Below, one piece after another: positions 1 to 64,000 of a stretch of 64,000 nt of DNA (position 1 is the first letter of the stretch; the number at the start of each line of letters is the position of its first letter). Under the pieces are notes generated by a model. That model saw only the letters and a program-made list of their open reading frames with translations. It made no database searches and was not told the DNA's origin. The translations under genes were made by a program, and so were the position numbers. This DNA is from Thiobacillus denitrificans (GTDB lineage Bacteria > Pseudomonadota > Gammaproteobacteria > Burkholderiales > Thiobacillaceae): contig NZ_LDUG01000007.1 in the NCBI RefSeq assembly GCF_001530125.1, forward strand, positions 1-64,000, in the 5' to 3' direction.

Positions 1-153
1 CATGCGGCCGCTTTCCGGAAAACCCTGTAGCCGTCGTGTGGACAGGACAATTCTTTCGGCAAAACGCCGGGCGTAAAACGCTGAATCCCTGCTGATGTAG
101 CGTACAAGATCATCCAGGTCGTCCCGCGCGCACTCCGACCATTCAACCTTCAT
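1..153 (-). CDS. RelE/ParE-family toxin, C-terminus cut by window edge
   Basis: Reading leftward from an ATG at 153, the frame is open to the window edge, giving 51 residues that begin MKVEWSECARDDLDDLVRYI and continue with an FAERIV helix and GFPESGRM. The helix-rich start, the RDDLDDLVRYI segment and the 'PESGR' turn are typical of ParE/RelE toxins, which poison gyrase or cut mRNA. About half the usual 90-100 residues is visible. The start overlaps the end of the upstream 61-aa antitoxin gene by 11 bases, the usual arrangement of a type II toxin-antitoxin pair. Whether the toxin is intact cannot be seen. ParE and RelE subtypes cannot be separated from this fragment. Confidence 0.8.
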   Translation of the reverse strand, partial: MKVEWSECARDDLDDLVRYISRDSAFYARRFAERIVLSTRRLQGFPESGRM

Positions 154-328
154 GATTCAGGTAACGTTTTTCCATTTCTTCCTGCGAGGTGATTCTTCCT
201 TCTTCGGCTGCCTTCAGCGAGCGTTCCAGCTTCTGACGCACGTAGAGGGCATACATGACATCGTCGAAGCTTGCCTGGTCCGGCAGGTGATCGGCAATGT
301 CGTGAACGATTTGTTTGACCGTTTGCAT
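143..328 (-). CDS. type II antitoxin of the ParE-like pair
   Basis: This is a 61-residue acidic, helical protein (MQTVKQIVHDIADHLPDQ at the start, EEGRITSQEEMEKRY near the end). The C-terminal 'EEGRxxxxEE' stretch is common in small antitoxins that pair with ParE/RelE toxins. The first part resembles a short ribbon-helix-helix or YefM-like dimer unit, but I cannot assign the family firmly. It sits directly upstream of, and overlaps by 11 bases, the ParE-like toxin gene. Antitoxins of this kind bind the toxin and repress their own promoter; no operator is obvious upstream. The call rests mainly on size, composition and partner. Confidence 0.7.
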   Translation of the reverse strand: MQTVKQIVHDIADHLPDQASFDDVMYALYVRQKLERSLKAAEEGRITSQEEMEKRYLNHEG

Positions 329-441
329 GGCGGCTCCTTGGTAATCTGCGGAAAGGAAATGAAATTGATTCTAACCTGTCCATCCGCCCGCTCAATTTTT
401 CTTCCCAATCAAACGGCTAAAACGCTTACCGGGTACGGTCG

Positions 442-580
442 TTAAGGAGACGCTGATTAATCCGTCTTTGCGAGGAGCGAAGCGACGCGGCAATCCAGAA
501 ATGCCTGCTTGATCAATGCGCTGGATTGCCGCGCTTCGCTCGCAATGACGGCTATATCGAATTAATCAGTGTTTCCTTAA
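442..580. repeat. 139-bp palindromic MITE-like element
   Basis: The ends are TTAAGGAGACGCTGATTAAT and its inverted copy ATTAATCAGTGTTTCCTTAA, with 2 mismatches in 20. Inside them is a second imperfect inverted repeat: the left arm at 463-498 ends in GCGGCAATCCAG and the right arm at 521-551 begins CTGGATTGCCGC, separated by about 22 bases. The inner arms resemble the common proteobacterial repeat containing 'GCGAGCGAAGC'. The element has no coding capacity of its own. It lies in the 329-bp gap between the two toxin-antitoxin loci. The remainder of that gap (329-441 and 581-657) shows nothing I can support. Confidence 0.75.
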
Positions 581-657
581 GCGTGGCGTCGGCTAGATGA
601 TTCTCAGACCACGTTTTGATGGGCGTTAATTTCATGTCTGTTCCCAACATTCCCACT

Positions 658-1017
658 CTACCCTGCGTCCTGATGCAGGTCGGGCTTCGCGTTTTTTCGA
701 CGTTTGCGATCAGCGGGAATCAGTTCGATCTTGAGCGTACATCCCACAGCCTCGGCATAACGCTTGAGCGAGGCGACCGAGGGGGCGTGCTTGCCGGCGG
801 ATTCCAGGCGCGAGATGGCGCTCTTGGTGGTGCCCATGCGGGTGGCCACGGCTTCCTGGGTCAGGCCGGCGCGGGTACGCGCGGCCAGCATTTCGCTGGC
901 CAGAGCGTATTCGAGTTCCAGCGCTTCGTAGGCTTCGCTGAAGCCACGCCGCTTGGATGCCTTTTCAAGGAACGCCTTGTGGTCGTGGCGTACAGGTTGG
1001 AATTTCAGATCAGCCAT
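658..1017 (-). CDS. HigA-type XRE-family antitoxin
   Basis: This 119-aa protein has a clear helix-turn-helix of the Xre/Cro type at about residues 45-95: LTQEAVATRMGTTKSAISRLES, then a VASLKRYAEAVG segment. Its basic tail ends at residue 119. Proteins of this length immediately after a Gp49/HigB-like gene act as antitoxins and as autorepressors. Its start overlaps the end of the toxin remnant by 8 bases, so the two were one operon with the toxin gene first, the order typical of higBA. The antitoxin frame is intact although the toxin frame is broken. The palindrome at 1330-1375 is the likely operator. The family assignment is firm; naming it higA is by analogy. Confidence 0.85.
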   Translation of the reverse strand: MADLKFQPVRHDHKAFLEKASKRRGFSEAYEALELEYALASEMLAARTRAGLTQEAVATRMGTTKSAISRLESAGKHAPSVASLKRYAEAVGCTLKIELIPADRKRRKNAKPDLHQDAG

Positions 1018-1335
1018 TTTGAACCTCCTTCAATCGCTTGCGGGCGATCTTGACTTCGTGGTCGGGCGTTTGCTGCGACTTCTTGATGAAGGCATGCAGC
1101 ACAACCACGCGCCGGCCGACGAGAAAACAATAGAACGCCCGGCCGATGCCCGAGCGGCCGCGCGGGCGCAATTCGAACAAGCCGTCTCCAAACGCGCGCG
1201 AATACGGCAGCTTCAGGTGGGGCCGTGTTCCATCAGTAATTCGACGATCCGCGCGTAGTCCGCGAGAACATCGACCGGCCAGGATTCGATTTCGGCCAGC
1301 ACGCGTTCGTGGAAATATTCGACGGAAAACGCCAT
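1010..1335 (-). pseudogene. HigB/Gp49-like RelE-family toxin, frameshifted
   Basis: From the ATG at 1335 the frame reads MAFSVEYFHERVLAEIESW and on to ELLMEHGPT, then stops at about 1213. In the adjacent frame the sequence continues PHLKLPYSRAFGDGLFELRP, then GIGRAFYCFLVGRRVVVLHAFIKKSQQTP and on to a stop at 1010. Joined, they give a normal HigB/Gp49-like toxin of about 108 residues with the core R and K residues and the 'FxKKxQxTP' C-terminal motif. The span of 326 bases is not a multiple of three, so one base is missing (or two added) near 1221-1227, beside a GGGGCC run. The toxin is probably inactive while the antitoxin is intact. A sequencing error is possible. Confidence 0.75.
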
Positions 1336-1375
1336 GAGCGAAGGTTAGCACTATTGCTAACCTTCGCTCATGGCG
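1330..1375. promoter_or_regulatory. perfect 21-bp-arm palindrome at toxin start, likely autoregulatory operator
   Basis: Two perfectly inverted 21-bp arms (1330-1350 and 1355-1375) are separated by four bases. The core reads GGTTAGCA-CTAT-TGCTAACC. The left arm contains the start codon of the HigB-like toxin, so the palindrome overlaps the promoter or leader of the toxin-antitoxin operon. Xre-type antitoxins bind such dyads to repress their own operon. Binding is inferred. The dyad could also form an RNA hairpin that hides the toxin start. Confidence 0.6.
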
Positions 1376-1403
1376 AAAAATCTGGAATGGTGCACAGGCA
1401 TGT

Positions 1404-1442
1404 AAAAACGCCCCGGCGATTCCAGGGATCACGGGGGCGTTT
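1404..1442 (-). terminator. rho-independent terminator after htpG
   Basis: Read on the minus strand, AAACGCCCC is followed by a loop of about 19 bases, then GGGGCGTTT and a run of T. It begins 21 bases after the htpG stop codon. The 9-bp stem and T-run fit an intrinsic terminator, although the loop is long. Confidence 0.7.
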
Positions 1443-1463
1443 CAAGTCCAGAACGACCAAGCC

Positions 1464-3359
<1,896 letters not shown>

Positions 3360-3460
3360 GCCTTTATCTCCCGTTGAACGTACAAATAAGGTGGAACGGG
3401 AGATGGGGGCGGGGGCGGCGGGTTTCAAGGGCTGTCCCAGGGTGTACGCATGGAGGGGAT

Positions 3461-3540
3461 GTTGGAGGCCCGCCCTCGGGCCGATGGGGTGGGGGTTGCG
3501 ACGGTGCGAAAATCGCGGCGAGGGCGCCGCTCCTACAACA
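3461..3540. repeat. REP/BIME-like palindromic repeat, copy 1
   Basis: About 80 bp between ppk and htpG. It begins GTTGGAGGCCCGCCCTCGGG and ends GGCGCCGCTCCTACAACA. The two ends are an imperfect inverted repeat of each other. The whole unit is the reverse complement of a second copy at 10810-10890, sharing the conserved centre around CGTCGCAACC. The short length, palindromic form and intergenic sites are those of REP-type repeats. The rest of the 210-bp gap (3360-3570) holds the htpG leader and nothing else clear. Confidence 0.75.
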
Positions 3541-3570
3541 GCGGTTTTGTCCGCCGGAATGGCGGGGCGA

Positions 3571-5637
3571 CTATTTCTGCTTGGCGAGCAGGGCCAGCAG
3601 TTCCACCTGCGCGTTGTAGGGCTGGGCGCGGCGCGGCGAACGGCGGCGGTAGCTGCCGTCGGACAGCATTTCCCAGGCCTGCACGTTGTCGCGCAGGTAG
3701 GGCTTGAGGCCTTCGTTGATGACGCGTTTTTTCAGCTTGGGATTGAGTACTGGGAAGCCGGTTTCGATGCGGCGGAAGAAGTTGCGGTCCATCCAGTCGG
3801 CCGACGACAGATACACCTGTTCGTCGCCGCCATTTTTGAAATAGAAGATCCGCGTGTGTTCGAGGAAGCGCCCGACGATCGAACGCACCCGGATGTGTTC
3901 TGACAGGCCGGGGATGCCGGGGCGCAGCGCGCACACACCGCGGATGATGAGATGGATTTTCACCCCGGCCTGCGAGGCGGCATAGAGCGCGGCGATGACC
4001 TGTGGCTCCAGCAGGGCGTTCATCTTGGCGACAATGGCGGCGGGCTTGCCGGTGGCAGCGTGTGCGGTCTCGCGGTTGATCGCGGCGATGACTTCGCTGT
4101 GCAGGGTGAACGGCGCCTGCCACAGGCGCTTCAGCTTGCCGGCCTTGCCTAGCCCGGTGATCTGGGTGAACAGGCTGCCGACGTCGGCGGTCATGGTCTC
4201 GTCGGCGGTCAGCAGGCCGAAGTCGGTGTACAGGCGTGCGGTGCGGGCGTGATAGTTGCCGGTGCCGAGATGGGCGTAACGGCGCAGCACGCCTTCTTCG
4301 CGGCGGATGACAAGCGCGAGCTTGGCGTGGGTCTTGTGGCCGACCACGCCGTAGATCACATGGGCGCCGACTTCTTCCAGCTTGGCGGCCCAGTTGATGT
4401 TGGCTTCCTCGTCGAAGCGCGCCATCAGTTCGACCACCACGGTGACTTCCTTGCCTGACAGTGCGGCGCGGATCAGCGCCTGCATCAGTTTCGAGTCGGT
4501 TCCGGTGCGGTAGACCGTCTGCCGCATGGCGACCACGTTGGGGTCGGCGGCGGCCTGTTCGATGAAGTCGGTCACCGGCTGGAAGGACTCAAACGGATGG
4601 TGCAGCAGGATGTCGCCCTTGCGGATCTGCGCAAAGATGTCTTCGTTCTTGGCCAGCCGGGCGGGCAGGGCAGGGACGAAGGGTGGGAATTTCAGGTCCG
4701 GGCGATCGACCCAGTCGGGCACCTGCATCAGGCGAACCAGGTTCACCGGGCCGTGCGCCTGGTAGAGGTCGTCGGCGTCGAGCTCGAACTGTTCCAGCAA
4801 AAAGGCCGCCATCGACGCCGAGCAGTTGTCGGCCACCTCCAGCCGCACCGCCGCGCCAAAATTCCTCTGCGGCAGTTCGCCCTGCAGGGCCTGGCGCAGG
4901 TTCTTGGTTTCCTCATCATCCACAAATAAATCGGAATTGCGGGTGGCGCGGAACTGGTAGCAGCCTTCCACCGTCATCCCGGCAAACAGTTCGCCGACGT
5001 GTGCGTGCAGGATCGACGACAGAAAGACGAAGCCGTATTCGCAGCCGGCGATGTCAGCCGGCATGCGGATCACTCGCGGCAAGGAGCGCGGCGCCTGGAC
5101 CACGGCGGCACCGGAATTGCGGCCGAAGGCATCGCGGCCGGACAATTCCACCGCGAAGTTGAGGCTCTTGTTGAGCACGCGCGGAAAAGGATGCGAAGGG
5201 TCCAGGCCGATCGGCGTCAGCACCGGCATCAGCTCACGGAAGAAATAGTCGCGAATCCACGCCGTCTGGGTTTCGTTCCACTGCGTGCGGCGAAAAAAGT
5301 GAATTCCGTGGGTGGCCAGCTCGGGAATGATTTCCTTGTTGAAGAGTTCGTATTGCCTGGCCACCAGCGCATGCGCGGTTTCCGATACTGCGCGGTATTG
5401 CTGGCCTGGCGTCATGCCATCGGGCGAGCGCTGGGCGGTATGGGCGCGAATCTGCTCCTTCAGCCCGGCCACCCGCACCTCGAAGAATTCGTCCAGGTTG
5501 CTGGAAAAGATGCAGAGAAACTTCAGCCGTTCCAGCAGCGGCATATCGGGATCGTCCGCCTGCGCCAGCACGCGGCGCTGAAATTCGAGGATGCCGAGTT
5601 CGCGGTTGATGAGGGTGTCGGGGCTGGGCAGGTTCAT
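3571..5637 (-). CDS. ppk: polyphosphate kinase 1
   Basis: This 688-aa protein reversibly transfers the terminal phosphate of ATP to polyphosphate. The start [15 protein letters not shown] and the segment [17 protein letters not shown] are N-domain signatures of PPK1. The phospholipase-D-like catalytic half contains RQTVYRTG (about 372-379) and GHKTHAK (433-439), which carries the histidine that becomes phosphorylated. A second HxK-type region follows further on ([22 protein letters not shown]). The length matches the family. The gene is transcribed away from a CYTH-CHAD gene across a 63-bp shared promoter region that holds a 20-bp palindrome, which suggests a common polyphosphate function. 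Confidence 0.97.
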
Positions 5638-5664
5638 GGTTGGTTTTTCGTAGTGTGCTTCAAT

Positions 5665-5684
5665 GATAAACGTCCACGTTTATC
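5665..5684. promoter_or_regulatory. perfect 20-bp palindrome in ppk / CYTH-CHAD divergent promoter
   Basis: GATAAACG-TCCA-CGTTTATC is a perfect 8-4-8 inverted repeat in the middle of the 63 bp separating the two divergent starts. It could bind a dimeric regulator controlling both genes. On the ppk strand a single CTGTCAT Pho half-site lies at 5696-5690, but the second half-site is poor. No regulator can be named from the sequence. Confidence 0.4.
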
Positions 5685-5700
5685 CTGACATGACAGATAT

Positions 5701-7212
5701 ATGACAGTTTCCGATTCATTCGAAATCGAACTCAAGCTGGCGCTGCCGCCGCAGCAGGCTGCGGCTTTTCTCAAACTGATGGCGCGGCGTCGCAGCGCAC
5801 CCGTGCAACAGGCGCTGATTACCCGTTATTTCGACACCCCGGATTTTGCCTTGAGCGAACAGGGCGTCGCGTTGAGGGTGCGGCGGGTCGGGCGGCGCTG
5901 GCTGCAGACGCTGAAAACCGAGGGCGAGCGGCGCGGCGGGCTGTCGCGGCGCGCCGAGTATGAAATGGCGGTCACCCGCGGCACGCCGGACTGGAGCCGG
6001 TTTCCGGCCGAGGCGCTGGCCTATGTGCCCGACGCGCTGCGCGCGCAACTGGTGCCGGTGTTCGAAACGCGGTTCAGCCGCACTGCCTGGTTGCTCAAGG
6101 GCCGTGGCGGCGCGCAGATCGAGGTCGCACTGGACGTGGGCGAAGTGCGTGCGGGAAAAAACAGCCAGCCGATCTGCGAGATCGAGCTCGAACTCAAAGC
6201 CGGCCAGCCGGATGCGCTGTTCGCGCTGGCGCAGGGCTGGGCCCAGCAGCTCGACTGTGTGCCGCTGGATCTCAGCAAGGCCGAGCGCGGCGTGCGCCTG
6301 GCGCATGGCGAGGGTGCGGCGCCGGTGAAATCCGTGCCACTGGTGCTGAACCGGGACATGCGCGTGGAAGACGGCTTTGCCGCGATCGCCCAGGCGTGTC
6401 TCGCACAGTTCCAGGCCAATCTGCCGGGCGTGCTGGCATCCGACGACATCGAATACGTGCACCAGGCCCGGGTGGCGCTGCGGCGCCTGCGCGCGGCGCT
6501 GCGGCTGACTCGCCGCGTGTGCGTGCTGCCGGACGAATTGATGGACGGCCTGCGCACGCTGGCTGCCGCGCTCGGCCCGGCGCGCGACTGGGACGTGCTT
6601 TGCGGAGAAACCCTGACCGCGATTGCGCCGCATTACCCCGATGCCGACGCCTGGCAGCGCGGCATGGGCGCGCTGCAGGCGCATCGCGCCGAGGTGCGCG
6701 CGACCATGCAGGCAGCGCTGACCCAGGCACGCCCGGGCGCATGGTTGCTGGCGCTGCAGCGCTGGCTGTTGCAGCGCGGCTGGCGTGACGCCCCGGAAGC
6801 GCAGCGCTTCGTCCAGCTGTCGCCGTTGAGCAAGTGGGCGCGCCGGGCGCTGCAGAAAGGCCATCGCCCCATCGTTCGCGGCGCGCGCGATTTCGCGCAA
6901 CTGCAAGCGGCGCAGCGCCATGCCCTGCGCATTGCCATCAAGCGCCAGCGTTATGCTGCTGAGTTTTTCCAGACCCTGTTCGGCGGGCGCCGGCAGGATC
7001 GATACCTGACTGTGCTGCGTGACGCGCAGGACAGCCTGGGGCGCACCAACGATGCGCGGGTGGCGTGGGGCCTGCTGATTGCAGCGCACACGGATGCGGG
7101 GCCGATGGGGGACTTCGTCCTCGGCTGGCTGGCGGCGAAACAGGCAGCTGCGGCGAACGGTGAAAGCACCAGACATTTGCAGGATTTCCTGAAATTGAAG
7201 TCTTACTGGTAG
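5701..7212 (+). CDS. CYTH and CHAD domain protein, polyphosphate-associated
   Basis: This 503-aa two-domain protein has an N-terminal CYTH (triphosphate tunnel) domain, residues about 6-200, showing the ExExK signature in FEIELKL (7-13) and the basic strand segments RRWLQTLKT and ARSRAEYE-like residues. The C-terminal half (about 215-500) is a CHAD domain, helical and rich in histidine and arginine (YVHQARVALRRLRAALRL, RHALRIAIKRQRYAAEF). CYTH domains hydrolyse triphosphate or inorganic polyphosphate; CHAD domains bind polyphosphate and locate to its granules. The gene lies head-to-head with ppk and 77 bp before sixA, which supports a polyphosphate role. Substrate specificity is inferred. The ATG has no strong ribosome site. 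Confidence 0.9.
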   Translation: MTVSDSFEIELKLALPPQQAAAFLKLMARRRSAPVQQALITRYFDTPDFALSEQGVALRVRRVGRRWLQTLKTEGERRGGLSRRAEYEMAVTRGTPDWSRFPAEALAYVPDALRAQLVPVFETRFSRTAWLLKGRGGAQIEVALDVGEVRAGKNSQPICEIELELKAGQPDALFALAQGWAQQLDCVPLDLSKAERGVRLAHGEGAAPVKSVPLVLNRDMRVEDGFAAIAQACLAQFQANLPGVLASDDIEYVHQARVALRRLRAALRLTRRVCVLPDELMDGLRTLAAALGPARDWDVLCGETLTAIAPHYPDADAWQRGMGALQAHRAEVRATMQAALTQARPGAWLLALQRWLLQRGWRDAPEAQRFVQLSPLSKWARRALQKGHRPIVRGARDFAQLQAAQRHALRIAIKRQRYAAEFFQTLFGGRRQDRYLTVLRDAQDSLGRTNDARVAWGLLIAAHTDAGPMGDFVLGWLAAKQAAAANGESTRHLQDFLKLKSYW

Positions 7213-7289
7213 GTATCTCCCGTTCTTCCGTTTGTCGCACAATAGGCGCCGCACCGATTCAGAATCAGATATTTTTGGAGGAAAGCCGG

Positions 7290-7742
7290 ATGGAACTCAT
7301 TTTATGGCGACACGCCGAGGCCGAGGACACGACTCCCGATCTCACCCGCGAACTGACCGGACGCGGCCGCAAGCAGGCCGCGCGCATGGCTGACTGGCTC
7401 AATCCGCGGCTGCCGCCGGACATCCGCATTCTGGCGAGCCCCGCTACCCGTGCCCTGCAAACGGCGCAGGCGCTGGGGCGCGAATACGAACTAGCGCCGG
7501 TGTTGGCCCCCGGAGCCAGTGCCGAAGACGTGCTGGCCGCGGCCAGCTGGCCGGATGCGCCTTATCCGGTGCTGATCGTCGGGCATCAGCCCACGCTGGG
7601 GCAGGTGGCGATGCAGCTGCTGGCCGGGCAGGCGGGCGATCTGGCGGTCAAGAAAGGCGGCATCTGGTGGTTCCAGGGTCGTGAGCGGGCGGGTCAATTG
7701 CAGGTGGTGTTGCGCGCCGTGGCGGCGCCTGACTGGTTATAA
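7290..7742 (+). CDS. sixA: SixA-type phosphohistidine phosphatase
   Basis: This 150-aa small histidine phosphatase begins MELILWRHAEAED, with the RHA catalytic motif at residues 7-9. The second histidine lies in VGHQPTLG at about residues 100-107. SixA proteins remove phosphate from phosphohistidine on signalling or phosphotransferase proteins. I chose the ATG at 7290 because GGAGG lies 9 bases upstream; a TTG at 7275 would add five residues but overlaps that site. It follows the CYTH-CHAD gene by 77 bp in the same direction and is probably co-transcribed. A role in polyphosphate metabolism would be inference from position only. Confidence 0.88.
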   Translation: MELILWRHAEAEDTTPDLTRELTGRGRKQAARMADWLNPRLPPDIRILASPATRALQTAQALGREYELAPVLAPGASAEDVLAAASWPDAPYPVLIVGHQPTLGQVAMQLLAGQAGDLAVKKGGIWWFQGRERAGQLQVVLRAVAAPDWL

Positions 7743-7817
7743 TCGCCGGGTGAATATTCAGCTTATCAAGCAAGACGTGATCCAGTTGAACCCGGCCACC
7801 CAGACGAGGTGCATGCA

Positions 7818-9173
7818 GTGCCGGGTTGGCTGAGCAGCCTGCGCGACCTGATCGCGGATGCCAGCCCGGTGCGCCGCTTCATGCTTGCCCTGCTGGTGAT
7901 CCTGCCGCTGGCCGCACTGGCCGCCGCCTACCTGCGGTTCAACCCGCCGGTCTATCGCGTGCTGTATACGCAACTGTCCGACCGCGCCGGTGGCGAAGTC
8001 ATCGCCGCGCTCGAACAGCTCGACATTCCCTATCGCCTGTCTGCCGCCGACGGCACCATCGAGGTGCCGGCCACCCAGCTGCATGCGGCGCGTTATCGCC
8101 TGGCTGCGCGCGGCCTGCCCAAATCCGATGACGATGCGCAGGACGAAGTCGACCGCGCTCCCCGGTTTGGCGCCTCGTCGCTGCAGGAGCAGCAGCGCTT
8201 TCAGCGGGCGCTCGAGATCGACCTGGCGCGTTCGATCCAGAAGCTGGAAGCGGTCGAGCTCGCGCGCGTCCATCTTGCCCTGCCCAAGGTTTCGCCCTTC
8301 CTGCGCGATGCGCCGCCCGCCACCGCTGCGGTACTGGTGCGCTTGCGTCCCGGTTCGCAACTGGATGCCGGTCAGGTGACGACCATTCAGACCCTGGTGG
8401 CCGCCGGGGTGCCGCGCCTGAAGCGCGCCGAGGTGCAGGTGCTCGATCCGCGCGGCGTCCTGCTGGGCGCTGCCGCGCCCGAGGCCGCCCAGTCGCAGCG
8501 CCTGGCGCTGGAGCAGGATCTGGTGCGGCGGGCGCTGGCGGTATTGACACCGTGGCTGGGCGAAGACCGCGTCAGCGTGCAGGTGACCGCCACCCTGGAA
8601 GACAGCGAAACCCGGCAGACGGTCGAGCGCGTGCAGAATGTCGTGGTGGCCGGGCAGGCGCGCCCGTTGGAAAAAACCGTGCGCACCACGCGCGTGCCGG
8701 AAGGACGCATCCAGCGCATCAATGCCATTGTGATTCTGGGGTTCGACGCCAGTGCCAACGAACAGTGGCGCGCCAGGCAGATGGCCGGCCAGGCGCTGGG
8801 ACTACAGCCGGCGCGCGGCGACACGCTACGCGTGTATGCGCTGCCTGCGGCGGCGCCCAAACCGCAGGCCGATTTGCCTGCCGAAACACCCCAGGCCGCG
8901 GCTCCCGTGCCGGCACCCACGGTGCAGCCAGTGCAGCCGGCCAACCCGCCGCCCGCTGCGGCCAGTCCGTTTGCCTTGCCGCACTGGTCGCTGGCGGCTG
9001 CTGCTGCGGCGCTGATCCTGCTCGCGGTCTCGGCATGGCTGCGAGCCCGCCGGACGCCCGCAGCTGCGGCGGAGGTGATGGATTTCGACGCCGAGCTCGA
9101 CGCGGCGCGCAGCCGGGTGCTGGCCGATCCGCGCGTGACGGCGGATGTCATCAAGCTATGGATGCGCGCATGA
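7818..9173 (+). CDS. fliF: flagellar MS-ring protein FliF, short form
   Basis: This protein of about 451 aa forms the membrane MS ring of the flagellar basal body. There is a membrane helix near the start (FMLALLVILPLAALAAAYL), YscJ/FliF ring-building domains (VYRVLYTQLSDRAGGEVI, FQRALEIDLARSIQKLEAVELARVHLALP) and a Pro/Ala-rich linker. A second membrane helix follows (LAAAAAALILLAVSAWL), then a FliG-binding tail (LADPRVTADVIKLWM). FliF is usually about 550 aa. Here the insertion that splits the third ring-building domain and forms the beta-collar is nearly absent. The GTG at 7818 has GAGG eight bases upstream; a GTG at 7809 in frame is the alternative. The stop overlaps the fliG start by 4 bp. 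Confidence 0.88.
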   Translation: MPGWLSSLRDLIADASPVRRFMLALLVILPLAALAAAYLRFNPPVYRVLYTQLSDRAGGEVIAALEQLDIPYRLSAADGTIEVPATQLHAARYRLAARGLPKSDDDAQDEVDRAPRFGASSLQEQQRFQRALEIDLARSIQKLEAVELARVHLALPKVSPFLRDAPPATAAVLVRLRPGSQLDAGQVTTIQTLVAAGVPRLKRAEVQVLDPRGVLLGAAAPEAAQSQRLALEQDLVRRALAVLTPWLGEDRVSVQVTATLEDSETRQTVERVQNVVVAGQARPLEKTVRTTRVPEGRIQRINAIVILGFDASANEQWRARQMAGQALGLQPARGDTLRVYALPAAAPKPQADLPAETPQAAAPVPAPTVQPVQPANPPPAAASPFALPHWSLAAAAAALILLAVSAWLRARRTPAAAAEVMDFDAELDAARSRVLADPRVTADVIKLWMRA

Positions 9174-10135
9174 GCCAGGCCGGAATCGAGAAATCCGCCG
9201 TGCTGCTGCTCGCGTTGGGCGAGGAGGCCACGGCTGCGGTGTTGCGTTACCTGAGCCCGCTCGAGGTGAGCCGTCTGGGTAGCGCCATGCGCGAACTGGA
9301 GATGCTGCCGCGCGAACGCGTACGCGCAATCCTGCGCGATTACGCCGCCGAGGCAGCCGAACAGACCGGATTTGCCGCGGATACCGGACGCTTTCTCGAT
9401 GAGACGCTCAAGCGGGCACTGAGCCCGGAACGCGCGCAGGCGATGCTGCAACGCCTGGGTGCGACGGGCGCGCAGACGCTGGGAAAACTTGCCTGGCGCG
9501 AACCGGCGGAGATTGCCGGCCTGCTGGAGGCGCAGCCGCCGCAGCTGATTGCCGTGGTGCTGGCGCAGCTGCCGCGCGACGTTGCGGCCGCGGTGCTCGA
9601 CCTGCTTCCCGGTAAAACGCGCGCGGACACTTTACAGAGTCTGGCGCACAGCGACGCCCCCAGTGCCGACATGTTGCGCGAACTGGACGACTGGCTGGCC
9701 GGGCTCGGAGCCGTCGCGCCGGCGCAGGGCGAAGCCGCCGTCGCCAACCTGCTGGGGCAGATGAGCGAGGGCAGTGCGGCCGCCGCCTTGAGCCAGCTCG
9801 ACCAGAACGATGCGGCGCTGGCTGCGCGCCTGCGCGTACGCCATCTCGCATTCGAGGACCTGGCGCGGCTGCCGGAAGCGAGCCGCAAAACTTTCTTGCG
9901 CAACGTCGGCGCGCGCACCCTGCTGCATGCGTTGAAGGGCAGCGACGGGCGGGTGCTCGATGCGCTCGCCGCGGTGATGAGCCCGACCGCGGCGCAGCGC
10001 ATGCGCGATGATCTCGACACCCTGGGCGCCCTGCCGGTGACCGCGATCCAGGCGGCGCAGGACGAGGCCGGCGCCACCTTGCGGCGGCTGACGGCAGAAG
10101 GGGCGATCCTGTTCCCGGAAGAGGAGGCGGCATGA
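9170..10135 (+). CDS. fliG: flagellar motor switch protein FliG, divergent
   Basis: This 321-aa switch-complex protein sits on the cytoplasmic face of the MS ring. The N domain (GIEKSAVLLLALGEEATAAVL) and the C-terminal motor domain (RHLAFEDLARLPEASRKTFLRNV, TLLHALKGSDGRVLDAL, AAQRMRDDLDTLG) are recognisable. Two canonical features are weak. The middle-domain EHPQ motif reads QPPQ (EAQPPQLIAVVLAQLP), and the acidic pair that follows the conserved Arg of the torque helix in E. coli (DSDD) is replaced (GART). This suggests an altered motor contact. It overlaps fliF and fliH by 4 bp each and is about ten residues shorter than usual. Confidence 0.87.
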   Translation: MSQAGIEKSAVLLLALGEEATAAVLRYLSPLEVSRLGSAMRELEMLPRERVRAILRDYAAEAAEQTGFAADTGRFLDETLKRALSPERAQAMLQRLGATGAQTLGKLAWREPAEIAGLLEAQPPQLIAVVLAQLPRDVAAAVLDLLPGKTRADTLQSLAHSDAPSADMLRELDDWLAGLGAVAPAQGEAAVANLLGQMSEGSAAAALSQLDQNDAALAARLRVRHLAFEDLARLPEASRKTFLRNVGARTLLHALKGSDGRVLDALAAVMSPTAAQRMRDDLDTLGALPVTAIQAAQDEAGATLRRLTAEGAILFPEEEAA

Positions 10136-10761
10136 GCACAGACGACGACACCCCGTTCAATCAAGCCACGCTCAATCAAGCCACGGCGTTTGAACAATGG
10201 GAGGTGGTGGAGCTGGCCGCGTCTGCAAGCGAGGCGGCGACGCCCGCCGAGGATGTCGAGGCCGAGTGCGTCAGGCTGCGCGATGCCGCGCGCGCCGAGG
10301 GCTACGCCGAAGGGCTGGCCGCCGGGCGAGTGGAAGGGGAACAGGCCTGCGGGCGCATGAAACAGCTGGCCGAAAGCTTCGGCAACACCCTCGACAACTT
10401 CGATTTTCGCCTTGCCGACATGGTGCTGGAACTGGCGCTGGATGTGGCGCGCCAGGTGGTGGCGGGCGAGCTCGCGGCCCGTCCGGAGCGGATTCTCGAT
10501 GTGGTCAATCTGGCGCTGAAACAGATGGCGGAAACCAGCCGCGAGGCGCGCCTGCTGCTGAATCCGGACGATGCTGCGCTGGTGCGGCCGCACCTCGACC
10601 AGGTGCTGGACAAGAACCGCCTGCGCATCGTTGAAGACGTGCGCATCGTGCGGGGTGGCTGCCTGATCGAAACCGCGCAGGGCGACCTCGACGCCACGCT
10701 GCCCGGGCGCTGGCGCCAAGTGGTGCAGGTGCTCGGCAGCAACAAGAACTGGCTGGAATAA
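10132..10761 (+). CDS. fliH: flagellar assembly protein FliH
   Basis: This 209-aa protein is placed between fliG and fliI and matches FliH: a low-complexity start with repeated NQAT, a GYAEGLAAGRVEG helix with small-residue repeats, and a C-terminal domain with VLELALDVARQVVAGEL and LRIVEDVRIVRGGCLIET. FliH binds and restrains the FliI ATPase and brings export substrates to the gate. The 'GGCxIET' motif near the C-terminus is typical of the FliH/SctL family. It starts within the fliG stop (ATGA). A 182-bp gap containing a palindromic repeat separates it from fliI, which breaks otherwise continuous coupling. Confidence 0.88.
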   Translation: MSTDDDTPFNQATLNQATAFEQWEVVELAASASEAATPAEDVEAECVRLRDAARAEGYAEGLAAGRVEGEQACGRMKQLAESFGNTLDNFDFRLADMVLELALDVARQVVAGELAARPERILDVVNLALKQMAETSREARLLLNPDDAALVRPHLDQVLDKNRLRIVEDVRIVRGGCLIETAQGDLDATLPGRWRQVVQVLGSNKNWLE

Positions 10762-10809
10762 TTTTAATAAATGGCGCTTTCATCGTTATTTGTTGGTGTT
10801 GGCCAGCGC

Positions 10810-10890
10810 TGTAGGAGGGGCGCCCTCGCCCCGATTTGCGCGCCGTCGCAACCACCACGGCATCGGCCCGAGGGCGGGCCTCCTACAACA
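10810..10890. repeat. REP/BIME-like palindromic repeat, copy 2
   Basis: An 81-bp unit between fliH and fliI. It begins TGTAGGAGGGGCGCCCTCGC and ends GAGGGCGGGCCTCCTACA, so its two ends are near-perfect inverted repeats. It is homologous, in the opposite orientation, to the repeat at 3461-3540. As RNA it would fold into a long hairpin inside the flagellar operon transcript and could act as a pause or processing site. Confidence 0.75.
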
Positions 10891-10943
10891 GCACACCCCC
10901 GCGGGATGCTGCCGTGTCTCTGTGGTTCAGGGATTTTAGGATA

Positions 10944-12338
10944 ATGGACCGCATCGTCCGCCTGCGTGAGTACCTTGCCAACTGCCGGCGCGCAGTGAGC
11001 TGGGCATCGCCGATTGCGGCCAGTGGGCGCCTCACCCGGGTGTCCGGTCTGGTGATGGAAGCGGTGGGGCTGCAGCTGCCGGTGGGCAGTCAGTGTCATG
11101 TGCAGGTGCCCGGCGGACAGAGCATCGAGGCCGAGGTGGCCGGGTTTTCCGGCGACCGCCTGTTCATCATGCCGGCGACCGACATCTACGGCGTGATGCC
11201 GGGCGCACGGGTGATTCCGGACAACACGATGGCGGCGCAGCCGCCCCGCCTGGGGATGCGCTACGTGCCGCGTCGCCGCGCGCAGGACCGGGTGCGACAG
11301 GTGCCGGTCGGCGAACACTTGCTGGGGCGTGTGCTCGACGGCGCCGGGCGGCCGCTGGATGGCCTCGGCCCGCTGTCGCTGGAACGCCGGGTGCCGCTGT
11401 ACAGCCGGCCGATCAATCCGCTGGAGCGTGCGCCGATCCGGCAGACGCTGGACGTGGGCGTACGCGCGATCAACGGCCTGCTGACGGTGGGGCGCGGGCA
11501 GCGGCTCGGCCTGTTCGCTGGCAGCGGCGTCGGTAAAAGCGTGTTGCTCGGCATGATGGCGCGTTTCACCGAAGCCGACGTGGTGGTGGTGGGCCTGATC
11601 GGCGAACGCGGCCGCGAGGTCAAGGAATTCATCGACCGCATCCTCGGTGCCGAAGGCATGGCGCGCGCAGTGGTGGTGGCCGCGCCGGCCGACCATCCGC
11701 CGCTGATGCGGCTGAACGGCGCGGCGTATGCGATGTCGATCGCCGAGTATTTTCGCGACCAGGGCAAGCACGTGCTGCTCATCATGGACTCGCTCACCCG
11801 CTACGCGATGGCGCAGCGCGAGGTGGCGCTGGCGATCGGCGAGCCGCCCGCCACCAAGGGCTATCCGCCGTCGGTTTTTGCCAAGCTGCCGCAGCTGGCC
11901 GAACGCGCCGGCAACGGCCGCAACGGCAGCGGTTCGATCACCGCGTTTTTCACCGTGCTGATGGAAGGCGACGATCAGCAGGACCCGATCGCCGATGCGG
12001 CGCGCGCGATCCTCGACGGCCACATCGTGCTCTCCCGCGATCTGGCCGACGCCGGGCATTACCCCGCCATCGATATCGAAGCCTCGATCAGCCGGGTCCA
12101 GCCCGACCTGCTTTCCGAGGAGGCGCTGGAGCGCACCCGCCGCTTCAAATATCTCTATTCGCGCTACATGCGCAGCCGCGACCTGCTGGCCGTCGGCGCC
12201 TATGTGCCGGGTGCGGATCTGGTGCTGGACGAGGGGGTGCGGCTGTACCCCAGAATGCAGGGCTATCTGATGCAGGGCATGCGCGAACGCGCGTCGATGG
12301 ATTCGGCTCGCACCGGACTGGATGAGGTGATCGGTTGA
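10944..12338 (+). CDS. fliI: flagellum-specific ATPase FliI
   Basis: This 464-aa type III export ATPase drives or regulates flagellar protein export as a hexamer under the export gate. The Walker A motif is GSGVGKS (193-199); [11 protein letters not shown] and the Walker B strand [17 protein letters not shown] follow, with the family loops [20 protein letters not shown] and [22 protein letters not shown]. The N-terminal beta-barrel domain is complete. I chose ATG 10944, preceded by TTTAGGA; the longer frame would run back into the palindromic repeat. Its TGA is shared with the TTG start of fliJ. Confidence 0.96.
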
Positions 12339-12787
12339 AGCCGTTTTCCCTGGCGCGGGTGCTGCAGCTGGCCGAGCGCCGGGCCGAAGGCCTGTCGCGC
12401 GCAGTCAAGTTCGCGCACGGCATCTGGCTGCGCGCGCGCGGGCGGCAGGTGCAGTTGACCACGTTGCGCGATGCGCACGTTGCGCAGTTGGCCCGCCACT
12501 TGCGCGATGGCGTGTCGGCCGCGCAGCTGCAGGAAATGAATTATTTGCAGCACGCGCAGGCAGCCGAAATGCAGGCCGCACAGGCCGCCATCGACGCTGC
12601 GCACCGTGACTGGCAGGCGCGGCTGGCCGAGTGGATGCAGGTCGAGCAGCGGGTCAAGGCGCTACGCCTGCTGGAGCAGCGCCATCTGGCGCAGACCGCC
12701 ATCCAGCAACGCCGCAGCGAGCAGCGTGAGCACGACGAGCTGGTGGAGTTGACGCATCATCAGGTTGCGGGACGGTGGGGGCGTTGA
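12335..12787 (+). CDS. fliJ: flagellar export protein FliJ
   Basis: This 150-aa, almost wholly helical coiled-coil protein starts with [16 protein letters not shown], which is like the FliJ opening (F-x-L-x-x-LL-x-A), and contains long Gln/Ala/Arg heptads. FliJ is the central stalk that links the FliI ring to the export gate. It begins at a TTG that overlaps the fliI stop (TTGA), so it is translationally coupled. Identification relies on length, coiled-coil character and position; FliJ proteins have little sequence conservation. Confidence 0.78.
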
Positions 12788-13251
12788 TGCGTTTGCGGGA
12801 ACTTACGCCCGCGGAAACCGCTTTCCTGACGGCGCCTGCCGCTGACCCTGACAACTTGCAGCCTCGCCTGACCTGCAAGCTTGCCGCGACGCTGAGCGCG
12901 CGTTTGCGCCTGCCGGTTCAGGCGATGGCGATGTCGGTCGATGTGCCGGCCGATGCGCCGGCGTTCCCCGCCTGGCAGCCCGATGTCGCGCTTGCCAGCT
13001 TGTGGCTGGTCCGCCGCCTCGGTGGCCAGCGCGTGATGGGCGCGACCCCCTTTGTGCCGCACTCCCTGATCCATACCTTGGACGCCGCGCTGGCGGAGTG
13101 CTGGCTGGATGCGGCGGCACAGGCCACGCTGCCCGCTGCGCTGGTGTGGCAAATCATGGCAGCGCACACGCAGGCAACGCTCACCGTGCGCTTGCCGCAC
13201 CCCACAACCGACATGACGCGCTGGGCGCGAGGAGTGATACGGCATGGTTAA
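12787..13251 (+). CDS. unrecognised protein in flagellar operon
   Basis: This 154-aa protein starts with [18 protein letters not shown] do not recognise a family. It has no signal peptide, no membrane helix and no cysteine-based motif; visible segments are LTCKLAATLSARLRLPVQAM, a mid-region PDVALASLWLVRRLGG, and a Trp-containing helical C-terminus. It lies exactly where many flagellar or injectisome operons carry fliK, fliM or fliN-like genes: its ATG overlaps the fliJ stop, and its end overlaps fliO by 8 bp. A diverged C-ring (FliM/SctQ-like) or hook-length protein is possible, but I see no SPOA signature. It is translated with the operon, so a role in the export apparatus is likely. Confidence 0.6.
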   Translation: MRLRELTPAETAFLTAPAADPDNLQPRLTCKLAATLSARLRLPVQAMAMSVDVPADAPAFPAWQPDVALASLWLVRRLGGQRVMGATPFVPHSLIHTLDAALAECWLDAAAQATLPAALVWQIMAAHTQATLTVRLPHPTTDMTRWARGVIRHG

Positions 13252-13588
13252 GTTCGTTGCGGCAGGCGCGTTGCTGCTAGTTCCTTCATGGGCGCTGGCC
13301 GCGCCCGACACCGCTTCCAGCATGCTCACCGTGCTGCTGAGCCTGGGGCTGATCCTGGGCGGATTCGTCGCGGTGGCGTGGCTCGCCCGCCGCTATCTGC
13401 CGGGCATGGGCGCGCAGGGCGCCGTCAAGGTGGTGGGGACGACGCCGGTCGGCACGCGCGAGCGCGTCGTGGTGGTCGAGGTCGACAACACCTGGCTGCT
13501 GCTGGGCGTGGGGGGCGGCAACGTGCGGCTGCTTCATACCCTGCCGCGGCCTGCCGATCCAACCAAATCTCTGGCGGAGCGCGCATGA
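13244..13588 (+). CDS. fliO: flagellar biosynthesis protein FliO
   Basis: This 114-aa protein has an N-terminal signal-like segment (FVAAGALLLVPSWALAAP), a single membrane helix (MLTVLLSLGLILGGFVAVAWLARRYLPG) and a short cytoplasmic domain (VVGTTPVGTRERVVVVEVDNTWLLLGV), the usual FliO plan. FliO helps assemble the FliP ring of the export gate. It overlaps the previous gene by 8 bp and shares ATGA with fliP. Confidence 0.88.
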   Translation: MVKFVAAGALLLVPSWALAAPDTASSMLTVLLSLGLILGGFVAVAWLARRYLPGMGAQGAVKVVGTTPVGTRERVVVVEVDNTWLLLGVGGGNVRLLHTLPRPADPTKSLAERA

Positions 13589-14316
13589 TGAAAATGATCC
13601 TGACGCTGGCGGCGCTGGCGCTGAGTGTGCCTGCCCTGGGCGTGGACAGCAGCGTGCCGCTGCTCGCCGTGACCCCCGGCGCAGGCGGGCAGGTGATCGG
13701 TGTGCCGGGCGCGAGCCTGCCGTGGCTGCTGCTGTTCCCGTTTTTGCCGGCCTTGCTGCTGGCGTTCACCGCCTTCACCCGCATCGCGGTGGTGCTGTTC
13801 CTGCTGCGGCAGGGCTTGGGCAGCCACACCGCGCCGCCCAACCTGGTGTTGATGGCGCTGGCCGTGCTGCTGACGATTTTCGTGATGTCGCCCGCACTCA
13901 AGACCATCAACAGCGAGGCCTATCAGCCCTTCCTGTCCGGCGCGCTGAGCTTCAACGACGCCGCCGAGCAAGCCGCACAGCCGCTGAAAAGCTTCATGCT
14001 GCGGCAGACCCGCGCCGAAGACCTGAGCCTGTTTACCGGCGACGACAAGACCGTCGATCCCCAGCAGGTGGAGAGCGTGCCACTGGCGGCGCTGGCGCCG
14101 GCCTTCCTCACCAGCGAACTCAAGACCGCGTTCCAGATCGGCTTCATGGTGGTGTTGCCCTTCCTGGTGATCGACCTGGTGGTCGCCGCCGTGTTGACCG
14201 CGCTGGGCATGATCATGCTGCCGCCGCAGTTGGTGTCGCTGCCGCTCAAATTGCTGCTGTTCGTTACGGTCGACGGCTGGCACCTGCTGGTCGGTTCACT
14301 GCTCGGGAGTTTTTGA
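13585..14316 (+). CDS. fliP: flagellar export gate protein FliP
   Basis: This 243-aa protein has a cleavable N-terminal signal (MMKMILTLAALALSVPALG) followed by PWLLLFPFLPALLLAFTAFTRIAVVLFLLRQGLG, the hallmark N-terminal helix of FliP. The periplasmic loop carries SFMLRQTRAEDLSLF, and the C-terminal helices ELKTAFQIGFMVVLPFLVIDLVV and LPLKLLLFVTVDGW are highly conserved. Five FliP subunits with FliQ and FliR form the export channel. The start overlaps the fliO stop (ATGA), and fliQ follows after 19 bp. Confidence 0.96.
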   Translation: MMKMILTLAALALSVPALGVDSSVPLLAVTPGAGGQVIGVPGASLPWLLLFPFLPALLLAFTAFTRIAVVLFLLRQGLGSHTAPPNLVLMALAVLLTIFVMSPALKTINSEAYQPFLSGALSFNDAAEQAAQPLKSFMLRQTRAEDLSLFTGDDKTVDPQQVESVPLAALAPAFLTSELKTAFQIGFMVVLPFLVIDLVVAAVLTALGMIMLPPQLVSLPLKLLLFVTVDGWHLLVGSLLGSF

Positions 14317-14335
14317 TGGAAGGCGGTGTTTTTTA

Positions 14336-14590
14336 ATGGAGGGCGTGGCGCGCGACGCGCTGTGGTTGTTGATGCTGGTGGCCGCGCCGGTATTGCTGGC
14401 GGGACTGCTCACCGCAATCGCCATCAGCCTGTTCCAGGCCGCCACCCAAATTCTTGAGCCCACGCTGTCCTTTGTGCCCAAGCTCATCGTCATGCTGGTC
14501 GTGCTGGCGGTACTGGGCAGCTGGATGGGCGGGCAACTGGTCGAGTTTGCGCGCATGCTGTTGACCGATTTCCCGGGTCTCGTCGAGTGA
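14336..14590 (+). CDS. fliQ: flagellar export gate protein FliQ
   Basis: This 84-aa protein has two membrane helices: ALWLLMLVAAPVLLAGLLTAIAISLFQAATQI and KLIVMLVVLAVLGSWMGGQLVEF. The loop EPTLSFVPKL between them is diagnostic of FliQ/SctS. It packs around the FliP5-FliR core of the export gate. It sits between fliP and fliR with short spacers, and the size is normal for the family. Confidence 0.93.
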   Translation: MEGVARDALWLLMLVAAPVLLAGLLTAIAISLFQAATQILEPTLSFVPKLIVMLVVLAVLGSWMGGQLVEFARMLLTDFPGLVE

Positions 14591-14597
14591 ATGGCCT

Positions 14598-15341
14598 ATG
14601 CCCCTGAGCGAAGCGAGCCTGGCGGTCTGGTTGTTCGCCTTCGCCCGCCTCGCCGGATGGACGCTGTTCGATCCGCTGACCGGCCGCCTGCCACTGCTGC
14701 TGCGACTGCTGCTGGCCGCCGTGCTGGCCGCCGCGCTGGCGCCGGGCCTGGTGATCGATGCGATTGCACCCTTCACCGTCCAAGGCATGCTGGCATTGGG
14801 CCTGGAAATCGTGTGGGGCGCGGCGCTGGCGCTTTGCGTGCGGCTGGTTTTTGCTGCGGTCGAGGCCATGCTGGTATGGACCGGCCACACGGCGACCGGC
14901 GGCCTGCTGACCCTGACCGCCGAGCAGGCGGCACCCGCGGACGCCGCCTGGCGCGCGCTGGCGGGGTGGCTGGCGGCCATGGCGTTTCTGGCTGCCAGCG
15001 GCCATCTGCTGATCGTCGACGCGCTGCGCGACAGCTTTGCCGTCATGCCGGTTGCCGTCCTGCCCGCCGCAACCGACCTGCGCCAGCTGGCCGAAGCCGG
15101 CAGCTGGCTGTTCGCTACCGGCGTGCAGCTGGCCTTGCCGCTGCTGGCGCTGGCGCTGCTGATCCAGCTGGCACTCGGCATCGTGGCGCGTACCACGCCG
15201 GGGCTGGACATGTTCTCGGTCGGGCTGGGGGTGGCGATGCTGGGGCTGATGGCCGCCTGGGTGTGGGCAGTGCCACTGGTCGCTCACGGTGTCGGGCTGG
15301 GCATCGAGCAGCTGGCGGGCTGGCTGGGTCGGCTCAGATGA
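14598..15341 (+). CDS. fliR: flagellar export gate protein FliR
   Basis: This 247-aa polytopic protein completes the export gate. Matching features are the first helix with LAVWLFAFARLAGWTLFDPL, the GHTATGGLLTLTAEQA region, and the C-terminal ALLIQLALGIVARTTPGLDMFSVGLGVAMLGL, which carries the FliR signature (ARTTPxLDMFSVG; usually AR..PQ.N.F..G). It is the last gene of the flagellar block. No flhB or flhA follows; zwf comes next after about 100 bp. fliE, fliK, fliL, fliM and fliN are also absent from this block. Confidence 0.92.
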   Translation: MPLSEASLAVWLFAFARLAGWTLFDPLTGRLPLLLRLLLAAVLAAALAPGLVIDAIAPFTVQGMLALGLEIVWGAALALCVRLVFAAVEAMLVWTGHTATGGLLTLTAEQAAPADAAWRALAGWLAAMAFLAASGHLLIVDALRDSFAVMPVAVLPAATDLRQLAEAGSWLFATGVQLALPLLALALLIQLALGIVARTTPGLDMFSVGLGVAMLGLMAAWVWAVPLVAHGVGLGIEQLAGWLGRLR

Positions 15342-15438
15342 GCATGGACCATCAAGAAATGCTGTTGTATGAAAAATCTTCGGCGCGCCTGCGTGGCGGT
15401 TATTGCGTCAGCCTGAAACGAACCTGGAGCTTGATGCC

Positions 15439-16833
15439 GTGACCGAGAGACCAATCTCAGATGCCCTGGTCCTGTTTGGCGCCACGGGCGACCTTGCCCG
15501 ACGCAAGATATTTCCCGCACTGCATGACATGTTGCGGCATGGACGCACGCTGCCGCCCATCGTCTGCGTGGCGAATTCTCCGGGGTGGGATCTTGAGCGT
15601 TTGCGCGCCCACGCCCATGATGGCATTGCCGAATTTGGCGGTGCGGTGGACGAGGCGGTGTTCCGCAATCTCGCCAGCTTGCTGACCTATATCAACGGCG
15701 ACTACGAGGCCCCGGCAACTTACGTGGCGCTGCGCCGTGCGCTTGAGAACCGGCAGCGCCCGCTGCATTACTTTGCCATTCCGCCGGCCATGTTTCCCGT
15801 GGTGGTGCGCGGACTGGCCGCCGTCGGTTGCACCGAGGGCGCGCGCGTGGTGGTGGAGAAGCCCTTCGGGCGCGATCTGGAATCGGCACAATCGCTCAAT
15901 GCAACGCTGTACGAAGCGCTGCCCGAATCCGGAATCTTCCGCATCGATCATTACCTGGGCAAGGAAGCGGTGCAGAACATTCTGTATTTCCGCTTTGCCA
16001 ATTCCTTTCTCGAACCGATCTGGAATCGCAACCATATCCGGCAGATCCAGATCACCATGGCGGAGAGCTTCGGCGTGGCCGGGCGGGGGCGCTTTTACGA
16101 TTCGGTCGGGGCCATCCGCGACGTGCTGCAGAACCACCTGCTGCAGATCCTCGCCCTGCTGGCCATGGAGCCGCCGCTCGGCACCAGTGCAGAAGCGGTT
16201 CGCGATGAACAGGCCAAATTGCTCAAGGCGATCCGCCCGCTGGCCCCCGGCGACCTGGTTCGGGGGCAGTACGAAGGCTATCGCAATGAGGAAGGCGTCG
16301 CACATGGTTCGGACACGGAAACCTTTGCCGCCGTGCGTTTCTTCGTCGACACCTGGCGCTGGGCGGGCGTGCCCTTTATCGTGCGCACGGGCAAAAACCT
16401 GCCGCTCACCACCACCGAGATTCGCGCCGAGTTTCAGGTTCCGCCGCAGCGCGTATTCGCGCTGTCCGAGACCGGACCGTTGGCGCCCAATTACCTGCGC
16501 ATGCGCTTGTCGCCCACCGTATCCATCGCGCTGGGCGCGCGCACCAAGAATGCGGGCGATCGCATGGTCGGGCGGCCCGTGGAACTGTACGTCTGCAACA
16601 ATCATCCGGAAGAGATGAGCGCCTACGAGCGCCTGCTTGGCGACGCCATGGACGGCGAGGCCATGCTGTTCGCCCGCCAGGATGCGGTGGAAGCGGCATG
16701 GCGCGTGGTGGAACCCGTGCTTTCGCGTCGCGACCCGGCATATGTCTACGAACCCGGCACGTGGGGCCCGTCCGAGGCCGACCTGCTGCTTGCCGGCGGC
16801 CGTTGGCATAATCCACGTCCGCCCCAGGGCTAG
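15439..16833 (+). CDS. zwf: glucose-6-phosphate 1-dehydrogenase
   Basis: This 464-aa enzyme oxidises glucose-6-phosphate to 6-phosphogluconolactone, making NADPH. The nucleotide-binding fingerprint [14 protein letters not shown] lies at about residues 10-23, and the active-site peptide [13 protein letters not shown] is present in mid-protein. The C-terminal domain contains [10 protein letters not shown] and [13 protein letters not shown] chose the GTG at 15439 because GGAG lies about nine bases upstream and it leaves the right lead-in before the Rossmann fold; a TTG at 15403 would add 12 residues. It stands alone, without pgl or edd, between fliR and dapA. Confidence 0.95.
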
Positions 16834-16966
16834 CAACACGCGTATCGTGAATCGGAAATCTTAGAAAACCCGGCACGACCAGATAGATTAGAATGCGGGG
16901 TTTATCGTGACATCGTCGGGGACAACGGCGAAGGCGAATGTTTGAAACAAGAGCGACGGAAATAGC

Positions 16967-17857
16967 ATGGCAGACATAAATACGGTCAAAGGAAGCCTGG
17001 TTGCGATAGTCACCCCGATGTCGGACGACGGCGCGCTCGACCTCGACGCGCTGCGCCGCCTGGTCGACTGGCACATCGCGGCGGGGACGGATGGCATCGT
17101 CATCGTCGGCACCACCGGCGAATCGCCGACGGTGAGCTACGACGAGCACTGCATGCTGATCCGCACCACGGTCGAGCAGGCCGCCGGACGGGTGCCGGTG
17201 ATCGCAGGCACCGGCGCGAATTCCACGACCGAAGCAATCGAACTCACCGAATGCGCCAGGGCAGCGGGCGCCCAGGCCGGCCTGTCGGTGGTGCCGTACT
17301 ACAACAAGCCGACCCAGGAAGGCCTGTTCCAGCACTACAAGAAAATCGCCGAAGCGGTCGACCTGCCGTTGATTCTGTACAACGTGCCGGGACGCACGGT
17401 GGCCGACCTGTCCAACGACACCACGCTGCGCCTGGCCGAAGTGCCCGGCATCGTCGGGGTGAAGGACGCCACCGGGAGCATGGAGCGCGCGGCCGACCTG
17501 CTGCGTCGTGCGCCGAAGGACTTCGCGCTATACAGCGGCGACGACGCCTCGGCGATGCCCTTCATGCTGCTGGGCGGGCATGGCGTGATTTCGGTCACCG
17601 CCAACGTCGCGCCGAAATTGATGCACGAGATGTGCGTGGCCGCGTTCGACGGGAACCTGGCGCGCGCGCGTGAACTCAACAATAGGCTGCTGCCTTTGCA
17701 CAACAAGCTGTTTGTCGAGGCCAACCCGATTCCGGTGAAGTGGGCGTGCGCCGAGATGGGACTGATCCCATACGGCCTGCGCCTGCCCTTGACCCCGCTG
17801 TCTGCCGGCCTGCACGACACCCTGCGTGACGCGATGCGCCACGCCAATTTAATTTAA
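16967..17857 (+). CDS. dapA: 4-hydroxy-tetrahydrodipicolinate synthase
   Basis: This 296-aa TIM-barrel aldolase condenses pyruvate with aspartate semialdehyde, the first committed step to lysine and diaminopimelate. GTTGESPT (the pyruvate-binding TTGE motif), [15 protein letters not shown] and YNVPGRT (catalytic Tyr) are present, and the Schiff-base lysine lies in GVKDATG. The length is standard. bamC follows 61 bp downstream, a common betaproteobacterial pairing (in E. coli dapA-bamC too). The 133 bp upstream to zwf holds only a leader or promoter. Confidence 0.97.
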
Positions 17858-17918
17858 TCCAGTCTTGCGCGGCTATGTGCCCTGCCGGTTCGATGCAAAT
17901 CTTCGTTTAGGAAACCTG

Positions 17919-19022
17919 ATGCGTTTATTGCCCTTGTTTGTGATGCTTAGCCTGGCCACCTCGGGCTGCGGCATGATCGAATCCAAAAAGATCGACTATA
18001 AATCGGCCGGCAAGCTGCCGACACTGGAAATGCCGCCCGACCTCACCGCGCCGGCCGGAGACAACCGTTACGCCATTCCCGATACCCAGGGCAGCGGCAC
18101 CGCCACCCTGTCGACCTACAGCCAGGAACGCCAGACCACGCCGAGCGGCGTGCAAACCCTGCTGCCCGCGCAGGAGAAGGCCCGCATCGAACGCGCCGGC
18201 ACTCAGCGCTGGCTGGTGGTGCAGGCGACGCCGCAGCAGGTATGGCCGGTGATCAAGGATTTCTGGCAGGAGACAGGCTTCATCGTCAATCTGGAATCGC
18301 CCGAAACCGGCGTGATCGAAACCGACTGGGCGGAAAACCGCGCCAACATCCCGCAGGACGTGATTCGCCGCACCATCGGCAGGGTGCTCGACGGCCTGTA
18401 TTCCACCGCCGAGCGCGACAAGTTCCGCACCCGCATCGAAGCAGGCAAGGAAGGCGGCACCGAAATCTACGTCAGCCACCGCGGCATGATGGAAGTCTAC
18501 GACTCCGCGAACCAGGACAGGACAGTGTGGCAGCCGCGTCCGGCCAACCCCGAGCTCGAGGCCGAAATGCTGCGCCGGTTGATGCTGCGCTTCGGCGTCG
18601 AAGAAAGTCGCGCCCAGACCCTGCTGGTCAAACAGCAGACGCCGGAACAGGCGCGCATCCTCAGTGAAGCTGGCACGTCGGTGCTGGAAATGGACGAGAA
18701 TTTCGACCGCGCCTGGCGTCGTGTCGGCCTGGCGCTGGATCGCGTCGGCTTTGCGGTGGAAGACCGCGACCGTTCCAAGGGCGTGTACTTCGTGCGCTAC
18801 ATCGATCCCGGTATCGACAACGACAGCAAGCGCGACGAAGGCCTCCTGTCCAAATTTGCCTTCTGGCGAGGCAAGAAAGAGCAGGCCTCGCCGCAATTGC
18901 AGATCGTGGTGAACGAGGCGGGCGAGAAGAGCCGGGTCAGCGTCACCGGTACGGACGGCAAGCCGGCCGACACCAGTACGCAGACCCGCATCCTCAACCT
19001 GCTGCATCAAGAATTGAAGTAA
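17919..19022 (+). CDS. bamC: outer-membrane assembly lipoprotein BamC
   Basis: This 367-aa lipoprotein of the BAM complex helps insert outer-membrane proteins. The N-terminus MRLLPLFVMLSLATSGCGM ends in a lipobox (TSGC), followed by the unstructured KIDYKSAGKLPTLEMPPDLT segment conserved in BamC (NlpB). Two helix-grip domains follow (RWLVVQATPQQVWPVIKDFW; ENFDRAWRRVGLALDRVGF). I chose ATG 17919 with TTTAGGA before it. The TAA stop originally overlapped the next gene's ATG (TAATG); a MITE-like element now separates them. Confidence 0.93.
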   Translation: MRLLPLFVMLSLATSGCGMIESKKIDYKSAGKLPTLEMPPDLTAPAGDNRYAIPDTQGSGTATLSTYSQERQTTPSGVQTLLPAQEKARIERAGTQRWLVVQATPQQVWPVIKDFWQETGFIVNLESPETGVIETDWAENRANIPQDVIRRTIGRVLDGLYSTAERDKFRTRIEAGKEGGTEIYVSHRGMMEVYDSANQDRTVWQPRPANPELEAEMLRRLMLRFGVEESRAQTLLVKQQTPEQARILSEAGTSVLEMDENFDRAWRRVGLALDRVGFAVEDRDRSKGVYFVRYIDPGIDNDSKRDEGLLSKFAFWRGKKEQASPQLQIVVNEAGEKSRVSVTGTDGKPADTSTQTRILNLLHQELK

Positions 19023-19023
19023 T

Positions 19024-19221
19024 GGACACGTCTAGAAATCGTAGCGAGCGGTCATCAGCCGGGTGCGCCCGGAGCGCAGGAACCGGAGTGTATGTGGGTA
19101 TACATGAGGATTCCGAGCACCGGACGCCCCACAAGGGGACTCCGACTTTCTACGGGCTGAAGCCCGTGAAAGATCGTATGCGCCCGGATCATGATCGCGC
19201 AGTAGATTTATAGACGTGTCC
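19024..19221. mobile_element. 198-bp MITE-like element inserted at the bamC/MBL junction
   Basis: The ends are near-perfect inverted repeats: TGGACACGTCTAGAAATC at 19023-19040 against GATTTATAGACGTGTCCA at 19205-19222, with one mismatch in 18. It is flanked by AT on both sides, fitting a 2-bp target duplication. Removing the element rejoins ...GTAATGCGG..., in which the bamC stop overlaps the next gene's ATG. There is no transposase. The ATG left at 19022 opens a frame of 63 codons running through nearly the whole element to a TAG at 19211-19213, eight bases before the working ATG at 19222. The internal sequence includes palindromic stretches around 19093-19110. Confidence 0.75.
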
Positions 19222-19964
19222 ATGCGGTTTGCCAGTCTCGGCAGCGGCAGCGGCGGTAACGGCCTGGTGATCGAGGCCGGCGCCACCCGGGTGCTGATGG
19301 ATTGCGGCTTTGGCCTGGCCGACAGCCAGGCGCGGCTGGCTCGGCTGGGCTTGCAGGCGTCCGATCTGGCCGGCATTGTGGTGACCCATGAACACAGCGA
19401 CCATATTGGCGGGGTGGGGCGGCTGGCGCGCAAGCACAAGCTGCCGGTATGGCTCACCGCCGGCACCCTGGTGATGGCGCAGGACCTCGACGGCGTGGCG
19501 GTGCAGGTGATCGACAGCCATGCGGCGTTTGCGGTGGACGGTCTGGAAATCCAGCCGTTTCCGGTGCCGCACGATGCGCGCGAGCCGGTGCAGTACGTGT
19601 TTGGCGACGGCAACCGGCGCCTCGGCGTGTTGACCGATACCGGCAGCGATACCCTGCATATCGAGGCCATGCTGGCCGGCGTTGACGCGCTGGTGCTGGA
19701 ATGCAACCACGACGCGGCGATGCTGGAAAACGGGCCGTATCCGGCCAGCCTCAAGCGGCGTGTGGGGGGGCGTTTCGGCCATCTGGAAAACGGCCAGTCT
19801 GCGGCCTTGCTGGACAAGCTGAAGCACGACAAACTGCAATGCGTGATGGCAGCGCATGTTTCACACAAGAACAATACGGCCGCCCTGGCGCAACGCGCGC
19901 TGGCCCGCGTGCTGAACTGTGCGGACGACGATGTGCGCGTGGCCTGCCAGACGGCAGGGTTTAA

Positions 19965-19980
<16 letters not shown>
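19222..19980 (+). CDS. metallo-beta-lactamase-fold hydrolase, YycJ/WalJ-like
   Basis: This protein of about 252 aa starts MRFASLGSGSGGNGLVIEAG, the opening typical of the YycJ/WalJ subfamily. The zinc ligands lie in THEHSDHIGG (HxHxDH), with further ligands at TDTGSDT and, near the C-terminus, AAHVSHKNNT. Family members are exonuclease-like or cell-wall-linked hydrolases; the substrate is not certain. A GTG at 19216, inside the inverted repeat of the adjoining element, is an alternative start. The 3' end overlaps the helicase gene by 16 bases. Confidence 0.85.
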
Positions 19981-21376
<1,396 letters not shown>

Positions 21377-21380
<4 letters not shown>

Positions 21381-21715
21381 GCTGGGAAATCCTCCTGCTG
21401 GGGATGTTCGGCGCCGTCGGCTGGTACTGGTACGCCGGCATGCAGGTGCGCGAACAGGCCGTCGCGGTCGGCCGCCGTGCCTGCACCGACGCCGGTCTGC
21501 AGTTCCTCGACGACAGCGTGGCCTTGAGCAGAACCCGCTTTGCGCGCAACGGCAGCGGCCAGCTGCAGTTCCTGCGCGATTACCGCTTCGAGTTTTCTGA
21601 CACGGGCGACAACCGCCGTCCCGGCGTCATCCGCATGCTCGGCAACCGGGTCGAATGGGTCAGCCTCGATGGCGAGTGGCAGCCAGGCAGGGCCGCCAGC
21701 GTCACCCGCCTCTGA
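21377..21715 (+). CDS. DUF3301 family protein
   Basis: This 112-aa protein has one N-terminal membrane helix (WEILLLGMFGAVGWYWY), then a small domain with RRACTDAGLQFLDDSVALSR and QFLRDYRFEFSDTGDNRRPGVIRMLGNRVEWV. This is the pattern of the DUF3301 family, whose function is unknown. The GTG start overlaps the stop of the helicase gene, so it is translationally coupled to it. The gene ends at a hairpin facing the convergent reductase gene. Confidence 0.82.
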
Positions 21716-21741
21716 AGGCTACCGCGTGTAGCGGTCGCCTT
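21715..21741. terminator. hairpin between convergent genes
   Basis: AAGGC-T-ACCGC, loop GTGTA, GCGGT-C-GCCTT forms a stem of ten pairs with one mismatch. It begins at the stop of the DUF3301 gene and precedes the end of the convergent reductase gene. There is no T-run on either strand, so termination is plausible but not certain. Confidence 0.4.
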
Positions 21742-21756
21742 GAACGTCGAATAGCC

Positions 21757-22461
21757 CTACCACCACTTCTCGAAAATAATGCGGTTCATCGGCACCCCGA
21801 GGTCATGCAGCAGGGTGCTCATATCCTCGACCATGCCCTTGGGGCCGCACAGGTAATACAGCGTGTCGTCCGGCACGTCGAGTGCGTGCAGCTTGACTGG
21901 GTCGATGCGGCCGGTGAGACCGTGCCAGCCGGCGTCGGCTTGGGTCACGGTGATGCTCACGTGCAGGTTGTCGTGGTTGCGGGCGGCCGCGTCGAGTTCA
22001 TCGCGAAACAGGATTTCACGGCTGTCCGATACGCTGTAGACCAGATGCGCCTGCGTCGGCAACCGGGCATCGCGCACGTGACGGAAGATGGACAGCAGCG
22101 GGGTAATGCCGACCCCGCCGCCGATCAGCACCACGTTGTCGCTCATTTCCGGCAGGTAGACGAACGGCCCCTGGCCCTGCGAGATGCGAATGACGTCACC
22201 TACCCGTGCCTGTTCGTGCATCCAGCGCGCCACTGGATGGTGCGCGCTTGCCTTGATCGCCAGTTCGATTTCGCCCTGATGGATGGGCGAGGTGGTGATG
22301 GAATAGCCGGCGGTGTGCGTCACACCATCGACCTCGATGCTGAGGTCCACCCATTGCCCCGGTAGAAAGCGGAAAGCGGGATCGGGGATGGCAAGGCGCA
22401 GGGCGTGAATGCTGGGCGTGGCAGGGGTGATTGCAGCAATCTGCGCGTCAAAGATGTGCAA
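21757..22461 (-). CDS. FAD-binding oxidoreductase, ferredoxin-NADP reductase type
   Basis: This 234-aa flavoprotein has an FAD-binding barrel (FLPGQWVDLSI, then AGYSITTSPIHQGEIELAIK with the RxYS-like motif as GYSI) and an NAD(P)-binding domain (LIGGGVGITPLLSIFRHV, YLCGPKGMVEDM). It ends EKWW and has no [2Fe-2S] domain. Such reductases pass electrons between NAD(P)H and a separate carrier. The partner is unknown. The gene follows msrB on the same strand after 3 bp, so they form an operon and the reductase might serve a repair or redox path; that link is inference. Confidence 0.82.
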   Translation of the reverse strand: MHIFDAQIAAITPATPSIHALRLAIPDPAFRFLPGQWVDLSIEVDGVTHTAGYSITTSPIHQGEIELAIKASAHHPVARWMHEQARVGDVIRISQGQGPFVYLPEMSDNVVLIGGGVGITPLLSIFRHVRDARLPTQAHLVYSVSDSREILFRDELDAAARNHDNLHVSITVTQADAGWHGLTGRIDPVKLHALDVPDDTLYYLCGPKGMVEDMSTLLHDLGVPMNRIIFEKWW

Positions 22462-22464
22462 AGC

Positions 22465-22866
22465 TCAGTCCTGTTTCTTCTGGAAAGCGAGCGAGGCCGA
22501 GTTGATGCAGTAGCGCATGCCGGTGGGGGCAGGGCCGTCAGGGAAGACATGGCCCAGATGCGAACCGCAGCGGCGACACAGCGCCTCGACGCGCGCCATG
22601 CCATGGCTGGTGTCGTGCTTTTCCGCTACCGCATCGGCATTCAGCGCCTGATAAAAGCTTGGCCAGCCGGTGCCGGAATCGAACTTGGCAGCGGATGGAA
22701 ACAGCGGCTCGCCGCAGGCCGCGCAGCGATATTCGCCGGCCTCGTGGTGGTCCCAGTATTCCCCGGTGAACGCCTGTTCGGTACCGTGCTCGCGCAGGAT
22801 GCGGTATTGCTCGGGGGACAGTTCGGCGCGCCATTCGGCGTCGGTTCTGGTTTTGTCTGCAGTCAT
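22465..22866 (-). CDS. msrB: peptide-methionine (R)-S-oxide reductase
   Basis: This 133-aa MsrB repairs oxidised methionine. The zinc-binding CxxC pairs are CAACG and CRRCG; the SelR core [23 protein letters not shown] and the catalytic cysteine in [10 protein letters not shown] are all present. The length is normal for a cytoplasmic MsrB; there is no signal peptide. It is the first gene of a two-gene operon with the flavin reductase and lies divergent from the rubrerythrin gene, so both sides of the promoter region serve oxidative-stress genes. Confidence 0.96.
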
Positions 22867-22956
22867 GATGATATCTCCTGATACGCCGAAGTTTACCCGT
22901 TGCCGGTCGCGGCTGGCCCAATTGCCCCTGTGTCACAAGGGTTGTCCGCGACACGG

Positions 22957-23012
22957 TTGACAGCGTCATCGAAGCAGGTTTATTCTTCGTTCAGGTATTA
23001 GACTTAGTCTAA
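22957..23012 (+). promoter_or_regulatory. promoter with palindromic operator before rubrerythrin
   Basis: TTGACA at 22957-22962 and TATTCT at 22981-22986 are spaced by 18 bp. The perfect 15-bp palindrome TTAGACTTAGTCTAA at 22998-23012 would overlap the start site, a repressor-like position. The regulator is unknown; a Fur/PerR or Rrf2-type protein would fit a rubrerythrin gene. A related 15-mer, TTAGAATGAGTCTAA, lies at 41657-41671 before ftsH. Confidence 0.5.
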
Positions 23013-23126
23013 AAACCGTATTTCATCCACTGGGATGCCTGCTATAAACAAATAGTTGGGCAAGTTGGACAGGGATGGATTATCAGTGCTGCAAAGCATA
23101 TCTATGTCAATCAAGGAGATCAGGTT

Positions 23127-23546
23127 ATGCAACTCAAGGGCTCGAAAACCGAAGACCATCTGAAAGCCGCCTTCGCCGGCGAATCGCAGGCCAACCGCCG
23201 TTACCTTTACTTCGCAGCAAAGGCTGACGTGGAAGGCTACAACGACGTTGCCTCCGTGTTCCGTTCCACCGCCGAAGGTGAAACCGGCCACGCGCACGGC
23301 CACCTGGAATACCTGGAAAAGTGCGGCGACCCCGCCACCGGCATGCCTTTTGGCCCCACCGCCGACAACCTGAAAACTGCGGTTGCGGGCGAAACCCACG
23401 AGTACACCGACATGTATCCCGGCATGGCCAAGGATGCACGTAGCGAAGGTTTCGACGAAATCGCCGACTGGTTCGAGACGCTGGCCAAGGCCGAGCGTTC
23501 GCACGCCAACAAGTTCCAGAAGACGCTGGACACCCTGGGCGCGTAA
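23127..23546 (+). CDS. rubrerythrin (diiron domain only)
   Basis: This 139-aa ferritin-like protein has two helix pairs carrying the diiron ligands: HLKAAFAGESQANRRYLYF, ExxH in EGETGHAHGHLEY, AGETHEYTDMYPGMA and a second ExxH in AERSHANKF. It lacks the C-terminal rubredoxin domain of classical rubrerythrins, so it needs an external electron donor. Rubrerythrins reduce hydrogen peroxide. It is followed by a strong terminator, then by an Fe-S oxidoreductase and a DUF3501 gene in the same direction, a grouping I recall from other proteobacteria. A palindromic operator precedes it. Confidence 0.93.
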   Translation: MQLKGSKTEDHLKAAFAGESQANRRYLYFAAKADVEGYNDVASVFRSTAEGETGHAHGHLEYLEKCGDPATGMPFGPTADNLKTAVAGETHEYTDMYPGMAKDARSEGFDEIADWFETLAKAERSHANKFQKTLDTLGA

Positions 23547-23558
23547 TCCTGCCCAGGT

Positions 23559-23588
23559 AAAAAGCGGGTCGGGTTCGACCCGCTTTTT
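23559..23588 (+). terminator. strong intrinsic terminator after rubrerythrin
   Basis: AAAAAGCGGGTCG-GGTT-CGACCCGCTTTTT is a perfect 13-bp stem with a T-run, 12 bases after the stop codon. It would end most transcripts before the Fe-S oxidoreductase gene, leaving read-through or a separate promoter for the latter. Confidence 0.9.
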
Positions 23589-23600
23589 CTGCTGCAAAGA

Positions 23601-23755
23601 CCTCTCACCACAGAGGCACAGAGGCACAGAGGCACAGAGAAAAATCAAAAGGGGCTTCTATTCGCGTCCTGTCCGGTGGATAAACCACAGGCAAACGCAT
23701 AACCCATTGTTTATCGATTTTCTCTGTGTCTCTGTGCCTCTGTGGTGAAAGATTT
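23601..23755. repeat. CACAGAG inverted-repeat element, copy A
   Basis: The left arm at about 23605-23647 reads ACCACAGAGGCACAGAGGCA with further CACAGAGG units; the right arm at about 23716-23754 reads TTTTCTCTGTGTCTCTGTGC then CTCTGTGGTGAAAG. The arms are inverted copies around a 70-bp centre. Within the left arm the 9-base unit GGCACAGAG repeats in tandem three times. It ends about 35 bp before the Fe-S oxidoreductase start. A second copy lies at 25117-25222. Confidence 0.7.
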
Positions 23756-23789
23756 AAAACCATTCCCTACGCATCCCAATGGAGTTCGC

Positions 23790-25112
23790 ATGAGCGAAGG
23801 CAACCTCGAAGCCCCCACCCGCCACCCGCTCGACTGGAAAAACCCGGATTTCTACAACGAAGAGAAGCTCAACCATGAGCTCGAGCGTGTTTTCGATGCC
23901 TGCCACGGCTGCCGCCGCTGCGTGTCGTTGTGCACCGCGTTTCCGACGCTGTTCGATCTGGTGGACGAATCCTCGACGATGGAAGTGGACGGTGTCGCCA
24001 AGGCCGACTACGCGAAGGTGGTGGACGAGTGCTACCTGTGCGATCTCTGTTACATGACCAAATGCCCCTACGTGCCGCCGCACCCGTGGAACATCGATTT
24101 TCCGCACGTCATGCTGCGTGCCAAGGCGATCAAGTTCAAGAAGGGCGGCACCACGTTCCGCGACAAGCTGTTGTCCAGCACCGATGCGATGGGCAAGCTC
24201 GCCTCGATTCCGGTGGTGGTGCAGGCGGTGAACGCCAGCCTGAAGAGCAAGCCGATCCGCAAGCTGGTCGACAGCGTGCTGCACATCCACGCCGACCGCA
24301 AGTTGCCCGAATACGACAGCGCAAAATTCCGCTCCACCGCCAAGCCGCGCGGCGATTTCGCGGTGAAGGCCGGCGATAAAACGCCGGGCAAGGTGGCGAT
24401 CTATGCCACCTGCTACGTCAACTACAACGAGCCCGGCATTGGCCACGACTTGCTGAAACTGCTGGCGCACAACGAAATCCCCGCTGTGCTGGTGGAGAAG
24501 GAGGCCTGCTGCGGCATGCCCAAGCTGGAACTGGGCGACCTCGACGCGGTGGAAAAGCTGATGGAGATCAACATCCCACATCTGGCGAAGCTCGCGCGCG
24601 AAGGCTACGCGATCCTCACCGCAGTGCCTTCGTGCACGCTGATGTACAAACAAGAGCTGCCGCTGATGTTCCCGCACGATTCCGACGTGCAGGCGGTGAA
24701 GGAGGCGATGTGGGACCCGTTCGAATACCTCATGGCGCGCAACGTCGACGGCCTCTTGAAGACCGATTTCAATCACCCACTCGGCAAGGTGGCCTATCAC
24801 GTCCCCTGTCACCAACGGGTGCAGAACATCGGCAACAAGACGCGTGACGCGCTGCAGCTGGCCGGCGCCAAAGTGACGATGGTCGAGCGCTGCTCGGGCC
24901 ACGACGGCACCTGGGGCGTTAAGCGCGAATACTTCGACAAGTCGATGAAGATCGGCAAGCCAGTGTTCCGCCAGATGGCAGAGCCGCAACCGGATTACGT
25001 GAGTTCCGACTGCGCGATTGCCGCGCGTCACATCCTGCAGGGCATGGGCGAGTCCACCGCGCAGAAACAGCATCCGATCACGCTGCTGCGCATCGCCTAT
25101 GGTCTTGAGTAA
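23790..25112 (+). CDS. Fe-S oxidoreductase, GlpC/HdrD-like, rubrerythrin-linked
   Basis: This 440-aa protein has two ferredoxin-type cluster motifs near the start, ACHGCRRCVSLCTAFP and CYLCDLCYMTKCPYVPP, each binding a [4Fe-4S] cluster. Two CCG-type domains follow (YATCYVNYNEPG with EKEACCGMPKLELG; YHVPCHQRVQNIG with VERCSGHDGTWG). This is the plan of GlpC and the heterodisulfide reductase subunit HdrD. It may hand electrons to the neighbouring rubrerythrin; that is inference from context. ATG 23790 has GGAG six bases upstream, and the longer frame would run into the repeat element. Copies of the repeat flank the gene on both sides. Confidence 0.88.
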   Translation: MSEGNLEAPTRHPLDWKNPDFYNEEKLNHELERVFDACHGCRRCVSLCTAFPTLFDLVDESSTMEVDGVAKADYAKVVDECYLCDLCYMTKCPYVPPHPWNIDFPHVMLRAKAIKFKKGGTTFRDKLLSSTDAMGKLASIPVVVQAVNASLKSKPIRKLVDSVLHIHADRKLPEYDSAKFRSTAKPRGDFAVKAGDKTPGKVAIYATCYVNYNEPGIGHDLLKLLAHNEIPAVLVEKEACCGMPKLELGDLDAVEKLMEINIPHLAKLAREGYAILTAVPSCTLMYKQELPLMFPHDSDVQAVKEAMWDPFEYLMARNVDGLLKTDFNHPLGKVAYHVPCHQRVQNIGNKTRDALQLAGAKVTMVERCSGHDGTWGVKREYFDKSMKIGKPVFRQMAEPQPDYVSSDCAIAARHILQGMGESTAQKQHPITLLRIAYGLE

Positions 25113-25116
25113 ACCT

Positions 25117-25222
25117 GTTGAACCACAGAGGCACAGAGACACAGAGGAAAAACAGGATATCGCGACAGGCAGCGCGATATCTTTCTGGGTTTCTCTGTGT
25201 CTCTGTGGTGAAGGGTTTTAAA
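25117..25222. repeat. CACAGAG inverted-repeat element, copy B
   Basis: A left arm at about 25121-25151 (ACCACAGAGGCACAGAGACA) and a right arm at about 25189-25214 (TTTCTCTGTGTCTCTGTGGT) are inverted around about 40 bp, which itself contains GATATCGCG...CGCGATATC. It lies between the Fe-S oxidoreductase and DUF3501 genes and is shorter than copy A at 23601-23755. Confidence 0.7.
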
Positions 25223-25250
25223 TCAACCGACATTGAGTAAGGAGCAAAAC

Positions 25251-25835
25251 ATGCCGCACATTACCCGTGACAGCCTGATGAGCCTGGAAGGCTACGCCAA
25301 GGTCCGCCCCGAAATGCGCGCCGAAGTCATGGCGCACAAGAAGAACCGCATGGTCGAGTTGGGCGACCACGTCACGCTGATTTTCGAAGACGAAAAGACC
25401 ATGCGCTACCAGATCCAGGAAATGCTGCGCGCCGAGCGCACCTTCGAGGAAGCCGGTATCCAGGACGAGCTCGACGCCTACAACCCGCTGGTTCCGGACG
25501 GCAGCAACTGGAAAGCGACCATGATGATCCAGTATTCCGACCCGGACGCGCGCAAGGTCGCGCTGGCGAAGCTGAAGGGCATCGAGGAACGCGTGTGGGT
25601 GCAGGTGGCCGACCAGGCGAAGGTTTATGCGATCGCCGACGAGGATATGGCGCGTGAGAACGAGGAGAAAACCTCGGCAGTGCATTTTCTGCGTTTCGAG
25701 CTCGATGCCACCTCGGTCGCGGCCGCCAAGGCCGGCAGCCCGATCCGCATGGGCATCGATCACGAAGCCTACAAGGTGGAGCCGATCGCGCTGGCGGAGA
25801 ACACCCGTTCAGCACTGGTGCTCGATTTGTCCTAA
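25251..25835 (+). CDS. DUF3501 family protein
   Basis: This 194-aa soluble protein has no signal peptide, no membrane helix and no cysteine. The segments NRMVELGDHVTLIFEDEKTM, QEMLRAERTFEEAGIQDELD and YNPLVPDGSNWKATMMIQY fit the DUF3501 family as I know it, whose function is not established. It is the third gene after rubrerythrin and the Fe-S oxidoreductase. The start MPHITRD has AAGGAG about 7 bases upstream; the longer frame adds six residues. With no cofactor ligands visible it is more likely a partner or chaperone than an electron carrier, but that is inference. Confidence 0.8.
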   Translation: MPHITRDSLMSLEGYAKVRPEMRAEVMAHKKNRMVELGDHVTLIFEDEKTMRYQIQEMLRAERTFEEAGIQDELDAYNPLVPDGSNWKATMMIQYSDPDARKVALAKLKGIEERVWVQVADQAKVYAIADEDMARENEEKTSAVHFLRFELDATSVAAAKAGSPIRMGIDHEAYKVEPIALAENTRSALVLDLS

Positions 25836-25894
25836 ATCTAAGTTCAGGCGGTTGAAACACAACAAGGTGCCGCCTGCTCTTTGGGGAGGATGGG

Positions 25895-27106
25895 ATGCTG
25901 GATAAATTGTTGGTTCATCAGGTGCGGCGACGGGTGGAGGCCTCGGGGCTGCCGTTCATCGTCGAATTGTGGAACGGCGAACTGGTGGGCAATGCTGCCG
26001 ATGCCGCCGTGCGGGTGCGGCTGCATGAGGCGGCCAGCCTGAAGGCCATGGCCGACCCCAGCCTGGGTTCACTGGCACGCGCCTATGTTGAAGGGGATCT
26101 TGATCTCATAGGCAATGTCCGCGACATCCTCGCGCTCGGCGACCGCCTGTGCAATGCCGGAGATCTCAAGCCGAAAACCGGCTCGGACGGCTGGAAATGG
26201 TGGCGCCATACGCGCACCAAGGACCGCAGGAACATCCAGTATCACTACGACGTTTCCAACGATTTTTACGGCCTGTGGCTGGATGCGCGGCGGGTGTACT
26301 CGTGTGCCTATTTCAAGACCCCGGACATGAGCCTGGAAGCCGCGCAGGAAGCCAAGCTCGACCACATCTGCCGTAAGCTCGACCTCAAGCCCGACGAGCA
26401 GTTTCTCGACATCGGCTGCGGCTGGGGCGGGCTGCTCCTGCATGCGGCGGAGCGCTACGGCGTGCACGCGGTCGGCATCACCCTGTCGGATGATCAGCAT
26501 GCACATGTCAGCCAGCAAATCGAAGCGCGCGGCCTGACCGGCCGGGTCGAGGTGCGCAGGATGGACTACCGCGACGTCCCCGAGAACGGCGGCTACGACA
26601 AGATCGCCAGCGTCGGCATGTTCGAGCACGTCGGCCGCGCGAACCTCGCTGCCTATTTCGTCAAGATCAACGCGCTGCTGAAGCCGGGCGGGCTGGTGCT
26701 GAACCACGGCATCACCACGGCCGAACCCGAGGCCAATGGGCTGGGCAGCGGCATATCCGAATTCATCGAAGACTATGTGTTCCCGGGGGGCGAACTGGTG
26801 CACGCCTCCGACGTGCTGCGCGCCGCCGCGGGCAGCGGTCTCGAATGCCTCGATGCCGAAAACCTGCGCCCGCATTACGGCAAGACGCTGTGGCACTGGG
26901 TCACGCGCCTGGAGCAACACGCCGACGAGGCGCGCCATCTGATCGGCGAGCAGAAATACCGCATCTGGCGCATCTACATGGCGGGCTCCGCCTATGCCTT
27001 CGACCACGGTTGGATGGAGTTGTGGCAGGTGTTGGCGGGCAAGGCCGTGGACGGCAACCAGCCAAACTATCCATTCAAACGGGACTTCATCTATCGCGGC
27101 GAATGA
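25895..27106 (+). CDS. cfa: cyclopropane-fatty-acid synthase family methyltransferase
   Basis: This 403-aa S-adenosylmethionine-dependent enzyme acts on unsaturated acyl chains of phospholipids. The AdoMet-binding motif FLDIGCGWGGLLLHAAERYG is followed by GITLSDDQHAH, YDKIASVGMFEHVG and the C-terminal LEQHADEARHLIGEQKYRIWRIYMAGSAYAF. The N-terminal lipid-contact domain is present (LGSLARAYVEGDLDL). Family members make cyclopropane or other branched fatty acids; which product cannot be told. It has GGGGAGGA before the ATG and starts 59 bp after the DUF3501 gene, so it may belong to the same stress-related unit. Confidence 0.88.
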   Translation: MLDKLLVHQVRRRVEASGLPFIVELWNGELVGNAADAAVRVRLHEAASLKAMADPSLGSLARAYVEGDLDLIGNVRDILALGDRLCNAGDLKPKTGSDGWKWWRHTRTKDRRNIQYHYDVSNDFYGLWLDARRVYSCAYFKTPDMSLEAAQEAKLDHICRKLDLKPDEQFLDIGCGWGGLLLHAAERYGVHAVGITLSDDQHAHVSQQIEARGLTGRVEVRRMDYRDVPENGGYDKIASVGMFEHVGRANLAAYFVKINALLKPGGLVLNHGITTAEPEANGLGSGISEFIEDYVFPGGELVHASDVLRAAAGSGLECLDAENLRPHYGKTLWHWVTRLEQHADEARHLIGEQKYRIWRIYMAGSAYAFDHGWMELWQVLAGKAVDGNQPNYPFKRDFIYRGE

Positions 27107-27292
27107 GTTGCGTGGTGGCTGGGCAGCAATCCAGCGGGCCAGAGCCGATTGTTTGCGGATAGTCGCGTCCGGCCATGAAGTCTGGCCATTTTAAAGCGCC
27201 CCATCGACTTGCTGCGGCACCGCAACCGTGACACCCGGCCAGTCTCCCGTTGAAACTGGATTTGGGTGTAGTTTGTCCCCGAGTGAATTTTG

Positions 27293-29014
27293 ATGGCGAA
27301 TGAACACGCTGCAATCATTGCGGTGCTGGTGGCAACGATAGCCATGTTCATGTGGGGCCGCTGGCGCCACGACATGGTGGCCGTGGGCGCGCTACTGGCC
27401 TGCGTGCTGGCCGGACTGGTGGCCCCGGCAGACGCATTCGCCGGCTTCGGTCATCCGGCAGTGATCACGGTCGCTTGCGTGCTGGTGCTGAGTCGTGGTT
27501 TGCAGACGTCCGGCGCGGTCGATGTGCTCACCCGTCATACCTTGCCGAAGCATGCCGGCCCGACGCTGAGTCTGGCTGCGCTGGTCGGGCTGGGTGCGGT
27601 GCTGTCCGGCTTCATGAACAACGTCGGGGCGATGGCGCTCTTGATGCCGGTGGCCATACAGCTTGCCAGGCGCCTCGACCTGCCGCCCGGGCGGGTGCTG
27701 ATGCCGCTTGCCTTCGGCACCATCCTCGGCGGCATGACGACCATGATCGGTACGCCGCCCAACCTGATCGTGTCCGGCTTCCGCACCCTGAACAACGCCG
27801 GCGGCTTCGCCATGTTCGACTTCACGCCAGTCGGTCTGGCCGTGGCCGGGGTGACTTTTGTGGCCTTGGTTGGCTGGCGGCTGGTGCCAGCACGCAAGCA
27901 GGCCGGCACAGAGGGTTTCGAGACAGGGGCGTACACCACCGAAGTCCGCGTGACGGACGATAGCAAGGCTGCCGGCATGACCCTGCGCGACATCGAGAGC
28001 GCGCTCGACGAGGCCGACGCGCAAGTCGTGGGTCTGGGGTTCGCAATGAGCTGCGCATGAACGCACCGCAAGCCGGACGAAAGGTGCTGCCCGGCGACAT
28101 CCTGATCATCGAGGCCGAGGTCGAGGCCCTGGCCAGTGTGCTGTCCAGCCTCGGCTTGACGCTGGAAGAAGCGGTTTCGTCGGATGCTCAAAACGAAACC
28201 AGTGAGGGCGAGACCCGGGAATCCGGGCGGCGCAACAGCAGCAAGGCCATCGACCACGAGCCCGGCGCAGAGAAGAAGCCGACGAGACGGCAGAGAAGGC
28301 GCCGCCCTCCGACAAGATTGTGCTGATGGAACTCGTCGTCCGTCCCGAGTCAGCGATTGTCGGTCGCTCGGCCAGCGACATGCAGCTGCGCTCCCGCTAC
28401 GGGCTCAACCTGCTGGCCGTGTCACGCGAGGGCACGCGCTCGAAGGCACGGCTGCGCACCCTGAAAATTCAGCCCGGCGATCTGCTGCTGATGCAGGGCC
28501 CCCAGGAGGTGCTGGCCGAGTTTGCGGCCGACTCCGGCTGCGCGCCACTGGCCGAACGCGAGTTGCGCATCCCGAACAAGCGCAAGGCGTGGATGGCCGG
28601 CGGCATCATGGCTTTTGCCGTCGCCGTCGCCGCCTTTGGCTTGCTTCCGGCAGCGATCTCGTTCGCCCTCGGCGTGCTGGCCTCGATGGCGCTGCGCACC
28701 ATCCCGCCACGCGCGGTCTATGCAGCCATCGACTGGCCGGTGGTTGTCCTGCTCGGCGCGCTCATACCGGTGGCCGGCGCGATGGCGTCCACTGGTACCG
28801 CCGGGGGCTGAGTGTGAATGCCGACTCGTTTCTGATGGCGGTGGCCATCGGCGCCCCCTGCGCCTTCCTGACCCCGATTGGACACCAGAACAACACGCTG
28901 ATCCTCGGCCCCGGCGGCTTTCGTTTCGGCGACTATTGGCGTCTCGGGCTGCCGCTTGAGGTGCTGGTGATCGCTGTCAGCCTCCCGATGCTGCTTTGGG
29001 TGTGGCCGCTCTGA
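27293..29014 (+). pseudogene. SLC13-type permease with TrkA-C domain, multiply broken
   Basis: The first 245 or so codons are a good SLC13/ArsB-like permease half (GFMNNVGAMALLMPVAIQ, GTPPNLIVSGFRTLNN). A frameshift near 28037 moves the frame to RNELRMNAPQAGRKVLPGDILIIEA (TrkA-C domain). A second shift, between about 28210 and 28290, leads to KIVLMELVVRPESAIVGRSA and the remaining helices. After VAGAMASTGTAGG at about 28808 the frame breaks again and resumes as LSVNADSFLMAVAIGAPCAF to the end. At this last point the second half's 'SDxxNNAATA'-type binding segment is missing, roughly 50-60 codons by comparison with the family plan. With two frameshifts and a deletion it is not functional. Confidence 0.88.
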
Positions 29015-29054
29015 TGCCGTGAAAGAAGTGCGGAATTGATCAATCCCGATCGGC

Positions 29055-29963
29055 TCAATCCGCCCAGCGATCCAACTCCTGGTCCGCCAGCGAGACGGGA
29101 TCTTCAATCGGCTCCAGGTGGGTAATGATGTGGGCATAGGTCACGGCCTGGCGGATGTCGGCCTCGATGCGTTCCGACCAGTCGTGCCCCTGCTGAACGG
29201 TCCAGGCGCCAGGCACCAGCACGTGCAGGGAAATGAAGGCGCGGCTGCCGGCCTGCCGCGTGCGCAAGGCATGAAACCCCAGCCCCTGTTGGCGATAGCG
29301 GTCCAGCACGCCTTCGATCGCCTTGAGGTCTTCCACGGGAATGGAAACATCCATTAATCCTGAGGCGGATCGCTGCAGTAGTTGCCAGCCAGTCCACACA
29401 ATATTCACCGCCACCAGCAGGGCAATCACCGGGTCGAGCCAGAGCCAGCCGGTCAGCCAGACGAGGCCGACGCCGAGAATGACGCCAGCGGAGGTCCAGA
29501 CGTCGGTGAGCAGGTGGTGGGCGTCGGCTTCCAGGGTGATGGATTTGTATTTTCGGCCCACCCCCATGAGGATGCGCGAGGTGGCCAGGTTGATGATCGA
29601 GGCGACTACCGACACCGCCAGCCCGATGCCCACGGCTTCGATCGGTTGCGGATTGAGCAGGCGATCGATCGCTGCGTAGCCGATGAGGATTGCAGCGATG
29701 AGGATGAGGAAACCTTCAAACGCACTGGAGAAATACTCCGCCTTGCCGTGTCCGTGCGTGTGGTTGTCGTCCGCCGGCCTCGCCGCCAGCGTCAGCATGG
29801 CCAGCGCCATCATTGCCCCCGCCAGGTTGACGAAGGATTCGAGCGCGTCGGAGAGCAGGCCGACCGATCCGGTGATCCACCAGGCCCAGCCCTTGAGCAG
29901 GATAGTCGCCACGGCCGCCGCGATAGAGAGCCAGGCATAGCGTTTGAGGGAGGGGGGCAGCAT
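29055..29963 (-). CDS. cation diffusion facilitator family transporter
   Basis: This 302-aa inner-membrane antiporter of the CDF family exports divalent metals. It has six predicted helices; the metal-site motifs are SDALESFVN in helix 2 (D-x-x-x-S rather than D-x-x-x-D) and [10 protein letters not shown] in helix 5 (HxxxD). A His loop [14 protein letters not shown] follows helix 2, and the cytoplasmic C-terminal domain ([35 protein letters not shown]) is present. The changed helix 2 residue makes zinc, iron or manganese specificity uncertain. It is monocistronic, convergent with the permease remnant and divergent from the CNP1-like gene. Confidence 0.9.
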
Positions 29964-30132
29964 GTCGATGTGTCGCGAGGGCCCAGTAGGGATTTCGATT
30001 GTAGTTCAGGGCCTGTTCGCGCTCCGGGAAACGCCTGATTGGAAAGTGCAAAGGGGTTTTAGCCTCGTGGCGCCACTGAAGGCGCGCTGACGCCCCATAT
30101 TCCTAAAGACATCCCGTAGCCGAAGCCATAAA

Positions 30133-30639
30133 ATGGCGGCCATGAAAATCCTCTCCGCCTTGCTGCTGATCCTGCCCCTAACGGCCAACGCCGAATGGGG
30201 ACAATTTGATTTCGAATTTGAAAGCGACAAGCCATGGGTGGAACTGTCCACCCAGTTGCCGCCCTATCCCAAGCCCGAAAATCTGGTCGAGTTCAATGTG
30301 TCGTCGGCCACGCGCAACCGGCATTTCGTCGACACGGCATCGATCAGCGTCGGCGAGGACAAGGTGGTGCGCTACAGCGTGGTGATCGAAGCGGCCGGCG
30401 GGGCGAAGAACGTTTCCTTCGAGGGCATGCGCTGCGCCACCGGCGAGCGCCGCCTGTATGCCTACGGCCAGCCCGACGGCAGTTGGTCGAAGGCGCGCAC
30501 CGCCGGCTGGGAAGGCATCAAGTTCCGTTCGCTGCTGTCGTATCACAAGGCGCTGTTCGAGGATCATTTCTGTCCCGACGACATCCGTGTCAAGGACGCC
30601 AAAGAGGCCGTGCGCAACCTGCGGCGCGCGGCGCACTGA
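30133..30639 (+). CDS. CNP1-like family protein, exported
   Basis: This protein of 165-168 aa has a signal peptide ([17 protein letters not shown]) and a mature domain beginning [22 protein letters not shown]. It contains [41 protein letters not shown] and a second cysteine (HFCPDDIRV), so one disulfide is possible. This is the CNP1-like family, of unknown function, often found beside proB in betaproteobacteria, as here. The start may be ATG 30133 or ATG 30142; the second gives the cleaner signal peptide. The stop overlaps the proB ATG (TGATG). Confidence 0.85.
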
Positions 30640-31760
30640 TGCATTCCGTGGTGAGACACGCCCGGCGCATCGTCGTCAAGGTCGGCTCCAGCCTGGTCAC
30701 CGCCGAAGGGCGCGGGCTCGACCACGCCGCGCTGTCGCGCTGGGCCGGTCAGATCGCCGCACTGACCGCACAGGGCAGGGAAGTGGTGCTGGTGTCCTCC
30801 GGCGCGATTGCCGAAGGCATCGCACGGCTGGGCTGGAAAAAACGCCCGAAAGCGATCAACGAACTGCAGGCCGCCGCCGCCGTGGGGCAGATGGGGCTGG
30901 TGCAGGCCTACGAATCTATTTTCCGCAGCCATGACCTGCATGCCGCGCAGGTACTGCTCACCCACGAGGACCTGGCCGACCGCACCCGCTACCTGAATGC
31001 GCGTATCACCCTGCGCACGCTGCTTGGATTGAACGTCGTCCCGATCATCAACGAAAATGACACCGTCGCCACCGACGAAATCCGCCTCGGCGACAACGAC
31101 ACGCTGGGCGCGCTGGTGACCAACCTGATCGAGGCCGACTGCCTGATCATCCTCACCGACCAGTCCGGCCTGTATACCGCCGACCCGCGCAAGGTGCCCG
31201 ACGCCACGCTGGTGATGGACGCCCACGCCGGCGACCCCGAACTCGAACGCATGGCGGGCGGTGCGGGCAGCAGCGTCGGCACCGGCGGCATGCTGACCAA
31301 GATACTCGCCGCCAAGCGCGCGGCCCGCAGCGGCGCGCATACGGTGATCTGCAGCGGACGCGAGGAGAACGTGCTGTTGCGGCTAGCCGCTGGAGAGGCG
31401 ATCGGCAGCCAACTGGTGGCGCGCCAGGCGCCGCTCGACGCGCGGCGGCAGTGGCTGGCCGACCACCTGCAGTTGCGCGGCAGCGTGGTGCTCGACGATG
31501 GCGCGGTGCGCGCCCTGCGCGAGGACGGCAAGAGCCTGCTGCCGGTCGGCGTCAAAGGCGTGCTCGGCGAATTCGCGCGCGGCGAAGTGGTGGCGGTGGT
31601 CGACACCGACGGCAGCGAAATCGCACGCGGCCTCGTCAACTACAGCGCGAGTGAGGCGCGCCGCATCGCCGGCAAGCCGAGCAGCGCGATCGAGGCGGCG
31701 CTCGGCTACATGGACGAGCCGGAACTGATCCACCGCGACAATCTGGTGATGCTGGCGTGA
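30639..31760 (+). CDS. proB: glutamate 5-kinase
   Basis: This 373-aa enzyme phosphorylates glutamate in the first step of proline synthesis. The amino-acid-kinase domain shows [59 protein letters not shown] and [15 protein letters not shown]-terminal PUA domain follows ([25 protein letters not shown]). Proline usually feeds back on this enzyme. The ATG is embedded in the stop of the CNP1-like gene, and the stop overlaps the GTG of the phosphatase gene. proA is not adjacent. Confidence 0.97.
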
Positions 31761-32350
31761 CCATGTTGGACCTGATGCGTCACGGCGAACCCGTCGGCGG
31801 TCGCCGCTATCGCGGCCAGATCGACGATCCGCTGTCGGAGAAGGGCTGGGCGCAGATGCAGGCGGCGGTCGGTGACACGGTGCCGTGGACACGCGTCGTC
31901 TCGTCGCCGCTGCTGCGCTGCCGCGCGTTTGCCCAAACACTGGCCGATCGCCATGGCTTGCCGCTGGCGCTGGATGAGCGCCTGAAGGAAATCGGCTTCG
32001 GCGAATGGGAGGGCAAGGCGGCGGCCGAGATCGAGCAGGACGCGCCCGGCACGCTGGCGCGCTTCAAGGCCGACCCGGTCAATGCGCGGCCGAAAGGCGC
32101 CGAGCCGCTGGCGGACTTTCATGCGCGGGTGGCCGCTGCGCTGGAAGACCTGCTGGCGCAACACGTCGGCCAGCATGTGCTGCTGGTGGGGCACGCCGGC
32201 GTGATGCGCATGACGCTGGCGTGGGCGCTGCACATTCCGCTGGAACACGTCTACCGGATTGAAGTGGCGACCGCTTCGCTGACGCGCCTGCGCTTCGACG
32301 CCGGCCGCGCCAGCCTGATCTTCCATGGCAGTACGCGCGTCGGCCGGTGA
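31757..32350 (+). CDS. histidine phosphatase, CobC-like
   Basis: This 197-aa member of the phosphoglycerate-mutase-like superfamily has the RHGEP catalytic motif at residues 8-12 and the second histidine in [23 protein letters not shown] is shared with alpha-ribazole-phosphate phosphatases (CobC), the last step of the cobalamin nucleotide loop. The next gene is a BtuF-like binding protein, which supports a cobalamin link, but the superfamily is broad and the substrate is not proven. Start GTG 31757, or ATG 31763. It overlaps proB and the next gene by 4 bp each. Confidence 0.78.
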
Positions 32351-33213
32351 TCCGCCGCATCCTTCTGTGGCTGTGCCTGCTGCTGGCATTGCCGGCGGCG
32401 CAGGCAGCCGCCCTCCGGGTGGTCGACGACGTTGGGCAAACCCTCGAATTCGCCCAGCCACCGCAGCGTATTATTTCGCTGACGCCGCATCTTACCGAGC
32501 TGCTGTTTGCCGTCGGCGCCGGGGCGCAGCTGGTGGGCGCGGACAGCGCCAGCGATTACCCGAAAGCGGCGCAGGCGCTGCCGCGCGTCGGCGACTACAG
32601 CCGCATCAACTTCGAGCGCATCCTGGCGCTGAAACCGGATCTGGTCATCGTCTGGGTCGGCGGCAACCGCGCGGCGGACATCCACGGTCTGAAGAAACTG
32701 GGCCTGCCCGTTCTGCACACGCAGGCCGCCCGGCTCGACGACGTGGCGCGCCTGCTGCGCCTGATCGGGCAGGCGAGCGGACATGCCGACGAAGGCGAGG
32801 CGGCGGCGCGGGCGTACTCCGCGCGGCTGGACGCGCTGCGGGTACGGGGCGGGCAGAAACCGCCGCTGAGTGTGTTCTATCAGGTATGGGATCGCCCGCT
32901 GATGACGGTGGGCGGCACCCACTGGATCAGCGATGCGCTGGCGCTGTGCGGCGCGCGCAATGTGTTTGCCGACCTGCGTGCGGCTTCGCCGGTGGTGTCG
33001 CGCGAGACGGTGCTGCGGCGCGCGCCGGAATTGATCGTGAGCGGCAGCGACGCGCCCGACATGCGCCGTCAGTGGCAGCGCTTTGCCGGCCTGCCGGCGG
33101 TGAAAAATCAGGCATTTGTGCGGGTGAATGCGGATTTGCTGCATCGGCCCACGCCGCGCCTGATCGAGGGCGTGGCCGAACTGTGTGCGGCAGTGGAGGC
33201 CTATGCGCGGTGA
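32347..33213 (+). CDS. periplasmic cobalamin/siderophore-type binding protein, BtuF-like
   Basis: This 288-aa protein has a signal peptide (RRILLWLCLLLALPAAQAA) and a class III binding-protein fold: PQRIISLTPHLTELLFAVGAG, GADSASDYPKAA, VGDYSRINFERILALKPDLVIVW, and a second lobe with YQVWDRPLMTVGGTHWISDAL. This pattern is that of BtuF and related vitamin B12 or haem binding proteins. No permease or ATPase gene is adjacent, so it must work with components elsewhere. It starts at GTG overlapping the phosphatase stop, and its 3' end overlaps the convergent fur gene by 13 bp. Confidence 0.82.
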   Translation: MIRRILLWLCLLLALPAAQAAALRVVDDVGQTLEFAQPPQRIISLTPHLTELLFAVGAGAQLVGADSASDYPKAAQALPRVGDYSRINFERILALKPDLVIVWVGGNRAADIHGLKKLGLPVLHTQAARLDDVARLLRLIGQASGHADEGEAAARAYSARLDALRVRGGQKPPLSVFYQVWDRPLMTVGGTHWISDALALCGARNVFADLRAASPVVSRETVLRRAPELIVSGSDAPDMRRQWQRFAGLPAVKNQAFVRVNADLLHRPTPRLIEGVAELCAAVEAYAR

Positions 33214-33650
33214 CGGTTGTCGCCCGGCTTGCGGTTGGGGCAGTTTTCCTTGATACAGTCGGCGTAGATATGCAGCGAGTGGTCGTGGATGGAAAATCCG
33301 CGTTCCTTGGCGATGCGGGTCTGGCGCTTTTCGATTTCGGCGTCGAAGAACTCCTCGACTTTGCCGCATTGCAGGCAGACCAGATGGTCGTGGTGCTCGC
33401 CCTGGTTCAGTTCGAACACCGCCTTGTCGCTGTCGAAGTGGTGGCGGATCAACAGCCCGGCCTGCTCGAACTGGGTCAGCACGCGGTAGACCGTGGCGAG
33501 GCCGATATCCTGGCCTTCGTCGGACAGCAGCCGATACACCTCTTCGGCGGTCATGTGCCGCTTGTGGCTTTGCTCGAACAATTCAAGGATTTTCAGGCGC
33601 GGCAGCGTGGCTTTGAGACCGATGCTCTTGAGATCGGACGGATGGCTCAA
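33201..33650 (-). CDS. fur: ferric uptake regulator Fur
   Basis: This 149-aa iron-responsive repressor has the winged helix (LKATLPRLKILELFEQSHKRHMTAEEVYRLLSDEGQDIGLATVYRVLTQFEQAGL) and the metal-binding HHDHLVCLQCGKVEEF with its CxxC. There is also a C-terminal cysteine pair (CIKENC) and the HIYADC segment typical of Fur rather than Zur or PerR. The gene is divergent from bamE with an 79-bp intergenic region; I see no good Fur box there. It could bind the operator before rubrerythrin or control iron genes elsewhere. Confidence 0.95.
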   Translation of the reverse strand: MSHPSDLKSIGLKATLPRLKILELFEQSHKRHMTAEEVYRLLSDEGQDIGLATVYRVLTQFEQAGLLIRHHFDSDKAVFELNQGEHHDHLVCLQCGKVEEFFDAEIEKRQTRIAKERGFSIHDHSLHIYADCIKENCPNRKPGDNRHRA

Positions 33651-33729
33651 TGGGGTCTCCAGAACGGGAACGGGAATACGTTATGATACGTTTTTTTCCA
33701 ACCGTCCCAACTTTCCCGGTTTCCTGGCT

Positions 33730-34904
<1,175 letters not shown>

Positions 34905-34926
34905 CCGCACCAACCAGGAAACGAAC

Positions 34927-35181
34927 ATGAACGCCGTCAAGGTCTACAGTACCGGCACCTGCCCCATCTGCGTCAAGGCCAAGGCCTTTCTCGACAAGCG
35001 CGGCATCGGCTATGACGAAGTCCGCATCGATCTCGACCGCGAGGCGATGAAAGAATTCGCCGTTGTCACCAACGGCGCGCGCACCGTTCCGCAGATCGTT
35101 GTTGAAGGTACCTGTATCGGCGGCTTCACCGAGCTGACCGAACTCGACATGGACGGCGCGCTGGATCACCTGCAGCCCTGA
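34927..35181 (+). CDS. grxC: glutaredoxin, GrxC type
   Basis: This 84-aa dithiol glutaredoxin has the active site [16 protein letters not shown], with CPIC in place of the more usual CPYC, the TVPQIVVEG cis-proline loop and the GGFTEL glutathione site. It reduces protein disulfides or glutathione-mixed disulfides. It lies 22 bp after dapB and precedes the carA promoter. An Ile at the third active-site position is seen in some members and does not remove either cysteine. Confidence 0.9.
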
Positions 35182-35219
35182 TCCGGGCGGGGAATAGCCC
35201 GCTCAAGCGTCGTCGAGCA

Positions 35220-35248
35220 TTGAAGCCGGGCGCTAGTTCGGCTATAAT
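35220..35248 (+). promoter_or_regulatory. sigma-70 promoter of carAB
   Basis: TTGAAG (35220-35225), 17 bp, then TATAAT (35243-35248, perfect -10). Transcription would begin near 35255, about 80 bases before the carA start, leaving a leader with a terminator-like hairpin. Confidence 0.7.
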
Positions 35249-35261
35249 TACGATATTCAAG

Positions 35262-35298
35262 TTCAGGCGGGTTCGCGCAAGCGGCTCGCCTGAATTTT
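35262..35298 (+). terminator. attenuator-like hairpin in the carA leader
   Basis: TTCAGGCG (35262-35269) pairs with CGCCTGAA (35287-35294), followed by TTTT. It lies between the carA promoter and the carA ribosome site, so it can act only as an attenuator. The 17-base loop could pair in alternative ways. The trigger (pyrimidine or arginine level) is unknown. Confidence 0.5.
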
Positions 35299-35336
35299 GT
35301 CACCTGCACCACGCTTACTGCCTTGCGGAGTCCTCC

Positions 35337-36459
35337 TTGTTACGTGCCCAGCCCGCCATCCTTGTTCTAGCTGACGGTTCGGTTTTTCGCGGCCTATCCA
35401 TCGGCGCCGACGGTGTCACGACCGGTGAGGTGGTGTTCAATACAGCAATGACCGGTTATCAGGAAATCCTCACTGATCCCTCGTATTCGAGTCAGATCGT
35501 GACGCTGACCTATCCCCATATCGGCAACACCGGCATCAACCTCGAAGACATCGAGGCGGACCGCATTCATGCCGCCGGCCTGGTGGTGCGCGATGTGCCG
35601 CGCCTGCATTCCAATTTCCGTGCCGGATCTTCGCTGGCCGACTATCTCAAACACCAGAACATCGTGGCGATTGCCGACATCGACACGCGGCGGCTGACGC
35701 GCATCCTGCGTGAAAAGGGTGCGCAGGGCGGCTGCATCATGGCCGGCGCGGTGGACGAGGCGAACGCGCTCGAGGCTGCGCGCGCATTCCCAGGCCTGGC
35801 CGGCATGGACCTGGCCAAGGTGGTGAGCGCGCCGGCGTCTTACGAGTGGAGCGAGACCGAATGGAAGCTCGGGCGCGGCTACGGCCAGCTAACCGAGCCG
35901 CGCTTCCATGTGGTGGCCTTCGATTACGGCGTCAAGCGCAACATCCTGCGCATGCTGGCCGAGCGCGGCTGCCGCCTCACCGTGCTGTCTGCCACCGCCA
36001 CCGCGGCCGAGGCGATGGCGCTGAAGCCGGACGGCATTTTCCTCTCCAACGGCCCCGGTGATCCGGAACCGTGCGATTACGCGATCAAGGCGATCGGTGA
36101 GCTGGTCGCCGCAGGCGTGCCGACCTTCGGCATTTGCCTGGGCCATCAGCTGCTGGCGCTCGCCTCGGGCGCCAAGACCGTCAAGATGAAGTTCGGCCAC
36201 CACGGCGCCAACCATCCGGTCAAGGACCTCGACAGTGGGCGGGTGGCGATCACCAGCCAGAACCACGGCTTCGCGGTGGACCCGGCGACCCTGCCAGCCA
36301 ACTTGCGCAGCACCCACGTATCGCTGTTCGACGGCTCGCTGCAAGGGATTGCGCGCACCGACGCCCCCGCATTCAGCTTCCAGGGCCACCCGGAAGCCAG
36401 CCCCGGCCCGCACGACGTGAGCTATTTGTTCGACCGATTTATCAAGTTGATGGCCGACC

Positions 36460-36476
<17 letters not shown>
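35337..36476 (+). CDS. carA: carbamoyl-phosphate synthase small subunit
   Basis: This 379-aa glutaminase subunit hydrolyses glutamine and passes ammonia to CarB. The N-domain shows [18 protein letters not shown]; the class I amidotransferase domain shows [15 protein letters not shown] (nucleophilic Cys) and the His/Glu pair in [14 protein letters not shown] chose TTG 35337 because GGAG lies six bases before it and the protein then starts at LRAQPAIL as in relatives; the longer frame covers the promoter region. The 3' end overlaps carB by 17 bases. Confidence 0.96.
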
Positions 36477-39666
<3,190 letters not shown>

Positions 39667-39683
39667 TCTGAAAAGGCAAGCTA

Positions 39684-40160
39684 GTGAGCAAATTTCCCAT
39701 TACTGTCGTGGGCGCAGAAAAGATGCGCGCTGAGTTACAGAATCTGAAGAGCGTGGAGCGCCCCTCTGTCATCCAGGCGATTGCCGAGGCGCGTGCGCAG
39801 GGCGACCTGTCGGAAAACGCCGAATACGATGCGGCCAAGGAAAAACAGGGTTTCATCGAAGGCCGCATTGCCAATCTCGAAGGCAAATTGTCGAATGCGC
39901 AGATCATCGATCCCAAGACGCTCGATGCAGATGGCCGCATCGTTTTCGGCGCCACGGTTGAACTGGAAGATGTCGGATCGGGTGAGTCCGTCACCTATCA
40001 GATCGTCGGCGACGACGAGGCCGATATCAAGCTGGGCATGATTTCCGTGTCGTCACCGATCGCGCGCGCGCTGATCGGAAAGTATGCAGGCGACAGCGTG
40101 GACGTTCAGGCGCCAGGTGGCGTGCGTCAGTACGGAGTGCTGGACGTCCAATACAAATAA
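39684..40160 (+). CDS. greA: transcription elongation factor GreA
   Basis: This 158-aa factor rescues backtracked RNA polymerase. The N-terminal coiled coil carries the tip acidic residues in [20 protein letters not shown], with the family motif GDLSENAEY; the C-terminal FKBP-like domain has [21 protein letters not shown] and [11 protein letters not shown]. The start is GTG at 39684. Its position after carB is conserved in proteobacteria. Its TAA overlaps the ATG of the next gene. Confidence 0.97.
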
Positions 40161-40618
40161 TGCGGCGTTTCTGGGACGGCCTCGCCGGGACGATGCTGGT
40201 GCTGTGGATCGGCGGCATCTGGGCGATCGGCTATGTCGCCGCGCCCGTGCTGTTTGCCAGCCTGGGCGACAAGCAGCTGGCCGGGATGCTGGCCGGCAAG
40301 TTGTTCGAGGTGATGGCGTGGATTGGCATTGCTGCGGCGATCTATCTGCTGATTTATCGCATCGCGCGTGACGGTAGCGCTGCGCTGAAAACGCTGTTTT
40401 TCTGGGCAGTGGTGGTCATGCTGGCCCTGATCCTGATCGGCCTCTTTGGCATCCAACCCATCATGCAGAGCCTGAAGGATCAGGCCATGCCGCACGCGGT
40501 GATGCAAAGCGTGTTTGCCGACCGCTTCCGCCACTGGCACGGCGTTTCGAGCATTCTCTACCTGATCCAGAGCGCGCTGGGCTTGTTGCTGGTCTGGCGT
40601 TCGGGATTGGCGCGATAA
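40160..40618 (+). CDS. DUF4149 family membrane protein
   Basis: This 152-aa integral membrane protein has four helices: LAGTMLVLWIGGIWAIGYVAAPVLF, VMAWIGIAAAIYLLIYRI, TLFFWAVVVMLALILIGLFGI and SILYLIQSALGLLLVW. The 'HWHGVSS' segment before the last helix and the position after greA fit the DUF4149 family, which has no known function. The start overlaps the greA stop (TAATG). It is convergent with yhbY, with 17 bases between them. Confidence 0.82.
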   Translation: MRRFWDGLAGTMLVLWIGGIWAIGYVAAPVLFASLGDKQLAGMLAGKLFEVMAWIGIAAAIYLLIYRIARDGSAALKTLFFWAVVVMLALILIGLFGIQPIMQSLKDQAMPHAVMQSVFADRFRHWHGVSSILYLIQSALGLLLVWRSGLAR

Positions 40619-40635
40619 GCCCCGTCAGACGACAT

Positions 40636-40932
40636 TCAGCCCGGCAGGACGATGACGGGCTTGGCGGCAGTGCGATAAATCACCAATACCTTGCCGATTT
40701 GCTGCACCGACGCTGCGCCGGTGGCAGTGCAGATTTCATCCAGCCAGGCGCTGCGCGTGTCCGGCTCGTTGCTGGCGGCCTTGACCTTGATCAGTTCGTG
40801 CGCGCTCAGCGCCTGGTCGATCTCCTTCAACACGGCAGCCGTCAACCCCTGGTTGCCGATCATGACCACCGGCTGGCGCGTGTGGGCCAGCCCTTTCAAG
40901 TATTGCCGTTGTGCGGGCGTGAGTGATTTCAT
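40636..40932 (-). CDS. yhbY: YhbY-family RNA-binding protein (CRM domain)
   Basis: This 98-aa single CRM-domain protein associates with pre-50S ribosomes. SLTPAQRQYLKGLAHTRQPVVMIGNQGLTAAVLKEIDQAL and ELIKVKA carry the domain core, including the GxxG-type loop (GNQG). It is transcribed away from rlmE across 44 bp, the standard yhbY/rlmE arrangement, so both are ribosome-assembly genes under a shared regulatory region. Confidence 0.93.
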   Translation of the reverse strand: MKSLTPAQRQYLKGLAHTRQPVVMIGNQGLTAAVLKEIDQALSAHELIKVKAASNEPDTRSAWLDEICTATGAASVQQIGKVLVIYRTAAKPVIVLPG

Positions 40933-40976
40933 GCTTTTTCCTTAAATCTGAGCGCGGATTGTAGCTGAAAGACGAT

Positions 40977-41660
40977 ATGGCGCAGAAACCGAAGCGAACC
41001 AAATCGGGCAGTGCCTGGATGCACGAACACGTGACGGATCCCTACGTCAAAAAAGCGCAGCAGGACGGCTATCGCTCGCGCGCCGCTTATAAGCTGCTGG
41101 AAATCGACAAGCGCGACCATCTGTTGCGCCCCGGCATGACGGTGGTAGATCTGGGCGCGGCCCCCGGCAGCTGGTGCCAGGTGGCGGTGGAGAAGATGAA
41201 GCGGCAGGGCAGGGTGCTGGCGATCGACCTGCTGCCAATGGCGCTCATCGCCGGCGTCGACAGCCTGGAAGGCGACTTTACCGAGCCGGCGGCGCTGGCC
41301 TGGCTGGAAGAAAAGTTGCAAAACGGACGGGTTGACCTTGTATTAAGTGACATGGCGCCCAATATCAGTGGAGTGATGCTGTCAGATCAGGCGCGACAGT
41401 ATGAATTGTGTGAGTTGGCGCTCGAATTTTCTGTGAACTGGTTGAAACCAGACGGCGCTTTTCTCGTCAAAGTATTTCAAGGCGTCGGCTTTGAGGATTT
41501 TCGGGCGCAGATGCGGCAGGCATTCGAGCAGGTACAGATCCGCAAGCCCGATGCCTCGCGCGACCGCAGTGCCGAGGTTTATCTGCTGGGGCGTCACCCC
41601 GTTGCGACCAAGGCTGCGGCAGAGGAAACTGCCGTGACAAGCCGGCAAGAGTCGGATTAG
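40977..41660 (+). CDS. rlmE: 23S rRNA 2'-O-ribose U2552 methyltransferase
   Basis: This 227-aa RrmJ/FtsJ methyltransferase modifies U2552 of 23S rRNA late in 50S assembly. The AdoMet motif VVDLGAAPGSWCQVAVEKM, the catalytic Lys of the SRAAYKLLEID segment, DLVLSDMAPNISGV and FLVKVFQG are all present. The C-terminal 20 residues are variable. It precedes ftsH as in E. coli (rlmE-ftsH-folP-glmM). The TAG lies inside a 15-bp palindrome. Confidence 0.97.
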   Translation: MAQKPKRTKSGSAWMHEHVTDPYVKKAQQDGYRSRAAYKLLEIDKRDHLLRPGMTVVDLGAAPGSWCQVAVEKMKRQGRVLAIDLLPMALIAGVDSLEGDFTEPAALAWLEEKLQNGRVDLVLSDMAPNISGVMLSDQARQYELCELALEFSVNWLKPDGAFLVKVFQGVGFEDFRAQMRQAFEQVQIRKPDASRDRSAEVYLLGRHPVATKAAAEETAVTSRQESD

Positions 41661-41670
41661 AATGAGTCTA

Positions 41671-41730
41671 AACGTGCTGCGCTGGGATTTAACGTGCTGC
41701 GCTTGAATTAAATATGCTGCACAAGGAGTA
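41671..41730 (+). repeat. three 20-bp tandem units before ftsH
   Basis: Unit 1 is AACGTGCTGCGCTGGGATTT (41671-41690), unit 2 AACGTGCTGCGCTTGAATTA (41691-41710) and unit 3 AATATGCTGCACAAGGAGTA (41711-41730). Units 1 and 2 share their first 13 bases exactly; unit 3 is more diverged and now carries the ftsH ribosome site AAGGAG. The repeat fills nearly the whole gap between rlmE and ftsH. Confidence 0.6.
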
Positions 41731-41733
41731 AGT

Positions 41734-43626
41734 GTGAACAATTTGTCTAAAAACATCGCTGTCTGGCTGATCATCGCCGTCGTCCTGATGACGGTCTTCA
41801 ACCAGTTCGGCGCGCAGCGCACCGCGCAGACGCAGATGCCGTACTCGCAGTTCATCGAAGAGGTGCGCCAGCAGCAGATCACCAAGGTGGTGATCGAGGG
41901 CAACGTGCTGAAGGGCGAGCGCAGCGATGGCCAGCGCTTCACCAGCTATGCGCCAAGCGATCCGTGGATGGTGTCCGACCTGCTGAAAAACAACGTCTCG
42001 ATCGAAGCCAAGCCGGAAGAGCAGCCGTCGTTCCTGATGAGCCTGCTTATTTCCTGGTTCCCGATGCTGCTGCTGATCGGCGTCTGGATCTTCTTCATGC
42101 GCCAGATGCAGGGGGGCGGGAAGGGCGGTGCGTTCTCGTTCGGCAAGAGCCGGGCACGTCTGCTTGACGAAAATACCAACCCGGTGACCTTTGCCGATGT
42201 GGCGGGTTGTGACGAGGCCAAGGAAGACGTGGCCGAGTTGGTGGATTTCCTGCGAGATCCGACCCGATTCCAGAAACTGGGTGGCCATATACCGCGCGGC
42301 GTGCTGATGGTGGGTCCCCCGGGCACGGGTAAAACGCTGCTGGCGCGCTCGATTTCGGGCGAAGCCAAAGTGCCGTTCTTCAGCATCTCGGGTTCGGATT
42401 TCGTCGAAATGTTCGTCGGCGTGGGTGCCGCACGGGTGCGCGACATGTTCGAGCAGGCGAAGAAGAGTTCGCCCTGCATCATCTTCATCGACGAACTTGA
42501 CGCGGTCGGCCGCCAGCGTGGTGCAGGCCTGGGCGGCGGCAACGACGAACGCGAGCAGACCCTGAACCAGCTGCTGGTGGAAATGGACGGCTTCGAAGCG
42601 ACCACTGGCGTCATCGTCATCGCGGCGACCAACCGTCCCGACGTGCTCGACCCAGCCCTGCTGCGGCCGGGCCGTTTTGATCGCCAGGTGTTCGTGGGCC
42701 TGCCCGACATTCGCGGCCGCGAGCAGATCCTGCTGGTGCACATGCGCAAGGTGCCGGTCGCCCCCGACGTGCGGGCCGATATCCTGGCGCGCGGCACCCC
42801 TGGCATGTCCGGCGCCGATCTTGCCAACCTGATCAACGAAGCAGCCCTGTTTGCCGCCCGTGGCAACAAGCGCCTGGTCGATATGGACGATTTCGAGAAG
42901 GCCAAGGACAAGATCCTGATGGGTGCCGAGCGCAAGTCCATGGTGATTACGCCCGAGGACAAGAAAAAAACCGCTTACCACGAGTCGGGCCATGCGGTGG
43001 TCGGCATGTCCCTGCCAGGGTGCGACCCGGTCCACAAGGTGACCGTGATCCCGCGTGGCAGAGCCTTGGGCGTGACCATGTCGTTGCCCACCATGGACCG
43101 TTTCAGCCTGTACAAGGATGAGATGCTGTCGCAGATCAGCATGCTGTTCGGCGGCCGGGTGGCCGAGGAAATTTTCGTTGGCAGTATCTCGACTGGCGCA
43201 TCGAACGATTTCGAGCGTGCCACCAGCATCGCGCGCGACATGGTGACGCGCTACGGCATGTCAGAAGCCCTGGGGCCGATGGTGTATGGCGAAAACGAGG
43301 GCGAGGTGTTCCTGGGGCGTTCGGTGACCACGCACAAGAACATGAGCGAAGCCACCATGCAGAAGATCGACGCCGAAGTTCGCCGCATTCTGGACGAGCA
43401 ATACGCGGTGGCAAAGAAAATCCTGACAGACAACCGTGACAAGGTCGAAGCAATGACTGCCGCGTTGCTGGAATTCGAAACTATCGATTCCGATCAGATC
43501 GGCGACATCATGGCGGGGCGTCCGGTGCGTCAGCCCAAGCCGCTCGCCACCCCGCAGCCTCCGGCAGGCGGCGATGACAAGCCGAGCGCACCGGCGCCGA
43601 CCACCCAGCCTGTGCAGGAAGGCTGA
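41734..43626 (+). CDS. ftsH: ATP-dependent zinc metalloprotease FtsH
   Basis: This 630-aa inner-membrane protease degrades damaged membrane and regulatory proteins. There are two membrane helices ([39 protein letters not shown]), an AAA domain with Walker A GPPGTGKT, Walker [12 protein letters not shown] and the second-region [22 protein letters not shown], and a zinc site [10 protein letters not shown] (HExxH). The C-terminal tail is Pro-rich. The start is GTG with AAGGAG upstream. An intrinsic terminator lies just downstream. Confidence 0.98.
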
Positions 43627-43651
43627 ATGAGGATTCGGGTTCACGCACTAC

Positions 43652-43680
43652 AATAGAGGGGCTTAGGCTCCTCTATTTTT
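43652..43680 (+). terminator. intrinsic terminator abutting the folP start
   Basis: AATAGAGG, a loop of ten bases, CCTCTATT and a T-run to 43680 form a rho-independent terminator after ftsH. The next base is the A of the folP ATG, so the hairpin covers the place where the folP ribosome site should be. Confidence 0.7.
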
Positions 43681-44520
43681 ATGTCCTTTCTCCGCGCAGG
43701 TCCGCACTGCCTCTCCCTGGCAAGGCCCCTCATCATGGGCATCGTCAACGTCACGCCTGATTCATTTTCGGATGGGGGCCGTCTGGACGATGCGCAGGCG
43801 GCGATCCGACACGGTTTCAAGTTGCAGGAAGAAGGCGCCGATATCCTTGACGTGGGTGGGGAATCCACTCGCCCTGGCGCGGCGGCTGTGCCTGCCGACG
43901 AGGAAATCCGCCGCGTGTTGCCGGTGATCGAGGCGCTTGCCGGTCGCGGCTGCGTGGTGTCGGTCGACACGATGAAGCCCGCGGTGATGCGGGCGGCGCT
44001 CGGTGCCGGCGCGGTCATGGTGAACGATGTGATGGCCTTGCGCGCCTCCGGCGCACTGGAAACGGTGGCAGCGTCCGATGCGGCGGTGTGCCTGATGCAT
44101 ATGCAGGGCGAGCCGCAGCGCATGCAGCAGGCGCCCTGTTACACCGATGTGGTGGAAGATGTGAAGCGGTTTTTGCAGGAGCGCATTGCGGCCTGCGAAG
44201 CGGCAGGCATCAGCCGCGAGCGGCTGGTAATCGACCCGGGCTTTGGCTTCGGCAAGACGCTGGAACACAATCTGGCCTTGCTCCGCCACTTGAATCGCCT
44301 GGTTGAACTGGGGCTGCCGGTGCTGGCCGGCCTGTCGCGCAAGTTCATGCTGGGCACGCTGACCGGACGCGATGTCGGGGCGCGCGAATTCGCCGGGGTG
44401 GCGGCGCATCTGGCTGCCGTGGCGCGCGGCGCGCGGCTGCTCCGGGTACACAATGTAGCGGCCATGCGCGATGCGCTGGTCATCTGGAATGCAGTGGAGG
44501 AACAACAGGATGGGACGTAA
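43681..44520 (+). CDS. folP: dihydropteroate synthase
   Basis: This 279-aa TIM-barrel enzyme joins p-aminobenzoate to the pterin in folate synthesis and is the sulfonamide target. [58 protein letters not shown] and [16 protein letters not shown] are the family motifs. The ATG at 43681 fits relatives in length, but no Shine-Dalgarno precedes it because the ftsH terminator occupies that place. The 3' end overlaps glmM by 11 bases. Confidence 0.96.
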
Positions 44521-45874
44521 ATATTTCGGTACCGACGGCGTGCGGGGCAGGGTGGGCGAGTCGCCGATCACCCCCGAATTTGTCATGCATCTGGGCTACG
44601 CCGCCGGACAGGTGCTGGTGGCCGACCGCGGCAGCCTGCCGCCGAACCAGCATCCGACCGTGCTGATCGGCAAGGACACCCGAATTTCCGGCTACATGCT
44701 GGAAGCCGCGCTGGAAGCTGGGCTCACCGCCGCCGGCGTGAACGTGCTGATGACCGGGCCGATGCCGACGCCGGCGGTGGCGTATCTGACGCGTGCCCTG
44801 CGCCTGCAGGCCGGGGTGGTGATCTCGGCCTCGCATAATCCGTTCGAGGACAACGGCATCAAATTTTTTTCGGCCAACGGCCAGAAACTGCCCGACAGCG
44901 TCGAGGAAGCCATCGAGGCGCGGCTGGACCACCCGATCGTGACGGTCAATGCGCGCCAGCTGGGACGCGCCCGCCGCATGGAGGACGCAGCGGCGCGTTA
45001 TATCGAGTTTTGCAAGAGCACCTTCCCCAATCAGCTCGACTTGCGGGGGATGCGCATCGTGGTCGATTGCGCCAACGGCGCCACTTACCACATTGCCCCG
45101 CACGTGCTGCACGAACTGGGCGCCGAGGTGGTTGCCATTGGCAACGAACCGAATGGCTTCAATATCAACGACGAATGCGGCGCAACCCATACCAAGACAC
45201 TTTCCGATGCGGTGCGCTCGCATCGCGCGGATCTTGGGATTTCGCTTGATGGCGACGGCGACCGCCTGATGATGGCCGACGCCCATGGACGGATTTACGA
45301 CGGCGACCAGCTGGTTTATGTCATCGCACGTCACCGAATCCAGACCGGCTACATGAAGGGCGGGGTGGTCGGCACCCTGATGACCAATCTCGGCATGGAG
45401 CACGCGCTCGGCCGTATTCATGTCCCGTTCGAGCGCGCCAAGGTGGGCGACCGCTATGTGCTGGAGCGTCTCCATGCCAACGGCTGGACCCTCGGCGGCG
45501 AGACCTCCGGACATATTCTGTGCCTGGACAAGCACACCACCGGAGACGGGATTGTCTCAGCGCTGCAGGTGCTGCGCGCGGTCCGGGAGAGCGGTGAAAC
45601 CCTGGATGAAATGACCGCCGATCTGGCCATTTACCCCCAGGTCATGATCAATGTCCAGGTGGCAAAAGGCTTCAAGGTGGACTCAACGCCGGCAGTCAGT
45701 GCGTCGGTGGCGGAAGCCGAGGCGACCTTGAACGGCAACGGGCGGGTTGTCCTGCGTGCGTCCGGCACTGAGCCGTTGATTCGCGTGATGGTGGAGGGGC
45801 GCGATGTTGATCAGGTCCGACACACAGCTGAAACAATCGCCTCTGTTGTAAAGATTGCAGCCGCGGCCGGATGA
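44510..45874 (+). CDS. glmM: phosphoglucosamine mutase
   Basis: This 454-aa enzyme converts glucosamine-6-phosphate to the 1-phosphate for peptidoglycan and LPS. The catalytic serine lies in [19 protein letters not shown] (Ser about 108), with the metal loop [16 protein letters not shown], the sugar loop GGETSGHI and the phosphate loop [20 protein letters not shown] 44510 gives the standard start [13 protein letters not shown]. It overlaps the end of folP, as in the conserved ftsH-folP-glmM order. Confidence 0.97.
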
Positions 45875-45883
45875 TTTCCCGTC

Positions 45884-45917
45884 CTGAAATATTTCTGTAA
45901 TATTCGCCCGTTAGTAT
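45884..45917 (+). promoter_or_regulatory. Pho box and -10 of the pst operon
   Basis: CTGAAAT-ATTT-CTGTAAT (45884-45901) matches the PhoB box of two 7-bp half-sites with 4-bp spacing (consensus CTGTCAT). TAGTAT at 45912-45917 is a -10 box ten bases later, as expected when PhoB replaces the -35 contact. It lies 49 bases before the pstS ATG. PhoB control is inferred. Confidence 0.75.
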
Positions 45918-45966
45918 GGCGACGTCGCCCATGCGGCAACGTCAACTACTACCGGAGATATTTCAA

Positions 45967-46986
45967 ATGCGTACACTCAACAAACTCGCTCAAGGTACCC
46001 TGGCTGCGGCCATGGGACTGGCTTTCTCGATCAGCGCGCTGGCCGCGGACATCACGGGCGCGGGTGCAACCTTCCCTTACGCGGTTTACACTAAGTGGGC
46101 CGAAGCCTATCAGGTTGCCACCGGCAACAAGGTCAACTACCAGGGGATCGGTTCATCGGGCGGCGTCAAGCAAATCAAGGCCAAGACTGTCGATTTTGGC
46201 GGTACGGATGCACCGGTCAAGGAGGCCGACCTGGGTGCGGCAGGCTTGGTTCAGGTGCCGACCGTGATGGGCGGCGTGACCATCGTCATGAACGTTCCCG
46301 GTATTGAATCCGGCAAGCTGAAGCTGGACGGCGACACTGCCGCCAACATCTTCCGCGGCGCCATCACCAAGTGGAACGATCCCGCCATCGCCAAGCTGAA
46401 TCCCGGCGTCACGCTGCCGGACCTGGCCATCACGGTGTCGCATCGTTCCGACGGTTCGGGCACCACCTATGCGTTTAGCAACTACCTGGCCAAGCAGTCG
46501 CTGGCTTTCAAGCGTGACGTTGGCGCCGGCAACACAGTGAACTGGCCTTCGAACGCGGTGGGCGGCAAGGGCAACCCGGGTGTCGCGGCCAACGTGCAGA
46601 AGATCAAGGGTACGATCGGCTATGTGGATATCGCCGATGCGATGAAGAACAACATGAGCTTCGTGGCGCTGAAGAACCGTGCCGGCAACTATATCGTGCC
46701 GAGCCAGGATTCGGTTGCCGACGCGGCTGCCGGTGCCGACTTCAAGGTCAAGGGCATGGCGCCTGACCTGCTGGACCAGTCGCACAAGAACGCCTGGCCC
46801 ATCACCAGCGCCACCTACATGCTGGCGTATGAAAAGGGCAGCGATGCCGCCAAGCAGAAAGGTATCGTAGACTTCTTTACCTGGTCCCTGAACAACGGTC
46901 AGAAAATGGCCGCCGATCTCGGCTTTGTGGCGCTGCCACCCAATGTCGTGAAGATGGTCGAAGCAGAAATGAAGAAAATCAAGTAA
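45967..46986 (+). CDS. pstS: phosphate ABC transporter substrate-binding protein
   Basis: This 339-aa periplasmic protein has a signal peptide (RTLNKLAQGTLAAAMGLAFSISALA, cleaved before ADITGAG). The phosphate-binding motifs ITGAGATFPYAVYTKW, YQGIGSSGGVKQI, DFGGTDAPV and TVSHRSDGSGTTYAF are typical of PstS. It delivers phosphate to PstCA. The frame begins at MRTLNKL; a longer frame would include the -10 region. A strong terminator lies 22 bases after the stop, so PstS can be made in excess over the membrane subunits. Confidence 0.97.
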   Translation: MRTLNKLAQGTLAAAMGLAFSISALAADITGAGATFPYAVYTKWAEAYQVATGNKVNYQGIGSSGGVKQIKAKTVDFGGTDAPVKEADLGAAGLVQVPTVMGGVTIVMNVPGIESGKLKLDGDTAANIFRGAITKWNDPAIAKLNPGVTLPDLAITVSHRSDGSGTTYAFSNYLAKQSLAFKRDVGAGNTVNWPSNAVGGKGNPGVAANVQKIKGTIGYVDIADAMKNNMSFVALKNRAGNYIVPSQDSVADAAAGADFKVKGMAPDLLDQSHKNAWPITSATYMLAYEKGSDAAKQKGIVDFFTWSLNNGQKMAADLGFVALPPNVVKMVEAEMKKIK

Positions 46987-47007
46987 GCATCTGTTAACTT
47001 GATGGAT

Positions 47008-47037
47008 GCCGGAGGCGGCTTGCCGCCTCCGGCTTTT
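47008..47037 (+). terminator. partial terminator between pstS and pstC
   Basis: GCCGGAGGCGGC-TT-GCCGCCTCCGGC followed by TTTT is a perfect 12-bp stem. Placed inside the pst operon it probably lowers expression of pstCAB relative to pstS, or the downstream genes have another promoter. Confidence 0.85.
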
Positions 47038-47108
47038 CTACGAAAACACCTGCCTGTTCCAGCGGGTGCTTCCGCAGATAATAGACGAACCGATAGGCAC
47101 CCCCCACC

Positions 47109-48086
47109 GTGAGTGAGCCCAGCGTAACCGCCGGAATCGATCTGCATGCCAGGCAGGTCAGGAAATTCCGCTTGCAGGACCTGCTTTTCCATCGCACTAC
47201 CCAGTTGTTTGCGTTTGTCGTGCTGGCGGCGCTGGTGGGGATTCTGGTGTCGCTCACCATCGAGGCCTGGCCCAGCCTCAAGGAATTCGGCCCGGCTTTC
47301 CTGTGGACCAACATCTGGAGTGTGCCGGATGACAAATTCGGGGCACTGGCCGCGATCTATGGCACGGTGGTGACATCCGTGCTGGCGCTGCTGATTGCGG
47401 TGCCGATCAGCTTCGGCATCGCCCTGTTCCTGACCGAAACCTGCCCGGTGTGGTTGCGTCGCCCCTTGGGCACCGCGATTGAATTGCTGGCAGGGATCCC
47501 CTCCATTGTCTACGGCATCTGGGGCCTGTTCGTTTTCGTCCCCTTGTTTGCTGAATATATACAACCCCACCTGCAGGATCTGCTGGGTCATGTGCCGGTA
47601 ATCGGCGGCTGGTTCTCCGGTCCGCCCATCGGGGTGGGCATTTTCGCCGCCAGTATCGTGCTGTCGCTGATGGTGATTCCCTTTATCGCCTCGGTGATGC
47701 GCGATGTGTTCGAGACGGTGCCGGACGTACTGAGGGAGTCGGCTTATGCTGTCGGCTGCACCACCTGGGAAGTCGTGCGCAACATTGTCTTGCCCTACAC
47801 CCGCGTTGGCGTCATCGGCGGCATCATGCTGGGGCTGGGGCGCGCGCTGGGCGAAACCATGGCGGTGACTTTTGTCATCGGCAACGCCAACCGCATCAAC
47901 GGCAGCCTGTTTGCGCCGGGCACCTCGATTGCCTCGACCCTGGCGAACGAATTTGGCGAGGCCGATCCCGGTCTGCATATCGCTTCCCTGTTCGAGTTGG
48001 GCCTTGTGCTGTTCATCCTCACCTTTATCGTGCTGGCGATTTCGCGCTGGTTGATCAGCCGCAGCATGGGATCCGAGGGCCTGTAA
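47109..48086 (+). CDS. pstC: phosphate ABC transporter permease PstC
   Basis: This 325-aa inner-membrane permease has six helices. The cytoplasmic EAA loop is [35 protein letters not shown], and the conserved [17 protein letters not shown] and [16 protein letters not shown] segments are present. Start GTG 47109. pstA follows after 3 bases. With PstA it forms the phosphate channel energised by PstB. Confidence 0.95.
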
Positions 48087-48089
48087 ATC

Positions 48090-48935
48090 ATGATGAGTCT
48101 GTACACCCGCCGCGTCTGGATCAACCGCATCGGCATCGCTCTGTCGATGGTCGCGATGAGCCTGGGGCTGATCGGGTTGCTGTGGATTTTGTGGACGCTG
48201 TTTTCCAGGGGCTTTGCCGCGCTGAGCTGGGATTTGTTCACCCAGGACACGCCGGCGCCGGGGTCCGAAGGCGGCGGCCTGCGCAACGCCATCGTCGGCA
48301 GCGGCCTCATCCTGTTTTTTTCCATGCTGATCTCGACGCCGATCGGCATTCTGGCCGGCATCTATCTGGCCGAGTACGGGCGCATTTCCCGGTTTGCGTC
48401 GTTCACCCGCTTCATGACCGACATCATGCTGTCGGCTCCCTCCATCGTCATCGGCCTGTTTGTGTATGCCTTGTTCGTAGCGACCACCGGCGGATTTTCA
48501 GGTTGGGCGGGGTCGCTGGCGCTGGCGCTGATCGCCATCCCGGTGGTGGTGCGCACCACTGAAAACATGCTGAAACTGGTACCCACCAGTCTGCGTGAAG
48601 CGGCCTTTGCGGTAGGTGCGCCACGCTGGCAGGTGTCGCTCAAAGTGACGCTGCGGGCAGTCAAGTCGGGCGTGGTGACCGGCGTATTGCTGGCGATGGC
48701 GCGCATCACCGGCGAGACCGCGCCGCTGCTGTTTACCGCGCTGAACAACCAGTTCTTCAGCACCAATATGGCCGAACCGATGGGTAACCTGCCGGTGGTA
48801 ATTTATCAGTTCGCACTGAGCCCGTATGACAACTGGGTCAATCTGGCCTGGGGTGGCGCATTGCTAATTGCCATCCTGGTGCTGGCGGTCAATATCGGTG
48901 TCCGCGTCATTTTCCGCAACAAAGTCAAACGTTAA
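48090..48935 (+). CDS. pstA: phosphate ABC transporter permease PstA
   Basis: This 281-aa permease partners PstC. Signatures are GGGLRNAIVGSGLILFFSML, GILAGIYLAEYGR, SAPSIVIGLFVYALFV and the EAA loop VPTSLREAAFAVGAPRWQVSLKVTLRAVKSGVVTGVLLAMARITGETAPLLFTAL. Six helices can be seen. pstB follows after 18 bp. Confidence 0.95.
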   Translation: MMSLYTRRVWINRIGIALSMVAMSLGLIGLLWILWTLFSRGFAALSWDLFTQDTPAPGSEGGGLRNAIVGSGLILFFSMLISTPIGILAGIYLAEYGRISRFASFTRFMTDIMLSAPSIVIGLFVYALFVATTGGFSGWAGSLALALIAIPVVVRTTENMLKLVPTSLREAAFAVGAPRWQVSLKVTLRAVKSGVVTGVLLAMARITGETAPLLFTALNNQFFSTNMAEPMGNLPVVIYQFALSPYDNWVNLAWGGALLIAILVLAVNIGVRVIFRNKVKR

Positions 48936-48953
48936 TTTCTCCGGAGCTTCACG

Positions 48954-49736
48954 ATGCCCGATCAAGCCCTGCCCACCGGCGAAAATGCTGCCCTGCAGGT
49001 CCGCAACCTGGATTTTTTCTACGGCGATTTCAAAGCTCTCGTCAATGTCAATATGGACATCGCCAACAAGAAGGTGACGGCCTTCATCGGGCCGTCCGGT
49101 TGTGGTAAATCCACTTTGCTGCGTGCCTTCAATCGCATGTACGACTTGTATCCGGGGCAGCGTGCCGAAGGCCAGATCCTGTTCCACGACAAGAACCTGC
49201 TCGACAAGAGCCAGGACGTGAACCTGGTGCGCGCCAAGATCGGCATGGTGTTCCAGAAGCCGACGCCATTTCCGATGACGATCTATGAAAACATTGCTTT
49301 CGGCGCGCGACTGTACGAGCCCATGTCGAAAAGTGCGATGGACGATCGTGTTGAATGGGCGCTTAAGAAAGCTGCGCTGTGGGGCGAGGTGAAAGACAAG
49401 TTGCAACAGAACGGCCTGTCGCTTTCCGGTGGCCAGCAGCAGCGTCTGTGCATTGCGCGCGCGGTCGCGGTCAAGCCAGAAATTGTATTGCTGGATGAAC
49501 CAACCTCGGCGCTGGATCCCCTCTCCACCGCCAAAATCGAAGAACTCATCAACGAGTTGAAAAGCGAATACACCATTGCCATCGTCACCCACAACATGCA
49601 GCAGGCTGCGCGGATTTCCGACTTCACGGCGTTCATGTACCTGGGCGAACTCATCGAGTTCAACGAAACCGGCACTATCTTCATGCAGCCGGGCAAGAAG
49701 CAGACCGAAGACTACATTACCGGCCGATTCGGCTAA
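48954..49736 (+). CDS. pstB: phosphate ABC transporter ATP-binding protein
   Basis: This 260-aa ATPase of the Pst importer has Walker [10 protein letters not shown], the signature [33 protein letters not shown] (with Walker B), the [16 protein letters not shown]-loop region and [12 protein letters not shown] (switch His). No phoU gene follows, unlike many pst operons; tpiA comes next after 84 bp. Confidence 0.97.
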
Positions 49737-49820
49737 TCCCTCTGCGCGCGCAGCGGGTTCGGCGGTTGACCGGCGGGCGCGTTGCGCTTACCATCGCGCA
49801 CTTTTGTTCGGCAGACTCCC

Positions 49821-50567
49821 ATGCGCAAGAAGCTCGTAGCCGGTAACTGGAAAATGCACGGCAGCCTGGCGGAAAACGCCGCGTTGCTGGCCGCACTCAA
49901 ACCCGCCCTGTCCGGTATCGAGGCCGTGGTGTGCGTGCCTTTTCCGTATCTGGCGCAGGCGCAGGCCGAACTCGCCGGTTCGTCGATTGCCTGGGGTGCG
50001 CAAAACGTATCCGAGCAGGCCAAAGGTGCTTTCACCGGCGAAGTGTCGGCCTCCATGCTGCTCGATTTCGGCTGCACCTATGTGATTGTTGGTCATTCCG
50101 AGCGGCGCAGTCTGTACGGCGAATCCGACGCGCTGGTGGCGAGCAAATACGTGGCCGCGCAGGCAGCGGGCTTGACGCCTATTCTGTGCGTGGGTGAATC
50201 GCTGGCCGAGCGCGAGTCGGGCGTGACCGAAGCTGTCGTCGCGCGTCAGCTCGATGCCGTGATCAACGCCGCCGGCGTGGCGTCGCTGGCCAAGGCGGTG
50301 GTGGCATATGAGCCGGTGTGGGCAATCGGTACCGGCAAAACGGCTTCACCGGAGCAGGCACAGGCGGTACACGCCTTCATACGCGGCAAGATCGCCGCAC
50401 TCGATGCGGGCGTGGCAGACCAGCTGGTGATCCAGTATGGGGGTAGCGTAAAAGCCGCGAATGCGGCAGAATTGATGGTTCAGCCGGATATCGATGGCGG
50501 CCTGATTGGCGGCGCTTCTCTGGTCGCTGACGAGTTCATCGCGATTTGCCGCGCGGCAGCCAAGTAA
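49821..50567 (+). CDS. tpiA: triosephosphate isomerase
   Basis: This 248-aa glycolytic enzyme has the catalytic Lys in VAGNWKMHG, His in IVGHSERR, Glu in [15 protein letters not shown] and the phosphate loop [12 protein letters not shown] / [10 protein letters not shown]. The start at 49821 gives the family N-terminus [12 protein letters not shown]. secG follows after 10 bp, as is usual in betaproteobacteria. Confidence 0.97.
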
Positions 50568-50577
50568 GAGTCAAAAT

Positions 50578-50931
50578 ATGGAAACCTTGTTCTGGATCGT
50601 TCACGTTATCGTTGCCATCACGGTCATCGCGCTGGTGCTGCTGCAGCATGGGAAAGGCGCGGACATGGGCGCGGCGTTTGGCGGCGGATCGTCCGGCAGC
50701 CTGTTCGGCGCGACCGGTTCTGCCAATTTTCTGAGCCGCAGCACCGCCATCGTGGCGACCCTGTTTTTCCTGACCAGTCTGGGGCTGGCCTATTTCGGGC
50801 TGCAGCAGCACAAGCCGGCCGCCAGTGTGCTGGATCGCACATCGGTGCCGGCGACAGCGACGCAGCCCGCTGCGCCCGCACAAATTCCAGGCCAGGGCAA
50901 CGGCTCGAAAGCGGGTGACATTCCGCAGTAA
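50578..50931 (+). CDS. secG: preprotein translocase subunit SecG
   Basis: This 117-aa protein has two membrane helices ([43 protein letters not shown]). The conserved loop [28 protein letters not shown] lies between them. SecG aids SecYE in export. A Pro/Ala/Gln-rich tail of about 35 residues follows, longer than in E. coli but common in betaproteobacteria. The adjacent tRNA-Leu is a conserved neighbour. Confidence 0.95.
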
Positions 50932-50964
50932 ACCAGCAGAACACATTGGGGCGCAAGCCCTTTG

Positions 50965-51049
50965 GCCGACGTGGTGGAATTGGTAGACACGCTATCTTGA
51001 GGGGGTAGTGACCTAGGTCGTGCGAGTTCGAGTCTCGCCGTCGGCACCA
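50965..51049 (+). tRNA. tRNA-Leu (anticodon GAG)
   Basis: The acceptor stem GCCGACG/CGTCGGC pairs perfectly and the 3' ACCA is encoded. The anticodon stem CTATC/GGTAG encloses the loop TTGAGGG, with GAG at 50999-51001, reading CUC/CUU leucine codons. A long variable arm (TGACCTAGGTCG region) marks a class II tRNA. The T arm is GCGAG-TTCGAGT-CTCGC. Confidence 0.97.
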
Positions 51050-51129
51050 TCAAATTTCCTGATTCATTCATTAGCGTTCGCTATCGAATAAGCTTTTGAT
51101 TTTTAAGACAAAAATACCAATTTTTCGGC

Positions 51130-51159
51130 TTGACAGTCGAGCCGCTCCGCTAATAAACT
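51130..51159 (+). promoter_or_regulatory. candidate promoter of the nuo operon
   Basis: TTGACA (51130-51135, perfect -35) and TAAACT (51154-51159) are spaced by 18 bp, 50 bases before the nuoA start. TAATAA at 51151-51156 is an alternative -10 with a short spacer. The upstream 70 bp is AT-rich (AAGCTTTTGATTTTTAAGAC), which could act as an UP element. Confidence 0.55.
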
Positions 51160-51208
51160 CGGGTCATAATCACTCAATAGCCTGAAATAGGCATAACGGA
51201 GGACCCCG

Positions 51209-51565
51209 GTGCTGGAGAACTACCTCCCCATTCTGTTGTTCGTTCTGGTCGGGCTGGCCTTTGGTGTTGTCCCCATCGTTGCAGGCGGCCTGCTGGCGCC
51301 GAATCGCCCCGATAGCGAAAAACTCTCCCCCTACGAATGCGGCTTCGAGGCATTCGAGGATGCGCGCATGAAGTTCGATGTGCGCTATTACCTGGTAGCC
51401 ATTCTTTTCATTCTGTTCGACCTGGAAATCGCCTTCCTCTTTCCCTGGGCCATTGTGCTTGAGGAAATCGGCCTGGCAGGTTTCCTTGCCATGATGATGT
51501 TCCTCGGCATCCTGGTGGTTGGTTTCATCTACGAATGGATGAAGGGGGCGCTGGAATGGGAGTAA
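51209..51565 (+). CDS. nuoA: NADH-quinone oxidoreductase subunit A
   Basis: This 118-aa membrane subunit of complex I has three helices. The conserved loop is [46 protein letters not shown]. Start GTG 51209 with ACGGAGGA about five bases upstream. First gene of the nuo operon; nuoB follows after 49 bp. Confidence 0.97.
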
Positions 51566-51614
51566 GGGTTTTGAACCCAGGGGCGTCAGTCAAGCTTGCC
51601 AGGAGGATCCGGTC

Positions 51615-52091
51615 ATGAGCATCGAAGGCGTTCTCGAGCAGGGCTTTGTCACCACCAAGGCCGATCAGCTGATCAACTACATGCGCACCGGCTCGATGTG
51701 GCCGATGACCTTTGGTCTGGCATGTTGCGCGGTGGAGATGATGCACGCCGGCGCCGCGCGTTACGACCTCGACCGCTTCGGCATTGTGTTCCGTGGCAGC
51801 CCCCGGCAGTCCGACGTGATGATCGTGGCGGGCACGCTGTGCAACAAAATGGCGCCCGCGTTGCGCAAGGTCTACGACCAGATGGCCGAGCCGCGCTGGG
51901 TGATTTCCATGGGCTCCTGCGCCAACGGCGGCGGCTATTACCATTATTCGTATTCGGTGGTGCGGGGATGCGACCGCATCGTACCGGTCGACATCTATGT
52001 TCCCGGCTGCCCCCCCACCGCGGAGGCGCTGTTGTTCGGCATCATCCAGCTGCAGAACAAGATCCGTCGCACCAACACCATCGCCCGCTGA
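51615..52091 (+). CDS. nuoB: NADH-quinone oxidoreductase subunit B
   Basis: This 158-aa subunit carries cluster N2, which passes electrons to quinone. The ligand cysteines lie in [35 protein letters not shown] and VPGCPPT. It works with NuoD at the quinone site. The length and all four Cys are normal. A GGAGG site precedes the ATG. Confidence 0.98.
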
Positions 52092-52097
52092 TTGCCC

Positions 52098-52712
52098 ATG
52101 CCCCAGACTGTGGAAGCTCTTTCTTTGTCGCTTGAAATGGTGCTAGGCGATGCGCTGGCGCAGTCGTTCGTTCGTTTGGACGAACTGACGCTGGTCATCA
52201 AGTCGCAGCATTACGAATCGGCGATGCGCACCCTGCGCGACCATCCCGATTGCCGCTTCGATCAGCTGATCGACCTGTGCGGCATGGATTACTCAGGCTA
52301 CGGTGCGGATGGTGGCAGCGACGGGTCGTGGGACGGCGCCCGCTTTGCCGTGGTGGTGCATCTGCTGTCGGTGTCGAGCAACCAGCGGGTGCGGGTGCGT
52401 GTATTTTGCCCCGAAGACGACCTGCCGGTGGTGGCCTCAATGGTCGACCTCTGGCCATCGGCCAACTGGTATGAGCGCGAAGCCTTCGACCTTTATGGCA
52501 TCGTGTTTGAAGGCCATCCCGATCTGCGTCGCATTCTTACCGACTACGGCTTTATCGGCCATCCGTTCCGCAAGGATTTCCCGCTCTCCGGCAACGTCGA
52601 GATGCGCTATGACCCAAGCCAGCAGCGGGTGATTTATCAGCCGGTGTCGATCGAGCCGCGCGAAATCGTGCCACGCATCGTGCGCGACGAAAGCTACGGA
52701 GATGTGCGCTGA
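52098..52712 (+). CDS. nuoC: NADH-quinone oxidoreductase subunit C
   Basis: This 204-aa 30-kDa subunit has the diagnostic [49 protein letters not shown]. It is separate from NuoD, as in most bacteria outside the enterics. The start is ATG 52098 (a TTG at 52092 is possible). Its TGA overlaps the ATG of a duplicated nuoD start, which is probably the ancestral coupling point. Confidence 0.96.
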
Positions 52713-52774
52713 TGGCCGAAATCCGTAACTACGCTAGATTAATGGGTGTTGTCCCGGAGTGTTCAAATGGCTGA
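52712..52774 (+). other. duplicated nuoD start forming a 20-codon leader frame
   Basis: ATG at 52712 overlaps the nuoC stop and opens MAEIRNY, the same seven residues as the start of NuoD 55 bases later, with two synonymous differences in 21 bases. The frame then reads [13 protein letters not shown] and stops at 52772-52774, overlapping the working nuoD ATG at 52767. It looks like a duplication of the nuoD start that keeps translation coupled. A GGAG at 52755-52758 serves the second start. Confidence 0.65.
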
Positions 52775-54020
52775 AATCCGGAACTACACGATGAACTTCG
52801 GTCCGCAGCATCCGGCGGCGCACGGCGTGCTGCGTCTGGTGCTGGAGCTCGACGGCGAAGTGATCCAGCGCGCCGATCCGCACATCGGCCTGCTGCATCG
52901 CGCCACCGAAAAGCTGGCCGAGCACAAGACCTTCATCCAGTCGGTTCCCTACATGGACCGCCTCGACTACGTGTCGATGATGGTCAACGAGCATGCCTAC
53001 GTGATGGCGATCGAGAAGCTGCTGCAGATCGACGTCCCCGAGCGCGCGCAATACATCCGCGTGATGTTCGACGAGATCACCCGCGTGCTGAATCACCTGC
53101 TGTGGCTGGGCGCGCACGCGCTCGACGTCGGCGCGATGACGGTATTCCTGTACGCCTTCCGCGAGCGCGAAGACCTGATGGACTGCTACGAGGCGGTCTC
53201 CGGTGCGCGCCTGCACGCGGCCTACTACCGTCCCGGCGGCGTCTACCGCGACCTGCCCGACACGATGCCGCAGTACGCGGCGCAGCACACCCGCAACGAG
53301 GCGACGATGAAGTCGATGAACGCCAACCGCCAGGGTTCGCTGCTCGACTTCATCGAGGATTTTACCCAGCGCTTCCCGACCTATGTCGACGAGTACGAGA
53401 CGCTGCTGACCGACAACCGCATCTGGAAGCAGCGCACCGTCGGCATCGGCGTGGTGTCGCCCGAGCGCGCGCTGGCGCTGGGCTTTACCGGCCCGATGCT
53501 GCGCGGCTCCGGTGTCGAATGGGACCTGCGCAAGAAGCAGCCCTACGAAGTCTACGACCGCATGGATTTCGACATTCCGGTCGGCACCAATGGCGACTGC
53601 TACGACCGCTATCTGGTGAGGGTCGAGGAAATGCGGCAGTCCAATCGCATCATCAAGCAGTGTGTCGACTGGCTGCGCAAAAATCCGGGACCGGTCATCG
53701 TCGAGAACCACAAGGTCGCGCCGCCGTCACGGATCGACATGAAACAGAACATGGAAGAGCTGATCCACCACTTCAAGCTTTTTACCGAAGGGATGCACGT
53801 GCCGGCGGGCGAAGCCTATGTTGGGGTGGAACACCCCAAGGGCGAGTTCGGCATTTATCTGGTGTCGGACGGTGCCAACAAACCCTATCGTCTGAAAATC
53901 CGCGCGCCGGGCTATGCACATCTGTCGGCGCTCGACGAAATGAGCCGTGGCCACATGATTGCCGACGTCGTCGCAATCATCGGCACGCAGGATATTGTTT
54001 TCGGGGAGATCGACCGCTGA
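52767..54020 (+). CDS. nuoD: NADH-quinone oxidoreductase subunit D
   Basis: This 417-aa 49-kDa subunit forms the quinone pocket with NuoB. Motifs: [55 protein letters not shown] and the C-terminal [31 protein letters not shown] and [18 protein letters not shown]. The start at [12 protein letters not shown] follows a duplicated start region. The stop overlaps the nuoE ATG. Confidence 0.97.
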
Positions 54021-54523
54021 TGGCCAATCCCAATCTGAACGACAGCCTTCCGCTGAGTGCTGAATCGCTTGCGCTGATCGATGTGGAGGTCGCCAAATAT
54101 CCGGCCGACCAGAAGCAGTCCGCCGTGATGAGCGCGCTGCGCATCGCCCAGTCTGAAAAAGACTGGCTCAAGCCTGAAACCATTGAATACGTTGCGGCAT
54201 ATCTCGATATGCCCGCGATTGCCGCGTATGAGGTCGCCACCTTTTACAACATGTACGACACCCAGCCGGTGGGGCGGCACAAGATCACCCTGTGCACCAA
54301 TCTGCCGTGCGTACTGATGGGCGCGAACAAGATTGCCGCGCATCTCAAGGACAAGCTCGGCATTGATTTCGGCGAAACCACCGAGGACGGCCGCTATACG
54401 CTGAAGGAAGGCGAGTGCATGGGCGCCTGCGGCGATGCGCCGATGTGCCTCCACAACAACCATGCCATGCACACGCATCTCACCCCCGACAAGGTGGATG
54501 AATTGCTGGATGAACTGAAATGA
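54020..54523 (+). CDS. nuoE: NADH-quinone oxidoreductase subunit E
   Basis: This 167-aa 24-kDa subunit has a thioredoxin-like [2Fe-2S] domain with ligands in [12 protein letters not shown] and [12 protein letters not shown]; the helical N-domain includes [25 protein letters not shown]. It belongs to the NADH-oxidising module with NuoF and NuoG. It overlaps nuoD by 1 base and nuoF by 4. Confidence 0.96.
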
Positions 54524-55812
54524 GCCTGCTGGCGCCCACCCCACAGGTCTGCAGCTGGACGCAGGCGCTCGACAACCCGGGCTCGCTCGCGACCTATGTC
54601 GCAAACGGCGGCTATCAGGCGCTGCGCCGTGTGATCACGGAACAGGTTTCCGGCGACGACATCATCGCCGAACTCAAGACCAGCGCGCTGCGCGGACGCG
54701 GCGGCGCGGGCTTCCCCACGGGCCTCAAGTGGAGCTTCATGCCGCGCGCGTTCGCCGGCGACAAGTACATTGTCTGCAACAGCGACGAGGGCGAGCCGGG
54801 CACCTTCAAGGACCGCGACATCCTGCGCTACAACCCGCACCAGCTGATCGAGGGCATGGCGATCGCCGGCTACGTGCTGGGCGCGCGCGTCGGCTACAAC
54901 TACATCCACGGCGAGATTTTCGATTGCTACCAGATATTCGAGGCCGCGCTGAAGGAAGCGCGTGACGCCGGCTATCTGGGCGACAAGCTGTTCGGCACCG
55001 ACTTCTGCTTCCAGTTGCATGCGCACGCAGGTTATGGCGCCTACATCTGCGGCGAGGAAACCGCGCTGCTCGAATCCCTCGAGGGCAAGAAGGGCCAGCC
55101 GCGCTTCAAGCCGCCATTTCCGGCAAGCTTCGGCCTCTACGGCAAGCCCACGACCATCAACAATACCGAGACACTCGCTAGCGTGCCGTGGATCATGCAG
55201 CACGGCGGCCAGGCATTTCTTGAACTCGGCAAACCCAACAACGGCGGCTCCAAGCTGTTCTCGGTCTCGGGCCACGTCAACAAGCCAGGCAACTTCGAAG
55301 TGCCGCTCGGCACGCCGTTTGCCAAGCTGCTGGAGATGGCGGGCGGGGTGCGCAGCGGCCACAAACTGAAAGCCGTGATTCCCGGCGGCTCGTCGGCACC
55401 GGTACTGCCGGCCGACATCATGATGGACTGCACCATGGACTTTGACTCCGTCGCCAAGGCCGGATCCATGCTGGGCTCGGGCGCGGTCATTGTGATGGAT
55501 GAAACCGTCTGCATGGTGCGTGCGCTGGAGCGGCTTTCCTATTTTTATTTCGAGGAATCGTGCGGCCAGTGCACGCCATGCCGCGAAGGCACCGGCTGGA
55601 TGTATCGCATCATTCACCGCATCGAACACGGGCAGGGCAAGCCGGAAGACATCGAATTGCTCAACAGTGTCGCGGGCCGAATCGGCGGTCACACCATCTG
55701 CGCGCTGGGCGACGCGGCAGCGATGCCGGTGCAAAGCTTCCTCAAGCATTTTGGCCACGAGTTCGAGCATCACGTCGAACACAAGCGCTGCATGGACGGA
55801 ACGGAGCAGTAA
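54520..55812 (+). CDS. nuoF: NADH-quinone oxidoreductase subunit F
   Basis: This 430-aa 51-kDa subunit binds NADH and [20 protein letters not shown] (NADH-binding glycine loop), [16 protein letters not shown] (FMN site), [16 protein letters not shown] and the N3 cluster cysteines [12 protein letters not shown] are all present, with the fourth ligand in TICALGDAA. nuoG follows after 2 bases. Confidence 0.98.
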
Positions 55813-55814
55813 GA

Positions 55815-58169
55815 ATGGCCACGCTCAATATCGAAATCGACGGCCGCACGCTTCAGGTTGAAAGCGGCGACACCATCATGGATGCGGCGAATGCGGCCGG
55901 CATTACGATCCCGCATTTCTGTTATCACAAGAAGCTGTCGATCGCTGCCAACTGCCGTATGTGCCTGGTGCAGGTGGAGAAGGCGCCGAAGCCGCTGCCC
56001 GCCTGCGCCACCCCGGTGACTGAGGGTATGAAGGTGCATACGCGTTCGGAATACGCGATCAATGCACAGAAAAGCGTGATGGAATTCCTGCTCATCAACC
56101 ATCCGCTCGACTGCCCAATCTGCGACCAGGGCGGCGAATGCACGCTGCAGGATCTGGCGGTAGGCTACGGCGGCTCGTCGTCGCGCTACCAGGAAATCAA
56201 GCGTGTGGTGCGCGAGAAAAACCTCGGCCCGCTGATCGCCACCGACATGACGCGCTGCATCCACTGCAGCCGCTGCGTGCGCTTCGGCCAGGAAATCGCC
56301 GGCGTGATGGAACTCGGCATGGCCGGGCGCGGCGAGCATGTCGAAGTGATGCCCTTCCTGGAAAATCAGGTGGCGTCCGAACTGTCTGGCAATGTCATCG
56401 ACCTGTGTCCGGTGGGCGCGCTGACCAGCAAGCCCTTCCGCTACTCCGCCCGCACCTGGGAGCTGTCGCGCCGCCCCTCGATCAGCCCGCACGACAGCCT
56501 CGGCTCCAACCTTGAAGTCCACGTCAAGGACAACAAGGTAATGCGTGTGCTGCCGCGCGAGAACGAAGACGTCAACGAATGCTGGCTGGCTGACCGCGAC
56601 CGCTTCTCCTACGAAGGCCTCAACACGGCCGAGCGTCTGACCCGGCCGATGCTCAAGCACGACGGCCAGTGGGTAGAAGCCACCTGGCAGGCAGCGCTCG
56701 AATTGGTCGCGAACAAATTGAAAGCCATCCCTGCCGACCAGATCGGTGCGCTGTCGACGCCGTACCGTCCGGCGGAAGAATTGTTCCTGCTGCAGAAGCT
56801 GATGCGCGGACTGGGCAGCGGCAACGTCGACCACCGCCTGAGGCAGTCGGACTTCTCGCTTGACGACAAGGCGCACGGCGGTTTCTGGCTCGGTATGCCG
56901 GTGACCTACATGTCGCGCCTCAAGCGCATGCTGGTGGTGGGTTCGAATCTCAGAAAAGACCACCCGCTGATGGCACATCGCATCCGTGAATCGGTGCGCT
57001 GGTACGGCCAGCTCAATCTCATCAACGCGGCGGAAGACGAATTCCTCGGCAAGGTGCACGCCAAGCGCATCGTCGCGCCGTCGCAGCTTGCCGCTGCGCT
57101 CGCCGGCGTGTGTCGTGCGCTGGCCGAGCTGAAAAACCTGCCGCTGCCCGCTATTGCCGCACACGGCATTGTCGACGACACCGCGAAGAAGATGGCTGAT
57201 AGCCTCGCAGGCGGCGAAACCCGCGCGGTCTTCCTCGGCAACATGGCGCAGCATCATTCCAGCTATGGGCAGATCCACGCGCTGGCGCAGGAAGTGGCGA
57301 AGCTCGCCGGCGCGAGTTTCGGCGTGCTGGGCGAGGCTGCCAACAGCGTCGGGGCGGTGGCGGTCGGCGCGATTCCGGGCTGCGGCCCGCTCGGGCAGCC
57401 AGCCGTCAAGGGGCTGAACGCGCAACAGATGCTGGCCAATCCCTTGCGCGCCTATCTGCTGCTGGGGGTCGAAGCCGAACTCGATACCCACGATCCGGTG
57501 TCGGCGATGGCCAGCATCAACGCCGCGGAATTCGTCGTGGTGATGTCGCCCTACAAGGGCATGTCGCTCGACTATGCCGACGTGCTGCTGCCGATTGCGC
57601 CGTGGACCGAAACCTCGGGCACCTTCATCAATACCGAAGGCCGCGTGCAGAGCTTCGGCGCCGTGGTCAAGCCGCTAGGCGAGACCCGCCCGGCGTGGAA
57701 GGTGCTGCGCGTGCTGGGCAATCTGCTGGGACTGGCCGGTTTCGATCACAACGACTCGAAGGACGTGCTGCGCGACGCGATCGGCGATACCCCCACAGGC
57801 AGCGTCCAGGCCTTCCTCAATAATGAAGTCAGTGGCGTGACGGTGGCACCACCCCAGACGCACGAAGGCCTGGAGCGCGTCGCCGAGGTGCCGATTTACC
57901 AGACCGACGCCGTGGTGCGCCGCTCGCCCTCGCTGCAGATGACGCAGGATGCCACGCTGCCGGTGGCGCGCATGCACAGCCGCCTGATCGCGAAGCTGGG
58001 TCTCACGGAAAACGGTCGTGTCTCGGTGCGCCAAACGGCTTGCGCGCTGACCCTCAAGGTGCAGCGCGACGACCTGCTGCCCGATACCTGCGTGCGAATC
58101 CCCAGCGGCCATCCGCTGACAGCGGGGCTGGGTCCGATGTTCGGCCCGATCACGGCGGAGTCAGTCTGA
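55815..58169 (+). CDS. nuoG: NADH-quinone oxidoreductase subunit G
   Basis: This 784-aa subunit is the largest of the NADH module. The N-terminal [2Fe-2S] domain has [21 protein letters not shown]; the following clusters use [18 protein letters not shown] and [16 protein letters not shown]; the C-terminal two-thirds is a molybdopterin-oxidoreductase-like fold without an active site. There is no sign of the extra N7 ligand set in the region after the ferredoxin part ([16 protein letters not shown]). Its stop overlaps the nuoH ATG. Confidence 0.97.
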
Positions 58170-59185
58170 TGGAGAGCGTGGGCATGGACTGGACCGCCAT
58201 TCAAACCGTCGTCTGGACGCTGATCAAGATCATGGCACTGGTGATGCCTCTGATGCTGGGCGTGGCCTATCTCACCTACGCCGAAAGAAAAATCATCGGC
58301 TGGATGCAAGTGCGCATCGGTCCCAACCGCGTCGGCTTCCTGGGCCTGCTGCAGCCGATTGCCGACGGTCTCAAGCTGTTGATGAAGGAAATCATCATTC
58401 CTGCCGGCGCCAACCGCGGATTGTTCATCCTCGGCCCCATTCTGGTCATCGCACCGGCGCTGGCGGCGTGGGCGGTGATTCCGTTCACCGATACGCTGGT
58501 TCTGGCCAACATCAACGCCGGCCTGCTGTATGTGATGGCGATCACCTCGATGGGGGTGTATGGCGTCATCATCGCGGGTTGGGCGTCCAATTCAAAATAT
58601 GCCTTCCTAGGCGCGATGCGTTCGGCGGCGCAGATCGTGTCGTATGAAATCGCCATGGGCTTCGCACTGGTCGGCGTGCTGATGGCGGCGCAGAGCCTTA
58701 ACCTCATCGACATCGTGCAGGGCCAGTCGGGCGGTCTGCATCAGTGGTACATCTGGCCGCTGTTCCCGCTGTTCGTGGTGTATCTGATCGCCGGCGTGGC
58801 CGAAATCAACCGCGCGCCATTTGACGTCGCCGAGGGCGAATCCGAGATCGTTGCCGGCTTTCATGTGGAATATTCCGGCATGGCATTCGCCGTGTTCTTC
58901 CTCGCCGAATACGCCAACATGATCCTGGTGGCGACGTTGACGAGCCTGTTGTTCCTTGGCGGCTGGCAGTCTCCGGTCCCCTTCCTGCCCGACAGCATCG
59001 TCTGGTTGTTCTTCAAGATCGGCTTCGTGCTGTTCCTGTTTCTGTGGTTCCGCGCCACCTTCCCGCGCTATCGCTACGACCAGATCATGCGTCTGGGCTG
59101 GAAGGTGTTCATTCCCATTACCATCGCCTGGATCGTCGTCGTCGGCGGCATGATGCAGACGCCGTATGGTTACCTCTTCCATTGA
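58169..59185 (+). CDS. nuoH: NADH-quinone oxidoreductase subunit H
   Basis: This 338-aa membrane subunit links the peripheral arm to the proton-pumping arm. [69 protein letters not shown] and [21 protein letters not shown] are the core motifs. The start at 58169 overlaps nuoG. nuoI followed originally after about seven bases; a MITE-like element now lies between them. Confidence 0.97.
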
Positions 59186-59192
59186 GCGCGCC

Positions 59193-59430
59193 ATGATCCT
59201 AAAAACCGCAGTTGACCGCTTATCATGTTTCAAAGGCCATATGAAAATTGAGCTTCGTGCCTTCGATGCAGTGTGCCCTTTAGGTGAGTTCACTACGCAC
59301 TCGCTGGCACGTCCAGTCAAGCGCCTTGCTTTGTCGCTCCTCCTTGCCTACCCCGGTAGACAGCGTCATCGCTTCGCGCCAGCCACTCGCCTGAACGCGC
59401 CATCGAGTGCGTCCAACTACGGTTTCTAGG
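59193..59430. mobile_element. MITE-like element inserted at the nuoI start codon
   Basis: Inverted ends: CCTAAAAACCGCAGTT at 59198 onward against AACTACGGTTTCTAGG ending at 59430, with about 80 percent match over 22 bases. The flanks ATGA (59193-59196) and ATGA (59431-59434) are identical, fitting a 4-bp target duplication. Removing the element restores nuoH-TGA-gcgcgcc-ATGAAACGG. There is no transposase. The ATG left at 59193 opens a 78-codon frame through the whole element, ending in TAG at 59427-59429, one base before the nuoI ATG. The interior shows no recognised gene. About 233 bp. Confidence 0.75.
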
Positions 59431-59919
59431 ATGAAACGGATCACCCAATTCTTCGGCAGCCTGCTTTTGATCGAACTGCTGCGCGGCATGATGCTCACCG
59501 GCCGCAATATGTTCGCGCGCAAGATCACAGTGCAGTTCCCCGAAGAGAAAACCCCGCAGTCGCCACGTTTCCGTGGGCTGCACGCGCTGCGCCGCTACCC
59601 CAACGGCGAGGAGCGTTGCATCGCCTGCAAGCTGTGCGAAGCCGTTTGCCCGGCGCTGGCTATCACCATCGAGTCGGAGAAGCGCGATGACGGCACCCGC
59701 CGCACCACACGCTACGACATCGATCTCACCAAGTGCATCTTCTGCGGTTTTTGCGAAGAAGCCTGTCCGGTGGATGCCATCGTCGAGACGCGCATCCTGG
59801 AATACCACGGTGAAAAACGCGGTGACCTGTATTACACCAAGCCCATGCTGCACGCCATCGGCGATCAGAACGAAGAACAAATCGCAAAAGACCGCGCGGC
59901 CGACGCAAAGTACCGCTGA
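59431..59919 (+). CDS. nuoI: NADH-quinone oxidoreductase subunit I
   Basis: This 162-aa ferredoxin-like subunit has two [4Fe-4S] motifs, [12 protein letters not shown] and [16 protein letters not shown] (clusters N6a and N6b). The N-terminal amphipathic start [20 protein letters not shown] and the [19 protein letters not shown] lead-in are standard. The only sequence upstream is the inverted repeat of the element (TTTCTAGG), so its ribosome site is poor. Translation may depend on coupling to the open frame running through the element. nuoJ follows after 24 bp. Confidence 0.97.
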
Positions 59920-59943
59920 CGCCGAGCCTTAATCACGATAAAC

Positions 59944-60570
59944 ATGACCTATACGACCGCGATTTTCTATTTCTTCGCCGCCATCCTGGTGTTTGCCGGG
60001 CTGCGCGTGATCACCGCGCGCAACCCGGTGCACGCAGCCCTTTTTCTGGTGCTGGCATTCTTCACCGCAGCCGGCCTGTGGATACTGCTGGAGGCCGAAT
60101 TCCTCGCCATCACCCTGGTGCTGGTCTATGTCGGCGCGGTGATGGTGCTGTTCCTGTTCGTGGTAATGATGCTCGACATCAACCTGGACAAACTGCGTGA
60201 GGGCTTCTGGGATTACCTGCCGATCGCGGGATTCGTCTCGGTCTTGCTGATGATCGAAATGGCGCTGATCCTCGGCAGCCGCCATTTCGGGCTCGATGTG
60301 ATGGCCACGCCCGAGGCGCACCCGGCGGATTACAGCAATACCAAGGAGCTTGGGCGGCTGCTGTATACCGACTACATCTACGCGTTCGAGCTGGCCGCGG
60401 TGATCCTGCTGGTGGCGATCGTCGCCGCCATCGCACTGACGTTGCGCCGTCGCAAGGACAGCAAATACATCAACCCTGCCGAGCAGGTCAAGGTCAAGCG
60501 CAATGACCGGCTGCGCATTATCAAAATGAAAGCCACGCAGAAGCCGGGCGCAGGGGAGGGCGGCGCATGA
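59944..60570 (+). CDS. nuoJ: NADH-quinone oxidoreductase subunit J
   Basis: This 208-aa membrane subunit has five helices. The motifs [54 protein letters not shown], including the pi-bulge helix 3, are diagnostic. The C-terminal 50 residues are basic and cytoplasmic ([21 protein letters not shown]), as in betaproteobacteria. It overlaps nuoK by 4 bp. Confidence 0.96.
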
Positions 60571-60872
60571 TTTCCTTATCGCATTACCTGGTGCTGGGCG
60601 GCATCCTGTTCGCCATCAGCGTGCTGGGCATCTTCCTCAACCGCAAGAACGTGATCATCATCTTGATGGCGATCGAACTGATGCTGCTTGCGGTGAACAT
60701 GAACTTCATCGCGTTTTCGCATTATCTGGGCGACATCCACGGCCAGATCTTCGTCTTCTTCATCCTTACCGTTGCCGCGGCGGAATCCGCCATCGGCCTG
60801 GCGATCCTGGTGGTGCTGTTCCGCAACCTGCACACCATCAACGTCGATGACCTCGACCATCTGAAAGGTTGA
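60567..60872 (+). CDS. nuoK: NADH-quinone oxidoreductase subunit K
   Basis: This 101-aa subunit has three membrane helices. The two buried glutamates of the proton path lie in [21 protein letters not shown] and [17 protein letters not shown]. Overlaps nuoJ by 4 bases and shares a base with nuoL. Confidence 0.97.
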
Positions 60873-62875
60873 TGACGATGGACATGCAGACGCTTTATCT
60901 GATCGTGCCGCTGGCGCCGCTGTTCGGCGCGATCGTTGCGGGCTTTTTCGGCAAGCTGGTCGGCCGCACCGGCGCCCATGGCGTCACCATCGCCGGCGTG
61001 GCGGTGTCGCTGATCGCCTCGGTGCTGGTGTTTCAGGACGTGCTCGCCGGCCATACCTACAACGGCACGGTCTACACCTGGATGGTGCTGGGCGACCTTC
61101 GTTTCGAGGTCGGTTTCCTGATCGATGCGCTGACGGTCATGATGATGCTGGTCGTCACTTTCGTCTCGCTGATGGTGCACATCTACACCATCGGCTACAT
61201 GAAGGATGACCCGGGATACCAGCGCTTCTTCAGCTACATCTCGCTGTTCACCTTCTCGATGCTGATGCTGGTGATGAGCAACAACTTCCTGCAGCTGTTC
61301 TTCGGCTGGGAAGCGGTCGGTCTGGTGTCCTATCTGCTGATCGGCTTCTGGTACAACAAGGAAACGGCGATCTACGCCAACCTGAAGGCCTTCCTGGTCA
61401 ACCGCGTGGGCGACTTCGGCTTCATCCTCGGCATCGGCCTGGTGCTGGCGCATTTCGGCTCGCTCGATTACGCCACCGTGTTCGCCCTGGCGCCGTCGCT
61501 GGCCAGCGAGACCATCACCCTGTTGCCCGACACACCGTGGATGCTGATGACGGTCATCGGCATCCTCCTGTTCATCGGCGCGATGGGCAAGTCAGCGCAG
61601 TTTCCGCTGCACGTCTGGCTGCCCGATTCGATGGAAGGCCCGACGCCGATTTCCGCGCTGATCCACGCGGCGACGATGGTGACTGCCGGCATCTTCATGG
61701 TTGCACGTATGTCGCCGCTGTATGAGCTGTCCGACGTGGCGCTCTCCTTCATCATGGTGATCGGCGCGATCACTGCGCTGTTCATGGGCTTCCTCGGCAT
61801 CGTGCAGAACGACATCAAGCGGGTGGTGGCGTATTCCACCCTGTCGCAGCTGGGCTACATGACGGTCGCGCTCGGCGCCTCGGCCTATTCGGTCGCGGTG
61901 TTCCACCTGATGACGCACGCCTTCTTCAAGGCGCTGCTGTTCCTTGCCGCAGGCAGCGTCATCATCGCCATGCACCACAACCAGGACATCCGCTACATGG
62001 GCGGCCTGAAGAAGTACATGCCGATTACCTGGGTCACCTCGCTGATCGGTTCGCTGGCGCTGATCGGCACGCCCTTCCTGTCGGGCTTCTATTCCAAGGA
62101 AAGCATCATCGAGGCGGTCAGGCTGTCGCACCTGCCGGTGGCCGACATCGCCTACTGGGCGGTGCTGATCGGCGTCTTCGTCACCGCCTTTTATTCCTTC
62201 CGCATGTATTTCCTGGTGTTCCACGGCAAGGAGCGCTTCCATCAGGGACATGCCCACGGCAACGAGCCCGACGCGCACCACGATGAGCACCATGGCGGCA
62301 AGCCGCATGAAACCCCATGGGTCATCACCGGGCCCTTGCTTGCGCTGGCGCTGCCTTCTCTGGCGATTGGCTACATGACGATCGAGTCCATGCTGTTCGG
62401 CGACTTTTTCGGCAGCGCAATTTACGTCGCCGATCGCCATCCGGTGATGCACGAGCTCAACCAGCATTTCCACGGCGCGGCGGCGATGGGGCTGCACGCG
62501 CTGGTGACGCTGCCGTTCTGGCTGGCGGTGGCGGGGGTGGCGCTAGCGGCGTTCTTCTATCTCAAGCGTCCGGATATCCCTGCAGCCATTGCGCAGCGCT
62601 TCAAGTTCCTGCATCAAATGCTGCTCAACAAATACTGGTTCGACGAACTCTACAGCTGGGTGTTCGCCAAGGGGGCGCGCGTGCTGGGCGGTAGCCTGTG
62701 GCGGCGTGGCGACCAAGGCATGATCGACGGCTTTTTCGTAAGCGGCACGGTACATCTGGTCGAACGCTTGTCCCGCTCGCTCAAAGCCTTCCAGTCCGGC
62801 TACATCTACCACTACGCGTTTGCCATGCTGATCGGGGTGTTTGCCCTGGTGACCTGGTTCGCGCGACTCAACTAA
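60872..62875 (+). CDS. nuoL: NADH-quinone oxidoreductase subunit L
   Basis: This 667-aa antiporter-like subunit has the long lateral helix at the C-terminus. Core motifs: NNFLQLFFGWEAVGLVSYLLIGFWY (with the conserved Glu), FPLHVWLPDSMEGPTPISALIHAATMVTAGIF (Lys/His path) and SDVALSFIMVIGAITALFMGFLGIVQNDIKRVVAYSTLSQLGYM. A His/Asp-rich loop (HQGHAHGNEPDAHHDEHHGGK, about residues 455-475) is found in many betaproteobacterial NuoL. The start is ATG 60872; a TTG one codon earlier is in frame. Confidence 0.97.
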   Translation: MTMDMQTLYLIVPLAPLFGAIVAGFFGKLVGRTGAHGVTIAGVAVSLIASVLVFQDVLAGHTYNGTVYTWMVLGDLRFEVGFLIDALTVMMMLVVTFVSLMVHIYTIGYMKDDPGYQRFFSYISLFTFSMLMLVMSNNFLQLFFGWEAVGLVSYLLIGFWYNKETAIYANLKAFLVNRVGDFGFILGIGLVLAHFGSLDYATVFALAPSLASETITLLPDTPWMLMTVIGILLFIGAMGKSAQFPLHVWLPDSMEGPTPISALIHAATMVTAGIFMVARMSPLYELSDVALSFIMVIGAITALFMGFLGIVQNDIKRVVAYSTLSQLGYMTVALGASAYSVAVFHLMTHAFFKALLFLAAGSVIIAMHHNQDIRYMGGLKKYMPITWVTSLIGSLALIGTPFLSGFYSKESIIEAVRLSHLPVADIAYWAVLIGVFVTAFYSFRMYFLVFHGKERFHQGHAHGNEPDAHHDEHHGGKPHETPWVITGPLLALALPSLAIGYMTIESMLFGDFFGSAIYVADRHPVMHELNQHFHGAAAMGLHALVTLPFWLAVAGVALAAFFYLKRPDIPAAIAQRFKFLHQMLLNKYWFDELYSWVFAKGARVLGGSLWRRGDQGMIDGFFVSGTVHLVERLSRSLKAFQSGYIYHYAFAMLIGVFALVTWFARLN

Positions 62876-62884
62876 AGCCTACCC

Positions 62885-64000
62885 ATGTTCGGACAGTCGA
62901 TTCTCTCTCTCGTCATCTGGGTACCGATTCTGGCCGGGGTGGCCGTGCTCGCCACCGGCTCCGACCGCAATGCCGTACTTGCTCGCTGGATTGCCCTGGC
63001 GGGTGCGCTGCTGGGCCTGGTCGTCGCGGTACCGCTGGTCATCGGATTCGACACCGGCACGTCGGCGATGCAGTTCGTCGAAAAGGCGGCGTGGATTCCA
63101 GCGTTCAACATCCACTACCACCTCGGCGTCGACGGCATCTCGATGCCGCTGGTCCTGCTGAACAGCTTCATCACCGTGCTGGTGGTGATCGCCGGCTGGC
63201 AGGTGATCCAGGACAAGGTCGCGCAGTACATGGCGGCCTTCCTCATCATGTCCGGCCTCATCAACGGCGTGTTCGCCTCGCTCGATGGCATCCTGTTCTA
63301 CGTCTTCTTCGAAGGCATGCTGATCCCGCTTTATCTGATTATCGGCGTGTGGGGCGGGCCGAAGCGCGTCTATGCCGCGTTCAAGTTCTTCCTCTACACC
63401 TTGCTCGGCTCGCTCCTGATGCTGGTGTCGATGATCTATCTCTACTTCCAGTCGGGCGGCAGCTTCGACATCCAGACCTGGCACACCACCACGCTCGGCA
63501 TGACGGCGCAGACGCTGATGTTCTTCGCCTTCCTGTTGGCGTTCGGCGTCAAGGTGCCGATGTGGCCGGTGCACACCTGGCTGCCCGACGCCCACGTCGA
63601 GGCGCCCACCGGCGGCTCGGTGGTGCTGGCGGCGGTCACGCTGAAAGTCGGTGCCTACGGCTTCCTGCGCTTCATCCTGCCGATCCTGCCGGATGCCAGT
63701 GCGGAACACGCCTGGTTCGTCATCGCCCTGTCGCTGATCGCGGTCGCCTACATCGGCCTGGTGGCATTGGCGCAGTCCGACATGAAAAAACTCATCGCGT
63801 ATTCGTCGATTGCGCACATGGGCTTCGTCACCCTCGGCTTCTTCATGTTCAACCCGCTCGGCGTCGAAGGCGGGCTGGTGCAAATGATCTCCCACGGCTT
63901 CGTCTCGGCGGCGCTGTTCCTCTGCATCGGCGTCATGTACGACCGTCTGCACTCGCGCCAGATCAAGGACTACGGCGGCCTGGTCAACAAGATGCCGCTG
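62885..64000 (+). CDS. nuoM: NADH-quinone oxidoreductase subunit M, 3' end cut
   Basis: The frame is open from ATG 62885 (MFGQSILSLVIWVPILAGV) to the window edge, 372 codons of the usual 490 or so. The proton-channel motifs FYVFFEGMLIPLYLIIGVWGG, FGVKVPMWPVHTWLPDAHVEAPTGGSVVLAAVTLKVGAYGF and SDMKKLIAYSSIAHMGFVTLG are present. It begins nine bases after the nuoL stop. nuoN is expected beyond the edge. Confidence 0.96.
   Translation, partial: MFGQSILSLVIWVPILAGVAVLATGSDRNAVLARWIALAGALLGLVVAVPLVIGFDTGTSAMQFVEKAAWIPAFNIHYHLGVDGISMPLVLLNSFITVLVVIAGWQVIQDKVAQYMAAFLIMSGLINGVFASLDGILFYVFFEGMLIPLYLIIGVWGGPKRVYAAFKFFLYTLLGSLLMLVSMIYLYFQSGGSFDIQTWHTTTLGMTAQTLMFFAFLLAFGVKVPMWPVHTWLPDAHVEAPTGGSVVLAAVTLKVGAYGFLRFILPILPDASAEHAWFVIALSLIAVAYIGLVALAQSDMKKLIAYSSIAHMGFVTLGFFMFNPLGVEGGLVQMISHGFVSAALFLCIGVMYDRLHSRQIKDYGGLVNKMPL

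Follow-up and report, generated by a model that had tools for sequence, protein, structure and literature searches.

The 198-bp element that separates bamC from an MBL-fold gene in the window (the whole 64,000-nucleotide stretch of Thiobacillus denitrificans DNA analysed) is one copy of a widespread MITE-like family of structured palindromes. Copies of this family lie at gene boundaries: the right end, in the sense of our model R1, often adjoins a stop codon, and in the Thiobacillaceae either a stop or a start codon. This is a real and unusual placement pattern in an element of known kind. The reading that we favour, with a probability of about 0.55, is that a MITE-like palindrome inserts at gene boundaries, and that in Thiobacillus relatives it would be laid out as a run-through/re-initiation cassette.

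A short palindromic element at the bamC–MBL junction

The features of the junction are as follows.

17943..19022, + strand: bamC (NlpB/DapX lipoprotein), the upstream gene, with stop TAA at 19020-19022 (gene call; PF06804, E 1.5e-47)
19022..19223, + strand: whole element in R1 sense, with inverted arms (R1 match 19022-19224, 88.8 bits, E 1.3e-21)
19022..19040, + strand: 5′ arm, an inverted repeat; the arms covary between loci
19022..19213, + strand: 63-codon ORF from the TAATG junction (ATG 19022) to TAG 19211-19213 (ORF reading; no Pfam match)
19030..19105, − strand: match to Rfam RF02228 sX9 (54.1 bits, gathering score 44)
19128..19181, no strand assigned: nested 54-bp palindrome, missing from the second own-genome copy, with similar stretches elsewhere in the genome
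19205..19223, + strand: 3′ arm, whose last two bases are the AT of the MBL start codon; base-paired to the 5′ arm in the fold prediction
19222..19980, + strand: MBL-fold gene, downstream, with its new start ATG at 19222 (PF12706, E 4.5e-24)

The first-pass annotation had described a short element whose inverted ends carry one mismatch, and this description holds: the element covers 198 bp (19024-19221), with AT at either end. Its arms are 19 nt long and 95% complementary, or 17 nt with one mismatch once the self-complementary AT is left aside. With up to 3 mismatches allowed, 2 arm matches were found in the window, against 0.02 expected by chance. The predicted RNA fold of the element reaches −105.6 kcal/mol (z −8.8), a value equalled by 0 of 200 shuffles. 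The AT had been read as duplicated by the insertion; because AT is self-complementary, such a duplication is indistinguishable from two extra bases of inverted repeat, and the window site has no clean TSD. The copy is short, ends in inverted repeats and carries no transposase, as expected for a MITE. It sits between genes, so that it differs from an RPE, which is inserted in frame inside a protein gene.

The part of the element that holds the nested palindrome was matched by 31 of 36 genome places among the matches listed, many of them partial and some weak. When a strict coding test was applied to 25 loci with relatives of this palindrome in the own genome, 3 (L005, L015 and L018, matches at 1501-1545) fell within protein-coding genes whose frame stays open on either side; a few more look likely. 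A different nested palindrome occupies the corresponding place in the core of four family copies (L069, L074, L080 and L086), where it adds 19 codons, or 57 bp (ORFs of L069 versus L048, and L086 versus L058); the lengths of both nested palindromes, 54 and 57 bp, are multiples of three.

The element belongs to a dispersed family

Members of the family have a core of ∼120 nt, corresponding to the sX9 core and with GTAG close to its edge, flanked by arms of ∼13 nt. With the sX9 model, 30 of 117 family genomes were matched at E 0.001, giving 51 matches, and 18 genomes passed the Rfam cut-off. Model R1, built from 39 sX9-matched sequences, found matches in 133 of 399 genomes of the order; five genomes picked for high counts gave 58, 26, 39, 17 and 9 matches (E 0.001, some of them weak or on both strands). 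Two full copies were found in the own genome with R1 (E 0.1), the window copy and G000:C9:54950-55098, the latter matched on both strands and scoring 48.0 bits with sX9, again above the gathering score. The stop/start junction that harbours this second copy is of TGATG type (CTGATGG...CAGATGG), and the frame opened by the copy is 45 codons long. With two full copies here and up to 58 matches elsewhere, the copies are many and dispersed, as is usual for MITEs.

In the wider genome scan, the taxa among the matches listed included Thiobacillus, Gallionellaceae, Rudaea, Dyella, Rhodanobacter, Xanthomonas and Polaromonas. One plasmid record was matched by DNA, covering 39% of the query, and a plasmid search by peptide gave no match. 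The family table used below for the Thiobacillaceae holds 47 copies at 26 loci, 146-207 bp in size (L071, L073, L085 and L088, weak or cut, were dropped from the 51).

Copies lie at gene boundaries, often at stop codons

In two high-copy genomes, G254 and G357, a stop codon was found within 4 nt of the copy in 26 of 58 cases (null 6.6%, p about 5×10−16) and in 15 of 21 (null 5.3%, p about 3×10−15), respectively. The G357 figure concerns the 21 of 39 copies that fall in fetched regions, the 18 outside being dropped, and the counts for both genomes come from an earlier gene caller, which misread bamC as antisense and was checked by eye on one listing. Start codons were not enriched in these genomes (4/58 in G254, null 7.0%; 1/21 in G357, null 5.4%). 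Of the suggestion that such families target stop/start junctions, placement at these boundaries is supported, being far above chance in G254, G357 and the Thiobacillaceae. The start codon as a general target is not supported: in G254 and G357 it is the stop codon that serves as anchor.

The copies are also oriented. The stop was at the R1-right rather than the R1-left end in ratios of 21:7, 15:1 and 23:2 in three sets. The third set (52 copies, scored within 6 nt: stop right 23, left 2; start right 3, left 4) was drawn from 53 of 119 genome stretches (80 of the stretches were listed), which were selected by eye because they include sequence to either side of the element. These gave 80 hits, from which 20 duplicates on the reverse strand and 8 additional hits that were partial or weak were removed, leaving 52. 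This set has no null and is not fully independent, since at least 6 of its elements (L302, L317, L338, L340, L347 and L362) look like loci of the family table.

Within the Thiobacillaceae, the native gap without the element is at most 20 nt in 18 of the 26 loci, with a median of 6 (the upstream gene of one of the 18, L064, is doubtful). Codirectional gaps of this size make up 0.3% of intergenic bases in own-genome regions, or 88 of 296 gaps if gaps are weighted equally. Both element ends lie within 6 nt of a gene boundary at 11 of 26 loci. Within 5 nt, the R1-right end adjoins a stop at 14 loci and a start at 12, and the R1-left end a stop at 5 and a start at 7, a locus possibly counting more than once. 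Gene calls were home-made, with the caller retrained on 20 own-genome regions, and neighbours are unreliable at L057, L064 and L068. At the NADK-recN and cysM-radA junctions (named by reading the proteins), copy orientation differs between species, which suggests repeated insertion or inversion in place.

IS5-type elements follow a target rule of TNA, 3 bp. A plain selfish MITE with a preference for TNA (stop-containing) or AT targets, followed by loss of the insertions that damage genes, might account for this placement, the ORF and the SD-like arm being by-products of a GC-rich palindrome. Consistent with this, many type A copies of G254 carry, by eye, TGA..TGA or TCA..TCA at their two ends; TGA and TAA stops alone make up 18.8% of TNA-type sites outside genes (670/3,564); and in every set the majority of copies have open antisense frames in the core. 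Yet the 26 of 58 observed at stops exceed 18.8%, the orientation bias described above is unexpected for a symmetric target, and 18 of 26 Thiobacillaceae loci are in gaps of 20 nt or less. We consider this explanation possible, with the balance tipped against it.

Arm complementarity is kept while arm sequence changes

Arm sequence varies with locus and lineage while complementarity is kept: at 26 of 41 pairs, both sides have changed in at least one sequence, and as many as 6 standard pair types occur in the outer pairs. A TIR conserved throughout the family was ruled out, because arms differ from locus to locus. The core edge, CGTAGCGAGC, is mostly invariant in the 39 sequences, but it lies inside the outer arms; in a GTAG REP the tag is unpaired and stands at one end of a palindrome. 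Searches for a parent transposon sharing the arms found none: the pattern search of the own genome gave short arm pairs only, and in the genus arm search (40 of 56 genomes matched) no pair of transposon size was noticed by eye.

The arms are biased in their wobble pairs. Read in R1 sense on unique arms, G.U outnumbered A.C by 39:17, 37:15 and 35:10 in three sets, and loci with more G.U than A.C outnumbered the reverse by 19:6, 16:6 and 16:2 (sign test p 0.015, 0.052 and 0.001). This result bears on the proposal that the element acts in the mRNA, as a hairpin after the stop codon, in sX9 orientation, that serves the stability, processing or termination of the upstream transcript and is hence kept in operons. 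Several facts point that way: the preferred orientation immediately 3′ of stop codons, the entry of sX9 as an sRNA in Rfam, and the position of REPs in other bacteria, which adjoin gene 3′ ends according to excerpts of PMC3733652. A constraint on folding of the mRNA strand was examined through the inverted copies, and found no support. On the strand opposite the mRNA, these copies gave G.U to A.C counts of 12:10 in the Thiobacillaceae, 13:3 in G254 and 31:6 in G357; an excess on that strand (G357), or near-even numbers (Thiobacillaceae), argues against selection for an mRNA hairpin. The G.U excess is on the R1-sense strand, which in most stop-anchored copies is the complement of the mRNA, so that the mRNA of these copies is not the strand in which pairing is best kept. 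At the threshold used, moreover, most relatives lack the family (30 of 117 genomes matched). An mRNA function appears unlikely to us. We read the bias as a constraint on one strand, perhaps in the form of single-stranded DNA; it is no proof of an mRNA hairpin.

A constraint on one DNA strand would also be expected if the element were a single-stranded DNA hairpin mobilised by a putative tyrosine (REP-type, RAYT) transposase. As such an enzyme reads one strand, it would explain both the GTAG motif and the bias for G.T over A.C. The wobble counts and locus sign tests given above are in line with this, as are GTAG at the core edge and the link between RAYT and GTAG that appears in the excerpts of PMC3733652. 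On the other hand, REPs measure 20-40 bp and the element is much longer. The resemblance of arms with TNA-type flank repeats to what we take to be DDE-type ends also counts against a RAYT, and we rate this candidate mobiliser somewhat below the mRNA element.

Empty and filled sites in the genus

The annotation had proposed that the insertion split an ancestral TAATG overlap between bamC and the MBL-fold gene. This finds no support in the 30 bamC-MBL junctions of the genus, because 26 of them hold a spacer, usually of 16 nt (24 junctions; 15 nt in L105 and 25 nt in L122). Spacer lengths were counted in frame by eye, as an automated count met out-of-frame TGA in many rows. One junction of the 30, L112, is a TGATG overlap, and two contain the element, L095 (the window) and L124. 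The closest relative, L096 (97% protein identity), has TGAAGTAATGGCCATGCGG / TGAAGTAATGGCCATG at its junction, either the possible scar of a deletion or an empty site that is itself palindromic.

An insertion at the bamC site shared with L050/L052 was considered and set aside. Local alignments of 94-95 nt gave identities to the window core of 92.6% for L048, 91.6% for L049 and 89.5% for L050; the core being nearer to L048/L049 than to L050, an independent insertion is possible, not proven. With its empty, filled and possibly scarred sites, this junction offers a countable system for the study of termination-reinitiation coupling.

Open frame and Shine-Dalgarno of the element

The leftover ATG at 19022 had been said to open 63 codons and to stop eight bases before the new ATG, which is what we find, the MBL start at 19222 beginning 8 nt past the TAG. 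Across the family, an ORF of at least 35 codons starts from ATG, GTG or TTG at the 5′ boundary at 20 of 26 loci, in both orientations. In 19 of these 20 its end lies −19 to +9 nt from the 3′ end of the element; in the remaining one, L077, it extends into the following gene. Inversion of the core changes the peptide and leaves the layout as it was.

For that last reason we set aside a genuine small-protein gene (MDTSRNRSER...), which we regard as very improbable. The 63-codon ORF and the similar peptide at several loci speak for it. The ORF has no Pfam match, however, 6 of 26 loci lack an ORF of 35 codons or more, and peptide similarity tracks the nucleotide hairpin.

Orientation-dependent selection on the frame was tested and found weak: the R1-sense frame is open at 8 of 14 same-orientation versus 3 of 14 inverted loci, and the antisense frame at 9 of 14 and 8 of 14, respectively (two loci holding both orientations were counted twice). 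Cores of the other sets are also often open, most frames exceeding the 0.20-0.27 per frame expected from shuffles. As the antisense frame is open whatever the orientation, which has only a weak effect on the sense frame, openness looks largely inherited, mainly as a family trait, and the ORF may be incidental. It had been suggested that insertions were selected to keep translational coupling. The part of this that stands is the frequency of a spanning frame (20/26 loci); selection on the frame itself is weak by the orientation test, and the selection scenario is possible and unproven.

The 3′ arm often reads TAGAGG...ATG, in which an SD-like AGAGG overlaps the stop. Among loci with a start within 6 nt, an SD match of at least 4 nt was found in 16 of 19 when the best member was taken and in 13 of 19 with the first-listed member; such matches occur in 48% of 93 tight genes, so the family excess is modest. 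The window copy has a degenerate SD, AGACG (TAGACG), of AGA type only. The SD-bearing arm was paired with the 5′ arm in four predicted folds.

Returning to insertion at gene boundaries, our favoured reading, we propose that the insertion duplicates or rebuilds the boundary codon, as the TGA/TCA flanks in G254 and AT/ATG in the window may indicate. Neither gene would then be broken, and such copies would survive. In the Thiobacillus group, the frame of the element appears mostly to end about 8-20 nt before the displaced start, and the SD-like AGAGG that often overlaps its stop would be sequestered by pairing with the 5′ arm, as the predicted folds have it. On this view, ribosomes that finish bamC could start again at TAATG and translate the element, translation would melt the stem, and they would re-initiate at the MBL ATG. 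In both orientations, the element would thereby supply a start, an open frame, a stop overlapping the SD, and a stem hiding the SD unless the frame is translated, and so could enter an operon at a stop/start junction with coupling kept. That the element is such a translation-transparent transposable cassette, keeping the two genes translationally coupled, is a tentative proposal, which we place well below the insertion model as a whole. If true, it shows how mobile DNA colonises operons without breaking them.

Relation to known repeats

A MITE named Chunjie (Chen et al. 2008) reportedly sits in an operon without disturbing it, a likeness that we draw from the title alone. In Rfam, sX9 is an sRNA model of 76 nt that covers a single strand. 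In our element this stretch accounts for roughly half of a palindromic repeat that also has arms, and the fold that covaries and shows the G.U bias is on the opposite strand. If our reading is true, what is listed as an sRNA is one of the two strands of a mobile palindrome that lies at stop codons and is preferentially oriented there. sX9 is among the 20 most prevalent families according to an excerpt of PMC9029176. Among the literature matches listed, which include a Xanthomonas paper that names sX9 (PMC10924375), no title or abstract opening treats sX9 as a mobile element, and none reports an SD-bearing MITE arm.

GTAG-tagged REPs, as excerpted from PMC3733652, are likewise palindromic, with GTAG at the core edge, and adjoin gene 3′ ends, and their termini often give TAG to flanking ORFs. 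Our element, of about 150-200 bp with arms, fills stop/start gaps and exceeds their size range. ERIC/RU-1, YPAL/RU-2 and RPE are all small and structured, lack a transposase and have internal open frames, and fusions with other ORFs are reported for them (excerpts of PMC2759123, PMC2229807 and PMC10969869). Unlike these, as far as the excerpts describe them, the present element has a frame running from the upstream stop to just before the next start, and locus-specific arms.

Other MITE-like repeats

The annotation had likened the bamC-MBL site to an insertion at nuoI, and the parallel is confirmed as a second case of this layout: the frame opened by ATG 59193 runs for 78 codons to a TAG at 59427-59429, and a single base separates this stop from the nuoI start, ATG 59431. 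The nuoI element (window 59193-59431) is unrelated to the bamC-MBL element and has arms ATCCTAAAAACCG.../...CGGTTTCTAGGAT. A second MITE group in the own genome (L033, L035, L037, L038 and L042) has an arm, GGGCACTTCTATAAATC, close to that of the sX9 element, and an unrelated core. Most of its copies contain GTCGCGAGGAGCGAAG, and by eye they are flanked by 4-bp W-rich direct repeats (ATTA, TAAT, TTTA). In the genus search, G071 gave 26 arm matches per strand, mostly GGGCACCTCTAAAAATC/T, from a high-copy MITE with a related arm. Within the window, a MITE-like repeat at 442-580 combines AAGGAGACGCTGATTAATC arms with a GCGAGGAGCGAAGCGACG core, that is, a similar core with a different arm, and ACCACAGAGGCACAGAG inverted repeats are found at 23602-23751 and 25122-25209.
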